Shown here one piece after another: positions 1 to 64,000 of a DNA stretch of 64,000 nt. Every line of letters starts with the position of its first letter. Positions within the stretch are counted from its first letter, which is position 1. A program made the translations under genes and the position numbers. The DNA is taken from assembly GCA_022770365.1 (NCBI GenBank), contig JALEHU010000006.1, positions 1-64,000 of the forward strand, given 5' to 3'. This DNA comes from Blautia sp. Lineage in GTDB: Bacteria; Bacillota; Clostridia; Lachnospirales; Lachnospiraceae. Under the pieces are notes generated by a model, which saw nothing but the letters and a program-made list of their open reading frames with translations, was not told the origin of the DNA and did not search any database.

Positions 1-180
1 GGTCATAACAGGTAATAGTACCATAGATTTTGTCAGCATATTTATCCGTAAGTAACATAGACACATCCTCCAATGTTTTTTCTTTAATTGTACTCAAAAC
101 GTGGAGGGAATGCAAAACTTTTCCGGTTTATCCGGGTTAGGGTGTATTATCCGCTGTTTGAGAAATTAAGGGATCAGGCC

Positions 181-312
181 AGAAAGTATTATGAGAAGTA
201 ACAAGACGGAAAGTAATATATGCAGTAACAAGCAGAAAGTAATATGAGCGGTAACAAGCAGGAAGTAATATGAGCGGTAACAAGACAGAGAGTAAAATAT
301 GCAGTAACAGGA
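181..312. repeat. Imperfect tandem repeat, five 26-27 bp units (approx. GGAAGTAATATGAGCGGTAACAAGCA)
   Basis: Units read directly: agaaagtattatgagaagtaacaagac / ggaaagtaatatatgcagtaacaagca / gaaagtaatatgagcggtaacaagca / ggaagtaatatgagcggtaacaagac / agagagtaaaatatgcagtaacagga. Confidence 0.85.
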
Positions 313-342
313 ATACAATTATGTAAGATATGGAGATTAACG

Positions 343-1209
343 ATGGAATTAGGAAAATTTATTGAAAGAATCAATACACTGGGGGTGCTTGGCGTCAAAG
401 TGTCACAGCATGATGAAGTAATTGGTATGTGGCACAGCGAAGGGGAATGCCGCAGAAACGTTTATTCCGTGACGAAAAGCGTTACCTCCTGTGCGGTAGG
501 GTTTGCGGTGCAGGAAGGGCTGATCTCCCTGGATGAAAAGCTGACGGATGCTTTTCCGGATGAACTTCCGGAGAAGGTGAGTGATCATCTGAAAAAGGCA
601 GTCGTCAGAGACCTGCTGACAATGCATCTGGGACAGAAAGAGGGCAGCCTGATGGGGGTGCAGAGACCACTCTATGAGGAGGATAACTGGGTGAAACTGT
701 CTCTGGCGATTCCCTTTGTGTATGAGCCGGGAACGCATTTTGTATATAATAATGTGGGACCGTATCTGGCAGGAATGCTTGTGCAGAGAAGAGCAGGATG
801 CGATCTGATCTCCTATCTGACTCCGAGACTTTTTTCCCACCTGGGTATCAAACGTCCTACATGGGAAACGGATCCTCTGGGCAATTCTTTCGGGGCAGGC
901 GGACTGTTTCTGACATTATCAGAACTGCATAAACTGGGACTTTTCTATCTGAACAAGGGGATGTGGAATGGAAAACAGCTGCTTTCCAGAGAATGGATCG
1001 AAGAAAGCACGAAGCAATATGCTCCGGATGCGCCGTATGCATATTTATTCTGGAGAGGAAAGTACAACTCCTTCAGAGCAGACGGGAAATACGGCCAGTT
1101 TTCCATTGTCCTGCCGGATCACGATGCAGTGGTATCCGTTGTTGCAGAATGCAGAAAAACAGAAGAACTGATGGCTGCTATATATGAGGAAATCTGTACA
1201 CAGCTGTAG
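343..1209 (+). CDS. Serine hydrolase, beta-lactamase/penicillin-binding protein class C-like family
   Basis: ORF with SVTKS (SxxK) motif and YNNVG; beta-lactamase-like fold signature. Confidence 0.8.
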   Translation: MELGKFIERINTLGVLGVKVSQHDEVIGMWHSEGECRRNVYSVTKSVTSCAVGFAVQEGLISLDEKLTDAFPDELPEKVSDHLKKAVVRDLLTMHLGQKEGSLMGVQRPLYEEDNWVKLSLAIPFVYEPGTHFVYNNVGPYLAGMLVQRRAGCDLISYLTPRLFSHLGIKRPTWETDPLGNSFGAGGLFLTLSELHKLGLFYLNKGMWNGKQLLSREWIEESTKQYAPDAPYAYLFWRGKYNSFRADGKYGQFSIVLPDHDAVVSVVAECRKTEELMAAIYEEICTQL

Positions 1210-1231
1210 TAAAGACAGGGGAGATAACGCG

Positions 1232-1336
1232 ATGAAAAAGAATAATTTACCCAGATATTTACTGACTGCTGCGGGTGCTTTTCAGAGAGCTGCTATGGAA
1301 CACAAAAGTAAGATGACGGAAATGAACGGGAAATAA
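1232..1336 (+). CDS. Possible 34-aa small protein (MKKNNLPRYLLTAAGAFQRAAMEHKSKMTEMNGK)
   Basis: Short ORF preceded by aggggag RBS-like sequence, just after the serine hydrolase; no homology known to me. Confidence 0.3.
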   Translation: MKKNNLPRYLLTAAGAFQRAAMEHKSKMTEMNGK

Positions 1337-1359
1337 AAGAGAAAACAAGAAAGAAAAAC

Positions 1360-1386
1360 AAGGGTTCTGTCTTTGACAGAACCCTT
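1360..1386 (-). terminator. Intrinsic terminator for the minus-strand permease unit
   Basis: AAGGGTTCTGTC-TTT-GACAGAACCCTT, perfect 12 bp stem; minus strand runs into tgtttttctt. Confidence 0.8.
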
Positions 1387-1454
1387 ATCTGCTGGATGAA
1401 ACAATACAGGGAAAGAAGAAATATACTGTATTTCGTTTCGTGTCTACAGGGATT

Positions 1455-2861
1455 TTACAGGAATATATATTTCAGTACAAAAATAACCGCCAGCGCATAC
1501 ATCAGCGCGCTGATTTTCTTTTCTTTGGCCCTGCCGGTAATCAGGTTGATCACTACATAGGAAATGACTCCCATAGCGATACCTTCGGAGATGCTGTACA
1601 TAAATGGCATGGCGATGATCGCGATGAAGCAGGGAATCGCTTCTGTATAGTCATTGAAATCGATCTTTGTTATAGAGGTCAGCATCAAAAATCCTACGAT
1701 GATCAGGGCAGGTGCAGTCGCGAAGGACGGAATTGCCAGGAAAATCGGAGACAGAAACAGGGAAAGTCCAAACAGAATCGCCGCAACGACAGCGGTAAGT
1801 CCGGTGCGTCCGCCTTCCGCCACACCCGAGGCACTTTCCACGAAAGTAGTTACTGTGGAAGTTCCGAACATGGCTCCTGCTGTGGTTCCGACAGCGTCGG
1901 AGAGAAGCGCTCCGCGGATTTTGGGAAGCCGTCCGTCTTTGTCAAGCATGTCGGCTTTTGATGCCACACCGATCAATGTCCCCAGTGTATCAAACATATC
2001 CACAAATAAAAATGCAAACATGATCACAAAGAAATCCAGAGAAAATACAATGGAAAAGTCCATTTTCATAAAAGTGGGTGCAATACTGGGTATAGAAAGC
2101 CCGTTGGAAAAATCAGGGAGCAGACTGTAAAAACCAAGTTCAGCGTCAGGAACATAAAGTCCCATGAACTGGCAGAGGATTCCAAGTCCCCATGTGATGA
2201 GAATACCCCACAAAATACCGCCTTTGACGTTTTTGACAAGGAAGATCGCTGTAACGAGAAGACCGATCAGGGCTAACAGTACTGTGATGCCAAGGCTGTG
2301 AAAAGTTCCGTTCTCTACAGATCCTTTGAAGGAAAAAATGCCAACCAGGGTTGAATCATTGTTTACCACAATATGTGCATTCTGCAGTCCGATAAATGCG
2401 ATAAAAAGTCCGATTCCCACGGATACCGCATGTTTCAGATTGATGGGAATGGAGTTGAAAATAGCTTCCCGTACATTGGTGAGGGAAAGCAGAATAAAGA
2501 TGAGACCCTCTGCAAATACCGCTGCCAGTGCCTGCTGCCAGCTGTACCCCATACCCAGAACAACTGTGTAGGCAAAATAAGCGTTCAGTCCCATGCCCGG
2601 TGCCAGAACGAAGGGATAGTTGGAAAGCAGTGCCATCAGACAGGTGGCAATAAATGAGGACAGTGCGGTAGCCGTAAAAACTGCTCCCCGGTCCATACCC
2701 GATGCCTGCAGGATATTCGGGTTGACCGCCAGGATGTAAGCCATGGTCATAAATGTAGTAATACCTGCGATAACTTCTGTTTTTACATCGGTGTGATGCT
2801 CCTTCAAGTGAAATAGTTTGTCAAGATTCATAGATAGTCCCCCTTTTTTATTTTTAATCAT
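1455..2861 (-). CDS. NCS2 family purine (guanine/hypoxanthine/xanthine) permease
   Basis: 468 aa, multi-TM; MNLDKLFHLKEHHTDVKTEVIAGITTFMTMAYILAVNP and FVDMFDTLGTLIGVA are AzgA/PbuG-type signatures; start may be the internal MNLDKLF. Confidence 0.9.
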   Translation of the reverse strand: MIKNKKGGLSMNLDKLFHLKEHHTDVKTEVIAGITTFMTMAYILAVNPNILQASGMDRGAVFTATALSSFIATCLMALLSNYPFVLAPGMGLNAYFAYTVVLGMGYSWQQALAAVFAEGLIFILLSLTNVREAIFNSIPINLKHAVSVGIGLFIAFIGLQNAHIVVNNDSTLVGIFSFKGSVENGTFHSLGITVLLALIGLLVTAIFLVKNVKGGILWGILITWGLGILCQFMGLYVPDAELGFYSLLPDFSNGLSIPSIAPTFMKMDFSIVFSLDFFVIMFAFLFVDMFDTLGTLIGVASKADMLDKDGRLPKIRGALLSDAVGTTAGAMFGTSTVTTFVESASGVAEGGRTGLTAVVAAILFGLSLFLSPIFLAIPSFATAPALIIVGFLMLTSITKIDFNDYTEAIPCFIAIIAMPFMYSISEGIAMGVISYVVINLITGRAKEKKISALMYALAVIFVLKYIFL

Positions 2862-2894
2862 GCCTGCGTGTGCAGATATGATTATTTTTGAATA

Positions 2895-4184
2895 TCAAAA
2901 CAGCTTCCGGCCTGCAGCATATTTCCCGACAATATTCCTGTCATCCGCCAGATAGATCAGCCGCTCCAGACGGTCTCTGGAAGAGATTTTCTGCGGATGA
3001 GGCAGATTCTGATCGTCCAGAATGACAGCGTCAAATTCATAATCCTTTTCAAAACTGCCCACTTTGCCGAAGAAAGAACCGCCGCCGAGAGTTGCCATAT
3101 AAAACACTTCTTCCAGTGACAGAGGTTTACAGGTATCATCCACCAGGCGCCAGCGCAGCTTCGAAACCTGAACGGCATCTGTCATGGCACGCAGGATCGA
3201 AAGAGAGGAACCGCCGGCAATGTCGCTGCCAAGTCCCATGTGGAGGCCTTCCTCCAGGTAACGTCTGACAGGAGCGATCCCTGAGGCAATATTGGTGTTG
3301 GACTGCGGACAATGGGCAATGTAAACACCGCGTGTTTTCATGAGAGCAATTTCTTCTTCTGTACTGTAAACACAGTGTGCCATAATTGTCGGACAGCTTT
3401 TTCCTCCAAAGAGTCCGAACTGGTCATATGCTTCCCCGTAAAAACGGGTATTGGGGCAAAGCTCCTGCACCCAGGCAATCTCTCCGGGATTTTCAGACAG
3501 ATGAGACTGGACGGGGAGACGGTATTCCTTTTGAATGCGGGAAAGTTCCGTCATCAGTTCATCTGTACAGGAGGGTGTAAACCGGGGGGTCAGTATGGGC
3601 TTTGTATTTCTGTATTTCCCGCGGATCTCTTCGAGCCAGCGCCGGGTATCCCCGGCAGAGGCCCCGGCACTTGTTTCCTGAAGCGCGGAAGAACCGTTCC
3701 TGTCCATATTGACTTTGCCCACATAAGTTTTCAGCCCGGTTTCTTCCAGAAGATCCATCAATAGTTCTGTGGCTTCCACATGAATGGTCGCAAAAACGGA
3801 TGCACGTGTCGTGGCACTTTTTTTCAGATCGTTCATAAAAATGGAATAGGCTTCCCGGGCATAAGTGAGGTCGCGGTATTTGGATTCTTCCGGAAACGTG
3901 TAGGTATTCAGCCAGTCCAGGAGTTCCAGATCCATTCCGGTGCCGCGGTAGGTATACTGAGGCGCATGCAGATGAAGATCGGTAAGTCCCGGGATGATCA
4001 GGCAATCGCCGGTATCACGGCAGGGAATTCCGCTGTATTTCTTCGGAAGCTCCGAAAAAACGCCGGCGCAGATGCCGTCTTCACAGACCAGCCAGGAATT
4101 TTCATGGATATTGATCCTTTGTGCATCTGCACTGAAACAGATCGTGCCTTTTAATGCAAAAGTATTATGGGTCATATAGGTCAC
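2895..4184 (-). CDS. guaD: Guanine deaminase (amidohydrolase family)
   Basis: Metal-binding PGLTDLHLHAPQ, HLSENPGEIAW, MAHCVYS, HCPQSNTNIASG and GLGSDIAGG motifs. Confidence 0.88.
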   Translation of the reverse strand: MTYMTHNTFALKGTICFSADAQRINIHENSWLVCEDGICAGVFSELPKKYSGIPCRDTGDCLIIPGLTDLHLHAPQYTYRGTGMDLELLDWLNTYTFPEESKYRDLTYAREAYSIFMNDLKKSATTRASVFATIHVEATELLMDLLEETGLKTYVGKVNMDRNGSSALQETSAGASAGDTRRWLEEIRGKYRNTKPILTPRFTPSCTDELMTELSRIQKEYRLPVQSHLSENPGEIAWVQELCPNTRFYGEAYDQFGLFGGKSCPTIMAHCVYSTEEEIALMKTRGVYIAHCPQSNTNIASGIAPVRRYLEEGLHMGLGSDIAGGSSLSILRAMTDAVQVSKLRWRLVDDTCKPLSLEEVFYMATLGGGSFFGKVGSFEKDYEFDAVILDDQNLPHPQKISSRDRLERLIYLADDRNIVGKYAAGRKLF

Positions 4185-4219
4185 CTTCCTTCCAGCATTC
4201 AGGGAGGGGCAGAAACAGG

Positions 4220-4326
4220 AAAAGAAAAACTACCTGAATTTGTCTGCCGTCCCTGAAAAAACTTATAGACAACTATTCCGGTAGTTGGTAGAAACGTCCA
4301 ACCGATTATGGACTTATATAAGCTGT
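4220..4326 (-). promoter_or_regulatory. Purine riboswitch-like leader: aptamer about 4261-4326, putative terminator arms 4275-4286 and 4228-4239 plus U-tract 4220-4227
   Basis: Minus strand CTTATATAAGTCCATAATCGGTTGGACGTTTCTACCAACTACCGGAATAGTTGTCTATAAG: P2 GTCCA/TGGAC, hallmark GTTTCTACC, P3 CAACTA/TAGTTG, loop-loop GG/CC, C in J3/1. AACTACCGGAAT is complementary at 11 of 12 positions to downstream ATTCAGGTAGTT, followed by TTTCTTTT. Confidence 0.85.
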
Positions 4327-4346
4327 GAATTGATATTTATAAAATA

Positions 4347-4375
4347 ATTATAAAATAGGATGGGAGTTCTGTCAA
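4347..4375 (-). promoter_or_regulatory. Sigma-A type promoter for guaD-permease unit
   Basis: Minus strand TTGACA-17 nt-TATAAT immediately upstream of the aptamer. Confidence 0.85.
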
Positions 4376-4447
4376 TGTTTAATGCTGTTGATTTGCAGTA
4401 TAGAGGAATGTCTGATATAATGGATGCGTAATTGACAGGGAAAAGCT

Positions 4448-5623
4448 ATGGTGTTAGTGAAATGGAGGATTGTTTTGGAACTGAATCGGGAAAATATGAA
4501 AAAAATAGCAGCGTTGATCGCATTTGCGGTTTTGTTGTATCTGGGGCTGCAGCATCTTGAGCCGGTACTTGCATTCCTGGGAGAAATTGCAGGGATGCTG
4601 TATCCGTTTCTTCTGGGAGCGGCGATTGCCTTTGTACTGAATGTTCCAATGAGTTTTATTGAGCGTAAATTATTCGGTAAGGCGAAGGAAAAGGGAAATA
4701 AAGCGGCACGGAAACTGGCCAGACCGGTAAGCCTGGTGATATCCATTCTGGTTCTGGCTGTTGTGATTATGATCGTTGTTCTGGTGGTTGCACCGGAGCT
4801 TGGGAATACGTTCATCAGTGTGGGGAAAAGGATAGAACAGAATATTCCGGTCCTGCAGAAATGGCTTGGTGAGATTTTCCGTCCGGATTCCTATGTTATG
4901 AAATGGGTGAATTCGCTGGACTTCCAGCCTCAGAAAATGCTGAATACGGTAATGGATATGCTGAAAAACGGAGCAGACGGATTTTTATCATCAACCATTT
5001 CCGTGACAATGGGAATTGTAAATACGGCAATGAATTTTGGCATCGGTTTTATCTTTGCGTGCTATGTCCTTCTGCAGAAGGAAAAGCTTTCTGTTCAGGT
5101 GAAAAAAGCCATGTATGCCATCCTCCCGAAGAAAGCAGTAGCGTATTGTCTTCATGTGTGTTCTCTGGCACACCATATTTTTGCAAGCTTTATTGCAGGC
5201 CAGTGTATTGAGGCAGTGATCCTGGGAAGCATGTTCTTTGTGACCATGACGATACTGCGTTTTCCGTACGCGCTGCTTGTGGGCGTGCTGATTTCCTTTA
5301 CCGCACTGATCCCGGTGTTTGGAGGCTTTATCGGCTGTGCTGTGGGATTCTTCCTGATCCTGATGGTGAATCCGGTCCAGGCTTTTGCATTTTTGCTTTT
5401 GTTTTTTGTTCTGCAGCAGGTCGAAGGGAACTTTATCTATCCTCATGTGGTGGGAAATTCAGTGGGACTTCCTTCCATATGGGTACTGGCTGCAGTGACC
5501 ATAGGCGGAAGTCTGATGGGAATTGCGGGCATGCTGGTATTTATTCCGCTGGTATCAGTGCTCTATACGCTGTTTCGTGAGTGGGTCTATGACCGGCTGG
5601 CTAAGAAGAAAATCCGGATGTGA
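4448..5623 (+). CDS. AI-2E family transporter (YdbI/PerM-like membrane protein)
   Basis: 391 aa multi-TM; GVLISFTALIPVFGGFIG and QQVEGNFIYPHVVGNSVGLPSIWVL family motifs. Confidence 0.9.
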   Translation: MVLVKWRIVLELNRENMKKIAALIAFAVLLYLGLQHLEPVLAFLGEIAGMLYPFLLGAAIAFVLNVPMSFIERKLFGKAKEKGNKAARKLARPVSLVISILVLAVVIMIVVLVVAPELGNTFISVGKRIEQNIPVLQKWLGEIFRPDSYVMKWVNSLDFQPQKMLNTVMDMLKNGADGFLSSTISVTMGIVNTAMNFGIGFIFACYVLLQKEKLSVQVKKAMYAILPKKAVAYCLHVCSLAHHIFASFIAGQCIEAVILGSMFFVTMTILRFPYALLVGVLISFTALIPVFGGFIGCAVGFFLILMVNPVQAFAFLLLFFVLQQVEGNFIYPHVVGNSVGLPSIWVLAAVTIGGSLMGIAGMLVFIPLVSVLYTLFREWVYDRLAKKKIRM

Positions 5624-5678
5624 CTGCCGGAAAGAGAACGGGAGAAAACGACGACAGAAAGTCTTAATATAACAAAAA

Positions 5679-5717
5679 ACACAGGAGCATCTGCGCGATC
5701 GGCAGATGCTCCTGTGT
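5679..5717. terminator. Bidirectional intrinsic terminator between convergent genes
   Basis: ACACAGGAGCATCTGC-gcgatcg-GCAGATGCTCCTGTGT with flanking A/T runs. Confidence 0.85.
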
Positions 5718-5746
5718 CAGTTTTAAGAAAGAAATTAGTAAAATGA

Positions 5747-6973
5747 TTATTTCTCGGTTTTCTTTGCTTCAGCCATCATCATGGCACGTACCTTCAGAGG
5801 CAGACCGAACAGTGTGATAAATCCGTCTGCATCGTGGTGGTCATACAGATCACCGGTAGTGAAGGAGGCAAGAGATTCATTGTACAGGCTGTATGGAGAA
5901 GTGGTTCCGGCTTTGATGATGTTGCCTTTATACAGTTTGAGTTTCACCTCGCCGGTCACGTATTTCTGAGTGGATTCAACAAATGCCTGGAGTGCTTCAC
6001 GAAGAGGTGTGTACCATTTGCCTTCGTATACAACCTGTGCAAACTGGCTGCCAAGCTTCTTCTTGGTTTCCAGGGTTTCACGGTCAAGAGTCAGCTCTTC
6101 CAGCTGGTCGTGAGCTTCCATGAGGATGGTTCCGCCGGGGGTCTCATAAACACCGCGGGATTTCATGCCAACTACACGGTTTTCCACGATATCAACGATA
6201 CCGATGCCGTTTTCTCCGCCGAGTCTGTTTAACTCGGTGATGATTTCGGAAACCTTCATGGCTTTGCCGTTCAGAGTTTTTGGAACACCGGCTTCAAAAG
6301 TCATGGTGATTTCGGTCTCTTTATCAGGAGCTTTCTGCGGAGTTACGCTGAGAACAAGCATGTCATCGTAGTTCGGAGCCTGTGACGGGTCTTCCAGTTC
6401 CAGACCTTCATGGCTGATGTGCCATAAGTTACGGTCACGGCTGTAGCTGTGGCTTGCGTCAAATGGAAGATGGATGCCATGCGCCTGGCAGAAAGCAATT
6501 TCGTCTTCGCGGGACTGCATGGTCCATACATCTGTCATACGCCATGGAGCGATGATCTTCAGATCAGGAGCGAGAGCCTTGATTCCAAGCTCAAAACGAA
6601 TCTGATCGTTGCCCTTGCCGGTTGCACCGTGGCAGATGGCGGAAGCCCCCTCTTTACGTGCGATTTCTACTAATTTTTTGACAATTGCCGGACGTGCCAT
6701 GGAAGTACCGAGGAGATATTTATGCTCATATACAGCACCTGCTTCCACGCATGGCATAATATAATTGTCACAGAAATCATCGACAATGTCTTCTATGTAT
6801 AATTTAGCCGCACCGGAAAGTCTTGCGCGTTCATCGAGACCTTCCAGTTCATTGCCCTGTCCGCAGTTGACGCAGCAGCAGATTACTTCGTAATCGAAAT
6901 TTTCTTTTAACCATGGAATCAATGCGGTGGTGTCAAGACCGCCTGAGTACGCTAATACAACTTTTTCCTTCAT
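5747..6973 (-). CDS. argG: Argininosuccinate synthase
   Basis: MKEKVVLAYSGGLDTTALIPWLKEN start, GATGKGNDQIRFEL, SYSRDRNLWHISHEG; the track ORF extends upstream of the likely ATG. Confidence 0.95.
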   Translation of the reverse strand: MKEKVVLAYSGGLDTTALIPWLKENFDYEVICCCVNCGQGNELEGLDERARLSGAAKLYIEDIVDDFCDNYIMPCVEAGAVYEHKYLLGTSMARPAIVKKLVEIARKEGASAICHGATGKGNDQIRFELGIKALAPDLKIIAPWRMTDVWTMQSREDEIAFCQAHGIHLPFDASHSYSRDRNLWHISHEGLELEDPSQAPNYDDMLVLSVTPQKAPDKETEITMTFEAGVPKTLNGKAMKVSEIITELNRLGGENGIGIVDIVENRVVGMKSRGVYETPGGTILMEAHDQLEELTLDRETLETKKKLGSQFAQVVYEGKWYTPLREALQAFVESTQKYVTGEVKLKLYKGNIIKAGTTSPYSLYNESLASFTTGDLYDHHDADGFITLFGLPLKVRAMMMAEAKKTEK

Positions 6974-7212
6974 AATAAATTTCCTCCTGAATTTCTGATT
7001 TTTTATCGTTCCTGATATTGGCAGAAACGGTGATATTTGGTAATATGTGATGATGGGGTCAAAAAGTATTTTGCTCCTTGTATCATTATATATTTTTGTA
7101 TAAAAATGAAATTTTGACATCAGATTGTTTAATCTGTGCTGTCGACATGGGTTAATATACAACATTTTTTATAAATATGCAATAGGCAATTTGAAAAAAT
7201 ATCAAAAACTTT

Positions 7213-7228
7213 TTGCATAAAAATGCAA
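7213..7228. promoter_or_regulatory. Putative ArgR operator (ARG-box-like palindrome)
   Basis: TTGCAT-AAAA-ATGCAA perfect inverted repeat between argG and argC. Confidence 0.5.
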
Positions 7229-7301
7229 CATTAAATAGGAATGAATAAGTGAAAATACATAAAATGAAATACACTCACGGGAAACACATGAAAATTAAGT
7301 G

Positions 7302-7330
7302 TTGCATAATATGCAGAATAGATGTATAAT
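7302..7330 (+). promoter_or_regulatory. argC promoter overlapped by a second ARG-box-like palindrome
   Basis: TTGCAT-17 nt-TATAAT; palindrome TGCATA-A-TATGCA at 7303-7315 overlaps the -35. Confidence 0.65.
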
Positions 7331-7359
7331 CTTAACTGCTTGACAGAGGAGGAAGAAAA

Positions 7360-8400
7360 ATGATTAAAGCAGGTATTATTGGTGCGACCGGTTATGCAGG
7401 AAATGAAATCGTAAGGCTGCTTCTGGGCCATAAAGATGTGGAGATTGCATGGTACGGCTCCAGAAGTTATATTGACAAAAAATATGCGGGGATATATCAG
7501 AATTTTTTCAGGCTGGTAGATGCCAAATGTATGGACGATAACATGGCGCAGCTGGCGGAGGAAGCAGATGTGATCTTTACCGCAACCCCTCAGGGACTGT
7601 GTGCTTCTCTTGTAAATGAAGAGATTTTATCCAAAGTAAAAATCATTGATCTGAGTGCGGATTTCCGTATTAAAGATGTTGCAAAATATGAAAAATGGTA
7701 CGGCATTGAACATAAATCTCCACAGTATGTGGAAGAAGCTGTTTATGGACTTTGTGAGATCAACCGGGAAGATATTAAAAAGGCAAGACTGATCGCCAAT
7801 CCGGGATGTTACCCCACCTGCTCCACACTGTCCATTTATCCGTTATTAAGAGAAGGAATGATCGACCCGTCCACTATTATCATTGATGCAAAATCCGGTA
7901 CATCCGGTGCCGGAAGAGGAGCAAAGGTGGACAATCTTTACTGTGAAGTAAATGAGAATATCAAAGCTTATGGTGTGGCAACACACAGACATACACCGGA
8001 GATCGAGGATCAGTTAAGTTATGCATGCGGCCGTGATGTGCTGATTAATTTCACCCCGCATCTGGTGCCGATGAATCGAGGAATTCTGGTAACAGCTTAT
8101 GCTTCTTTGACAAGGGATGTGACCTATGAGGAAGTGAGAGCTGCTTATGATAAGTATTATGCGAATGAGACCTTTATCCGTGTGCTGGATAAAGATGTCT
8201 GCCCCCAGACAAGGTTTGTGGAAGGCAGCAATTATGTGGATGTGAACTTCAAGATCGATCCGAGAACCGGACGCGTTATTATGATGGGGGCAATCGATAA
8301 TCTGGTCAAAGGAGCCGCAGGACAGGCAGTTCAGAATATGAATCTGATGTTCGGATTTGATGAGGCGGAAGGGCTTCGCCAGGTTCCGATGATGCCGTAG
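7360..8400 (+). CDS. argC: N-acetyl-gamma-glutamyl-phosphate reductase
   Basis: MIKAGIIGATGYAGNEIVRLL; ANPGCYPTCSTLSIYPLL catalytic Cys motif. Confidence 0.95.
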   Translation: MIKAGIIGATGYAGNEIVRLLLGHKDVEIAWYGSRSYIDKKYAGIYQNFFRLVDAKCMDDNMAQLAEEADVIFTATPQGLCASLVNEEILSKVKIIDLSADFRIKDVAKYEKWYGIEHKSPQYVEEAVYGLCEINREDIKKARLIANPGCYPTCSTLSIYPLLREGMIDPSTIIIDAKSGTSGAGRGAKVDNLYCEVNENIKAYGVATHRHTPEIEDQLSYACGRDVLINFTPHLVPMNRGILVTAYASLTRDVTYEEVRAAYDKYYANETFIRVLDKDVCPQTRFVEGSNYVDVNFKIDPRTGRVIMMGAIDNLVKGAAGQAVQNMNLMFGFDEAEGLRQVPMMP

Positions 8401-8466
8401 GCGTACAGAAAATAGCCGGAAAGATATGTGACAGGAATTATTCTGCAGAGAAAAGAGGAGACGATT

Positions 8467-9690
8467 ATGAAAGTGATTACAGGTGGCGTGACTGCGGCAA
8501 AGGGATTTCAGGCAGCAGCTGCAGCGGCAGAAATCAAGTATAAGGGAAGAACGGACATGGCTATGATCTACAGTGAAGTACCCTGTCTGGCAGCAGGAAC
8601 TTTTACTACCAATGTGGTGAAAGCAGCTCCGGTTAAGTGGGATCAGGATATTGTTTACAATCATCCCACAGCTCAGGTGGTGATCTGCAACAGCGGGATT
8701 GCCAATGCATGTACCGGCGAGGAGGGATTTGGCTACTGCCGTGAGACTGCGGCAGCGGCAGCAGAAGCACTTCAAGTACCGGCAGACAGTGTTCTTGTGG
8801 CTTCTACAGGGGTTATCGGAATGCAGCTTCCCATCGATCGTATTGTCAGTGGAGTAAAAACTATGGCACCCGGACTGGATGGAAGTCTGGAAGCAGGAAC
8901 AGAAGTTGCAAAGGCCATTATGACCACAGATACCGTAAAAAAAGAAGTGGCAGTACAGGTGGAAATCGGTGGAAAAATCGTGACGATCGGCGGCATGTGC
9001 AAGGGCTCCGGTATGATCCATCCGAATATGTGTACCATGCTTGGATTTGTCACTACAGATGCAAAAATAACTAAAAAAATGCTGCAGGAAGCTCTGAGTG
9101 AAGATGTAAAAGATACCTATAATATGGTATCTGTAGACGGGGACACGTCCACCAATGATACCGTCCTTCTGCTGGCAAACGGTCTTGCCGAAAACCCGGA
9201 AATTACCGAAAAGGGCGAAGATTATGAGACGTTTAAACAGGCGCTTAATTATGTGAATACTACGCTGGCGAAATGCATTGCCGGTGACGGGGAAGGTGCA
9301 ACTGCGCTTTTTGAAGTAAAGATCATTGGTGCACAGAGTAAAGAACAGGCAGTGACACTGAGTAAATCCGTGGTGACTTCTTCCCTTACAAAAGCAGCGA
9401 TTTACGGCCATGACGCCAACTGGGGAAGAATTCTTTGTGCCATGGGTTACTCCGGTGCACAGTTTGATCCGGAAAAAGTGGATCTGTATTTTGAAAGCAA
9501 AGCAGGAAAAATCAAGATTATTGAAAATGGTGTATCTACAGGATACAGTGAAGAAGAAGCTACCAAAATTCTCTCAGAGGAAGCGGTGACTGCGATTGCA
9601 GATATCAAAATGGGCGATTGTACAGCGACGGCATGGGGCTGTGATCTTACTTATGACTATATTAAGATCAATGCGGATTACCGTTCCTGA
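8467..9690 (+). CDS. argJ: Bifunctional ornithine acetyltransferase / N-acetylglutamate synthase
   Basis: MKVITGGVTAAKGFQAAAAAAEIK; KGSGMIHPNMCTMLGFVTTDA self-cleavage region; gaggag RBS. Confidence 0.95.
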   Translation: MKVITGGVTAAKGFQAAAAAAEIKYKGRTDMAMIYSEVPCLAAGTFTTNVVKAAPVKWDQDIVYNHPTAQVVICNSGIANACTGEEGFGYCRETAAAAAEALQVPADSVLVASTGVIGMQLPIDRIVSGVKTMAPGLDGSLEAGTEVAKAIMTTDTVKKEVAVQVEIGGKIVTIGGMCKGSGMIHPNMCTMLGFVTTDAKITKKMLQEALSEDVKDTYNMVSVDGDTSTNDTVLLLANGLAENPEITEKGEDYETFKQALNYVNTTLAKCIAGDGEGATALFEVKIIGAQSKEQAVTLSKSVVTSSLTKAAIYGHDANWGRILCAMGYSGAQFDPEKVDLYFESKAGKIKIIENGVSTGYSEEEATKILSEEAVTAIADIKMGDCTATAWGCDLTYDYIKINADYRS

Positions 9691-9725
9691 TCCTGTGAAA
9701 ACTATACTGAAAAGGAGTTCCGAAA

Positions 9726-10622
9726 ATGGTTAATCAGAAATACCTGGACAAAGCTGAGGTGCTGATTGAGGCCCTCCCGTATATTCAGCGTTTTAACCGT
9801 AAGATCGTTGTTGTAAAATACGGCGGAAGCGCAATGCTCGATGAAGAATTAAAAGCGAATGTGATCAAGGATGTGGTTCTTCTGAAGCTGGTAGGATTCA
9901 AGCCGATCATTGTTCACGGAGGCGGTAAGGAAATCAGCCGCTGGGTTGGTAAAGTCGGCATGGAAGCCAGATTTATCAATGGTCTTCGTGTCACAGATAA
10001 GGACACTATGGAGATTGCAGAGATGGTGCTGGGAAAAGTGAATAAAGAGCTTGTGACACTGGTCCAGACGCTTGGTGTAAAGGCTGTGGGAATCAGCGGC
10101 AAGGATGGCGGACTTTTGAAATGCCATAAGAAGCTTTCCAATGGTGAGGATATCGGTTATGTGGGAGAAGTGGAAGAAGTTAATCCGAAAATTCTGTATG
10201 ATCTTCTTGAGAAAGATTTTCTTCCCATTGTATTTCCGGTGGGATTTGACGATCAGTTTGACAGTTACAACATCAATGCGGATGATGCAGCATGTGCGAT
10301 CGCAGAGGCGATGAAGGCGGAGAAACTTGCATTTTTATCGGATATTGAAGGCGTTTATAAAGATCAGAATGATCCTTCCACGCTGATTTCTGAACTCCAT
10401 GTGGGGGAAGCGGAGAAACTGATCTCAGACGGTTATGTGGGCGGCGGGATGATCCCGAAACTGCGCAATTGTATCGATGCGATCGAACATGGAGTTAACA
10501 GAGTACATATTCTGGATGGAAGAATTCCGCACAGTCTTCTTCTGGAAATATTTACAAATAAAGGTATTGGTACTGCAATTTTACGAGAGGATGGCGAAAA
10601 GTATTACGATGGACATGCATAA
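9726..10622 (+). CDS. argB: Acetylglutamate kinase
   Basis: [33 protein letters not shown]. Confidence 0.95.
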
Positions 10623-11802
10623 ACAGATGGAAGAATCAGAGGTTAGTATTCTTCACACTTATAATCGTTTCCCGGTGGTTTTTGACAGAGGAGAAGGCTG
10701 TTATCTTTATGATACAGAAGGAATGAAGTATCTGGATTTTGCTGCAGGAATAGCGGTAAATTCTTTGGGATATCATTATCCGGGATATGACGAAGTTCTC
10801 AAATCACAGATTGATAAACTGACTCATATTTCTAATTTATACTATAATCTGCCCATGAGTGAGGCCGGGGAGAAACTGGTGAAAGCCAGCGGAATGAGCA
10901 AAGCTTTCTTTACCAACAGCGGTACGGAAGCAATCGAAGGTGCGCTGAAAGCTGCCAGAAAATATTCATTTGCCAAAAGCGGCAAGGCAGACCGTTATGA
11001 GATTATTGCCATGAATCATTCCTTCCATGGCCGCAGCATGGGAGCATTATCTGTTACCGGAACAGAACACTACCGCGAGCCTTTTGAGCCTCTTATCGGC
11101 GGTGTGAAATTTGCGGATTTTAATGATCTTGACAGTGTGAAAGCTCTTGTAACAGATAAAACCTGCGCCATTATCACAGAGGTTGTCCAGGGCGAAGGCG
11201 GCATTTATCCGGCTGATACGGAATTCCTGAAAGGACTTCGCGCGCTTTGCGATGAGAAGGATATGATCCTGATCTTTGATGAAGTACAGTGTGGAATGGG
11301 ACGTACCGGGTATTACTTTGCATGGCAGTCCTATGGTGTACAGCCGGATATTATGGCATGTGCAAAGGCTCTGGGGTGCGGTGTTCCGGTAGGCGCTTTT
11401 GTACTGAATGAGAAGGCTGCTTCCGCTTCTCTGGAGCCTGGTGATCACGGCACAACTTACGGCGGGAATCCGCTGGTCTGTGCGGCGGTGAGCAAGGTAT
11501 TTGATATTTATGAACAGGATAAAATCCTGGAGCATGTACAGGAACTGACGCCATATTTCGAGGAAAAGCTGGATGAGCTTGTAGAAAAATACGACTGCGC
11601 TGCAGCAAGAAGAGGAAAAGGCTTCATGCAGGGACTTGTCATCACCGGACGTCCGGTTGGTGAAGTGGTGAAAAAGGCTCTGGAGGAGGGGCTGCTGGTG
11701 ATTTCTGCCGGAAGCGATGTACTGAGAATGGTACCTCCTCTTGTGATCAAAAAAGCACAGATTGATGAGATGGTGGATATCCTGAGTGATTGCCTGGAAT
11801 AA
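10591..11802 (+). CDS. argD: Acetylornithine aminotransferase
   Basis: Class-III aminotransferase motifs [18 protein letters not shown] and [14 protein letters not shown]; start chosen near argB stop, could be 10609 or 10615. Confidence 0.92.
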
Positions 11803-11845
11803 ACAGTAAATAATATAATTGAAAAAGACAGTTATAGTGAAAAAG

Positions 11846-11877
11846 ACGGTGTGGCTTTCGGGTCATGCCGTTTTCTT
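11846..11877 (+). terminator. Intrinsic terminator after arg operon
   Basis: ACGGTGTGGC-tttcgg-GTCATGCCGT then TTTTCTTTT. Confidence 0.7.
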
Positions 11878-12087
11878 TTATTTGCCCTTGTTAAGCTGTT
11901 TTCTTTTATTATCGCTTGACAAGAAATGAGAGTTAGAATATACTAACATCATAAAAAGGAAAGTTGTTGCTGACTAACAATGCGTAAAATGTGTTGTAAC
12001 AGGTATAAAAAGTTTCCGGCATTATCGGAGCTTTTCGCGCATAATCCGGGCATCGGAAACATAAGGAATAACAGGAGGTTTGAACAT

Positions 12088-12252
12088 ATGGGAACTATGG
12101 TTGTTTTGGCAGTTTTGATTCTGGCTGTCGTGCTGGTGATCAGAAGTATGATACGCGATAAAAAGAACGGAAAATCGCTCCAGTGCGGAGGGGACTGCAA
12201 ATATTGCGGAGGACACTGTCATCAGACAGGTTCTGGAATTGGAGGAGAATAA
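12088..12252 (+). CDS. FeoB-associated Cys-rich membrane protein-like small protein
   Basis: MGTMVVLAVLILAVVLVIRSMIRDKKNGKSLQCGGDCKYCGGHCHQTGSGIGGE: one TM plus Cys/Gly cluster; aggagg RBS. Confidence 0.6.
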   Translation: MGTMVVLAVLILAVVLVIRSMIRDKKNGKSLQCGGDCKYCGGHCHQTGSGIGGE

Positions 12253-12351
12253 ATGATTGATGCGGCCATTGCAGTAGTGCTTGTACTTGTTATCATCATT
12301 GCCGTGAAGAGCTCCATGAAGCATTTCAGGAGGCGTGGAGGACGTCATTGA
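12253..12351 (+). CDS. 32-aa single-TM small membrane protein directly following the Cys-rich protein
   Basis: TAA-ATG adjacency at 12250-12255; MIDAAIAVVLVLVIIIAVKSSMKHFRRRGGRH; ggagg RBS upstream. Confidence 0.45.
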   Translation: MIDAAIAVVLVLVIIIAVKSSMKHFRRRGGRH

Positions 12352-12437
12352 AAACGCGGGATTTCATGTTACGGAAATTCATAAAAAGGACTTTTAAGCA
12401 TATTTTTCTGATATCTGTATAATCTAATAAAAAAGCG

Positions 12438-12471
12438 GAAAAGGTGGATGTTTGTACATTCACCTTTTTTG
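12438..12471 (+). terminator. Intrinsic terminator
   Basis: AAGGTGGATG-tttgta-CATTCACCTT then TTTT. Confidence 0.7.
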
Positions 12472-12495
12472 ACTGGACAGATGGAGGTATACGAT

Positions 12496-12930
12496 ATGTG
12501 GGGAATTTTGACAGCGCTTTTGTCAGGCGCACTGATGAGTGTACAGGGTGTGTTTAACACGGAAGTTACCAAACAGAGCAGTCTGTGGGTATCCACGGGA
12601 TGGGTACAGTTTTCTGCGTTTCTGGTATGTGCTGCAGCATGGCTTTTTACTGGAAGAGACAGTATCGGAGCGCTATGGCAGGTGGACAATAAATATACAC
12701 TGCTGGGAGGTGTGATCGGTGCGTTTATAACAGTTACGGTGATTCAGAGCATGGGAGCGCTGGGGCCTGCGACGGCTGCGATGCTGATCGTGATCTCGCA
12801 GCTTGCAGTGGCATATGTGATTGAACTTTTCGGGATGTTCGGTGTGGACCGGCAGCCGTTTGAATGGAGAAAAATCATGGGTATGCTGATTGCGATTGCG
12901 GGCATTGTGATATTTAAATGGCAGAAATAA
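12496..12930 (+). CDS. DMT family / YdcZ-like (DUF606) small transporter
   Basis: MWGILTALLSGALMSVQGVFNTEV..., 4-TM-like, GVDRQPFEWRKIMGMLIAIAGI. Confidence 0.75.
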   Translation: MWGILTALLSGALMSVQGVFNTEVTKQSSLWVSTGWVQFSAFLVCAAAWLFTGRDSIGALWQVDNKYTLLGGVIGAFITVTVIQSMGALGPATAAMLIVISQLAVAYVIELFGMFGVDRQPFEWRKIMGMLIAIAGIVIFKWQK

Positions 12931-13088
12931 GAATGAAAGAAGACTGGAAACAATGCAGGAATAAGAATGACATAAAAATAAGAAAACTATTGTAAAATTT
13001 GTAATAGTTCGTTAAAATATAAAGAAGGTTCTGTATGAGGAATGGGGAACTTGCCGCCATTAAAGGCAGAGGAGTGAACCGAAGAACC

Positions 13089-13826
13089 ATGAAACTGAGA
13101 ATAAAAATGATTTATCGTATTTTTAGGTGGTTTTTATCAGGAATGATATGGTGTCTGGTGGTATTTGCTGCTGCAGGATGCGGCGGCCGTGATACCAGAT
13201 TCCTGGAAAATACCGGATACCGTACGGAAGAAGAAAATACGTCTGATCAGACTACGGAGTCAGAGGAAGAGGAATCAGTCCTGGAATCAGAGCTGAATAA
13301 CAGTGCATCCAACCAGACCGGGTCTGAAGAATCAGAACAGGAGCCTGACAGCAGTACAGAGAATGAGAAGACAATTTATGTTGATGTATGCGGTGCGGTG
13401 AAGAATCCCGGGGTATATGAACTGGAAGCCGGCGCACGCATCTTCCAGGCGATTGATGCTGCAGGCGGACTTCTGCCGGAAGCTGCGGCGGAATATGTGA
13501 ACCGTGCGGGTTTTCTGGGTGACGGACAGCAGATCTATATTCCCACCCGTCAGGAAGCAGAGACAGATTCATCGCTGAAAGGTCCGTCTGAGCAGATGGA
13601 CGAAGCCGGAGATGCCGCTGGAAGTACGAATGAAAAAGTAAATCTGAATACTGCAGATGAAGCCGCCCTGACTGCTCTGACAGGAATCGGAGCGTCAAAA
13701 GCGCAGGCGATACTGGCTTACAGGGAGGAACACGGCGGATTTTCTGCAATTGAAGAGATCCTGAATGTACCCGGAATCAAGGAGGGGACATTCGCGAAGA
13801 TAAAAGACAACATATCGGTAGAATAA
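13089..13826 (+). CDS. comEA: ComEA-family helix-hairpin-helix DNA-binding protein with SLBB domain
   Basis: SLBB IYVDVCGAVKNPGVYEL; HhH VNLNTADEAALTALTGIGASKAQAILAYREEHGGF; lipobox-like AAAGC at N-terminus. Confidence 0.9.
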   Translation: MKLRIKMIYRIFRWFLSGMIWCLVVFAAAGCGGRDTRFLENTGYRTEEENTSDQTTESEEEESVLESELNNSASNQTGSEESEQEPDSSTENEKTIYVDVCGAVKNPGVYELEAGARIFQAIDAAGGLLPEAAAEYVNRAGFLGDGQQIYIPTRQEAETDSSLKGPSEQMDEAGDAAGSTNEKVNLNTADEAALTALTGIGASKAQAILAYREEHGGFSAIEEILNVPGIKEGTFAKIKDNISVE

Positions 13827-13895
13827 AAGTATCTGCCCGGCAGGAGGTATTACCGGAAGCACCTGGCAGATATAAATAAAATAAGGAGAACATGA

Positions 13896-14585
13896 ATGAG
13901 CAGGAGAGTATTGGTAGTAGACGATGAGAAGCTGATTGTAAAGGGAATCCGATTCAGTCTTGAACAGGACGGAATGGAAGTAGACTGCGCTTATGACGGT
14001 GAGGAGGCAGTGGAGAAGGCAAAAGAAAATAAATATGATATCATTCTGCTGGATCTGATGCTTCCAAAGATGGACGGACTGGAGGTATGCCAGCAGATCC
14101 GGGAATTTTCCAATGTTCCTATTGTGATGCTTACTGCCAAGGGCGAAGATATGGATAAGATCCTGGGTCTGGAGTATGGCGCGGATGATTATATTACGAA
14201 ACCATTCAATATTCTGGAAGTCAAAGCCCGCATTAAGGCGATTATGCGCCGTGCCGGTTCTGATCATGAGCAGAAGGAAAAAGCCAAGACCATTCAGGCA
14301 GGGGATCTGAAGCTGGACTGCGAAGGCCGCCGGGTCTTTATCGCAGGCAAAGAAATCAATCTTACCGCCAAGGAATTCGATGTCCTGGAACTGCTTGTGT
14401 TTAATCCGAATAAGGTATACAGCCGTGAGAATCTTCTGAATATTGTCTGGGGCTATGAGTATCCCGGAGATGTGCGAACGGTTGACGTACATATCCGAAG
14501 ACTCCGCGAAAAAATCGAGGCGAATCCCAGTGAGCCGAAATATGTGCACACCAAATGGGGTGTGGGCTACTACTTCCAGGCATAA
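13896..14585 (+). CDS. OmpR/PhoB-family response regulator (WalR-like)
   Basis: Receiver VLVVDDEKLIVKG, ILLDLMLPKMDG, winged-helix C-terminus VDVHIRRLREKIE. Confidence 0.92.
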   Translation: MSRRVLVVDDEKLIVKGIRFSLEQDGMEVDCAYDGEEAVEKAKENKYDIILLDLMLPKMDGLEVCQQIREFSNVPIVMLTAKGEDMDKILGLEYGADDYITKPFNILEVKARIKAIMRRAGSDHEQKEKAKTIQAGDLKLDCEGRRVFIAGKEINLTAKEFDVLELLVFNPNKVYSRENLLNIVWGYEYPGDVRTVDVHIRRLREKIEANPSEPKYVHTKWGVGYYFQA

Positions 14586-14588
14586 TCC

Positions 14589-16010
14589 ATGAAGAAACGG
14601 GGCAATTTTTTTAAAAGTCTGCGTTTTCGTATTCTGATTATCCTGATTATTCTGGGAATTGTACCGAGTGTCATTACTGTGGGGATTGTGATCAACAATT
14701 ATGAGGACAAAGCCATTAATATCCGCGTCAGCGGAATTCGTAATCAGTGTGAGATTCTGTGCAACCTGTTAATAAAATCGAACTATCTCAATGACTCCAG
14801 CTCCGAGGCTGTCAACGGCAAGTTGGAGTTATTGTCGAATGTTTACGGCGGAAGGATCATTCTGGTTGACAGGGATTTCAGGGTAGTTAAGGACACGTAT
14901 CATGTAGATGAAGGAAAAGTGATGGTTTCTCCGGAAATCATCCGCTGTTTTAAGGGAGAGAACAATACCGGGTATATCCGGAAAAATCAGACGCTGGAAA
15001 TCGCGGTTCCCGTAAAAAGTCCGGATGTACAGCAGCTTCAGGGAGCCATGCTGGTGACATTCTCCTGTAATGAAATAACGGCAACAGTTGCGGAACTGGA
15101 GCAGAAGGGAATCCTGATCATTGGCATTATCGTCGTGCTTGCAGTCCTTCTGGGATATATTCTGTCCACAGTGCTCGTGAAGCCTTTTGCAAGGGTTACA
15201 AAGGCGATCGAGGATCTGACAGACGGCTATCAGAATGAAGAAATTTCGGTTCCGGATTATACGGAAACGGTGCTTATCACAGACGCTTTTAACAAAATGG
15301 TAACGCGTATGAAAGTACTGGATGAATCCCGTCAGGAGTTTGTATCCAACGTGTCCCATGAACTGAAAACACCTCTGACTTCCATGAAAGTACTGGCTGA
15401 TTCCCTGGTGGGTCAGCAGGGTGTTCCGGAAGAACTTTATCAGGAATTTATGCAGGACATTACAGCTGAAATTGACAGGGAAAATAAGATTATCACAGAT
15501 CTTCTGGCCCTTGTAAAAATGGACAAGAAGACATCGGATCTGAATATTTCCCACATGGATATCAATCAGCTTCTGGAGGATATTCTGAAACGTCTTCGTC
15601 CCATTGCGGACAAACGTCATATTGACCTGATCCTGGACAGCTTCCGTACGGTGGAAGCGGATGTGGATGAGATTAAATTTACATCCGCGATCAGCAATCT
15701 GGTGGAAAACGGTATCAAGTATAATGTGGATGACGGATGGGTGCGGGTTTCTCTGGATGCGGATCACAAGTATTTTTATGTCACCGTTGCAGATTCCGGA
15801 CTTGGAATACCGGAAGATTCCATTGACCGTATTTTCGAGAGATTTTATCGTGTTGATAAGTCCCATTCCAAAGAGATCGGCGGTACGGGACTGGGTCTTG
15901 CAATTACGAGAAGCAGTATAGCCATGCATCATGGTGTGATCAAAGTATTCAGCCGGGAAGGGGAAGGAACGACCTTCTCTGTGCGGATCCCGTTATCATA
16001 TATTCCGTAG
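14589..16010 (+). CDS. HAMP-containing sensor histidine kinase
   Basis: Two TM segments, HAMP, FVSNVSHELKTPLTSMK H-box, HATPase motifs GGTGLGLAITRSS. Confidence 0.93.
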   Translation: MKKRGNFFKSLRFRILIILIILGIVPSVITVGIVINNYEDKAINIRVSGIRNQCEILCNLLIKSNYLNDSSSEAVNGKLELLSNVYGGRIILVDRDFRVVKDTYHVDEGKVMVSPEIIRCFKGENNTGYIRKNQTLEIAVPVKSPDVQQLQGAMLVTFSCNEITATVAELEQKGILIIGIIVVLAVLLGYILSTVLVKPFARVTKAIEDLTDGYQNEEISVPDYTETVLITDAFNKMVTRMKVLDESRQEFVSNVSHELKTPLTSMKVLADSLVGQQGVPEELYQEFMQDITAEIDRENKIITDLLALVKMDKKTSDLNISHMDINQLLEDILKRLRPIADKRHIDLILDSFRTVEADVDEIKFTSAISNLVENGIKYNVDDGWVRVSLDADHKYFYVTVADSGLGIPEDSIDRIFERFYRVDKSHSKEIGGTGLGLAITRSSIAMHHGVIKVFSREGEGTTFSVRIPLSYIP

Positions 16011-16020
16011 GAGGTGTCAG

Positions 16021-16962
16021 GTGAAGAAGTTATTATGTTTGTTTCTGGCTGTTCTTTTGACCTGTATTTCTCTGGCGGGATGTACCATTGAGGTGGAAGA
16101 AGAACCTCAGAAAGAGGCAGCTGTTCAATATAGTATTTACTATCTCAGCAGTGATGAAACAGAACTGATTGAGGAAGATTATACGCCCAAAGAGGAATCC
16201 ACAGACTATATGCTTAAGGATCTTATGCAGCGCCTTGGGAAAAAGGCGGCAGAAGGAGAGGAGATCAATCTTCTTCCGAAAGAAGTGACTATTAATTCCT
16301 ATAAGCAGCAGGACGATGTATTGATCATCGACTTCAACGGTCAATACAGTAAAATGACCAGAGCCAGAGAAATTCTGGTGCGTGCGGGAATTGTAAAAAC
16401 TTTTGTACAGGTTCCGGGGATTAAGTCGGTCCGCTTTACTGTAGGGGGAGAGGATCTGAAGGATTCCAAGAATGAAGCGATCGGTGAGATGACAGCCGAT
16501 GCCTTTGTGGAATATCCCGATGATGATCTGGACAGTTACCGCTACGGGACATTTACTCTGTATTTTGCAGACAAAACAGGTACGAAGCTTGTGGAAGAGA
16601 AGAGAAATGTGTACTACAAACGCAATCTCCCAAGAGAGCGGGTAGTACTGGAACAGCTTGCAAAAGGACCTATGGCAAAAGATCATTATCCTGCAATTCC
16701 GGAAAGTGCGTCTGCGCTGAGCGTGATGATTGCAGACCGTATCTGTTATGTGGATATGGATGGCAGTCTTCTGGATTATGTGCCGGATGTTTCAGAAGAG
16801 GTGGTGCTGTACTCCATTGTCAATTCTCTTCTGGCTGCATGTGAGGCGGATAAGGTTCAGATTTCTGTGGAAGGAAAGTCATCAGGCAATTTCGGCGAAA
16901 ATCTGCCTGTATACAGCTATTATGAAAAAAATGAAAAACTGGTAGTGACAGAACAGGATTAA
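16021..16962 (+). CDS. GerMN-domain lipoprotein
   Basis: Lipobox LAGC; two GerMN-like repeats (YYLSSDETELIEE..., LYFADKTGTKLVEE...VLEQLAKGP); GTG start. Confidence 0.75.
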   Translation: MKKLLCLFLAVLLTCISLAGCTIEVEEEPQKEAAVQYSIYYLSSDETELIEEDYTPKEESTDYMLKDLMQRLGKKAAEGEEINLLPKEVTINSYKQQDDVLIIDFNGQYSKMTRAREILVRAGIVKTFVQVPGIKSVRFTVGGEDLKDSKNEAIGEMTADAFVEYPDDDLDSYRYGTFTLYFADKTGTKLVEEKRNVYYKRNLPRERVVLEQLAKGPMAKDHYPAIPESASALSVMIADRICYVDMDGSLLDYVPDVSEEVVLYSIVNSLLAACEADKVQISVEGKSSGNFGENLPVYSYYEKNEKLVVTEQD

Positions 16963-17030
16963 TACAGTGAAAACGTATCAGGTGTTTTGAATGTTTTATA
17001 TTCACTGTATGAAAATCAGGGAGGAACGTT

Positions 17031-19331
17031 GTGGGAAAACGCCCGATGTGTCTTGTCTGCATACTTCTGGCGGCTGTTTTATGTTTTGCAGACTGGCTGG
17101 GGATTTCTTTTGTTCGGGGAAATCCCCTTCCGGAAGCGCTGCAGGCATGGATCAAAAGCCATCCGGATGCTGTGATCTTCGGGGAGGTACAGCAATGTGC
17201 AGAAACAGAAAATTCCCAGTCTATCTATCTCAAAAATGTTTCTTTGCTGCTGACGTCAGAAAGGGCAGAGAAGTCTGAAAAATTATCAAGTCAAAAAGTT
17301 TCCATTGAAAATGTAAGAGTATTTTTAAAAAAAGAAAGTGTCATGGAGAAAATTCCTGCGGGGACATTTCTGAAGGTGTCCGGCAGGCTGGTTCGTGTGC
17401 CTGAAACGAGGAATCCCGGAGAATTTGACAGTCAGCAATATTATGCCTGCAGGCATATTTACTATTACCTGAAAGAGGGGGTGATTGAGGAAAAATCGGA
17501 ATCTTTTTCTGCATATCTGCAAGGTCTTCTGAACATAAGAGAGCGTTTGGCGGATATTTTTGAGAATGCTGCAGGATCAGACGCTCCGGTGTTTGAAGCA
17601 ATGGTGCTCGGAGAAAAAAGCAGCCTGGAAGATGAAACAAAAATACGTTATCAGATGGCGGGAATGATTCATATTCTGGCGATTTCAGGAATGCATATCA
17701 GCCTTCTGGGAGAAGGAGTAAACCGTCTTTTGAAGAAAGCAGGATTTGGGATTTTTATATCCGGCATGCTTTCTCTGGGCCTGATGGTGCAGTATGGAAT
17801 GATGACAGGCGGGAGTGTGGCTGCCATGCGTGCGGTGTGTATGTTCCTGATGTCTATGGGAGCACAGCTTCTTGGAAGATGTTATGACAGCCTGAATGCT
17901 CTTGGTCTTTCTGCGCTGATCCTGCTTCTGAATGCTCCTGCAAATCTGTACAGCAGCGGATTTTTGCTGTCCTTTGGAGCGGTGCTGGGAATCCGTACGG
18001 GAGCTGTTTTCACCGGATTAGCCGGAACAAAAAACAAGATCCTGTCAGCATTGATCTCATCTGTGTCAGTGCAGATGGCAACACTTCCGGTAATGCTTTA
18101 TTTTTACGGGGAAGTTTCTGTGATCGGGGTTTTTCTGAATCTTCTGGTACTGCCTACGGTGGGGATTGTACTTGCCAGCGGTGCTCTTGGCGGACTTGCG
18201 GGCCTTTTCAGCATGAAAGCAGCCGGTATCTTACTGGTTCCGGGAAGAATACTGCTGTTATTGTATGATACCTGTTGTGAAGCGGCGGGAAAACTGCCCT
18301 GGTGTACCTGGATCGGCGGGCAGCCAAAGCTCTGGCAGGCGGGAATTTATTACGGGTTGTTTTTTGCTGCGCTGTTTACTGCAAAATGGTATGCTCGCAG
18401 AAAAGAAAGCAGACATTTCCGCCGGGATGCCGGAATTTTGTGTGCGGTTTTGATTTCTGCCGGCGTTTTTATCCTGGGATGGCATTATGAACAGGGACTT
18501 ACAATTACCTGTCTGGATGTGGGGCAGGGAGACGGAATTGTTCTGGAAACTTCCGAAGGGTATGATTTCCTGATTGACGGCGGCAGCAGCAGCAAATCTA
18601 AAATTGGACAGTATCAGATCCTTCCTTATCTGAAAAGCCGGGGAATTTCCTGTCTGGATGGAATTCTGGTATCCCATACGGATAATGATCACATCAGCGG
18701 TATCACAGAATTGCTGGATCTTATGGAAAACGGGCTCACGGGAATCCGTGCAGAAAAGCTGATCCTGCCTGGATGGACAGAGAAAAATGAAGCATATGAG
18801 GAGCTGGAACAGAAAGCTTTGGGGTGCGGCATGGATGTGATATATGGAAACTGTGGTGATGTGCTGCAGGCCGGCAGGATGAAAATCCTTTTTCTGGCGC
18901 CGGGAAATAAAAGCTCACTGAATGATGAACTGGATATAAATGAGGAAGGTATGGTATGGGAAGTAAGATATGGTAATTTTCGGGGACTATTTACCGGAGA
19001 TATCGGGGAGGAAGCAGAGGGAAATCTTCTGCCTCTTCTGTCGGATGTGGATTTTCTGAAAGTTGCCCATCATGGTTCCCGCTATTCCACGGGAATGGCT
19101 TTCCTGGAAAAGGTTCGGCCGGAGCTTGGGGTGATTTCCTGTTCTTCCACAAATATATATGGACATCCTTCGCAGGAAACCATAGAAAGACTGCGGATCA
19201 TCGGATGTCAGGTGGAATATACTATGAAGAGCGGAGCTGTGAAAATCTGGACTGATGGACAGAAAAAGTCTGTGACAAGATGGATCAGCCGGAAACAGGA
19301 TGAGCGTCATGAGAAAAATATATGTACATAA
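17031..19331 (+). CDS. comEC: ComEC/Rec2 DNA internalization protein
   Basis: Competence domain HILAISGMHISLLGEG; metallo-beta-lactamase-like LDVGQGDGIVLETSEG..DGG and SHTDNDHISG; GTG start. Confidence 0.93.
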   Translation: MGKRPMCLVCILLAAVLCFADWLGISFVRGNPLPEALQAWIKSHPDAVIFGEVQQCAETENSQSIYLKNVSLLLTSERAEKSEKLSSQKVSIENVRVFLKKESVMEKIPAGTFLKVSGRLVRVPETRNPGEFDSQQYYACRHIYYYLKEGVIEEKSESFSAYLQGLLNIRERLADIFENAAGSDAPVFEAMVLGEKSSLEDETKIRYQMAGMIHILAISGMHISLLGEGVNRLLKKAGFGIFISGMLSLGLMVQYGMMTGGSVAAMRAVCMFLMSMGAQLLGRCYDSLNALGLSALILLLNAPANLYSSGFLLSFGAVLGIRTGAVFTGLAGTKNKILSALISSVSVQMATLPVMLYFYGEVSVIGVFLNLLVLPTVGIVLASGALGGLAGLFSMKAAGILLVPGRILLLLYDTCCEAAGKLPWCTWIGGQPKLWQAGIYYGLFFAALFTAKWYARRKESRHFRRDAGILCAVLISAGVFILGWHYEQGLTITCLDVGQGDGIVLETSEGYDFLIDGGSSSKSKIGQYQILPYLKSRGISCLDGILVSHTDNDHISGITELLDLMENGLTGIRAEKLILPGWTEKNEAYEELEQKALGCGMDVIYGNCGDVLQAGRMKILFLAPGNKSSLNDELDINEEGMVWEVRYGNFRGLFTGDIGEEAEGNLLPLLSDVDFLKVAHHGSRYSTGMAFLEKVRPELGVISCSSTNIYGHPSQETIERLRIIGCQVEYTMKSGAVKIWTDGQKKSVTRWISRKQDERHEKNICT

Positions 19332-19423
19332 GCCTGCAGTGTATGCTAAAATGAGCATGGCAATGGATACAGACAACTGTTCTGAGAATAGTGAATAGAA
19401 AACTACAGGAGTGAGTCCGAGAC

Positions 19424-20422
19424 GTGAAGACAATACAGGAAGACATTAAAACAGGGAATTTTAAACAGGCATATCTCTTATTCGGGGAGGAGGCTTACCT
19501 GAAACAGCAGTATAAGCAGAAGCTTTTGGATGCTCTGAATCCGGATGGGGATACGATGAATTTCAGCCGCTATGAGGGCAAAGGGATAGAAGTGAAGGGA
19601 ATCATTGACCTATGCGAGACAATGCCTTTCTTTGCGGATCACAGGGTAATCCTTCTGGAGGATACCGGCTTTTTTAAGAATAAATGTGAGGAACTTGCAG
19701 ATTATATAAAAGAGCTGCCGGATTATATGATACTCATCTTTGCGGAATCAGAGGTGGATAAACGCAGCAGAATGTATAAAGCCGTAAAAAGTGCCGGCCG
19801 TGTTGTGGAGTTTGCCAGACAGGATGAAAAAATGCTGATGCGGTGGGCCGTTGGTGTGCTGGCAAAAGAGGGCAAAAAAATCACACAGAGGGATATGGAG
19901 CTTCTTTTGACCAAAACCGGTACTGATATGGGAAATCTCCGCATGGAGCTGGAAAAGCTGATTACTTATACATGGGGAAGAGACGTGATTACTGCCGGGG
20001 ATATTGAAGAAGTCTGTACGACTCAGACTCAGAATAAGATTTTTGACATGGTGCGCGCAGTCACGGAGAAAAATCAGAAGCGGGCGCTGGATCTGTATTA
20101 TGATCTTCTTACTTTGAAGGAGCCGCCTATGAGAATTCTGTTCCTTCTGGCAAAACAGTACCGTCAGATGTTTCTGGCAAAACAGCTTTCCGGTGAGGGC
20201 GCTTCGCAGAACGAAATCATGTCAAGACTTGGAGTTCCGGCTTTTGCGGTGAGAAATATTCTGGCCTGTGCAAGATCCTATTCTCTGGAGGAGCTTGAGG
20301 AAGCGGTGAATGATTTTGTTGATGCGGAAGAGGCTGTGAAGACAGGACGTCTGGGAGACGTGCTGAGTGTGGAGCTGCTGATCATCAAATACAGCTCTGC
20401 AAAAGACAGGACGGTTGTATAA
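19424..20422 (+). CDS. holA: DNA polymerase III subunit delta
   Basis: FKQAYLLFGEEAYLKQQYKQKL N-terminus; position between comEC and rpsT; GTG start. Confidence 0.9.
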   Translation: MKTIQEDIKTGNFKQAYLLFGEEAYLKQQYKQKLLDALNPDGDTMNFSRYEGKGIEVKGIIDLCETMPFFADHRVILLEDTGFFKNKCEELADYIKELPDYMILIFAESEVDKRSRMYKAVKSAGRVVEFARQDEKMLMRWAVGVLAKEGKKITQRDMELLLTKTGTDMGNLRMELEKLITYTWGRDVITAGDIEEVCTTQTQNKIFDMVRAVTEKNQKRALDLYYDLLTLKEPPMRILFLLAKQYRQMFLAKQLSGEGASQNEIMSRLGVPAFAVRNILACARSYSLEELEEAVNDFVDAEEAVKTGRLGDVLSVELLIIKYSSAKDRTVV

Positions 20423-20432
20423 AGAAAAAAAA

Positions 20433-20458
20433 GACAGTCACTGACGGTTGTGACTGTC
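20433..20458. terminator. Bidirectional terminator between convergent holA and rpsT
   Basis: GACAGTCAC-tgacggtt-GTGACTGTC flanked by A-run and TCTTT. Confidence 0.8.
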
Positions 20459-20501
20459 TCTTTAATTATAAGCTTATAATTAAAAAATAGAAATTCGTCT
20501 A

Positions 20502-20765
20502 TTAGCCGATGCTGTTAACGGCTTTTGTTAAACGGGAAACTTTTCTTGCGCAGTTGTTTTTGTGATAAACACCTTTGGAAGTTGCTTTGCTGATAGTGGA
20601 GATTGCATTTGTTAATGCAGCCTGTGCAGCTTCCTTATCCTTGTTTTCTACTGCAACTTCAACTTTCTTAATGGAAGTCTTAACAGCGGAACGGATAGCT
20701 TTGTTTCTCGCAGCTTTGGTTCTGTTAACTAAAATTCTTTTTTTAGCAGATTTGATGTTAGCCAA
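20502..20765 (-). CDS. rpsT: 30S ribosomal protein S20, TTG start
   Basis: (M)ANIKSAKKRILVNRTKAARNKAIRS; minus strand GGAGG-8 nt-TTG GCT AAC. Confidence 0.94.
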   Translation of the reverse strand: MANIKSAKKRILVNRTKAARNKAIRSAVKTSIKKVEVAVENKDKEAAQAALTNAISTISKATSKGVYHKNNCARKVSRLTKAVNSIG

Positions 20766-21008
20766 TTTGTACACCTCCAATTCAGGGTAATAATAAAGTG
20801 TTCGACGCAGGAACAGACACGGGCGCCCCTGCGAACATGCTTATACAGTTTAGTATAAATCACAGGGAATGTCAATACATATTTCCGTAAAAATCGTAAA
20901 AACTTATAACTGAAGAAGCGCAATTGTTCAGCGGGCAGCATCGGTGAAAGTCCTGAACAGATATAAGAAAACGATAAGTGAATGCCGAAGATTTTGGAGG
21001 ATGAGATT

Positions 21009-21917
21009 ATGAGGGAAAATTACAGAGTCAGAACAGACCTGGCACTGGAGACGACAGAGCGTTTTGCACAGGAACATGTGGAAATACGAGGAGTGGAAGT
21101 CAAGGAAGATTACAATGAAGAAAAGGATATCCGCACGACAGTTGTGCGGATACGTACGGAAAACGGAGCCAAAGCCATGGGAAGGCCTCAGGGGCATTAT
21201 ATTACAATTGAAGCCCCGAATCTGTCAATTCCGGATGAGGATTATCACAGGGAAATCTCCGAGGAAGTGGCAAGACATCTGCGACAGCTGATCGATCTTG
21301 GCAGTGAGAAATCGATTCTCGTGGTGGGATTGGGAAACAAGGCGATTACTGCGGATTCTCTGGGCCCTCATGTAGTGGAAAATCTCCGTATGACTCGTCA
21401 TATTATCCGGGAATATGGTCTGAAAGGAGTGGGAGAGGAAAAAATGCACCGCACCAGCGGAATCATTCCCGGAGTGATGGCACAGACAGGAATGGAAACG
21501 TCGGAGATTGTAGAGGGGATTGTAGGTGAGACAAAACCGGATGTGGTGATTGCCATTGATGCGCTGGCAGCGCGCAGTGTGAAAAGGCTGAACAGAACGA
21601 TCCAGATCACCGATACCGGGATCCACCCCGGTTCCGGTGTGGGAAATCACAGAATCGGTCTGACGGAAGATAATCTGCAGGTAAAAGTGATCGGTATCGG
21701 TGTGCCGACGGTGGTGGATGCTGCGACGATCGTACATGATTCCATGGCACATTTGCTGGACGCGCTGGATGAGGCGGAGCAGAAAGAATTTCTGGAGGAG
21801 ATGATTTCGCCTCATCTTCACAGCATGTTCGTAACACCAAAAGATGTGGATGAAACAGTAAAATATCTGAGTTTCACTATTTCGGAAGGTTTGAATCTGG
21901 CTTTTTCAGAGGTGTAA
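21009..21917 (+). CDS. gpr: GPR endopeptidase (germination protease)
   Basis: YRVRTDLALE; VVGLGNKAITADSLGP; synteny with spoIIP; ggagg RBS before ATG at 21009. Confidence 0.93.
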   Translation: MRENYRVRTDLALETTERFAQEHVEIRGVEVKEDYNEEKDIRTTVVRIRTENGAKAMGRPQGHYITIEAPNLSIPDEDYHREISEEVARHLRQLIDLGSEKSILVVGLGNKAITADSLGPHVVENLRMTRHIIREYGLKGVGEEKMHRTSGIIPGVMAQTGMETSEIVEGIVGETKPDVVIAIDALAARSVKRLNRTIQITDTGIHPGSGVGNHRIGLTEDNLQVKVIGIGVPTVVDAATIVHDSMAHLLDALDEAEQKEFLEEMISPHLHSMFVTPKDVDETVKYLSFTISEGLNLAFSEV

Positions 21918-22001
21918 AAAGAAATGCTGTAAATCTGGTTGTCCAAAACTTAGTATAATCTTCTGGAAACTGTCATAGGATACCTTGAAAGAGGTGATCA
22001 T

Positions 22002-23210
22002 GTGACGAACTTCCAGAAGGCATGCTGCGTGATATTGAGCCTGTGTTTCTTTGCTGTGCTGGCACTGGCACCGGAGCCTTTTTATCTGAAAGAAAATTTG
22101 TTCAGACAGTTTCCGCTGTACTGCTTCCTGGAACGAGAGGCAGAAAGCGTGTCTCAGAGGGAAGACCCTGAAACAACAGAAAGAATCGTAGCCCGCAATG
22201 CAGAATATCTGGCTGGACAGATTCTGAAAGAAAATGGAGAGAGTGCTCAGGAGAATCCGGATGCCTTAAAGGAAGAGAAACCGCAGGAAACCGCTGGAAA
22301 GCCCGGCAGGAAATCTTCAGAAGAAGAAGCTGTGACGGATACAGAATCGGAATCGCCTGCAGAAGAAACTGTATCGAATATTGAAACGGAATCTCTGTCA
22401 GAAGAAGCTGCACCTCATCCGGAGGTGGATCTTTCAGCAGAAGCGCTGGCAGATTATGATTACCTGCTTGGACAGTTCTTTATTGTGGATTCCAATACAG
22501 CTGCCAGCCCTGAGCAATTGAACGCAGCCCGTTTTTTGTCAGAAGATCTTACCATAAACGAGGATTCTTCGCAGCCGCAGATTCTGATCTATCACAGTCA
22601 CAGTCAGGAAACATTTGCGGACTCCAGAGAAGGTGTGCAGGAGGATACCATTGTGGGGGTTGGCGCTTATCTGACGGAGCTTCTTACGGAGAATTACGGA
22701 TATAACGTCATTCATGTAACGGAAACCTTTGATATTGTGGATGGAGAAATCGACCGGAGCCGTTCCTATGATTTCGCCCGGGAGTATGTAGAACAGGTTC
22801 TGGAGGAAAATCCATCGATTGAAGTTATCATAGATCTTCACAGGGACGGCGTTCCGGATGACCGCCGCCTGGTCACGGAAATCAATGGAAAAGATACAGC
22901 CCAGATTATGTTTTATAACGGATTGAGCTACACAGTGAACAATGGACCTGTTGAGTATCTCCCCAATCCGTATATACAGGATAATCTGGCTTTTTCGTTT
23001 CAGCTGGAATATCAGGCAGCCATGTATTATCCGGCTTTTTACAGGGGAATTTATCTGGCAGGTCTGCGCTATAATCTGCATCTTCTGCCCAAGGCGCTTC
23101 TTCTTGAGGCCGGTGCACAGAACAATACGATTCAGGAAGTAAAAAATGCCATGGAGCCTTTTGCTGATATTCTCAACAAAGTTCTTTCCGGAACAGGTGA
23201 AATTTGGTAA
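22002..23210 (+). CDS. spoIIP: Stage II sporulation protein P
   Basis: ILIYHSHSQETFADS, IDLHRDGV, LLLEAGAQNNTIQEVKNAMEPFADIL; GTG start. Confidence 0.93.
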   Translation: MTNFQKACCVILSLCFFAVLALAPEPFYLKENLFRQFPLYCFLEREAESVSQREDPETTERIVARNAEYLAGQILKENGESAQENPDALKEEKPQETAGKPGRKSSEEEAVTDTESESPAEETVSNIETESLSEEAAPHPEVDLSAEALADYDYLLGQFFIVDSNTAASPEQLNAARFLSEDLTINEDSSQPQILIYHSHSQETFADSREGVQEDTIVGVGAYLTELLTENYGYNVIHVTETFDIVDGEIDRSRSYDFAREYVEQVLEENPSIEVIIDLHRDGVPDDRRLVTEINGKDTAQIMFYNGLSYTVNNGPVEYLPNPYIQDNLAFSFQLEYQAAMYYPAFYRGIYLAGLRYNLHLLPKALLLEAGAQNNTIQEVKNAMEPFADILNKVLSGTGEIW

Positions 23211-23246
23211 AATATTACAAACATGAGTTCGATTATCATAAACCCG

Positions 23247-23276
23247 ATGACAAATCCAATGAGTTTATGCTATAAT
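23247..23276 (+). promoter_or_regulatory. Candidate promoter upstream of lepA
   Basis: ATGACA-18 nt-TATAAT. Confidence 0.45.
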
Positions 23277-23371
23277 AGCGCAAGATGTGATATCGGAGAA
23301 ATAGGAAAGTTATTTGGTGTAGTTATTTCGAAACCGATGTACTATGAGAAGACAAGAGGAGGAAGGTCTTA

Positions 23372-25180
23372 ATGACAGACCAGAGTAAAATTCGTAATTT
23401 TTGTATTATTGCACATATTGACCATGGTAAATCTACCCTTGCAGACAGGATTATTGAGATGACCGGACTGCTGACAGAGCGTGAAATGCAGTCACAGGTG
23501 CTGGATAATATGGAACTGGAGCGTGAGCGCGGCATAACGATCAAATCTCAGGCTGTACGTATTGTTTATAAAGCCAGAGACGGGGAAGAGTATATATTTA
23601 ATCTGATTGATACACCGGGACATGTGGATTTTAATTATGAGGTTTCCAGGAGCCTTGCCGCATGTGACGGGGCGGTCCTTGTAGTGGATGCTGCCCAGGG
23701 AATCGAGGCCCAGACACTTGCCAATGTTTATATGGCCCTGGATCATGATCTGGATGTCATTCCTGTGATCAATAAGATCGACCTGCCAAGTGCGGATCCG
23801 GAGAGAGTGATTAATGAAATCGAGGATGTCATCGGGCTGGAGGCACAGGATGCACCGCGCATTTCTGCCAAAACCGGACTGAATGTGGAAGATGTTCTTG
23901 AAGAGATCGTGGCGAAAATCCCTGCTCCGTCAGGAGATGCAGATGCTCCGCTGAAGGCGCTGATCTTTGACTCTGTCTACGATTCCTATAAGGGTGTTAT
24001 TGTATTCTGCCGCCTGATGGATGGACGTGTGAAAAAGGGAACTCCTATCCGCATGATGGCTACCGGATTTACGACAGAAGTTGTGGAAGTGGGGTACTTT
24101 GGCGCAGGTCAGTTTATTCCCTGTGAAGAGCTGACTGCAGGTATGGTTGGTTATATTACAGCAAGTATTAAGAATGTGAGAGATACCCGTGTGGGTGATA
24201 CGATTACAGACAATTCCAATCCATGTGCGCAGGCTCTTCCGGGATATAAGAAGGTCAATCCTATGGTTTACTGCGGATTGTATCCTGCGGATGGTGCGAA
24301 ATACGGTGATCTTCGTGACGCACTGGAGAAGCTGCAGTTAAATGACGCTTCCCTGTTTTATGAGCCGGAGACTTCCGTGGCTCTGGGCTTTGGCTTCCGC
24401 TGCGGATTCCTCGGACTGCTTCATCTGGAGATTATCCAGGAACGTCTGGAAAGAGAGTACAATCTTGACCTGGTAACAACAGCCCCCAGTGTTATTTACA
24501 AAGTTTACAAGACCAACGGTGAAGTGATCGATCTGACAAATCCGACCAATCTTCCGGATCCGTCTGAAATCGAATATATGGAAGAACCTATGGTCAATGC
24601 CGAGATCATGGTTACGACAGAGTTTATCGGTGCGATCATGGATCTCTGCCAGGAGCGCAGAGGCCAGTACGGCGGAATGGATTATATGGAAGAAACAAGG
24701 GCTCTTTTGAAATATAAGCTGCCTTTGAATGAGATCATTTATGACTTTTTTGATGCGTTGAAATCCCGTTCAAGAGGATATGCATCTCTGGATTATGAGC
24801 TGTGCGGCTATGAACGCAGTGAACTGGTAAAACTGGATATTCTGGTCAACAGAGAAGAAGTGGATGCTCTGTCCTTTATTGTACATGCGGATACTGCATA
24901 CGAGAGGGGCCGTAAGATGTGCGAGAAGCTGAAGGAAGAAATTCCGCGTCAGCTGTTTGAGATCCCTATTCAGGCGGCTATCGGCAGCAAGATCATTGCC
25001 AGGGAAACTGTGAAAGCCATGCGCAAGGACGTGCTTGCCAAGTGTTATGGCGGTGATATTACCCGTAAGAAGAAACTTCTGGAGAAACAGAAGGAAGGTA
25101 AGAAACGTATGCGTCAGGTGGGAAATGTGGAAATCCCGCAGAAAGCTTTCATGAGTGTGCTGAAGCTGGATGATAAGTAA
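23372..25180 (+). CDS. lepA: Elongation factor 4 (LepA)
   Basis: [14 protein letters not shown] GTPase; full-length 602 aa EF4 signature. Confidence 0.97.
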
Positions 25181-25190
25181 GGAGCTGCCG

Positions 25191-25421
25191 ATGAAGATAA
25201 AATACGCAAGAAGAATTCTGCTGGCTGCAGTCCTTACCGCCTGCAGCATGGTTTCCGGCTGTGGATGCGGCAAAGAAAAGGATCCGGAAGGGCAGCAGGT
25301 ACTGGAGATTACCATTACTCCGGAACCGACGCCAACGCCTGATCCGTCAGAAATAAACCCTGAGGCAGTTGTAACGAATGGCAGTTTGATGATGGTGAAT
25401 GAATATCTGGCAGGAGAATAA
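25191..25421 (+). CDS. Small Pro/Thr-rich lipoprotein
   Basis: MKIKYARRILLAAVLTACSMVSGCGCGKEKD..TPEPTPTPDPSE: signal peptide, lipobox VSGC, short linker-like region. Confidence 0.65.
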   Translation: MKIKYARRILLAAVLTACSMVSGCGCGKEKDPEGQQVLEITITPEPTPTPDPSEINPEAVVTNGSLMMVNEYLAGE

Positions 25422-25425
25422 ACAG

Positions 25426-26580
25426 ATGCCGACAACAGAATCAGCAGTAAAGGGGATATATGTACCGCTTGAAATTTATGTGCATATCCCTTTCTGTGTG
25501 AAAAAATGTGATTATTGTGATTTTCTGTCGGGACCTGCTGACAGGAAACAGCAGAGAGCCTATGTGCAGGCTCTTCTGGCGGAAATCAATGGACTGCCGT
25601 CTTCACAAGGATACGAAGTGGTTTCTGTCTTTTTTGGCGGAGGAACTCCTTCTGTGATCGAAGAGTGGCAGATCAGAGAAATTCTGCTTAAATTAAAAAA
25701 GAAATTTTATTTTTCCCCGGATGCCGAGGTTACGATTGAGGCGAATCCGGGGACTTTAACGAGGAAAAAACTGGAAACCTACCGCAGTGCAGGTATCAAT
25801 CGTCTGAGCCTGGGATTACAGTCAGCAGACAATGGGGAACTTCGGGAACTGGGAAGAATTCATACGTACGAAGAATTCCTGGACAGTTATTTTCCTGCGC
25901 GGGAAGCCGGCTTTGACAACATCAATGTGGATCTGATGTTTGCCATTCCCGGACAGAACTGTGAGCGATGGGAACGTACTCTGCGGACTGCTGCAGAGCT
26001 TGGGTCGGAACATATTTCCGCTTACAGTCTGATCGTGGAAGAAGGAACTCCATTTGCCGCGAGAAATCTGGATCTGCCTGATGAAGATACAGAATACAGA
26101 ATGTATGAAGACACGGCCGGAATTCTGGAGGAATACGGATACCGTCAGTATGAAATTTCCAATTATGCCATGCCCGGACGGGAGTGTCGTCATAATACCG
26201 GCTATTGGAAACGTACGGAATATCTGGGGATCGGCCTTGGGGCGGCTTCACTGTACAGGAATATGCGGTTCTCCAATACATCTGATATGAAGGAATATCT
26301 TGCGGCAGCCGGTGAACCGGAGAAAATCCGCAAAGACATCCGGCATCTGACGGAAAAAGATCAGATGGAAGAATTTATGTTCCTTGGACTTCGTATGACA
26401 GAAGGAATCCGAATAGAGGATTTTGACAGCTGCTTCAGTAAAACACTGGAAGAAGTATACGCAGAGGTGCTGACGAAATATGAATCTCTGGGATTCCTTG
26501 AAAATAAAGACGGCTTCTGGCGCTTTACCCGTAAAGGAATTCATGTAAGCAATTCGATACTGTCGGATTTTTTATTTTGA
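25426..26580 (+). CDS. hemW: Radical SAM heme chaperone HemW-like
   Basis: IYVHIPFCVKKCDYCDF CxxxCxxC motif; FFGGGTPS; downstream of lepA. Confidence 0.92.
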   Translation: MPTTESAVKGIYVPLEIYVHIPFCVKKCDYCDFLSGPADRKQQRAYVQALLAEINGLPSSQGYEVVSVFFGGGTPSVIEEWQIREILLKLKKKFYFSPDAEVTIEANPGTLTRKKLETYRSAGINRLSLGLQSADNGELRELGRIHTYEEFLDSYFPAREAGFDNINVDLMFAIPGQNCERWERTLRTAAELGSEHISAYSLIVEEGTPFAARNLDLPDEDTEYRMYEDTAGILEEYGYRQYEISNYAMPGRECRHNTGYWKRTEYLGIGLGAASLYRNMRFSNTSDMKEYLAAAGEPEKIRKDIRHLTEKDQMEEFMFLGLRMTEGIRIEDFDSCFSKTLEEVYAEVLTKYESLGFLENKDGFWRFTRKGIHVSNSILSDFLF

Positions 26581-26586
26581 TATAAA

Positions 26587-26623
26587 GATGTACCAGGGTT
26601 AAAATACTTTTAACCCAAACATC
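26587..26623 (+). terminator. Hairpin between hemW and uvrA (terminator or leader structure)
   Basis: GGGTTAAAA-TAC-TTTTAACCC inside GATGT/ACATC outer stem; weak U-tract. Confidence 0.4.
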
Positions 26624-26649
26624 CTTTAGATGGAGGAATGGAGGAGCAA

Positions 26650-29496
26650 ATGGCTGTAAATACAACAGGTAAGAATTTTATTAAAATACGCGGTGCCAAT
26701 GTAAACAATCTGAAGAACTTAAGTGTGGATATTCCAAGGGATCAGTTTGTTGTTTTTACAGGAGTGAGCGGTTCGGGCAAATCCTCCCTTGCTTTTGATA
26801 CGATTTACGCAGAAGGGCAGAGACGTTATATGGAATCTTTGTCTTCTTATGCAAGACAGTTCCTCGGACAGATGGAAAAACCGGACGTAGACATGATTGA
26901 AGGCCTTCCGCCCGCAATTTCCATTGACCAGAAGTCTACCAACAGGAATCCGCGCTCCACAGTGGGAACTGTAACAGAAATTTATGATTATTTTCGACTT
27001 TTATATGCCAGGATCGGAATTCCTCATTGCCCGAAATGCGGCAGGGAAATCCGCAAACAGACAGTAGACCAGATGGTGGATTCCATTATGACATTTCCTG
27101 AACGGACCAGAATCCAGCTTCTGGCTCCTGTTGTCCGCGGTCGCAAGGGAACTCATGCAAAGCTTCTGGAACAGGCCAAAAAAAACGGCTATGTCCGTGT
27201 CCAGATTGATGGAAATCTTTATGAACTTTCCGAGGAAATCTCTCTGGATAAAAATCTCAAACATAATATTGAGATAGTCGTAGACCGGCTTGTGGTTAAA
27301 CCGGGGATTGAGAAACGTTTATCAGATTCTATTGAGACAGTCATGAATCTGGCAGACGGGCTTTTGATGGTAGATACTATGGATGGAAATATTCATAATT
27401 ACAGTCAGAGTTTTGCGTGCCCGGACTGCGAGATCAGTATCCCAGAGATTGAGCCCAGGAGCTTTTCCTTCAATAATCCGTTCGGAGCATGTCCTGCATG
27501 TCTTGGACTTGGTTATAAAATGGAATTTGATCCGGATCTGATGATTCCCGACAGATCTCTGAGCATAGCAGAGGGAGCAATCAAGGTTATGGGATGGCAG
27601 TCCTGTACGGATAAAAACAGTTTTACAAGGGCGATTCTGGAAGCTCTTTCCAGAGAATATGATTTCAGCCTTGATACACCATTTCAGAATTATCCTCAGG
27701 AAATCCAGGATATGCTGATCTACGGAACAAATGGACGGTCTGTTAAGGTACATTATAAAGGACAGCGGGGGGAAGGAGTCTATGACGTGGCCTTTCCGGG
27801 ACTGGTCAGAAACGTGGAACAGAGATACCGGGAAACCGGTTCAGACGCGATGAAGCAGGAATATGAGACGTTTATGCGTATTACTCCCTGTAAAGAATGT
27901 AAGGGACAGCGTCTGAAAAAAGAAGCCCTCGCAGTTACGGTCAGCGGCAAAAATATCTATGAAATTACAAACCTTTCCATCGAAAACCTGAAAAAGTTTA
28001 TGGGAGACCTGAAACTGACGCCCCAGCAGGAGCTGATCGGCAAACAGATTCTAAAAGAAATACGTCAGAGAGTGGGATTTTTGTCAGAAGTAGGCCTTGA
28101 TTATCTTTCTCTGGGACGGGCGACAGCGACTCTTTCCGGCGGAGAAGCCCAGCGTATCCGTCTTGCGACCCAGATCGGTTCCGGGCTGGTGGGAGTTGCA
28201 TATATTCTGGATGAGCCCAGCATCGGACTTCACCAGAGAGATAATGACAGACTTCTTGGGGCGCTGATGCGTCTTCGTGACCTTGGCAACAGTCTGATCG
28301 TGGTGGAACATGACGAGGATACCATAAGAGCTGCGGACTGCGTGGTGGATATCGGACCGAAAGCCGGTACACACGGCGGAGAACTGGTGCAGATCGGAAC
28401 GGCAGACGACCTGATGAAAAATCCCGATTCCATTACAGGCGCATACCTCAGCGGCAAAATTAAAATCCCCGTACCGTCAGAACGCAGAAAACCTTCAGGA
28501 TTTCTGAAAATCAAAGGTGCTGCGGAGAATAATCTGAAAAATATTAATGTGGATATTCCCCTTGGGGTAATGACGTGCGTGACAGGCGTTTCCGGTTCCG
28601 GAAAGAGCTCGCTGGTCAATGAAATTCTGTATAAGCGTCTTGCCAGAGATCTGAACCGTGCCAGAACCATACCGGGAAAACACAAAGACATTGAGGGAGA
28701 AGAACAGCTGGACAAGGTGATCAATATTGATCAGTCTCCCATCGGAAGAACGCCCAGATCCAATCCCGCAACTTATACAGGGGTATTTGATCAGATCCGG
28801 GATCTGTTTGCTGCAACAGCAGATGCCAAGGCAAAAGGCTACAAAAAGGGCCGTTTCAGCTTCAACGTAAAGGGCGGCCGGTGTGAAGCCTGCGCCGGAG
28901 ACGGCATCATAAAAATAGAAATGCATTTCCTGTCAGATGTGTATGTTCCCTGTGAAGTCTGCAAAGGGAAAAGATATAACAGAGAAACACTGGCGGTGAA
29001 ATATAAGGATAAGAGTATTTATGATGTTCTGAATATGACGGTTGAAGAAGCAATGACATTTTTCGAAAATGTACCTTCTATCAGAAGAAAAATCGAGACG
29101 CTGTATGACGTGGGCCTTTCTTATATAAAACTGGGACAGCCTTCTACGGAGCTTTCCGGCGGAGAAGCCCAGCGTATCAAACTTGCAACAGAACTGAGCA
29201 AGAGAAGTACGGGACGTACGATTTATATTCTGGATGAACCTACTACAGGTCTGCATTTTGCAGACGTTCACAAGCTTGTAGATATTCTGAAACGTCTTAC
29301 AGATGGCGGCAATACGGTTGTGGTCATTGAACATAATCTGGATGTGATCAAAACCGCGGATTATATCATTGATATCGGACCGGAGGGCGGAGATAAAGGC
29401 GGTACGGTCATCGCTAAGGGAACTCCGGAAGAAGTAGCAGCAAATCCTGTTTCCTATACGGGAAAATATGTGGCAAAATATCTGGAAAACAAATAG
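26650..29496 (+). CDS. uvrA: Excinuclease ABC subunit A
   Basis: [23 protein letters not shown]; zinc finger and LSGGEAQRI signatures. Confidence 0.97.
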
Positions 29497-29595
29497 TAAA
29501 CAGTAGAAAACACACGTCACGGAAAGTTCATGATAAAAAACTTTTCATTTTTGACTGAGTTGTATATAATGATTGTATGAGAAAGGGGGATTCCT

Positions 29596-30585
29596 GTGCC
29601 TGCAAGTGATATTGGAATTGATCTTGGAACCAGGAACAGCCTGGTATATTCTACAGGAAAGGGCCTTGTACTCAAAGAGCCGTCTGTAGTTGTTTATGAT
29701 AAAGATACAGAAAAGATCCGTGCCATAGGAGAGGAAGCCCGTCAGATGGCAGGTCATCTTACTTCGAATATGGAACTGATCCGTCCGATTCGCCAGGGTG
29801 TGATCGTAGATTACATTGTTCTGGAAAAGATGCTGAAATATTTTGTTTCCAAGGCAATGGGGAGGCGAGCTTTCCGTAAGCCGAGGATCAGTATTTGTGT
29901 ACCCAGCGGAATTACCGAAATCGAACGAAAAGCTGTGGAGGAAGCAACGTATCAGTCAGGAGCGAGAGATGTGTATCTGGTGGAAGAACCCATTGCCGCA
30001 GCCATCGGATCCGGTGTGGATGTGACCAGGCCCTTTGGAAATCTTGTGGTGGATATTGGTGCCGGAACTACGGATGTGGCAGTGATTTCCATTGCCGGAG
30101 TTGTGGTGTCCGGAACAATCAAGGTGGCCGGAGATATGTTTGACCAGGCTATCATGAATTATGTCCGTCAGAATCACAGTCTGTTTATCGGAGAGGAAGC
30201 TGCGGAAAAAATCAAGATTGCTATCGGGACTGCAAGTGAGGAAGCAAATCCCAGGACCATGGAAGTCAAGGGCCGTAATATAATGACTGGGCTTCCGAAA
30301 GTTGCTGTTCTTACGTCAGAAGAAATCCGTGTGGCATTGAAGGATGCCACCAATCAGATCGTAGAACTGGTGCACAGTGTTCTGGAAAAAACACCGCCGG
30401 AACTGGCGGCTGATATTGTTGAGCGGGGTATTGTTCTTACAGGAGGCGGAGCGCTGCTTCACGGAATGGACACGCTTATTGAACAGCGTACAGGTGTAAA
30501 TACACTGACAGTTCAGGATGCCATGAATGTTGTGGCTGTGGGAACCGGCAAATATGCGGAAGTCATGGCAAAGATGGAAGGCTGA
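29596..30585 (+). CDS. MreB/Mbl family rod-shape actin homolog
   Basis: DIGIDLGTRNSLVYSTGKG; DIGAGTTDVAVIS; TGGGALLHGMDTLI; GTG start. Confidence 0.9.
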   Translation: MPASDIGIDLGTRNSLVYSTGKGLVLKEPSVVVYDKDTEKIRAIGEEARQMAGHLTSNMELIRPIRQGVIVDYIVLEKMLKYFVSKAMGRRAFRKPRISICVPSGITEIERKAVEEATYQSGARDVYLVEEPIAAAIGSGVDVTRPFGNLVVDIGAGTTDVAVISIAGVVVSGTIKVAGDMFDQAIMNYVRQNHSLFIGEEAAEKIKIAIGTASEEANPRTMEVKGRNIMTGLPKVAVLTSEEIRVALKDATNQIVELVHSVLEKTPPELAADIVERGIVLTGGGALLHGMDTLIEQRTGVNTLTVQDAMNVVAVGTGKYAEVMAKMEG

Positions 30586-30700
30586 GGAGGGGTGCTGCAT
30601 TAGAACATGTTTGAAAACTGTCTTTAATGAAGAAGTAATGTGGGACAGGTTTTGAATGTGTTCTACGGCAGTGCCCTTTTGTATAATGCAGGAGGAAGAT

Positions 30701-32935
30701 ATGAGTGAAACAGTCACAGGATATATCGATCATATTATTTTCCGAAATGAAGAAAACGGATATACGGTGCTTGTGCTGAAAGATAGTCAGGAAGAGGAGC
30801 TGACCTGTGTCGGTTCTTTTCCATCTGTGTCTCAGGGCGTGACTATCGAGGCGGTTGGAGGATATATGCATCATCCTGTTTACGGAAAACAATTTCAGAT
30901 AGATTCCTTCGTGGAAAAGATGCCGGAAGACTCCCTGGCAATGGAACGGTATCTGGGTTCCGGTGCGATCAAGGGTGTTGGGGCGGCGCTTGCCGGCAGG
31001 ATCGTGCGGCACTTTGGGGAAGATACATTGAGAATTGTGGAAGAGGAGCCGGAACGTCTGGCGGAAGTAAAGGGAATCAGCGAGAAAAAGGCCCGGGAGA
31101 TCGCTGCTCAGGTCACAGAAAAGGCCGATATGCGAAAAGCCATGATGTTTTTGCAGAAATACGGCATCTCTCTGAATCTGGGGGCAAAAATCTATCAGAA
31201 GTATAAAGAATCCGTTTACAGTGTTTTGCAGGAAAACCCCTATCGTCTTGCAGATGATATCAGCGGTGTGGGATTTAAGATCGCGGATGAGATCGCTTCC
31301 CGCATTGGAATACATACAGATTCTGATTACAGGATCCGGAGCGGAATGATGTACACTCTTTTGCAGGCTTCGGGTGAAGGACATACATACCTGCCAAAAG
31401 ATGTTCTGTTCACAAAAGCGTCAGAACTTCTGGAGGTGGATTCTTCTTATATGGAGAAACATCTGATGGATCTGTCCCTTGACAGAAAAGTGATTTTAAA
31501 AGAGGGTGAAGACGGAATTGTTGTCTATCCGGCCAGGTTTTATTATCTGGAATTGAACACAGCCAGAATGCTGACAGAACTGAATGTTCTCTGCCCTGAG
31601 GATGAGCAGCTGGTGGACAGGCGGATTGCCCGGATAGAAAAAGACACAGGAACCATTCTGGATGAGATGCAGAAAAAAGCAGTAAAAGAAGCATCGGGAC
31701 ACGGTCTGTTTGTTCTTACCGGAGGACCCGGTACAGGCAAGACTACGACGATCAATGCAATTATCCGGTTCTTTGAAGGAGAAGGAGCACAGATCCGGCT
31801 GGCTGCACCTACCGGCCGTGCGGCTAAACGTATGACGGAGGCTACCGGCTATGAAGCGCAAACGATTCACCGGCTTCTGGAACTGACCGGACTTCCGGAG
31901 GATGAGAGGGAAGGGCAGGCGGTACACTTTGAGAGAAATGCCGAAAATCCGCTGGATGCAGATGTGATTATTATTGATGAAATGTCTATGGTGGATATCC
32001 AGCTGATGCATTCCCTGCTGCTGGCAGTTACAGCCGGCACACGCCTGATACTGGTGGGAGATGAGAATCAGCTTCCCAGTGTGGGTCCCGGTAATGTTCT
32101 TCGTGATATTATCCGGTCAGGGCAATTTCCGGTGGTGGAACTGAAGAAGATTTTCCGCCAGGCATCTGAAAGTGATATTGTAGTAAATGCCCATAAGATC
32201 AACAGAGGAGAACAGGTTGCACTGGATAACAAGAGCCGGGATTTCTTTTTCCTGAAGCGATACGATGCGAATATAATCATCCGTGTACTCATCGCACTGA
32301 TTCAGGAAAAGCTGCCCCGTTATGTGGAGGCAAAACCATTTGATATTCAGGTGTTGACACCTATGCGAAAAGGTCTTCTGGGAGTAGAACGGCTGAATCA
32401 GATTCTGCAGAGATATCTCAATCCTCCGGGTGAGAGCAAAAAAGAAAAAGACTTTGGACAGGGCCTTTTCCGCGAAGGTGACAAAGTTATGCAGATCCGC
32501 AACAATTATCAGCTTGAGTGGGAAGTACGCGGAAAATACGGAATTCCGGTAGAAAAGGGCGTGGGAGTATTTAACGGCGATACAGGTATTCTCAGAACCA
32601 TTAACGAATTTGCAGAAACCGCAGAAGTGGAATTTGAAGATGGAAGATATGCAGAATATTCTTTCAAACAGCTGGAGGAGCTGGAACTTGCTTATGCCAT
32701 TACAATACACAAATCTCAGGGCTCCGAGTATCCTGCAGTGGTGATGCCTCTGCTGTCAGGTCCCAAAATGCTTCTTAACCGGAATCTTCTTTATACGGCT
32801 GTTACAAGAGCAAGAAAATGTGTGACGATTGTTGGCAGTGAGGAGACTTTTGCGGAGATGATCCGCAATGAAAAGCAGCAGAAACGGTTCAGTTCTCTGG
32901 ATATCAGAATCCGGGAACTGGAAGAACAGTATTAG
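30701..32935 (+). CDS. recD2: RecD2-like ATP-dependent DNA helicase
   Basis: GGPGTGKTTTINAI Walker A, IIDEMSMVD, LAYAITIHKSQGSEYPAVV; aggagg RBS. Confidence 0.93.
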   Translation: MSETVTGYIDHIIFRNEENGYTVLVLKDSQEEELTCVGSFPSVSQGVTIEAVGGYMHHPVYGKQFQIDSFVEKMPEDSLAMERYLGSGAIKGVGAALAGRIVRHFGEDTLRIVEEEPERLAEVKGISEKKAREIAAQVTEKADMRKAMMFLQKYGISLNLGAKIYQKYKESVYSVLQENPYRLADDISGVGFKIADEIASRIGIHTDSDYRIRSGMMYTLLQASGEGHTYLPKDVLFTKASELLEVDSSYMEKHLMDLSLDRKVILKEGEDGIVVYPARFYYLELNTARMLTELNVLCPEDEQLVDRRIARIEKDTGTILDEMQKKAVKEASGHGLFVLTGGPGTGKTTTINAIIRFFEGEGAQIRLAAPTGRAAKRMTEATGYEAQTIHRLLELTGLPEDEREGQAVHFERNAENPLDADVIIIDEMSMVDIQLMHSLLLAVTAGTRLILVGDENQLPSVGPGNVLRDIIRSGQFPVVELKKIFRQASESDIVVNAHKINRGEQVALDNKSRDFFFLKRYDANIIIRVLIALIQEKLPRYVEAKPFDIQVLTPMRKGLLGVERLNQILQRYLNPPGESKKEKDFGQGLFREGDKVMQIRNNYQLEWEVRGKYGIPVEKGVGVFNGDTGILRTINEFAETAEVEFEDGRYAEYSFKQLEELELAYAITIHKSQGSEYPAVVMPLLSGPKMLLNRNLLYTAVTRARKCVTIVGSEETFAEMIRNEKQQKRFSSLDIRIRELEEQY

Positions 32936-32990
32936 CTATAACATGACTATGAAATAAAAAGAGAGCGATATCGGGGAGAAAGGACATCTC

Positions 32991-33716
32991 TTGAAACAGT
33001 TTATCAAAAAAGCCGGGGCGATGATCCTGAATATTCTTTATCCAAGGTGCTGCCCCATATGTCATCAGATACTGTCGGATCAGAAACTCCTGATCTGTCC
33101 GAAATGTCGCGTGGAATTGAAACCTTACACAGGTCCGAGGTGTATGAAATGCGGAAAACCGGTAAGGGACGAAGAGGAGTATTGTCCGGAATGCAGCTTA
33201 CGGCTCCGTTCCTTTGCAGAAGGAAGAGGCATTTATCTTTATGATGACAGAATGAAAGCTTCCCTGGTGAAGTATAAATATTACGGACGGAGAGAATATG
33301 GGGATTTTTATGCAGCTGCCATGTGCAGATATGCGGAGAAAGAGATCCGCTGCTGGAATCCTGATCTGATTATTCCCATACCGCTTCACCCTGCCAAGCA
33401 GAGACTGCGTGGATTTAATCAGGCAGAATATCTTGCTGACCGTTTGAGTGCTTTTTTTGGAATTGCGGCGGCATCCCGAATACTCAGAAAAACGAAAAAG
33501 ACAAAATCTCAGAAAAAACTGGATGCAGGCGAGAGACGACGGAATCTGAAAAACGCATTTGAGGTGACAGAGAATCTGGAGGGATTGAGGATTCTTTTGA
33601 TTGATGATGTATATACGACCGGAAGTACAATGGATGCAGCAGCGGCCTGTCTGATAGAATCCGGTGCGGAACAAGTGTTCTTTCTGACTGTCTGTACAGG
33701 GATGGATGCAGGCTGA
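32991..33716 (+). CDS. comF: ComF family protein (Zn-ribbon plus phosphoribosyltransferase)
   Basis: CPICHQIL..CPKC; RGFNQAEYLA; LLIDDVYTTGSTMDAAA; TTG start. Confidence 0.9.
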   Translation: MKQFIKKAGAMILNILYPRCCPICHQILSDQKLLICPKCRVELKPYTGPRCMKCGKPVRDEEEYCPECSLRLRSFAEGRGIYLYDDRMKASLVKYKYYGRREYGDFYAAAMCRYAEKEIRCWNPDLIIPIPLHPAKQRLRGFNQAEYLADRLSAFFGIAAASRILRKTKKTKSQKKLDAGERRRNLKNAFEVTENLEGLRILLIDDVYTTGSTMDAAAACLIESGAEQVFFLTVCTGMDAG

Positions 33717-33848
33717 AATGAGCAGGTAAAACTGATTTTACACCAGAAAAAGGGCTTTTCATGGGTTGGGATATATGTTACAATCAATCTGTATGAGTAT
33801 TTATTGCTGTCCAAAGCTTGACGGCAGTAAGATTACAAGGAGCATGTT

Positions 33849-34283
33849 ATGATAAACGAAGAAAAGGTAAAGATTATGAATAAACTTGCCATGTATGAAA
33901 ATGGCGAGGGCAAAAAATATCTTCCGGTCAGCAAGTATTACAGGAGTGACTATATCGGACTGGCACTGATCAAAAACTTTTTTCTGGTCACGATCGGATA
34001 TGGACTGGTCCTGGCAGGGATTGCCGCGTATTATGGGGAATATCTTCTGGAGAACATTCATAAGATGGACCTGATTTCTCTGGGAATTGGGATTGTAGCC
34101 GGGTATGTGGTGGCTCTTATTGTATTTTCCTGTCTCACATATATTCAGTACTCCGTCAAATACTATCGGGCAAAAAAAAGTGTTAAGAAATATTACGGAG
34201 AACTTACCAGACTGGATAAAATATACAGCCGGGAAGAAAAGAAATCTGCAGGCCGCAGAACGTCAGGAGGATATAGAAGATGA
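33849..34283 (+). CDS. Small conserved membrane protein of unknown function
   Basis: Two TM segments, basic C-terminus; overlaps next ORF by 4 nt. Confidence 0.65.
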   Translation: MINEEKVKIMNKLAMYENGEGKKYLPVSKYYRSDYIGLALIKNFFLVTIGYGLVLAGIAAYYGEYLLENIHKMDLISLGIGIVAGYVVALIVFSCLTYIQYSVKYYRAKKSVKKYYGELTRLDKIYSREEKKSAGRRTSGGYRR

Positions 34284-35386
34284 CAGCGTTACTGGAAATG
34301 AAACAGAAAATCAAAAATTTTTACGGGCAGTATGAGATGTATTTTCTGCCGCTTCTGAAATTCATACTGGGTTTTGCATATTTTACATGGATCAATCAGA
34401 GTATGGGGTATATGAGCGAATTGAATAATATATTTATTGTGTTGATTCTTGCCCTGATCTGTTCTATTCTTCCGTCTTCCGTGATGGTATTCACGGGATG
34501 TGTGCTGATGGTGGGACACAGTTATGCCCTTGGGATGGAAGCTGCCGGATTTATGCTGGTTCTGCTTTTATTCATGATGATTCTTTTCCTGAGATTCAGT
34601 GCCGGCAAGAATATTGTAATGGTATTTACTCCTCTTTCTTTTGCGCTGAATGTACCGGTACTGCTTCCGATCGGCAGCGGGCTTCTGAGCAGTGCTGTTT
34701 CTGTTCTGCCGGCAGGATGTGGTGTGATCATTTATTATTTTATACGTTTTCTGAATGCGAATGCACAGAGCTTTCAGAGCTCCGATATGGAAATTATGGA
34801 CCGTCTGACAATGATGGCTGACGGTATGGTGACCAACTGGGAAATGTGGATTACAGTAATCGCATTTATTGTGGTTATACTGCTTGTGAACCTGATACGT
34901 ACCCGTGCTTTTGATTATGCGTGGAGGATTGCGATCGTGACAGGCGGTGTGGCATATGTTCTGATCATGCTGGGCGGTAGTTTTTATTTCGGCGTATCTA
35001 CAGACATTGTGCCATTGATTATTTATAGCGTTGTGGCTGTTCTGATCGGGATCGTGCTGGAATTCTTCGTTTTTGGCGGAGATTATACAAGAACAGAACG
35101 CCTGGAATATGAGGATGACGAGTATTATTACTATGTTAAAGCTGTTCCAAAAGCTGCTGTGACAACATCCGAAAGAAGCATCAAGAAAATTAACGGCAGC
35201 GGTTCACGGGACGACCGAAGAAGTGAGGAAAATGTTGTATCTTTTTCTGAACCGATTTTCCAGGGCGAGGAAAAACCGCGCAGAACAAAAAAAAGAAGAA
35301 ATGATGAGATGCCGGTAGAGCGCAAAGACGATCTGGATGATATTGATTTTGAAAAAAAACTGGAAGAATCTTTAAAAGATCTTTGA
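34280..35386 (+). CDS. Polytopic membrane protein of unknown function with charged cytoplasmic tail, upstream of cdaA
   Basis: Multiple hydrophobic segments, C-terminal acidic/basic tail; ATGA overlap with previous gene. Confidence 0.7.
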   Translation: MTALLEMKQKIKNFYGQYEMYFLPLLKFILGFAYFTWINQSMGYMSELNNIFIVLILALICSILPSSVMVFTGCVLMVGHSYALGMEAAGFMLVLLLFMMILFLRFSAGKNIVMVFTPLSFALNVPVLLPIGSGLLSSAVSVLPAGCGVIIYYFIRFLNANAQSFQSSDMEIMDRLTMMADGMVTNWEMWITVIAFIVVILLVNLIRTRAFDYAWRIAIVTGGVAYVLIMLGGSFYFGVSTDIVPLIIYSVVAVLIGIVLEFFVFGGDYTRTERLEYEDDEYYYYVKAVPKAAVTTSERSIKKINGSGSRDDRRSEENVVSFSEPIFQGEEKPRRTKKRRNDEMPVERKDDLDDIDFEKKLEESLKDL

Positions 35387-35482
35387 TATTCTGGCATGAT
35401 CTGACTGTTGTCGGGTAGCTTCATTGCAACAGTCATGATTGCTGCCCGGGAGTTTTTAAATAAATTGCGGAGGGAGGATTTT

Positions 35483-36358
35483 ATGCAGGACTTGAGAGAA
35501 ATGCTGGTGAGATATTGTTCCAAAATTTCTCTGCCACGCATTGGTATTATTGATATTATCGAAATTGCACTGATTGCATTTTTTATATACCAGTTCATGG
35601 TGTGGATTAAATATACAAGAGCATACACGCTGCTGAAGGGAATTCTTGTGGTGTTGATTTTCCTCCTGGTTGCTTATATCTTTAAGATGAACACAATCCT
35701 GTGGATCGTGTCAAATCTGGCGAATATCATGATTATTGCGGTTGTGGTAATTTTTCAGCCGGAGCTTCGCAAGGTTCTGGAACAGCTGGGACAGAAAAAT
35801 ATTATGGCAGCGATTATTCCCTTTGATACCGGCAAAGAAGTGACGGAACGTTTTACAGACAAGACTGTGAACGAAATGATCAAAGCCTGCTTTGATATGG
35901 GCGAAGTAAAAACAGGGGCGCTGATTGTTATTGAGCAGGATATTCTTCTGACAGAATACGAAAGAACAGGCATCACTCTGGATGCTGTACTGACCAGCCA
36001 GCTTTTGATAAATATTTTTGAACATAATACGCCTCTTCATGACGGAGCAGTAATCGTGAGAGGAAACCGCATCGTTTCAGCAACATGTTATCTCCCTTTG
36101 TCTGATAATATGGAACTGAGCAAGCAGCTTGGTACGAGACACCGTGCAGGAGTGGGTATCAGTGAGGTGACGGATTCCGTTACGATCATTGTTTCAGAAG
36201 AAACAGGGCAGGTTTCCGTGGCAAAAGGCGGCAAACTCATGCGAAATGTAAATAGTACACGTCTCAGAGAAATTCTGGTAGAGACACAGAATAAAAAAGT
36301 TGTTGACAGTGGCAGACTGCGGCAGCTTCTGAAAGGGAGAGTGAAGCATGAAGAATAA
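35483..36358 (+). CDS. cdaA: Diadenylate cyclase CdaA
   Basis: FQPELRKVLEQLG; NIFEHNTPLHDGAVIVRGNRI and GTRHRAGVGISE DAC motifs; three N-terminal TMs. Confidence 0.95.
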   Translation: MQDLREMLVRYCSKISLPRIGIIDIIEIALIAFFIYQFMVWIKYTRAYTLLKGILVVLIFLLVAYIFKMNTILWIVSNLANIMIIAVVVIFQPELRKVLEQLGQKNIMAAIIPFDTGKEVTERFTDKTVNEMIKACFDMGEVKTGALIVIEQDILLTEYERTGITLDAVLTSQLLINIFEHNTPLHDGAVIVRGNRIVSATCYLPLSDNMELSKQLGTRHRAGVGISEVTDSVTIIVSEETGQVSVAKGGKLMRNVNSTRLREILVETQNKKVVDSGRLRQLLKGRVKHEE

Positions 36359-37628
36359 ACTGACCCGAAATATCTCTCTGAAAATCATGTCGGTGGTAAC
36401 TGCCGTCCTGGTGTGGATGATCGTTGTAAACATCGACAATCCTATCAGGACGGTTTCTTACACGATTCAGAATGTGGAACTGCTCAATCAGAATTATATT
36501 GATCAGAAAGTTCCGCTTCCTGATACGGATCAGGGAACATTTCGTATTTATATTACAGCGGAGCGAAAAACATTAAGTAAAATATCCGCATCGGATATTC
36601 ATGCGGTTGCGGATCTCCAGCAGGCCTTAAGTTACGATGAGGATCCGGTCATGGTTCCGATTACAGTCACCTGTGAAGGTGTATCTCCGGGAAATATTGA
36701 AGTGGTTCCGAAAAATCTGGCTGTGCATCTTCAGGATAAGAAGACGCAGGAATTCGTTATCAGTGTGAGCAGCGGGGAGTCCAAGCCCGGTAAAGGTTAT
36801 GAAATTGGTTCTCTGACAGCTAATCCTGAAAAAATCAAGATTACGGGACCGACCAGCCTGATTAATATAATAGGTAATGTAACAGCTAATATCAGCGTGG
36901 ATAATAAGACTGAGAACGTCACTAAGGAAACAGAACTGGTGATTTATGATAAAAATGGAACTCAGCTTTCGGATGTTCAGATGAGCTATCTGAATGTACC
37001 GAAGGTAACGGTTACAGCCAGACTCTGGAGAGTCCGCTCGAATATTCAGATTATCGGCGACTATGTTGGCGAACCGGCGGAAGGCTATCAGGTTGAGAGT
37101 GTTGTCATAGTTCCGAATGTTATCAGCCTGGCTGGAAGCGATGAGGCTCTTGATAATCTGGAGGAAGAGAACAATGCTATCAGAATACCTGCTGAGAGCA
37201 TCGATATTTCCGGTGAAAGATCAGATGTTGAGACGAAAGTAAACATCACTCAATTCCTTTCAGAGGGATTAAAGCTTCCAAGCGGTGCCAGTGAAGATGT
37301 ATGGGTGCGTATCAATATTCTTCCGGAAGGCAGTCATTCCTATGAACTGGATACCAATGATATAAAAGTGGAAAACCAGTCGGAAGGAACGCAGGTTGTC
37401 TTCGGAATGGATAAGATTGAGGTTCGTATCAAAAGAACAGATGAATCAGATGAGACACTTGAAACATCAATGATTCAGGCATCGGTAGATCTGGACGGAA
37501 AAAAGAAAGGTACCTATGAGCTTCCTGTGAAGATCAAACTTCCGGACGGATACGAACTGGTAGAACCAATTACAGCAGAGGTAGAAATTTCTGAAATTTC
37601 CATTGCCGAGGAGAGCAGTGATGAATAA
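36348..37628 (+). CDS. cdaR: CdaR, YbbR-domain regulator
   Basis: N-terminal TM plus repeated YbbR domains; overlaps cdaA by 11 nt. Confidence 0.9.
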   Translation: MKNKLTRNISLKIMSVVTAVLVWMIVVNIDNPIRTVSYTIQNVELLNQNYIDQKVPLPDTDQGTFRIYITAERKTLSKISASDIHAVADLQQALSYDEDPVMVPITVTCEGVSPGNIEVVPKNLAVHLQDKKTQEFVISVSSGESKPGKGYEIGSLTANPEKIKITGPTSLINIIGNVTANISVDNKTENVTKETELVIYDKNGTQLSDVQMSYLNVPKVTVTARLWRVRSNIQIIGDYVGEPAEGYQVESVVIVPNVISLAGSDEALDNLEEENNAIRIPAESIDISGERSDVETKVNITQFLSEGLKLPSGASEDVWVRINILPEGSHSYELDTNDIKVENQSEGTQVVFGMDKIEVRIKRTDESDETLETSMIQASVDLDGKKKGTYELPVKIKLPDGYELVEPITAEVEISEISIAEESSDE

Positions 37629-37640
37629 GGAGAGGATGTT

Positions 37641-37904
37641 ATGATCAGTCAAAAAATAACAATTAAAAACCCGACAGGACTTCATTTAAGACCAGCAGGG
37701 CTGCTTTGCAAAGAAGCAATGAAATATAAGTCTCTGATTACATTCACATTTGAAGACTGCACTGCAAATGCAAAAAGTGTATTAAGTGTTCTTGGAGCAT
37801 GTGTGAAATGTGGAGATGAGATTGAACTGACCTGCGAGGGCAAGGATGAACAGGAAGCGATGGATGCGCTGATAGCAGCAATTAGCAGCGGATTGGGAGA
37901 ATAG
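37641..37904 (+). CDS. HPr family phosphocarrier protein
   Basis: NPTGLHLRPAGLLCKEA (His site) and NAKSVLSVLG (Ser site region). Confidence 0.9.
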   Translation: MISQKITIKNPTGLHLRPAGLLCKEAMKYKSLITFTFEDCTANAKSVLSVLGACVKCGDEIELTCEGKDEQEAMDALIAAISSGLGE

Positions 37905-37989
37905 ATCAATAAGTAATGCTGTTCAGCAGGTAATAACATGAAGATATTGAACAGATGTGAAGAATAAATTTGAATAAGGAGGAATTATT

Positions 37990-40728
37990 GTGAAAAAGAA
38001 AATTGCAGCGGCTGCATTGAGTATTACACTTTGCATGTCCATGGTTTGTCAGACCGGAGCTGCCGCCTTTACAGACCAGGCGGAAGGGGTAACATGGTCG
38101 GAGTTTGACGATTCTTCATCAGGAACCGTGGAATCCGACGATACAATTGGGATGGAACCTGAGGAACCTACAGCAGCACCGGAAGCTGCGGTGACACCTG
38201 CTGAGGAAACACCTGAAGCAGTGACCCCATCCCCTGAAGCAGTGACGCCAGCACCGGAAATAACAGTCACACCGGAGGAACCTGCCGGAGAAGACAGTTT
38301 TTCTGCAAATGATGTTGAAATTTTTAGTGCAGGTGATGGATCTGCGGATGATCAGACTATTCAGAATACTGAGGGAAATGCAGAAGCTCTGACAGCAGCA
38401 GACGGCAGAATTTATGCAACAGACTGGATTGCATCAAATGGCAGATGGAAACTGCGCAAGCCGGTTGCCACAATGACAGCATCTGCTCCAGAGGTTCAGA
38501 CAGCTGGAGACCCGGAAACTCAGCCGGAAATGACTGTCTCGGATGATGCGGAAGTTCTGCCGGAAATGACTGCCTCAGACGATGCGGAAACCGTTGTATC
38601 TCCGGAGCAGCAGAACATGCCTGAGGAGACGGATTCTGCAGATATGATGAATGCTGATGCTGACGGGGCAGACGCGGATACAGATACTGCAGCTGATACT
38701 TCAGGGGAAGCGCTTTTACAGAATGATGTACCGGAAAATCTGTTCTATACCAGGGAAGATGGAATTGTTCATATTATCACATACAGCAATGATCCGTCAG
38801 TGACAGATCCGGTTGCAGAAGGTGATTATTATTTTGACGCGGAAGGTTTTCTGATAACAGGAAGACATGAGGTTCCTTCAAATGAAGAAGGATCCGGTTC
38901 AAACTATGAAAAAGCAGTGGAACATTTCTTCATGGATGAGGCAAATGCAAAACTGAATGATCCGAATTCCAATGCAGCCTGCACGCCGACTAACTCTGAT
39001 CTTGGTCAGCTGCAGAAAAAGTATTGGCTGTGGACCGGAACAGCTTTCCGTTACTATTCATCCAGCGGTGGTTATTTATCCGTATCCAGTCTGAAAGAGA
39101 TTAATACAAAAGCAGATAAGTATTACGGATATTATAAAATCAATGGTGCATATTATATTCTAAATACAGACGGTACACCATGCACCGGAATCATTACAAT
39201 CAAAGACGGCAAAAAGCCCGGAGAATATTACTGCAAGCCGGCTGGAACAGCCGGTGAGATTCCCGGAAAAATGCTTCGCTCCGGATGGCTCCGAATAAAA
39301 GACAGCAAAGGCGTATATCGCTGGTGGAAGTATAACTCTGACGGACGCCGTTCCTCAAAGGTTGCCAAGGTTACGACTCTGGATAAGACGATTGACAGCA
39401 GTGTGGGTAACTATACATACATGCTGGATAAGAATGGTTATATCCTGAAAAACAAGATGGCTAAAGTAGGAAGTTATTATTACGGTACGGATAAATATGG
39501 ACGTATTTATAAGAATAAAGTGGTAACATATAATGGCGCCAGATACTATTTTACTGCTAATGGACGCCGTTCCACATGGAAGAACGGATGGCACAGAATC
39601 GCCTACGGAAGCAAACGGTATTTCTATTTCGGGTCAACCCCGGGCAAAATAGTAGAAAAGAAGGGATGGCAGAGAATTATCACACCGGAAGGCAAGAGTG
39701 CCGGATGGTTTTATTTCCCGAGCAGCGGTAATCATTATGAAAATGTACTAACCAAATCAGGCCGCTATTTCCGTACAGATGGAAGACTTGCCAGCGGAAT
39801 TACGACTGTAAATGGAAAGACTTATTTCTTCCAGGCTTCTACTTCTAAAACTCCGAAGGGTGTGATGTATAAGAGCATCTGGATACATTATAATAATAAG
39901 TGGTACTATGCCGGCAGCGATGGTGTTCTTTACAAGAGCGGATGGAAAAAGATCAAAGGATCTTATTACTACTTTAACAGTGATTACACAGTAAAAACAA
40001 ACCAGACAGTTACAAAAAATGGTGTTAAAGGCTATGTGGACAGCAGAGGCAAATTCTATTCTTCAGGATGGGTAATCATCAATGATGCCAAGAACCAGGT
40101 GAAATATGTTGATCCTAAGACAGGTACTTTTGTAAAGAATACTTCTAAGAAAATTGACGGGCTGACATATTATTTCGATAAAAACGGATATCGTATCAAT
40201 GATCTTACCAGTATGTACAGAGGTCCATATTATCTGGAATGTGACCGCGTGAATGGCGTAATGACTGTATATAATGCATCTAAAACAGTTCCTATTAAAA
40301 CGATACGTGTTTCTGTAGGCCTTTCGGGAACCCCTACCTGGCCGACAAATAGAAATATGAGACTTACAAGTTATAATAGATGGCAGGCTCTGATGGGGCC
40401 GTCATGGGGCCAGTATGGTACTCATGTAGATGGTGCAGGTAATGGCGGCATTTTTATCCACTCTGTGGCAGGAGGTTCCCAAAGCTACTATAATCTTCCT
40501 GCATCGGAATACAATAAGCTGGGTAATCCGGCTTCCCATGGATGTATTCGCTGCTGTGTAGCTGATGCAAGATGGGTGTTCTATAACTGCAATGGTTCAA
40601 CCATCCGCATTATCGATGGAAAATACAATGCGAATGAATCAATGAAGGGACCTCTTGGACGTAAAGCACTTACACCGCTGTACGGTTCCAGGAATTTTGA
40701 CCCGACAGATAATTTGGCATGGCATTAA
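37990..40728 (+). CDS. L,D-transpeptidase (YkuD) with choline-binding-type cell-wall repeats
   Basis: Signal peptide, Pro/Thr/Glu-rich region, many Gly/aromatic YYYF repeats, C-terminal HSVAGG...SHGCIRC catalytic motif. Confidence 0.88.
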   Translation: MKKKIAAAALSITLCMSMVCQTGAAAFTDQAEGVTWSEFDDSSSGTVESDDTIGMEPEEPTAAPEAAVTPAEETPEAVTPSPEAVTPAPEITVTPEEPAGEDSFSANDVEIFSAGDGSADDQTIQNTEGNAEALTAADGRIYATDWIASNGRWKLRKPVATMTASAPEVQTAGDPETQPEMTVSDDAEVLPEMTASDDAETVVSPEQQNMPEETDSADMMNADADGADADTDTAADTSGEALLQNDVPENLFYTREDGIVHIITYSNDPSVTDPVAEGDYYFDAEGFLITGRHEVPSNEEGSGSNYEKAVEHFFMDEANAKLNDPNSNAACTPTNSDLGQLQKKYWLWTGTAFRYYSSSGGYLSVSSLKEINTKADKYYGYYKINGAYYILNTDGTPCTGIITIKDGKKPGEYYCKPAGTAGEIPGKMLRSGWLRIKDSKGVYRWWKYNSDGRRSSKVAKVTTLDKTIDSSVGNYTYMLDKNGYILKNKMAKVGSYYYGTDKYGRIYKNKVVTYNGARYYFTANGRRSTWKNGWHRIAYGSKRYFYFGSTPGKIVEKKGWQRIITPEGKSAGWFYFPSSGNHYENVLTKSGRYFRTDGRLASGITTVNGKTYFFQASTSKTPKGVMYKSIWIHYNNKWYYAGSDGVLYKSGWKKIKGSYYYFNSDYTVKTNQTVTKNGVKGYVDSRGKFYSSGWVIINDAKNQVKYVDPKTGTFVKNTSKKIDGLTYYFDKNGYRINDLTSMYRGPYYLECDRVNGVMTVYNASKTVPIKTIRVSVGLSGTPTWPTNRNMRLTSYNRWQALMGPSWGQYGTHVDGAGNGGIFIHSVAGGSQSYYNLPASEYNKLGNPASHGCIRCCVADARWVFYNCNGSTIRIIDGKYNANESMKGPLGRKALTPLYGSRNFDPTDNLAWH

Positions 40729-40743
40729 TACGTGTGTTTATGG

Positions 40744-40772
40744 CGCTCTCCGAGATGATCGGAGAGCGTTTT
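40744..40772 (+). terminator. Intrinsic terminator after L,D-transpeptidase
   Basis: CGCTCTCCGA-gatga-TCGGAGAGCG-TTTT. Confidence 0.9.
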
Positions 40773-40845
40773 AATACTCGCTGTTTCTTTTTCTGGCAGG
40801 GACATTGGCGTTCAGACTGCCGTTAAGATATATGGGTAAATTTTC

Positions 40846-40874
40846 TTGCATTTCTGTATACATCTATGTATAAT
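40846..40874 (+). promoter_or_regulatory. Candidate sigma-A promoter for the GH25 gene
   Basis: TTGCAT-17 nt-TATAAT. Confidence 0.65.
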
Positions 40875-40938
40875 AAAAAATGTAACAAAACTTTAATAAT
40901 TTATCAATATTAAAGAGGAGTATGACTTAAGGGAAAAA

Positions 40939-42621
40939 ATGAAGGGAACGAAAAGAAAATGGAAAGGCGTAAAGCTGTTTTTCCTCTGTGCTGTTCTGGT
41001 CATAGGCATGATTGGGGCTTCCAGAATATCGGCATCGTCTTATGAGCGCTGGGAGACTGTGGCGGAAGAGGAACGGGAGACGTACGAAGCTTCAGAGGGG
41101 CTGCTTCGTGCATCGACTGTCAGTGAAAAAGCCTGGAAAAAAATTAATGGAGTATGCTATAACGGAAGCGGAGAGACAATTCCGGGAGCTATTACCCGGG
41201 GGATCGATGTTTCTGAATGGCAGGGCACCATTAACTGGACAAAAGTAAAAAATTCCGGAGTGGATTTTGCATTTATCCGTGTTGCATATGGTACAGGCTA
41301 TCTTGACAAGCAATATGCAGCAAACATGAAAAATGCTGCGGCAGCAGGAATTCCGGCAGGTGTTTATATTTACAGTACTGCTACTACAACATCAGGTGCA
41401 TTAAAGGAAGCGCAGCTTGTTATTGAGAAGATGAAAGGATATAAAGTTTCCTATCCGGTTGTTTTTGACCTGGAATATTCCCGTATGGGAGAACTGTCAA
41501 AAACTCAGGTATCGAAACTTGCGCTGACCTTCTGCAATGAGATTAAAAAGGCCGGTTATTATCCGATGGTATACTGTAATACGTACTGGTATGATGACAA
41601 AATAGACTGGTCATTGCTGAACGGTATTGATGTGTGGATTGCGAGATATGGAGACAGGATTCAGGCACCTTCCGGTTCTGCTTATAAGTATACGATCTGG
41701 CAGTCCACGGATGGTGATGGCGGTGGAATACTGAATCCGACCAAAGGGCTGATTGATGGTATTCCGACAGTGAATAATGTTGATGTGAATTTCGGCTATG
41801 TGGATTATGCGAAAATAATTACTCCCCGCACACAGCCGCTTGCTTCTTATACAAATTCGTCAACGACAATTGCGACAGCAACACCGAAACCGACAGCAAC
41901 ACCGAAGCCGACGGCAACACCAACACCGAAACCGACAGCGACGCCGAAGCCGACAGCAACACCTACGCCAGAACCGACACCAAAGCCGACCACGGTTCCG
42001 GCAGTGAAAAACGGCTGGAAAACAGAGAGCGGAAAGACCTACTATTATAAGAATAATGTCAAACTTACAGGCTGGCAGAAAATCGGCGGCAAATATTATT
42101 ATTTTAACAGTGTAAAAGGCTATCTTTATAAGAGTACACTGCTGACATCCAGAAAAAACAATATTTGTTATGTCAATTCCAGCGGTGCCCGTGTTTCTGA
42201 TACATGGGTTACCTGGAAAGATAAAAAATATTATATGGCATCCAATGGTTATGCTGTGAAAGGCTTTTATACGATCAGCGGCAAAACATATTATTTCAAT
42301 AAAACGCATGCTTATATGTATAAGAACCGTAAGCTGATCACTACAGCCGGAAACATTTATTATCTTGGCATCACCGGAGCACGTTATGAAAATGGTTTTT
42401 ATACAGTGACGGAAAATGGTGTAAAAAATACATATTACTTTGCCAAAAACGGGCGTGCATACAGAGGCTGGCACACGATCAAAGGAAAAAAATATTATTT
42501 CTATAAGGGAACTTCCAAAAAATCCGGCGTTCGTGCAGAAAATGTCACACTTACAAGCTCTTCCGGAGTAGTCTCTGTGTTTAATAAATCCGGCGTTTGT
42601 ACGAAACAGTATAAGAAATAG
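40939..42621 (+). CDS. GH25 lysozyme with cell-wall-binding repeats
   Basis: GIDVSEWQGTINWTKVKNSGVDFAFIRVAYG GH25 signature; Pro/Thr linker; GGKYYYFN repeats. Confidence 0.93.
   Translation: MKGTKRKWKGVKLFFLCAVLVIGMIGASRISASSYERWETVAEEERETYEASEGLLRASTVSEKAWKKINGVCYNGSGETIPGAITRGIDVSEWQGTINWTKVKNSGVDFAFIRVAYGTGYLDKQYAANMKNAAAAGIPAGVYIYSTATTTSGALKEAQLVIEKMKGYKVSYPVVFDLEYSRMGELSKTQVSKLALTFCNEIKKAGYYPMVYCNTYWYDDKIDWSLLNGIDVWIARYGDRIQAPSGSAYKYTIWQSTDGDGGGILNPTKGLIDGIPTVNNVDVNFGYVDYAKIITPRTQPLASYTNSSTTIATATPKPTATPKPTATPTPKPTATPKPTATPTPEPTPKPTTVPAVKNGWKTESGKTYYYKNNVKLTGWQKIGGKYYYFNSVKGYLYKSTLLTSRKNNICYVNSSGARVSDTWVTWKDKKYYMASNGYAVKGFYTISGKTYYFNKTHAYMYKNRKLITTAGNIYYLGITGARYENGFYTVTENGVKNTYYFAKNGRAYRGWHTIKGKKYYFYKGTSKKSGVRAENVTLTSSSGVVSVFNKSGVCTKQYKK
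41870..41995 (+). repeat. Intragenic short tandem repeat encoding (ATPKPT)n linker
   Basis: Repeated acaccgaarccgacrgca units; protein PTATPKPTATPTPKPTATPKPTATPTPEPTPKPT. Confidence 0.9.
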
Positions 42622-42654
42622 AGTAAATAAGTACTCATTCTTGGAAAGGAAAAT

Positions 42655-44139
42655 ATGAAAGTAAAGAAAAATAAGAGGTTTACCAGATTATTACTGGTAA
42701 TGATGACTGTAATGGGGATATTTCTTTTTGTGCCTTTTACGGCAGCGGCAGCAACTGTAAATACAGGAGAGTTTGTTGTCGTACTGGATCCGGGACATGG
42801 CGGTATTGACTCCGGTGCCTGTGATAGACATAACGGCAAAATGTATCAGGAATCTGATATGAACTGGAAAATTGCCAATTATACTAAAAAGGCACTTGAA
42901 AAATATACAAATATCAAGGTGGTTCTGACCAGAACGAAAAACACATGTCCTTCAATAAAAACCAGAGTTGCGGCAGCAAAAAAGGCAAAAGCAGATATAC
43001 TGGTAAGCATGCATATTAATTCAGAGGACAGTGGACTGGCAAAAGGAGCCTGTGTTCTGATTTCCAAGGGAACCTACCGTTCCAGTTTATCTGCCAGGGA
43101 GAAAAAATTCGGAACGTATGTGATGAATGAGCTCGGTAAACTGGGAATTTATAAACGCAATTCCGACACCGGAGGCATGCTTTACCGCCTTGCTTCCGAT
43201 GGAAGCAGATATCCCAATGGAAAGACCAGCGATTACTATGAAATTGTCCGGTACAGTGTAGAGAACAATCTTCCCGGGGTGATCATTGAACATGCATTTA
43301 TCAGCAATTATTCTGATGTAAGCAAATTTTTAAGCAGTGATGCCAAACTGAAAAAAATCGGCGAGGCAGATGCCAGAGCAATTGTCAGCTACATCAGACA
43401 ACTTCCTGCAAAAGAAGAGCCGATTGATCCTGCGAAGAAAAACGGATGGATTGAGGAAGAAGGAAACTATTACTATTATAAAAATGATGTAAAAGCTGTG
43501 AATCAGCTTCTGACACTGGATGGTAAAATCTATTATGTGGATGCAGCTGGGGTGAGACAGTATGGATGGCAGACTGTTCAGGGAAAAACCTATTTCTTCA
43601 GGGAAGATGGAACAGCAGTGACGGGCTGGATGGAGCTGGATGGTGACTGGTATTATTTTAACAGTAAATATGCTTATCTTTATAAAAATGTAAAACTGGT
43701 ATCCGGCTCCGGGAATGTATACCTTTTTGATGAAGACGGAAAGCGCATGAAAGGCTGGTCCACTCTGGATAATAAGAAATATTACGTAGGCGCAAAGGGA
43801 TATGCGGTCCGCGGGTTCCAGAAAATCGGCACAAAATATTATTATTTTGAACCGAAAGATGCTTATCTCATTAAAAATAAAATCGTAAAAATATCGTCAA
43901 CTGCTATTTATTATATTGACTCAAAGGGAGTTCGATATGACAAAGGATTTAAAACCATAAAGAATAATACATATTATTTTACGTCCAATGGAAAAGCTAA
44001 AATCGGGTGGCTGAAATCCAATGGAAAATACTATTATTTTAACAAGTCCGGAGTTATGCTGAAAAACACGACACTGAAAGATTCCAAGGGAAAGGTGTAT
44101 ATATTCAATTCCAAGGGAGTATGTACCAACCGAAAATAA
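42655..44139 (+). CDS. N-acetylmuramoyl-L-alanine amidase (Amidase_3) with cell-wall-binding repeats
   Basis: VVLDPGHGGIDSGA, NNLPGVIIEHAFISN, C-terminal YYYF repeats. Confidence 0.93.
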   Translation: MKVKKNKRFTRLLLVMMTVMGIFLFVPFTAAAATVNTGEFVVVLDPGHGGIDSGACDRHNGKMYQESDMNWKIANYTKKALEKYTNIKVVLTRTKNTCPSIKTRVAAAKKAKADILVSMHINSEDSGLAKGACVLISKGTYRSSLSAREKKFGTYVMNELGKLGIYKRNSDTGGMLYRLASDGSRYPNGKTSDYYEIVRYSVENNLPGVIIEHAFISNYSDVSKFLSSDAKLKKIGEADARAIVSYIRQLPAKEEPIDPAKKNGWIEEEGNYYYYKNDVKAVNQLLTLDGKIYYVDAAGVRQYGWQTVQGKTYFFREDGTAVTGWMELDGDWYYFNSKYAYLYKNVKLVSGSGNVYLFDEDGKRMKGWSTLDNKKYYVGAKGYAVRGFQKIGTKYYYFEPKDAYLIKNKIVKISSTAIYYIDSKGVRYDKGFKTIKNNTYYFTSNGKAKIGWLKSNGKYYYFNKSGVMLKNTTLKDSKGKVYIFNSKGVCTNRK

Positions 44140-44183
44140 TGGGAAAATTATCGGGGAATAAAACATAAAGGAGAAACAGTACT

Positions 44184-45266
44184 ATGAGAACTTATTTAGT
44201 AACCGGAGGAGCTGGATTTATCGGTTCCAATTACATTCACTATATGTTCGGAAAATACGGTGACAGTATTCGTATTATCAACGTTGATAAGCTGACTTAC
44301 GCAGGAAATCTGGAAAATCTGAAAGATATTGAAGACCAGGCAAACTATACATTTGTAAAAGCGGACATCTGTGACAGCGATGCAATTATGAAGATTTTTG
44401 AAGAAAATGATATTGACCGTGTTGTGCATTTTGCTGCTGAGAGCCATGTGGACCGCAGCATCAAAAATCCGGATGTTTTTGTAAAAACGAATGTTCTGGG
44501 GACGCTTGTAATGCTGAATGCAGCCAAGGCTGCCTGGGAGCTGCCGGACGGCACCTTTAAACCGGATAAGAAATTCCTTCATGTTTCTACAGATGAAGTT
44601 TATGGTTCTCTGGAAGAGGATGGCGGATATTTTTATGAGACTACTCCGTATGCACCTCACAGCCCGTATTCTGCCAGCAAAGCATCTTCCGATATGCTGG
44701 TGAAGGCTTATATGGATACTTACAGATTTCCGGCTAATATTACCAACTGCAGCAATAACTATGGTCCTTATCAGTTCCCGGAAAAACTGATTCCGCTGAT
44801 CATCAACAATGCACTTCAGGGTAAGAAACTTCCGGTATACGGTGACGGAAAAAATGTCCGTGACTGGCTGTATGTTATGGATCACGCAAAAGGCATCGAT
44901 ATGGTTCAGGAAAAGGGCCGTCTCTTTGAAACATACAATATCGGCGGTCATAATGAGAAACAGAATATCCAGATCATTCATATTATTCTGGATACCCTTC
45001 AGGAAATGCTTCCGGATGATGATCCCCGCAAAAAGCTGGTAAGTGAGGAACTGATCACTTATGTGGAAGACCGCAAAGGCCATGACCGCCGGTACGCGAT
45101 TGCACCGGATAAGATCAAGGCAGAAGTAGGCTGGTATCCGGAAACATGTTTTGAAGACGGTATCCGTCTGACTATTCAGTGGTTTTTCGAACACGAAGAC
45201 TGGATGAAAAATGTCACCAGCGGTGATTACCAGAAGTATTACGACGAAATGTACAGGACAAAATAA
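44184..45266 (+). CDS. rfbB: dTDP-glucose 4,6-dehydratase
   Basis: TGGAGFIGSNYIHY, HVSTDEVYGSL, YSASKASSDMLV, TNCSNNYGPYQFPEKLIPL. Confidence 0.95.
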   Translation: MRTYLVTGGAGFIGSNYIHYMFGKYGDSIRIINVDKLTYAGNLENLKDIEDQANYTFVKADICDSDAIMKIFEENDIDRVVHFAAESHVDRSIKNPDVFVKTNVLGTLVMLNAAKAAWELPDGTFKPDKKFLHVSTDEVYGSLEEDGGYFYETTPYAPHSPYSASKASSDMLVKAYMDTYRFPANITNCSNNYGPYQFPEKLIPLIINNALQGKKLPVYGDGKNVRDWLYVMDHAKGIDMVQEKGRLFETYNIGGHNEKQNIQIIHIILDTLQEMLPDDDPRKKLVSEELITYVEDRKGHDRRYAIAPDKIKAEVGWYPETCFEDGIRLTIQWFFEHEDWMKNVTSGDYQKYYDEMYRTK

Positions 45267-45424
45267 AAATGATGATGGAGTGAAAAGGTATTTTTACTCT
45301 GGTATCATGAAAATTCTGTACAGCAGACATGAAAAATACCCGGCTGTATGGGAGAATTACAGGAAAATCAACGAAATGCTGCAGGACATGGGAATGCAGC
45401 ATTTCCTGTTTTTTGGAGAATACA

Positions 45425-47539
45425 ATGAAAAAAATAGCGATTATTGGAGCAAATGATTTTCAGCGCCCTCTGATCCGAAAGGCCAGGGAAATGGGATATG
45501 AGACCCATGTATTTGCCTGGAGAGAAGGGGCAACAGGCGCAGAAGACGCGGATGTTTTTTACGAGATCAGCATTACAGAGAAGGAAAAGATACTGGAGAT
45601 ATGCCGAAAAATTCAACCTGAGGCTGTGGCAACGATTGGTTCAGATCTTGCCAATATCACTGTACAGTATCTAGCTGAAGAACTGGAGCTTCCATGCAAC
45701 AGTAGGGAGTGTATCCGGAATTCCACAAACAAATATGCAATGCGGACAGCATTTCAGAAAGCAGGTATCCCGGTACCGTTTTTTCAGATCGCAGAAGAAG
45801 GACAGGAAATCGTACCTCCATCCTATCCTGTTATTGTAAAGCCCACAGATCGTTCCGGAAGCCGTGCGATCACAAAAGTGGAAGCACCGGAAGAACTGGA
45901 GGAAGCAATACGGAATGCGGCCGGGCAGTCTTTTGAGAAAAAAGCCATTGTAGAGGAATACATTCATGGTGCTGAGTACAGTGTGGAAACCATCAGTTTT
46001 GAGGGAAAACATACCTGCCTGGCTATCACAAAAAAATTTACAACAGGAGAACCCCATTACATTGAGGTAGGGCATCTTCAGCCGGCACCTCTTGATGACG
46101 CAATAAAGGAAAAAGTGGAACAGACAGTATTTCGTGCCATGGATGCCTTGGACGTGCGTTATGGTGCGGGACACAGTGAACTGCGCATCGATTCTCTGGG
46201 AAATATACGAATTATTGAAATCGGTTCCCGAATGGGAGGCGACTGTATCGGCTCAGATCTTGTGCCTTTATCCACGGGTCAGGACTTTGTAAAAATGGTT
46301 ATAGATACTGCTGCAGGCAAAGCCCCGGAGATAAAGGAAACGGAGTCCCGTATTTCGGCAATCCGATTTTTAATGAATGAAAAAGACCTTAATCATATGG
46401 AACATATAAAGAAAGAATTTCCGGAAAATGTAAAAAAAATCGTTCTGGACAGTCCGGTGAAAGGTGCAAAAATCACAGACAGCGGAAGCCGTCCCGGATT
46501 TTACATTCTTCAGGCGGATTCCATGGAAGAGATGGAAATCCTTCTCCATGAAGGCCCGGGGGAAAACCCTGTGGATATTTTTGAAACCCCTGTGCAGAAA
46601 ATGCGCTATTCTGATGGAAAGAATACGTTTTATATAAAACGGGATGATCTGCTGCCATTCTCTTTTGGCGGGAATAAAGTCCGTTTTGCGCGGAAATTTG
46701 TGGAGGACATGCAGGCGAAGCACTGTGACAGTATGATTATTTACGGCAATTATCATTCCAATCTCTGCCGGATCTTGTCGACACTTTGCAGGGAACTGGA
46801 TATCCCCTGTTACATGGTTCACAATACAGAGGATATCAAAGAGGAAAAAGAAACCCATAACAGCCGCATCATACGGAAAATGGGCGTGAAGGAAATTCCC
46901 TGCAGGAAACAGGGGATTGCAGATGCAGTACAGCAGGCGATGGATGAACTGACGGAAAAAGGATATCATCCGTATTATATTTACGGAAATACCGGCGGGA
47001 CAGGGAATGAGTGGGTGCCCATGCAGGCTTATGTGGAAGCTTATATGGAAATCTGCGCCTTTGAGGAGAAAAACGATGGAAAATTCGATTACATTTTTCT
47101 CGCATCCAGTACCAATGCTACACAGTCGGGTCTGCTGATGGGAAGTATTTTGAAAAAAGATGACCGGAAGATTGTGGGGATTTCTGTTTCCAGAAACGAG
47201 GAACGGGGAAAAGAAGTGATCATAGGAAATTTGAAGGAATACGCCGACAGATTTTCCGTTTTTCTTCCTGAAGATCCGGAGGAAAGAATTTATTTTACGG
47301 ATGCGTATATGGAAGGCGGCTACGGTGTATATTCACCAAATGTGGAAGATTTGATCAATCGGGTTTACCGGACGGATGGAATTCCGTTAGATATGACATA
47401 TACAGGAAAAGCATTTTATGGTATGATGAAATATCTGGAAGAACACAACATAACGGATAAAAATATCCTCTTTCTTCATACGGGAGGAACACCGTTGTTT
47501 TTTGACTATCTGATGGAAGATTTGGAGACATCTGAATGA
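45425..47539 (+). CDS. Fusion: N-terminal ATP-grasp ligase plus C-terminal PLP-dependent domain (D-cysteine desulfhydrase/ACC deaminase-like)
   Basis: ATP-grasp PVIVKPTDRSGSRAI..VEEYIHGAEYSVE..IIEIGSRMGGD; C-terminal FETPVQKMRY..FYIKRDDLLPFSFGGNKVRFARKF with PLP-Lys motif. Confidence 0.88.
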   Translation: MKKIAIIGANDFQRPLIRKAREMGYETHVFAWREGATGAEDADVFYEISITEKEKILEICRKIQPEAVATIGSDLANITVQYLAEELELPCNSRECIRNSTNKYAMRTAFQKAGIPVPFFQIAEEGQEIVPPSYPVIVKPTDRSGSRAITKVEAPEELEEAIRNAAGQSFEKKAIVEEYIHGAEYSVETISFEGKHTCLAITKKFTTGEPHYIEVGHLQPAPLDDAIKEKVEQTVFRAMDALDVRYGAGHSELRIDSLGNIRIIEIGSRMGGDCIGSDLVPLSTGQDFVKMVIDTAAGKAPEIKETESRISAIRFLMNEKDLNHMEHIKKEFPENVKKIVLDSPVKGAKITDSGSRPGFYILQADSMEEMEILLHEGPGENPVDIFETPVQKMRYSDGKNTFYIKRDDLLPFSFGGNKVRFARKFVEDMQAKHCDSMIIYGNYHSNLCRILSTLCRELDIPCYMVHNTEDIKEEKETHNSRIIRKMGVKEIPCRKQGIADAVQQAMDELTEKGYHPYYIYGNTGGTGNEWVPMQAYVEAYMEICAFEEKNDGKFDYIFLASSTNATQSGLLMGSILKKDDRKIVGISVSRNEERGKEVIIGNLKEYADRFSVFLPEDPEERIYFTDAYMEGGYGVYSPNVEDLINRVYRTDGIPLDMTYTGKAFYGMMKYLEEHNITDKNILFLHTGGTPLFFDYLMEDLETSE

Positions 47540-48723
47540 AAAAATTAATGATTCTGGGTGCCAGCTATTCCCAGCTCCCGCTTTATAAGGCAGCCAAAAA
47601 GCTGGGGATACATACGATTGCAGCAAGTACGCCCGGAGACTGGCCGGGTTTTGCTGCTGCAGATGAGAGCTCCTATACGGATATTTCCGATCCTGAGGCA
47701 GTGCTGCAGGCTGCCAGGAAATATCGGATAGACGGAATCACCACCTGCTGTCTGGATACAGGAGTAAGGGCTGTCGGCTATGTATGCGAAAATCTCGGCT
47801 TAAAGGGGCTTTCCGCCAGAGCCGGAGAAATCAGCAGCGATAAGTATAAAATGAAAGAAGCCTTTATAAAAGGCGGTGTCAACTGTGCCCGTCATATCTG
47901 TATCCGAAACCGTGAGGAACTGGAGACCGCTCTTGATCAGTTTCGTTTCCCGGTGATCTTAAAGGCTGTGGATCTGATGGGCAGCAGAGGAATTTTCCGC
48001 TGCAATACAAAAGAAGAAGCCCTGGTGAATTATAAAGAAACCATGGCAGCGACACGGAAGGATTACTGTCTTGTTGAGGAATTCATTGAGGGGAAGATTC
48101 TCGGCTGTGAGGCAATGCTGTCTGATGGGAAAATGCTCTACTGTCTGCCGAATAATATTGATGCTTATCAGAGCCATGTCCCTACGCCTGTTGGGCATTC
48201 TGTTCCGTATAAAAAGCAGAAAACCCTCGGTGCTGAAGTGGAACGGCAGGTTTCTCTTGCCATAAAAGCAGTCGGACTGGACAACTGTCCGGTAAACTGT
48301 GATCTGATTGAAAAAGATGACCGGGTTTATGTGATTGAAATCACCGGACGCGCCGGTGCCACCTGCCTGCCGGAAATGGTTGGACTGTATTATGGCATTA
48401 ACTATTATGAAGCCATTGTGCGTCTGGCTCTTGATATGGAAGTGGCTGAAATGTTCCGTGAGGACATTCCTCATCAGGCAAATTTGTCCAGAATCCTTAC
48501 CTCCGAACGGGCTGGAATTGTAAAAGCGATACATAATGAAAATGATTCTACCGAGGACATTTTTGATCTTTCCTTTAATATAAAGCCGGGAGATGAGGTG
48601 CGCAGATACGAAAACGGACGGGACAGGCTTGGTCAGTTGATTCTGACAGGCGAAAATCTAAATGCCTGTGAAAAGCGTCTTAAGCAGGTTTTGTCGAAAA
48701 TTAACATTGAATTTACATTATGA
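47536..48723 (+). CDS. ATP-grasp domain ligase
   Basis: PVILKAVDLMGSRGIF, VEEFIEGKILGCEAML, VIEITGRAGATCLPEM; ATGA overlap with previous gene. Confidence 0.9.
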   Translation: MKKLMILGASYSQLPLYKAAKKLGIHTIAASTPGDWPGFAAADESSYTDISDPEAVLQAARKYRIDGITTCCLDTGVRAVGYVCENLGLKGLSARAGEISSDKYKMKEAFIKGGVNCARHICIRNREELETALDQFRFPVILKAVDLMGSRGIFRCNTKEEALVNYKETMAATRKDYCLVEEFIEGKILGCEAMLSDGKMLYCLPNNIDAYQSHVPTPVGHSVPYKKQKTLGAEVERQVSLAIKAVGLDNCPVNCDLIEKDDRVYVIEITGRAGATCLPEMVGLYYGINYYEAIVRLALDMEVAEMFREDIPHQANLSRILTSERAGIVKAIHNENDSTEDIFDLSFNIKPGDEVRRYENGRDRLGQLILTGENLNACEKRLKQVLSKINIEFTL

Positions 48724-48738
48724 TTGTGAGAAAATAAC

Positions 48739-49122
48739 ATGAGAAATCATTTGTCTGCGAAGAAAAGTATTTTTTTACTGCTGCATATCAGCCTTCTGTT
48801 CAGTTCTCTGAGCGGCGTCTGCTCCAAGATGGCGTCCAGATATACAGATGATATTTTTTCCATCCCGTTCCTGTTCTGGTTCGGGCTGGTTTTTGTGATC
48901 ATGTTCGGATATGCGATTATCTGGCAGCAGATTCTGAAGAGAATGCCTCTGACGGTCGCTTATGCTAATAAACCGGTGACACTGATCTGGGGCATCATCT
49001 GGGGAAGCGTGATCTTTGATGAAGAGATTACGTGGAATATGATTGCCGGTGCAGTGGTTATTTTTGCAGGAATTTATTTTGTAACAAGTGAAAAAACAGA
49101 GAGAGGCGGTGAGCGTCAGTGA
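48739..49122 (+). CDS. SMR/EamA-like four-TM half-transporter
   Basis: YANKPVTLIWGIIWGSVIFDEEITWNMIAGAVVIFAGIYFV. Confidence 0.8.
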   Translation: MRNHLSAKKSIFLLLHISLLFSSLSGVCSKMASRYTDDIFSIPFLFWFGLVFVIMFGYAIIWQQILKRMPLTVAYANKPVTLIWGIIWGSVIFDEEITWNMIAGAVVIFAGIYFVTSEKTERGGERQ

Positions 49123-49463
49123 GTGAACTGCGTATGGGAGTGTGTGTGCTGCTGGCTTCGGTTATGATTTCATCCGTTTCTCAGATTCTGCTGAAAAAAG
49201 CAGCCAACAGAATTTATAAAAATCCGCTGGCAGAATACCTGAATCCTCTGGTTATCGGGGCTTATGCCATGTTTTTCGGTTCTGTGATCCTGACGATGAT
49301 CGCACTGAAATATGTGCCGCTTTCCATGTCACCGATTCTGGAATCCACAGGTTATATTTTTGTGTCTGTCCTTGGATACATATTTTTGAAAGAACGTTTC
49401 AGTAGGAGAAAGCTTTTTGGATTTGCCCTGATCCTGTGCGGGATCATGATTTTTTATCAATAG
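49119..49463 (+). CDS. SMR/EamA-like four-TM half-transporter (second of pair, ArnE/ArnF-like)
   Basis: YVPLSMSPILESTGYIFVSVLGYIFLKERFSRRKLFGFALILCGIMIF; GTG start overlapping previous gene by 4 nt. Confidence 0.8.
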   Translation: MSELRMGVCVLLASVMISSVSQILLKKAANRIYKNPLAEYLNPLVIGAYAMFFGSVILTMIALKYVPLSMSPILESTGYIFVSVLGYIFLKERFSRRKLFGFALILCGIMIFYQ

Positions 49464-49524
49464 TGATGTCTGTGCAGGCAGATATTTTTGTGTACCTTAA
49501 AGAAAAGAGTAAGGAGTCAGAAAG

Positions 49525-50478
49525 ATGCTGGTATCCATTGTTATACCATGTTATAATTCAGAACACACCATCGGCAGGGTGGTGGAACTGGCGATTGAAG
49601 AATTTAAAAAAATGAATGACTATGAATGTGAGTTTGTCCTGGTGAATGATTATTCCAGAGACAATACCTGGCAGGCAATTCATACACTGACGGAGAAATA
49701 TCCTAATGTAAAAGGAATTAATCTGGCCAAAAACTTCGGGCAGCATAATGCTATCATGGCGGCACTCCATTATACAAAAGGAGAGTTTATCGTGGGTATG
49801 GATGATGATATGCAGAATCATCCGTCTCAGATCCCACAGTTCCTGGATAAAATGCAGGAAGGATATGACATTGTATTTGGTGTGTTTAAAGAACGTAAGT
49901 TTTCTGTGATTAAAAATATTACAGGAGCTATCAGCAGGTTTCTTCTGTGGCATCTGCTGGACCGCCCTAAAGATATCCAGATGAGCAGTTTCTGGTGCTG
50001 CAGGCGTTATGTGCGGGATGAAGTTGTGAAATATGAAGGATATAATACTTTTCTTCAGGTGTTGTTTTTCAGAACGACTCATAACATTGCCAATATAGAA
50101 ATTGAACATTATGCAAGAGAAGTGGGAACCTCTAATTATAATTTCCGGAGAGGACTGAAGCTGTTTATGTCCTGCCTGAATTTTACAGTAATTCCGCTGC
50201 GTGTCTCGACGATTCTGGGAACTCTTTTTTCTGCTGCGGGATTTATCGGAGCGCTGGCGGTTCTGATTCAGAAGATTCTGAATCCGGCTGTTGCTATTGG
50301 CTGGTCATCTCTGATGTGTGCCATGCTGGTGCTGTTCGGTTTCTGCTTTCTGATGCTTGGAATTATCGGAGAGTATCTGGGCAAAGCTATTTTGAACATT
50401 AATAAGACACCTCAGTATGTGATACGGGATAAGGAAAATATTGAGGATACCTGCGGAGAAAAACAAAAGGATTTATGA
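49525..50478 (+). CDS. GT2 polyprenyl-phosphate glycosyltransferase (ArnC/GtrB-like)
   Basis: SIVIPCYNSEHTIGRVVE, GMDDDMQNHPSQIP, two C-terminal TMs, GIIGEYLGKAILNINKTPQYVIRD. Confidence 0.9.
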   Translation: MLVSIVIPCYNSEHTIGRVVELAIEEFKKMNDYECEFVLVNDYSRDNTWQAIHTLTEKYPNVKGINLAKNFGQHNAIMAALHYTKGEFIVGMDDDMQNHPSQIPQFLDKMQEGYDIVFGVFKERKFSVIKNITGAISRFLLWHLLDRPKDIQMSSFWCCRRYVRDEVVKYEGYNTFLQVLFFRTTHNIANIEIEHYAREVGTSNYNFRRGLKLFMSCLNFTVIPLRVSTILGTLFSAAGFIGALAVLIQKILNPAVAIGWSSLMCAMLVLFGFCFLMLGIIGEYLGKAILNINKTPQYVIRDKENIEDTCGEKQKDL

Positions 50479-50533
50479 TATAGTTTTGCTGTAATTACCG
50501 CTTACTAACAGAAAAGTTACATAGAGGAGATCA

Positions 50534-51676
50534 ATGATTGATTTTAACAGACCTGCTTTTACAGGCAGAGAAATGGATTATATAAAAGATGCAGTAAACC
50601 GCGGAATGCTGTGCGGTGATGGAGTCTATACAAAACACTGTTCCCGGTGGATGGAGGAAAAGTTTCAGGTGAGACACGTTCTTCTGACTACGTCATGTAC
50701 GCATGCTCTGGAGATGGCAGCGTATCTGTCAGACATTCAGCCGGACGATGAAGTGATTATGCCTTCATATACATTTGTATCTACTGCCGATGCATTTGTG
50801 CTGCGTGGAGCGAAGGCGGTATTTGTAGATATCCGCCCGGATACGATGAATATCGATGAGAAACTGATTGAAGATGCAGTGACGCCAAGGACTAAGGCAA
50901 TTGTTCCGGTTCATTATGCGGGAGTGGCCTGCGAGATGGATACTATTATGGGGATTGCTGCGAAATACAATCTTAAGGTGATTGAGGATGCAGCACAGGG
51001 TGTTGATGCTTTCTACAAAGGGAGAGCACTGGGTACCATCGGTGATTTTGGTTGTTACAGCTTCCACGAGACAAAGAATTATACCATGGGAGAAGGCGGA
51101 GCCCTTCTTTTCCAGGATGAAAAATATCTGGATCGTGCGGAAGTTCTTCGGGAAAAAGGTACGGATCGGAGTAAGTTTTTCCGGGGCCAGGTTGATAAAT
51201 ACCGCTGGGTGGATTACGGGTCTTCTTATCTGCCAAGCGAACTGAATGCGGCTTATCTTTATGCCCAGCTGGAAGAACATGAGAGAATCAGCCGCAAACG
51301 TATGGAAATTTACAATTATTATCATGAGAATCTGAAATGCCTTGCGGATGAAGGAAAGATTGAGCAGCCTTTTGTACCGGAAGAATGTGTACATAATGCA
51401 CATATGTATTATATCAAGGTACGTGATATTCAGGTACGGACACGCCTGCTTGCTTACCTCAGAGAACAGGGAATCTGCAGTGTGTTTCATTATGTTCCTC
51501 TCCATTCGGCACCAGCCGGAAAGAAATTCGGCAGATTCCATGGAGAAGATGTTTATACCACAAAAGAGAGCGAGCGGCTGATGAGGCTGCCCATGTTCTA
51601 CAATCTGGATATGGAAGATGTAAAGAAAGTTGTGCATGCGATTGTTTCTTTTGATGGATTTGAGGGAAGACTATGA
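50534..51676 (+). CDS. wecE: dTDP-4-amino-4,6-dideoxygalactose transaminase (WecE/RffA-like, DegT family)
   Basis: GMLCGDGVYTKHC, DEVIMPSYTFVSTADAFVLRGAKAVFVDIRPDTMNIDE, VEDAAQG-type, SFHETKNYTMGEGGALL, FFRGQVDKYRW; strongly resembles remembered E. coli WecE. Confidence 0.88.
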   Translation: MIDFNRPAFTGREMDYIKDAVNRGMLCGDGVYTKHCSRWMEEKFQVRHVLLTTSCTHALEMAAYLSDIQPDDEVIMPSYTFVSTADAFVLRGAKAVFVDIRPDTMNIDEKLIEDAVTPRTKAIVPVHYAGVACEMDTIMGIAAKYNLKVIEDAAQGVDAFYKGRALGTIGDFGCYSFHETKNYTMGEGGALLFQDEKYLDRAEVLREKGTDRSKFFRGQVDKYRWVDYGSSYLPSELNAAYLYAQLEEHERISRKRMEIYNYYHENLKCLADEGKIEQPFVPEECVHNAHMYYIKVRDIQVRTRLLAYLREQGICSVFHYVPLHSAPAGKKFGRFHGEDVYTTKESERLMRLPMFYNLDMEDVKKVVHAIVSFDGFEGRL

Positions 51677-52992
51677 AAAAATGGAAAAAGATTTTGAATG
51701 CGGCAATTGCTGTTTCTGTATCAGTGATATGTACGGTGAGTACGGTTATGGCGGCTTCTGTTGATTTGAATGCAGTGTATGGGATTTCCAGCAACGGGCT
51801 GGAAGGCTGGCCCCAGGGACCGGAGATTTCCTGTAATACAGGGATATTGATGGAGGCAGAAACAGGAGCGGTTCTTTATGATAAAGGAGCGGATGAACTT
51901 CGTTATCCTGCCAGTATTACCAAGCTGATGACACTTCTGGTTGCTGTGGAAAACAGCAGTCTGGATGAAGAGGTGACTTTTACGGAAACGGGTGTCAGGG
52001 ATGTTACGCCTGATTCCGGCAATATCGGCATGCAGCTTGGGGAAGTCATGACCATGGAGGATTGTCTTTATGCAATGATCATCTATTCTGCCAACGAAGT
52101 GTCTGCCCAGATTGCAGAGCATGTGGGCGGAACTGAGCAGAATTTTATTGATATGATGAATGAGAGGGCTGCACAGATCGGCTGTACGAATACTCATTTC
52201 ACCAACGCAAGTGGTCTTCCGGACACGAACCAGTACACAACAGCCAGGGATATGGCGCTGATTTTCCGCGAGGGACTGAATAATGAGATTTATCGGGAAA
52301 TACTGAATACGCCGACTTATGTGATACCGGCTACGAACAAAAACAGTGAAGAGCGCAAGCTTCACACCCATCATCCCTTGTTTGCTGAGGAATCCGGTCT
52401 GTATTATCCGGGCTGTATCGGCGGCAAATCCGGAATGACCAATGATGCGGGGCATACGCTGGTAACAGGTGTGGAACAGAATGGTGTGACATATATTACA
52501 GTTGTCCTTCGGGCAGTGGATCTCAGCCAGGCCTGTGTGGACAGCCGCCAGTTATTTGACTATGGTTTTCAGAATTTCCGGAAAGAGGAATATAAAAATG
52601 GAAGTGTGATGCTTCCGAATACTATGACAACTGATCAGATTGAAGAAAAAGAAACAGACTCTGAAGACGGAAAGATTTATCAGTTTTATGTATCCGGTCA
52701 GCTGATGGGAGCCGCCAGTGTGCCGGAACCCACAGAGGCGCCGGTTCCCACTGTAACGGAGAAAGAACCCCTGGAAGAAGTGGGATCTGCTGATGAAGAA
52801 CCTCTTTATCAGCAAGAAAGTCTGGCAGAGGAGTCCGGTGTGGAATCGGAAACTGAAAAAAAAACAGGTAAATTAACCCATATGACCAAAATTCTTCTGA
52901 TCGTTATGGGAGTTATGATCGTGCTGCTTGTGATTCTTCTGGCAGCTCTGCATCACAAAAACAAAAAGAAAAAAAGAAAGAAGAGACGTTAA
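51673..52992 (+). CDS. D-alanyl-D-alanine carboxypeptidase (DacF/PBP5-type)
   Basis: [10 protein letters not shown] Sxx[10 protein letters not shown] SxN, GGKSGMT; C-terminal TM and polybasic tail; ATGA overlap with wecE-like gene. Confidence 0.92.
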
Positions 52993-53056
52993 TAAAAGTC
53001 GATTGCTGACGCAATCGTCCTGTACAGATAAATACGATAATATAAGGAGGATTTCC

Positions 53057-53935
53057 ATGAAAGGAATTATTCTTGCAGGAGGTTCAGGAACAAGATTATA
53101 TCCGCTGACAAAAGCGATTTCCAAGCAGATCATGCCGGTCTATGATAAACCTATGATTTACTATCCGCTTTCCACTCTGATGCTGGCGGGTATCCGTGAG
53201 ATTCTGATCATTTCCACTCCAAGGGACCTGCCGGTATTTGAAGAGCTGCTGGGAGACGGCAGCCAGCTGGGAATGAGATTTGAGTATGCCATTCAGGAAG
53301 AACCGAGAGGACTGGCGGATGCGTTTATCATCGGTGCGGACTTTATCGGCGGTGATGCTGTGGCACTGGTGCTGGGGGACAATATTTTTTATGGTCAGAG
53401 TTTTTCCAGAGTATTGCAGAATGCGTACAAACGCACAGAAACAGAAAAGGGCGCTACTATTTTTGGTTATTATGTAAGAGATCCGAGAGAATATGGCGTT
53501 GTGGAATTTGACGAAGAGGGACATGCTCTTTCGATTGAGGAGAAGCCGGAGCATCCAAAGTCCAATTATGCGGTTCCCGGACTGTATTTTTACGATAATG
53601 ATGTCGTGGAAATTGCAAGAAATGTGAAGCCGTCCGCAAGAGGCGAGATTGAGATCACCAGTGTGAATAATGAGTATCTAAGAAGAGGGACCTTACGAGT
53701 GGAGACTCTCGGAAGAGGATTTGCATGGCTGGATACCGGCAATCATGATTCTCTTCTGGATGCGGCAGATTTTGTATCCGCGTTCCAGAAACGACAGGGA
53801 CTGTATATTTCCTGCATTGAGGAAATTGCCTACAAACGAGGCTTTATTACAAAGGAACAGCTTGTTGAGCTGGCGCAGCCGCTTTTGAAGACTGCTTACG
53901 GACAATATCTGATTGAAGTAGCGGAGGGATTATAA
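53057..53935 (+). CDS. rfbA: Glucose-1-phosphate thymidylyltransferase
   Basis: [46 protein letters not shown]. Confidence 0.96.
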
Positions 53936-53936
53936 A

Positions 53937-54488
53937 ATGGGTAAGATTACAGTAGAAACATGTGAGATTGAAGGACTGAAGGTCATTACACCAACCGTAT
54001 TCGGCGATGCCCGCGGTTATTTCATGGAAACCTACAATTACAATGATTTTAAAGAAGCCGGTATTGATGTGGAATTTGTGCAGGACAATCAGTCCAGCTC
54101 CCGCTATGGAGTACTTCGCGGTCTTCATTTCCAGATCAATTATCCGCAGGATAAGCTGGTCCGCGTTGTAAACGGTGAAGTCTTTGATGTGGCTGTGGAT
54201 CTTCGGGAAGGTTCCGCAACTTACGGTAAATGGTTCGGTGTTATTCTTTCCGCAGAAAATAAAAAACAGTTCTTTATCCCGAAAGGATTCGCACATGGAT
54301 TTCTGGTGCTTTCCGAAAATGCGGAGTTTACCTACAAGTGTTCTGATTTTTATCATCCCAATGATGAAGGCGGCCTGATTTGGAATGACCCGGATATCGG
54401 GGTAGAATGGCCTGTTCCGGAAGGTATGGAACTGATTTTTTCAGAGAAAGATCAGAAATGGGGCAGCTTTAAGGAATTCCGGAGATAG
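53937..54488 (+). CDS. rfbC: dTDP-4-dehydrorhamnose 3,5-epimerase
   Basis: VFGDARGYFMETYN, FVQDNQSSSRYGVLRGLHFQ, PKGFAHGFLVLSE. Confidence 0.96.
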   Translation: MGKITVETCEIEGLKVITPTVFGDARGYFMETYNYNDFKEAGIDVEFVQDNQSSSRYGVLRGLHFQINYPQDKLVRVVNGEVFDVAVDLREGSATYGKWFGVILSAENKKQFFIPKGFAHGFLVLSENAEFTYKCSDFYHPNDEGGLIWNDPDIGVEWPVPEGMELIFSEKDQKWGSFKEFRR

Positions 54489-54497
54489 GAGAGAGGA

Positions 54498-55313
54498 ATG
54501 CTGAAAACGATATTTTCCCTGCCGGCGGATGTATACAAAAACCGCCGGCTGGTTTTCAAACTTGCCAAAAATGACTTTAAGACGAAATATGCCGGTTCTT
54601 ATCTGGGTATCATCTGGGCGTTTATTCAGCCGATCGTCACGATCCTGGTTTACTGGTTCGTTTTTTCAGTAGGATTTAAGCCCACCATGGACAATGTGGG
54701 GGTTCCCTTTGTCCTGTATCTGGTAGCGGGTATTGTGCCATGGTTCTTCTTTCAGGATGCTCTTGTGGGAGGTACCAATGCACTTCTTGAATATAATTAT
54801 CTTGTAAAAAAAGTCGTTTTCAATATCAGTGTGCTTCCTGTTGTGAAGGTGATCTCCGCACTGTTCGTACACGGCTTTTTCGTGATGTTTACCATAATTT
54901 TGTATATGTTTTACGGCCATTATCCGGACCTGTATTATCTGCAGATTCTTTATTACAGTCTGTGTGTGTTTCTGCTGGTGCTGGGACTTTGTTATGCCAC
55001 CTGTGCGGTGGTGATCTTTTTCAGGGATCTGACCCAGATCATCAATATCGGTCTCCAGGTGGGAGTATGGCTGACCCCGATCATGTGGGTGGCAGAAAAT
55101 GCTCTGCAGGACCATCCCCTTCTTCAGAAAGTACTGCAGATCAATCCCATGTACTATGTTGTTTCCGGATACAGAGATTCTTTTATCATGAAACACTGGT
55201 TCTGGGAACGGCCGTTGTGGACTCTTTATTTCTGGGTGTTTACTATCCTGTGCTTCCTTGGCGGCAACTGGGTATTTAAACGTCTGCGGGTTCATTTTGC
55301 GGATGTATTATAA
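54498..55313 (+). CDS. Polysaccharide ABC-2 transporter permease (Wzm-like)
   Basis: RRLVFKLAKNDFKTKYAGSYLGIIWAFIQPIVTILVYWFVF. Confidence 0.92.
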   Translation: MLKTIFSLPADVYKNRRLVFKLAKNDFKTKYAGSYLGIIWAFIQPIVTILVYWFVFSVGFKPTMDNVGVPFVLYLVAGIVPWFFFQDALVGGTNALLEYNYLVKKVVFNISVLPVVKVISALFVHGFFVMFTIILYMFYGHYPDLYYLQILYYSLCVFLLVLGLCYATCAVVIFFRDLTQIINIGLQVGVWLTPIMWVAENALQDHPLLQKVLQINPMYYVVSGYRDSFIMKHWFWERPLWTLYFWVFTILCFLGGNWVFKRLRVHFADVL

Positions 55314-55374
55314 TGAGCAATGCTGTTCAGTCGTAAGTGCGATGGGCTGGACAGGCACAGAGAGAGGTTTTTAA

Positions 55375-56670
55375 GTGGAAAACAAAAAAGTCATTCAGGT
55401 TCAGCATTTATCAAAAATGTATAAGCTTTATGATAAACCCTCCGATCGCCTGAAAGAGTCGCTGGGGCTCTCCCGGAAAAAACGTTATAGGGAGCATTAT
55501 GCACTGCATGATGTGAATTTCGATGTACGGGAAGGAGAATGTGTGGGCATTATCGGGACAAATGGTTCCGGCAAATCCACCATTCTGAAGATTATTACCG
55601 GTGTACTGACGCCCACAGAGGGTCAGGTGCTCGTGGACGGAAGGATTTCCGCGCTTCTGGAACTGGGCGCAGGGTTTAATATGGAATATTCCGGTCTGGA
55701 AAACGTATATCTCAACGGCACCATGATCGGCTTTTCAAAAGAAGAAATTGATGCCAGGCTGCATGATATCCTGTCTTTTGCGGATATCGGGGATTTTATC
55801 CATCAGCCGGTGAAAATGTACTCCAGCGGTATGTTTGTGCGTCTGGCGTTTGCAGTGGCGATCAATATCGATCCGGAGATTCTTATTGTAGATGAGGCAC
55901 TTTCTGTGGGAGACGTATTTTTTCAGGCGAAATGCTACCATAAATTTGAAGAATTTAAGGCGCAGGGCAAGACCATTCTGTTTGTCAGCCATGATCTGAG
56001 CAGTATTTCCAAATACTGCGACAGAGTCATCCTTCTGAATAAAGGACGGATGCTGGACGAAGGCGCGCCCAAGGCCATGGTGGATATGTACAAGCAGCTT
56101 CTGGTGCACCAGGATCCTGTGAAACAGACAGAGGGTGCGCAGGATGCACCGGGAATCGAAGAAAACTGGAGGGAAGGTTTCCGTGTAAATCCGGATACAC
56201 TGGAATACGGAGAAAAACAGGCGGAAATTGTGGACTTTGTGGTTCTGGATTCCAAAGGACGCCAGAGTAATACCATTGATAAGGGAAGCAGCTTCCAGAT
56301 CAAAATGAAAGTGCATTTTCACGAAAATATCCAGCAGCCGATCATGGCTTATACATTTAAGAATATTCAGGGAACAGAAATCACAGGAACCAACACCATG
56401 TATGAGGAGGTTTTTGTGGAACATCCGGATGCGGGAAGAGAATGTGTCGTGACATTTAAGCAGAAAATGGATCTCCAGGGCGGAGAATATTTGCTTTCTT
56501 TCGGATGCACCGGATACCGGGAAGGAGAATTTACTGTTTTCCACCGGTTGTATGACGCCTGCAATATTACCGTTGTTTCCACGAAGAATACGGTAGGATT
56601 TTTTGATATGAATTCAGAGGTTTCCGTGGAAGAGCCGGAAACAGACAGAAAAGTCACTGTAAAAGAGTAG
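55375..56670 (+). CDS. Polysaccharide ABC transporter ATP-binding protein (Wzt-like) with C-terminal Wzt domain
   Basis: GTNGSGKSTILKIITGVL; YSSGMFVRLAFAVAINIDPEILIVDEALSVGDVFFQAKC; approx. 150-aa C-terminal extension; GTG start. Confidence 0.92.
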   Translation: MENKKVIQVQHLSKMYKLYDKPSDRLKESLGLSRKKRYREHYALHDVNFDVREGECVGIIGTNGSGKSTILKIITGVLTPTEGQVLVDGRISALLELGAGFNMEYSGLENVYLNGTMIGFSKEEIDARLHDILSFADIGDFIHQPVKMYSSGMFVRLAFAVAINIDPEILIVDEALSVGDVFFQAKCYHKFEEFKAQGKTILFVSHDLSSISKYCDRVILLNKGRMLDEGAPKAMVDMYKQLLVHQDPVKQTEGAQDAPGIEENWREGFRVNPDTLEYGEKQAEIVDFVVLDSKGRQSNTIDKGSSFQIKMKVHFHENIQQPIMAYTFKNIQGTEITGTNTMYEEVFVEHPDAGRECVVTFKQKMDLQGGEYLLSFGCTGYREGEFTVFHRLYDACNITVVSTKNTVGFFDMNSEVSVEEPETDRKVTVKE

Positions 56671-56679
56671 GAGTGGGGT

Positions 56680-57603
56680 ATGTTGGAAAAAATCGGAAAC
56701 GTTGAACTGGATTACACGTACTATCCCGGAGAGGATCTGTACAGTGACGGCCCGATCGAAGAAGTGCTTCTGGAAATTGCAAAGAATTATCGGGAAGAAG
56801 AATTGAATCAGGTGATCGCAGAGAGGAAAGACTGGTCCGTGCTGTATCATTTTTCCCACGTGAGGCAGAATATACTGGAATGGCTGCCCATAGGAAAAGA
56901 AGAGCATGTACTGGAAATCGGTTCCGGATGCGGCGCCATCACAGGTGCGCTGGCGAGAAAAGCCAAAGATGTGACCTGTATAGAATTGTCAAAAATGCGC
57001 AGTACCATTAATGCCTACCGGAACCGGGATCATGATAATATCCGGATACTGGTGGGAAATTTCCAGGACATCGAAAAGAATCTGGAACAGACATTTGACT
57101 ATATCACGCTGATCGGCGTGTTTGAATATTCCGAAGGATATATCGGGACAAAAGAGCCTTATACAGAAATGATCCGCCGTATTTCCGCACATCTGAAACC
57201 GGGCGGAAAACTGGTGATCGCTATTGAAAACCGCCTTGGTCTGAAATACTGGGCAGGCTGTACAGAGGATCATGTCGGCACGTATTTTGAAGGAATTGAG
57301 GGATATCCAAATACCACGGGAGTAAAAACTTTTTCCCGTAAAGAATTAAAGGATATCATTGAAAGTGCAGGAAACTTTGAAACGAAGTTTTATTATCCCT
57401 ACCCGGATTATAAATTCCCCATGGCTATTTATTCTGATGAGTATCTGCCAAAGAAGGGCGAGCTTCGGGATAATTTCTGCAATTTTGACAGAGAGAGGAT
57501 GCAGCTCTTTGACGAGCCGAGAGTATATGATACTCTTGTCGACAGCGGACTGTTTCCGGAGTTTTCCAATTCATTTCTGGTGCTTGCAGAAAGGAAGGAG
57601 TAA
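56680..57603 (+). CDS. Class I SAM-dependent methyltransferase
   Basis: VLEIGSGCGAITGALARKAKDVTCIELS; FDYITLIGVFEYSE. Confidence 0.85.
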   Translation: MLEKIGNVELDYTYYPGEDLYSDGPIEEVLLEIAKNYREEELNQVIAERKDWSVLYHFSHVRQNILEWLPIGKEEHVLEIGSGCGAITGALARKAKDVTCIELSKMRSTINAYRNRDHDNIRILVGNFQDIEKNLEQTFDYITLIGVFEYSEGYIGTKEPYTEMIRRISAHLKPGGKLVIAIENRLGLKYWAGCTEDHVGTYFEGIEGYPNTTGVKTFSRKELKDIIESAGNFETKFYYPYPDYKFPMAIYSDEYLPKKGELRDNFCNFDRERMQLFDEPRVYDTLVDSGLFPEFSNSFLVLAERKE

Positions 57604-57605
57604 GG

Positions 57606-58922
57606 ATGGCAGAGATTATTTTTTCAAAATATTCCAATGAGAGAAGCCGCAAATTCGCCATCCGTACAGATATTCTGCAGGATGGCCAGGAGCGTTTTGT
57701 GAGAAAAACGGCTCTTTATCAGGAAGGAAGAGATCATGTAAACAAATTGCTTTCCTGGTATGAAAAACTGGAAGAGTTGTATCGGACGGTTTCCCTTTCC
57801 TGCAACCGGTGTACAGCTGATGAAACCGGCGTGCGCCTGGAATATCTGGAAGGAAGGACACTGGAGGAAGTTCTGGATGAACTTCTGGAAAAGGGAATGG
57901 TGGAGGAAGCAAGAGAAACATTTGTGAAGTACCTTTCCTGCGTAAAAACGATTTTTGACAGAGCGCCCTTCCAAAAGACAGAGGAATTCTGCCGGGTGTT
58001 TGGAGACGAGGCACTTCCGGATGGCCTAACCGGTGCACCGGTCACAAATATCGATATGGTATGCGGCAATCTTGTGCTGACGAAACCGGCATCTGTATCG
58101 GGTATAGAAAGTGGCAATTGGGATACATCAAGTGGCAATCTGGACGTGATCGCTTCAGTACTGGATTATGAATGGACATTTGACTTTCCTGTTCCCTGTC
58201 AGTATGTGCTGTACCGCATTATTCATTATTATACAGATACGCATAAAGTCCGGAGCGTTCTCGGCTCTGAGAAGCTGTGCGGGGAATTTGGCATTACCAT
58301 GGAACAGATCCGTGCTTTTGAACAGATGGAGCTGCATTTTCAGGAGTATATCACGGGCAGTCATGTGCCTATGCGTGAAATGTTCCGTTATATCACGCCG
58401 GGGGTTAATACCGTGCAGACGATCAACAGCGGACAGCTTCAGGTATTCTTTTCTTATGGAAACAGCTACAGGGAGGAACACTCTGTTACCCTTCCCATGG
58501 AGAGCGGAGAAGCGGAGCACACCATCGGGATTCCCAAGGGATGTACTCATGTCCGCATTGATCCGGGAGAACAGGCTTGTGCAGTTCATATCAGGGAACT
58601 GACCATGGACGGACATAAGCCTTCCCTGGATACCTGCGTAATTCCTGACGGTGTACAGACAGGAGACTGGATCTACATTGCAAAAGAAGACCCGAATGTG
58701 GCGGAAATTCCGGTAGCCGCCGAAACAAGAGAAATGAAAATTTCTGTTAAGACCTATGGGGCTTCGAAAGAACTGATGAAGCAGGTTGTAAAGCTGGCTG
58801 AGGAAAACCGGGAACTGCAGAGCAAAGTGGAACAGCAGAGCCGGCTGATCAACGATATGAAAAATACGAAAGTCTGGAAAATGTATCAGAAATACCGGAA
58901 TATGGCAGAGAGGAAAAAATAA
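57606..58922 (+). CDS. Glycan-cluster protein of unknown function with C-terminal coiled coil
   Basis: ITNIDMVCGNLVL...LDYEWTFDFPVPCQYVLYRIIHYY; C-terminal heptad-rich NRELQSKVEQQSRLINDMKNTKVWKMYQKYR. Confidence 0.7.
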   Translation: MAEIIFSKYSNERSRKFAIRTDILQDGQERFVRKTALYQEGRDHVNKLLSWYEKLEELYRTVSLSCNRCTADETGVRLEYLEGRTLEEVLDELLEKGMVEEARETFVKYLSCVKTIFDRAPFQKTEEFCRVFGDEALPDGLTGAPVTNIDMVCGNLVLTKPASVSGIESGNWDTSSGNLDVIASVLDYEWTFDFPVPCQYVLYRIIHYYTDTHKVRSVLGSEKLCGEFGITMEQIRAFEQMELHFQEYITGSHVPMREMFRYITPGVNTVQTINSGQLQVFFSYGNSYREEHSVTLPMESGEAEHTIGIPKGCTHVRIDPGEQACAVHIRELTMDGHKPSLDTCVIPDGVQTGDWIYIAKEDPNVAEIPVAAETREMKISVKTYGASKELMKQVVKLAEENRELQSKVEQQSRLINDMKNTKVWKMYQKYRNMAERKK

Positions 58923-58923
58923 C

Positions 58924-61434
58924 ATGGATGACCGCATTGTAGTATTGGATACCTGTGATTATGAGCTGAATAAGAATGGTACCTGCGTCTTGCGGGGATG
59001 GATGTATGTGGATTATGAGGATGAGCCTTCGGTACAGGTGCGTGCAGATCATATTCCTCTGGAATGCAGCATGGCCCGTCATGTAAGACGTGATGTGACT
59101 GCAGCCAGGACAGATCTGCACTTTGAGGATGACAATGTGGGATTTGAAATCCGTATTCCCAATCTGGAACAGGTATTTTCTCTGGCGGATTCTCTGCGCG
59201 TGCGCATCTGCTGCGGACGCGAGACAATTCCGGTCATCCAGAAGGAGATGAAGGAGGTACGGGAAGAATATTACCGGTCCACTATCCGCTACAATATTGA
59301 AATACTGGAACGCAGTCTCGATCAGGTTCATATCCAGGGATGGTGCATCAATCAGTGCGGAGAACTGGAAACAGAATTTCTGGATGAAAACGGAAATCCG
59401 ATACCGGATGTGAAATGGAATGATGTGCGCCGGGCGGATCTGCAGGAGCATTTTCAGGTACCGCTGGAAAAATGCCATGGTTTTTCCATTGATATTCCAA
59501 GAAACAGGATCCGTGGGAAAAAGCTTCGTTTCTGCTTCCGCAATCCGGTGGCTTCCAGAGAGGAAGTCATCGATATGTATAAATTCGACAGGGACAATAC
59601 CAGAATTGTCCGTGTGATGAAGACTCTTGGCAGAACAAATAAAGACAGGAATCTGGAAATCCTCAGGGGAGAGGGGATTCGTGGATTCCTGGATTTCGTG
59701 ATGGAGGAATCCAATAGTTATACACAGTCCTATGCTTATTATGAGAAGAAACATCGCCCCACCAGAAGAGAGCTGGTGAGACAGGCAGGAACAAAATTTG
59801 AAAATCCTCCCCTGTTCAGCATCGTGGTTCCGTTGTTCCACACGCCTCTTCCTTATCTGAAGATACTTGTGGATTCCGTCATTGCTCAGAGCTATGGCAG
59901 ATGGGAGCTGTGTCTTGCGGACGGCAGCAGTGATGATGCGATCGGGGAATATCTGAACGAGAACTATGGGAAAGAGCCACGTATCCGCTATCAGCATCTG
60001 AATGAAAATACAGGTATTTCCGGCAATACCAATGCGGCAATTGCCATGGCAGAAGGTGATTATATCATATTTGCGGATCATGACGATGTGATTGCACCCG
60101 ACGCGCTGTACCTTGCAGCGTGCACAGTCCGGGATTATCCTGATACGGAGATGATCTATACAGATGAGGACCTGATCGATGAGAATGGCAGAAGTATTTA
60201 TCCGCATTTTAAACCGGATTTTAATATCGATTATCTGCGCTGCATCAATTATATCTGTCATCTTGTAGTGATCAGGAGAAGCCTGCTGGACCGTGTGGGC
60301 GGACTGCGTGCGGAATTTGACGGAGCACAGGATTATGATTTTCTTCTGCGCTGTGTGGAACAGACAGATAAGATCCGGCATATCCCCAGGGTCCTTTATC
60401 ACTGGCGCAGCCATGAAGGCTCGACGGCAGGCAACCAGGACAGCAAACAATATGCTGTGGATGCCGGTGCCGGAGCACTTATGGAACATTATCAGCGCCT
60501 GGGGATGGAAGCGGAAGTAGAATTTACAGGGATTTTCATTGTATACCGCACAAGGTTCAAAGTGCAGGGAAGCCCGAAAGTTTCCATTTTGATACCGAAT
60601 AAAGATCACAGGGATGATCTGGAAAAATGTATTTCCTCAATTCAGGAAAAGAGCACCTGGGAAAATGTGGAGATCATCATTATAGAAAACAACAGCGAAC
60701 TTGCGGAAACCTTCGATTACTATGAAAAGCTGAGGAAACGGTATTCCAATGTCAAAGTGGTGACTTATGAGGGGGATTTCAACTACTCCGCGATCAACAA
60801 TTATGGTGCCGGTTTTGCGGAGGGTGAATATCTGCTGCTTCTGAATAATGACACGGAAGTGATCACACCTGACTGGCTGGAACGGATGCTGGGCTACTGT
60901 CAGAGAGAAGATGTGGCCATTGTAGGCGCGAAACTTTTTTATCCGGATGATACGGTACAGCATGCGGGAGTCGTTGTGGGAATCGGCGGATTTGCCGGCC
61001 ACATTCTGTCCGGAAGCGGCAAAAATGCCACCGGATATATGGGAAGACTCAAAACAGCACAGGATATCAGTGCAGTTACAGGTGCCTGTCTGATGGTTAA
61101 GAGAACGGTTTTTGACGCGCTTCACGGACTGGATGAGGGATTCGGTGTGGCGCTGAATGACGTGGATTTTTGTCTGAGAGCCCGGGAACTGGGGAAATTT
61201 GTGGTTTTCCAGCCGGATGCGCAGCTTTATCATTATGAATCCAAATCCAGAGGGCTTGAGACAACGTCACAGAAGCAGGAACGTTTTCAGCGGGAAATCG
61301 ACAGATTCCTGGAAAGATATGAGGAGCTTCTCAAAGACGGTGATCCTTATTACAATCCCAATTTAAGCCTGATGACGGCAGACTGCTCTCTTCGGAAATC
61401 CCATGAGCATGTGAAAGGAAAAAGCAAAGCATGA
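58924..61434 (+). CDS. Multidomain glycosyltransferase with two GT2 modules
   Basis: N-terminal non-GT domain; GT2 FSIVVPLFHTPLPYLKILVDSVIAQSYGRWELCLADGSSDD and second GT2 VSILIPNKDHRDDLEKCISSI. Confidence 0.88.
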   Translation: MDDRIVVLDTCDYELNKNGTCVLRGWMYVDYEDEPSVQVRADHIPLECSMARHVRRDVTAARTDLHFEDDNVGFEIRIPNLEQVFSLADSLRVRICCGRETIPVIQKEMKEVREEYYRSTIRYNIEILERSLDQVHIQGWCINQCGELETEFLDENGNPIPDVKWNDVRRADLQEHFQVPLEKCHGFSIDIPRNRIRGKKLRFCFRNPVASREEVIDMYKFDRDNTRIVRVMKTLGRTNKDRNLEILRGEGIRGFLDFVMEESNSYTQSYAYYEKKHRPTRRELVRQAGTKFENPPLFSIVVPLFHTPLPYLKILVDSVIAQSYGRWELCLADGSSDDAIGEYLNENYGKEPRIRYQHLNENTGISGNTNAAIAMAEGDYIIFADHDDVIAPDALYLAACTVRDYPDTEMIYTDEDLIDENGRSIYPHFKPDFNIDYLRCINYICHLVVIRRSLLDRVGGLRAEFDGAQDYDFLLRCVEQTDKIRHIPRVLYHWRSHEGSTAGNQDSKQYAVDAGAGALMEHYQRLGMEAEVEFTGIFIVYRTRFKVQGSPKVSILIPNKDHRDDLEKCISSIQEKSTWENVEIIIIENNSELAETFDYYEKLRKRYSNVKVVTYEGDFNYSAINNYGAGFAEGEYLLLLNNDTEVITPDWLERMLGYCQREDVAIVGAKLFYPDDTVQHAGVVVGIGGFAGHILSGSGKNATGYMGRLKTAQDISAVTGACLMVKRTVFDALHGLDEGFGVALNDVDFCLRARELGKFVVFQPDAQLYHYESKSRGLETTSQKQERFQREIDRFLERYEELLKDGDPYYNPNLSLMTADCSLRKSHEHVKGKSKA

Positions 61435-63878
61435 GACAGCAATTATACGAGGTGGAAAAAGAACGGTTTTATCTGAATGATCCGTGTAAATATTCTATTT
61501 GCGGAGTCCTTCCCCTGGAGGACTCCATTGAAGCTTATCTGGACGGAACTCCTCTGGAAGCATCCCTGGATGAGAAAGTCGCAAGAAGCGCCATGGAGCG
61601 TTTTCAGGACGGAGAGCTGATCGGAGGACATCGCGTGGAGGCTCTGGTGACTCTTCCGGAGAATCTGGAAGGCTTCAGGAAATTGGAGGTATTTGCCGTT
61701 TCTGAAGGCAAAAAAGAATCCTGGTTCCGGATCAATGTGAAAGAACTTCAAAAGCGCAGAGGCAGGCCGCAGTATTATATCGAAGAAGAAAAAGTGGACC
61801 GTAAGGCAGGCGTTGCAAGCATTTACGGATGGGCTGCCGCGCCTTCTCACGTAACTGTAAAGTTATTTGATGAGAATAAACAGCCCATCGACTGCCGTAT
61901 CCAGAAAATGAGCAGAAAAGATGTTGTGGATATGTTTTATGAATGTCCGGTGGAAGAGGAGTGCGGATTTTTTGCAGAGCTGCAGAATATCCACGGCAGA
62001 TATCTTTACGTTGTGATGCGTGCAAAAGACGGCAGCAAATCTGTTCATAAAATGGGTCTTGGTGCCGGGGAAATTCTGGCAGGAAAAGCACGCAAATATC
62101 AGAAAAGGGGTATGGATTATTTAAGAGCCCACGGGATCAAGGCGCTGGCCGTGAAGAGCGCGCGCAAAGCAGCCGGGATGCGTAACCGCCCTGTAGAGTA
62201 CAGCAAATGGCTTCCAAAACATCTCCCCAGTGCTTCGGAGCTGGAGAAACAGAGAAAAACAGTGTTTGAGTATTCTCCCAAAATCAGTATCGTGGTTCCG
62301 CTCTATAAAACGAAGCCGGAATACCTGGATCAGCTGGTTACATCCATAAAAAAACAGACGTATTCCAACTGGGAATTGTGCTTTTCTGACGGAAGCGGCG
62401 CAGATTCTCCTCTTAAAGAGCTTCTGGAGAAATATCAGAATCAGGATCCGCGCATCAAAGTGATCTCTCACGATACTCCGCTTCGGATCGCGGAAAACAC
62501 CAATGCGGCAATCCAGATCGCTACCGGTGATTACATTGCTTTCGGAGATCATGACGATGTACTGACAGCCGATGCCTTTTTTGAGTGCGTCAGAGCCATA
62601 AACAATGACCCGGAGATCGAAGTGCTGTATTCTGATGAGGACAAGATGTCTTTCCAGGGTGATAAATTTTTCCTTCCGCATTTCAAACCGGATTTTAACC
62701 TGGATCTGCTCTGTACCGTGAATTATATCTGCCATCTGTTTGTGGCAAAAAAAGAACTGGTGGATCGCGTAGGACTGCTGAGACCGGAATTTGACGGTGC
62801 GCAGGATTATGACTTTATTTTCCGCTGCGTGGAGGCGACAAGTCATATTTATCATATTCCGAGAATCCTATATCACTGGAGAAGCCATCAGGACTCCACG
62901 GCTGAGAACCCCGAGAGCAAGCTGTATGCATTTGACGCAGGACAGAGGGCGGTTCAGGCGCATTTTGACCGTATTGGTGTGAAGGCGGAAGTGTATCCGG
63001 GAGAATTCCTTGGATTGTACCGCACGAGGTATATCAGAGATTATGATCCGCTGATTTCGATCCTGATTCCGAATAAGGATCATATAGAGGATCTGGAACG
63101 GTGTATTTCCTCTATTGAAGAGAAGTCCAGTTACAAAAATTATGAATATATCATCATTGAAAATAACAGTACAGAGGAAAGGACTTTTGCTTACTATAAA
63201 GAACTGGAGGAAAAGAATCCCAAAGTTCATGTAGTTTACTGGGAAGGCCCGTTCAATTATTCCGAGATCAATAATTTCGGAGCTTCTTATGCAAAGGGTG
63301 AATATCTGCTGCTTCTGAATAATGATACGGAAGTGATCAATGCAGACTGGCTGGAAGAACTGCTCGGTTACTGTATGCGTCCGGATGTGGGAATCGTGGG
63401 CGCAAGGCTTTACTACGAAGATGATACGATTCAGCATGCAGGTGTGGTCCTGGGCTTCGGCGGGATTGCCGGACACTGTTTTGTTCAGCAGCCGAGAGGC
63501 AATACAGGCTATTGCCACAGAATCATCTGCGCGCAGGATTACAGTGCTGTGACGGCTGCGTGCATGATGGTAAAGAAAACCGTATTTGATCAGGTGGGGG
63601 GATTAAGCTCTGATCTGGCAGTGGCATTTAATGATATTGATTTTTGTCTGAAAGTCAGAGAGGCAGGGTATCTGGTGGTTTACAACCCTTATGTGGAGCT
63701 GTATCATTACGAGTCCAAGTCAAGGGGACTGGAAGATACTCCGGAGAAAAAAGAACGTTTCGGCAGGGAGATTGCTACACTGGAATCGCATTGGCCGGAT
63801 ATTTTCACTAAACTGGATCCGTATTATAATCCAAATCTGACATTGCGCAGTCAGGATTTTTCCCTGAAAAGATTGTAG
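61431..63878 (+). CDS. Multidomain glycosyltransferase with two GT2 modules (paralog of preceding gene)
   Basis: ISIVVPLYKTKPEYLDQLVTSIKKQTYSNWELCFSDGSGAD and ISILIPNKDHIEDLERCISSIEEKSS; co-linear with preceding protein; ATGA overlap. Confidence 0.88.
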   Translation: MRQQLYEVEKERFYLNDPCKYSICGVLPLEDSIEAYLDGTPLEASLDEKVARSAMERFQDGELIGGHRVEALVTLPENLEGFRKLEVFAVSEGKKESWFRINVKELQKRRGRPQYYIEEEKVDRKAGVASIYGWAAAPSHVTVKLFDENKQPIDCRIQKMSRKDVVDMFYECPVEEECGFFAELQNIHGRYLYVVMRAKDGSKSVHKMGLGAGEILAGKARKYQKRGMDYLRAHGIKALAVKSARKAAGMRNRPVEYSKWLPKHLPSASELEKQRKTVFEYSPKISIVVPLYKTKPEYLDQLVTSIKKQTYSNWELCFSDGSGADSPLKELLEKYQNQDPRIKVISHDTPLRIAENTNAAIQIATGDYIAFGDHDDVLTADAFFECVRAINNDPEIEVLYSDEDKMSFQGDKFFLPHFKPDFNLDLLCTVNYICHLFVAKKELVDRVGLLRPEFDGAQDYDFIFRCVEATSHIYHIPRILYHWRSHQDSTAENPESKLYAFDAGQRAVQAHFDRIGVKAEVYPGEFLGLYRTRYIRDYDPLISILIPNKDHIEDLERCISSIEEKSSYKNYEYIIIENNSTEERTFAYYKELEEKNPKVHVVYWEGPFNYSEINNFGASYAKGEYLLLLNNDTEVINADWLEELLGYCMRPDVGIVGARLYYEDDTIQHAGVVLGFGGIAGHCFVQQPRGNTGYCHRIICAQDYSAVTAACMMVKKTVFDQVGGLSSDLAVAFNDIDFCLKVREAGYLVVYNPYVELYHYESKSRGLEDTPEKKERFGREIATLESHWPDIFTKLDPYYNPNLTLRSQDFSLKRL

Positions 63879-63972
63879 CAGAACGCAACTATTCATAGGA
63901 GATATTCCAGGAATAAAAATATGAATTGATCGCACTGAGCTTTGTGCGAAACCTGAAAGTGAGGAAGAGAAT

Positions 63973-64000
63973 ATGCGAGTACTGGTAACCGGAGTCAAGG
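63973..64000 (+). CDS. rfbD: Start of an NAD-binding protein, probably dTDP-4-dehydrorhamnose reductase (truncated by window end)
   Basis: MRVLVTGVK after gaggaagag RBS; Rossmann-like start and rfbA/rfbC context; only nine codons visible. Confidence 0.5.

Follow-up and report, generated by a model that had tools for sequence, protein, structure and literature searches.

A guanine-class riboswitch with a predicted ligand-ON architecture ahead of a guanine deaminase and permease unit in Blautia

The guaD locus and the aptamer in its leader

In the window (the whole 64,000-nt stretch of Blautia sp. DNA that was analysed), the guanine deaminase gene guaD occupies positions 2895-4175 of the minus strand (TIGR02967, E 2.6e-105; PF01979); its score of 352.7 bits against TIGR02967 lies slightly below the curated cut-off of 375.4, and ATG at 4175 is preferred over GTG at 4184 as its start. 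A gap of 63 nt separates it from a transporter of the NCS2/Xan_ur_permease family (1455-2831, minus strand; PF00860, E 1.7e-45), probably its operon partner, and an intrinsic terminator at 1356-1390 (minus strand) closes the operon, bearing out the guanine deaminase/permease unit proposed in the initial annotation of this DNA. The same genome holds four xanthine-dehydrogenase-type molybdopterin domain matches, so the xanthine produced by guaD may be used further. Upstream of the leader, a minus-strand promoter reproduces all 12 positions of the sigma-70 consensus, with TTGACA at 4370-4375 and, after a 17-nt spacer, TATAAT at 4347-4352, just as annotated, and the Shine-Dalgarno sequence AGGAAGG lies at 4184-4190 (minus strand), a position conserved in homologues. 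On the plus strand, a divergent promoter-like site (10/12, window positions 4392-4421) precedes a gene at 4448-5623 for an AI-2E/YtvI-type membrane protein, which shares its intergenic region with the riboswitch.

Between promoter and gene lies a match to the Purine aptamer family RF00167 (4246-4341, minus strand) that scores 50.4 bits, above the gathering threshold of 37, with an E-value of 1.5e-5 over the whole window; it is the top match of its clan and the only RF00167 match in this 2.99-Mb, 85%-complete genome. The search confirms the purine aptamer with short P2, P3 and GG/CC loops that had been recognized from the letters, and the covariance-model alignment, with pairs checked by folding, places each element on the minus strand: P1 pairs AGCUUAU (4318-4324) with AUAAGUU (4260-4266); the P2/L2 hairpin (4296-4313) has a short P2 of 5 bp (4313-4309/4300-4296); and the P3/L3 hairpin (4270-4287) has 6 bp (4287-4282/4275-4270) closed by the 6-nt L3 CCGGAA, 1 nt shorter than the consensus, with the GG of L2 (4303-4302) opposite the CC of L3 (4281-4280). 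Aligned to RF00167, the pocket nucleotides are U22 (4316), U47 (4294), U51 (4290) and C74 (4268), the last being the guanine-class specificity nucleotide, while J2-3 and J3-1 are without insertions, with a GUUUCUACC core and a J3-1 of 3 nt. The C at 4268 departs from the U at position 74 of adenine aptamers such as pbuE, and neither the J2-3 insertions of guanine-II and xanthine-II nor the U51G of xanthine-II, as described in PMC9295807, is present. By its sequence the aptamer would thus be of the guanine-I type (C74, U22, U47, U51, no junction insertions), and the identity of the core points to guanine as the ligand. Position 73 (4269) is U in place of the usual A; such a pyrimidine could alter ligand selectivity, or could tune terminator nucleation.

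A terminator that takes up P3 and J3/1

Directly before the U tract UUUUUCUUUU (4220-4229, minus strand), the fold of RNA 4340-4215 contains a 17-bp terminator stem whose 5' arm (4267-4286, minus strand) begins at the second base of the P3 5' strand and runs on through L3, the P3 3' strand and J3/1, taking in C74, and whose 3' arm (AGACAA-AUUC-A-GGUAGUU) lies at 4228-4245 (minus strand). The stem consists of AACUACC/GGUAGUU (7 bp), a G-A mismatch, GAAU/AUUC (4 bp), a 2-nt bulge and UUGUCU/AGACAA (6 bp). The initial annotation had pointed out that the P3 5' arm and L3 (AACUACCGGAAU) match the segment before the U tract (AUUCAGGUAGUU) at 11 of 12 positions, which is exact; new to the present analysis are the 6-bp extension into J3/1 (UUGUCU, 4272-4267, with AGACAA, 4245-4240), which completes the 17 bp and reaches the ligand-contacting nucleotide, a helix beyond the U tract and the recurrence of the arrangement across the family. 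Since the terminator consumes P3, L3 and J3/1 including C74, terminator and ligand-ready aptamer are mutually exclusive, and this exclusion in turn gives the leader an ON architecture, in support of the ligand-ON prediction made earlier; the direction of switching is thus predicted from the architecture. An intrinsic terminator displacing J3/1 and P3 is the pbuE-like arrangement, and folding places one here, whereas the OFF expression platform that is typical of guanine-I, though not defining for it, is absent: folding and a terminator search of the guaD leader found no terminator that could coexist with the folded aptamer. The duplex between P3 and the terminator arm is worth -12.4 kcal/mol in this leader against a shuffle mean of -5.7, and one of 100 shuffles was as good.

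Folding of growing transcripts, with energies that leave aside the ligand binding energy that would act at RNA ends 4228-4215, gives the aptamer as the minimum-energy fold (-15.0) for ends up to 4236, the terminator at end 4228 (-25.4 vs -15.5) and still the terminator at end 4215 (-26.0 vs -22.2), a margin of about 4-10 kcal/mol over this interval. At RNA end 4220 the probability of P3 is 0.00 and that of the terminator pairs exceeds 0.99, so the claim that terminator formation destroys P3 holds. From end 4205 onward a fold without the terminator is best again, owing to a 14-bp helix (4257-4250,4248-4243 / 4213-4208,4205-4198) that spans the U tract and ends 7 nt before the Shine-Dalgarno sequence; at end 4196 the aptamer-constrained fold leads the terminator-constrained one by 13 kcal/mol (-39.8 vs -26.4). 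The 5' arm of this helix (UUCAGGGA-C-GGCAGA, 4243-4257, minus strand) lies in the terminator loop, with AGA 4245-4243 common to the terminator, and its 3' arm (UCUGCC-CC-UCCCUGAA, 4198-4213, minus strand) is complete only after read-through. A role as antiterminator was rejected, the 3' arm being made only once polymerase is past the U tract, and a general lock after read-through was dropped as well, because the full-leader folds of most homologues do not restore P3. The helix is better than shuffles in 12 of 44 guaD leaders and in one of 19 FAD-oxidoreductase leaders and is therefore a lineage feature, outside the core mechanism.

We infer strand-displacement kinetics in which the aptamer would fold first and, without ligand, AGACAA-AUUCAGGUAGUU would invade J3/1 and P3 from the side of the ligand pocket, so that the 17-bp terminator would form before UUUUUCUUUU and transcription would stop ahead of guaD. 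With guanine bound, J3/1 (C74 paired with the ligand) would be locked together with P3 and the L2-L3 contact, the invading strand would be blocked, and polymerase would read through into guaD and the permease gene. After read-through, the helix 4257-4243 / 4213-4198 drawn from the terminator loop would render the aptamer fold the more stable one in the full-length mRNA.

Guanine-class leaders across the Lachnospiraceae

The RF00167 search was extended to 64 genomes from the genus and 396 from the family, and the leaders were sorted by finding aptamers by motif, clustering the first gene and classing the stem by the location of its 5' arm, with the earliest U tract that has an abutting stem used for each leader. 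The script classed the Bacillus subtilis xpt and pbuE sequences, which served only as its controls, as downstream and P3-class respectively, and its label ON:P1 for the xpt leaders of the survey was distrusted, as these stems mix P1 and downstream bases. Terminators invading P3 occur within the Lachnospiraceae in 44 of 69 guaD-type leaders (43/67 without two distant amidohydrolases), 19 of 25 leaders of an FAD-dependent oxidoreductase, all six xanthine dehydrogenase leaders and 12 of 19 NCS2 permease leaders, against none of 12 lipoprotein and none of three xpt leaders; the comparison of catabolic leaders (69/100) with lipoprotein and xpt leaders (0/15) gives a Fisher p of 2e-7, a nominal value because the leaders are related. 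Other clostridial families have the P3 type in three of 43 classified guanine riboswitch leaders, and in lipoprotein leaders, as in most of those from other families, a terminator lies downstream or is lacking. Among named close homologues of guaD an aptamer is found at 27 of 80 loci and absent from 53, relatives more distant than the close homologues frequently lacking one, and 14 of the 27 are of the P3 type, including those of Blautia schinkii DSM 10518, Hespellia stercorisuis and a MAG that bears the name of Flavonifractor, which is not a genus of the Lachnospiraceae.

The mechanism is not uniform across guaD leaders: no terminator was found in 13 of the 69, seven have it elsewhere, and in some (e.g., L019, L023, L026) the aptamer adjoins the Shine-Dalgarno sequence. 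Leaders in which the aptamer lies 40-80 nt from the start codon without a terminator (L019, L023, L026, L086, L198, L201, L203, L204, L211, L218, L238) are probably under translational control. The FAD-dependent oxidoreductase, whose first 150 residues matched no specific NCBIfam model, is found behind guanine-class aptamers, mostly with P3-invading terminators, at L002, L004, L010, L011, L014 and L016 in Blautia and at some 20 further loci in the family, and is a candidate purine-catabolism gene. Guanine-class aptamers also precede MATE-family transporter genes (L048, L137, L142) and a YczE/YitT-like membrane protein (L003, L066), the terminator of the latter taking the P1 3' strand and being ON-type as well, and L089 (G323:C5:124712-124974) has two RF00167 matches on the same strand, 67 nt apart, ahead of a guaD-type gene, which may represent a tandem guanine riboswitch.

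As shuffled spacers yield the P3-invading class in 23% of cases, single leaders prove little and the weight rests on the family data; a P3 terminator of equal stability arises in 6 of 1260 shuffles (0.5%). The duplex of P3 with the terminator arm averages -11.9 kcal/mol in guaD-type leaders against -6.2 for shuffles, and -6.4 against -6.6 in lipoprotein leaders. When arms were swapped among leaders, the own pairing (-14.2) beat the permuted one (-11.1) with 0 of 5000 permutations as good, again 0/5000 for 15 platforms sharing less than 60% identity and 4/5000 for seven guaD platforms, while the NCS2-permease leaders gave no significant result (646/5000); these permutations overstate independence, since the leaders are related. 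The alternative pairing in homologous leaders, set beforehand as the test of the proposal, is present and covaries: in a register independent of folding, anchored solely on the CC that is invariant in L3 and on the final GG that precedes the U tract, aptamer position 59 covaries with the terminator arm from A-U to G-C (0/2000) and position 62 through G-C, T-A and C-G (5/2000), as exemplified by CUACCUUAAUAG with CUAUAUUAAGGUAG in L021 and CUACCCU with AGGGUAG in L035.

Ligand, direction of switching and known systems

We consider it likely, with a probability of roughly 0.8, that this leader is a transcription-activating, guanine-class (guanine-I type) riboswitch that controls guaD and the permease. 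The gene logic, a guanine deaminase with a purine permease in a genome with four xanthine-dehydrogenase-type matches, favours this reading, and the U at position 73 counts against it. An ON switch for another purine (xanthine, hypoxanthine, 8-oxoguanine or a nucleoside) could draw on that same position, which holds a pyrimidine (U or C) in 42 of 69 guaD-type leaders and a purine (A or G) in all 15 lipoprotein/xpt leaders; variants of the same fold sense xanthine, 2'-deoxyguanosine and 8-oxoguanine (PMC9295807), and the local pathway yields xanthine and probably accepts hypoxanthine as a co-substrate. However, U22, U47, U51, C74 and the lengths of the junctions match guanine-I, the U51G and the J2-3/J3-1 insertions of xanthine-II (PMC9295807) are absent from the guaD leader, and C74 is kept in 69 of 69 guaD-type leaders, which leaves another ligand an unlikely choice.

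Control at the level of translation, with the leader hiding or freeing the Shine-Dalgarno sequence and the hairpin ahead of the U run being secondary, could draw on L019, L023, L026 and L198, where the aptamer lies 40-65 nt from the start codon without a terminator, and on the full-length RNA, in which enforcing the terminator pairs a pyrimidine tract with the Shine-Dalgarno region; it is decidedly improbable here, given the strong stem directly before UUUUUCUUUU and the U tracts that adjoin the stem in most homologues. An OFF guanine riboswitch of the conventional kind, in which the P3-complementary segment would be incidental or active only in the free state, would agree with the known guanine-I switches, which reduce expression when guanine is plentiful (PMC9295807), and with the four purine riboswitches of Clostridioides difficile, all OFF (PMC11477304), but the sole terminator before guaD uses P3 and J3/1, with none compatible with the aptamer in the leader, and the P3/terminator pairing covaries while lipoprotein and most other-family leaders place their terminators downstream or have none, and we regard an OFF switch as very improbable.

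The guanine-activated reading joins two known designs. With guanine-I (RF00167; xpt-pbuX, purE and pbuG of Bacillus subtilis) the leader shares the three-stem aptamer, the joining sequences, U22/U51/C74, the GG and CC of a potential L2-L3 contact and purine genes downstream, whereas the known members are OFF with the terminator downstream of P1, and the present terminator takes P3 and J3/1, predicting ON, ahead of a catabolic gene. With the pbuE adenine riboswitch of B. subtilis it shares co-transcriptional ON switching by strand exchange, which in pbuE runs across P1, J3/1 and P3, the terminator taking J3/1 and the P3 3' strand into L3 (PMC7707468). Unlike pbuE, which has U74 and senses adenine, the guaD leader has C74. 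In pbuE the terminator arm starts within L3 and takes in the P1 3' strand, whereas in the guaD leader it begins inside the P3 5' strand, with the P1 3' strand remaining in the loop; NCS2-permease leaders of the Lachnospiraceae (e.g., L005) come nearer to the pbuE layout. The earlier remark that ON behaviour is best known from pbuE stands as a precedent, though not as the sole one, since ON is also predicted for two Paenibacillus variants (PMC9295807): guanine-II, likewise a guanine sensor, which is another aptamer type, marked by an insertion in J2-3 and further changes at the junctions, and acts on phosphoribosyltransferases, and xanthine-II, likewise tied to purine degradation including xanthine dehydrogenase, which has U51G, insertions in J2-3 and J3-1 and xanthine as its ligand. 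A literature search that left most subscription journals outside its reach, and so is weak evidence of absence, found neither a guanine-I ON switch nor control of guaD by the guanine-I class; with adenine pbuE as the experimental precedent, we describe the arrangement as guanine-I aptamers that, ahead of purine-catabolism genes, are combined with a predicted ON platform of the pbuE kind.

Across the Lachnospiraceae as a whole, the ordinary guanine-I riboswitch has probably been converted, by means of a P3-invading terminator, into the control of an ON regulon that is induced by substrate and serves purine catabolism (guaD, xanthine dehydrogenase, the FAD oxidoreductase and purine permeases), with uptake genes such as those for lipoprotein transporters keeping the downstream-terminator layout. 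If true, this would provide a large natural set of guanine-I aptamers on an ON platform, and hence a comparison of the same aptamer with opposite outputs; it would show how the sign of regulation is flipped by the expression platform with the sensor unchanged, in what is a textbook OFF system, and it would bring forward a candidate gene of purine catabolism, the FAD oxidoreductase, in purine-degrading gut bacteria.
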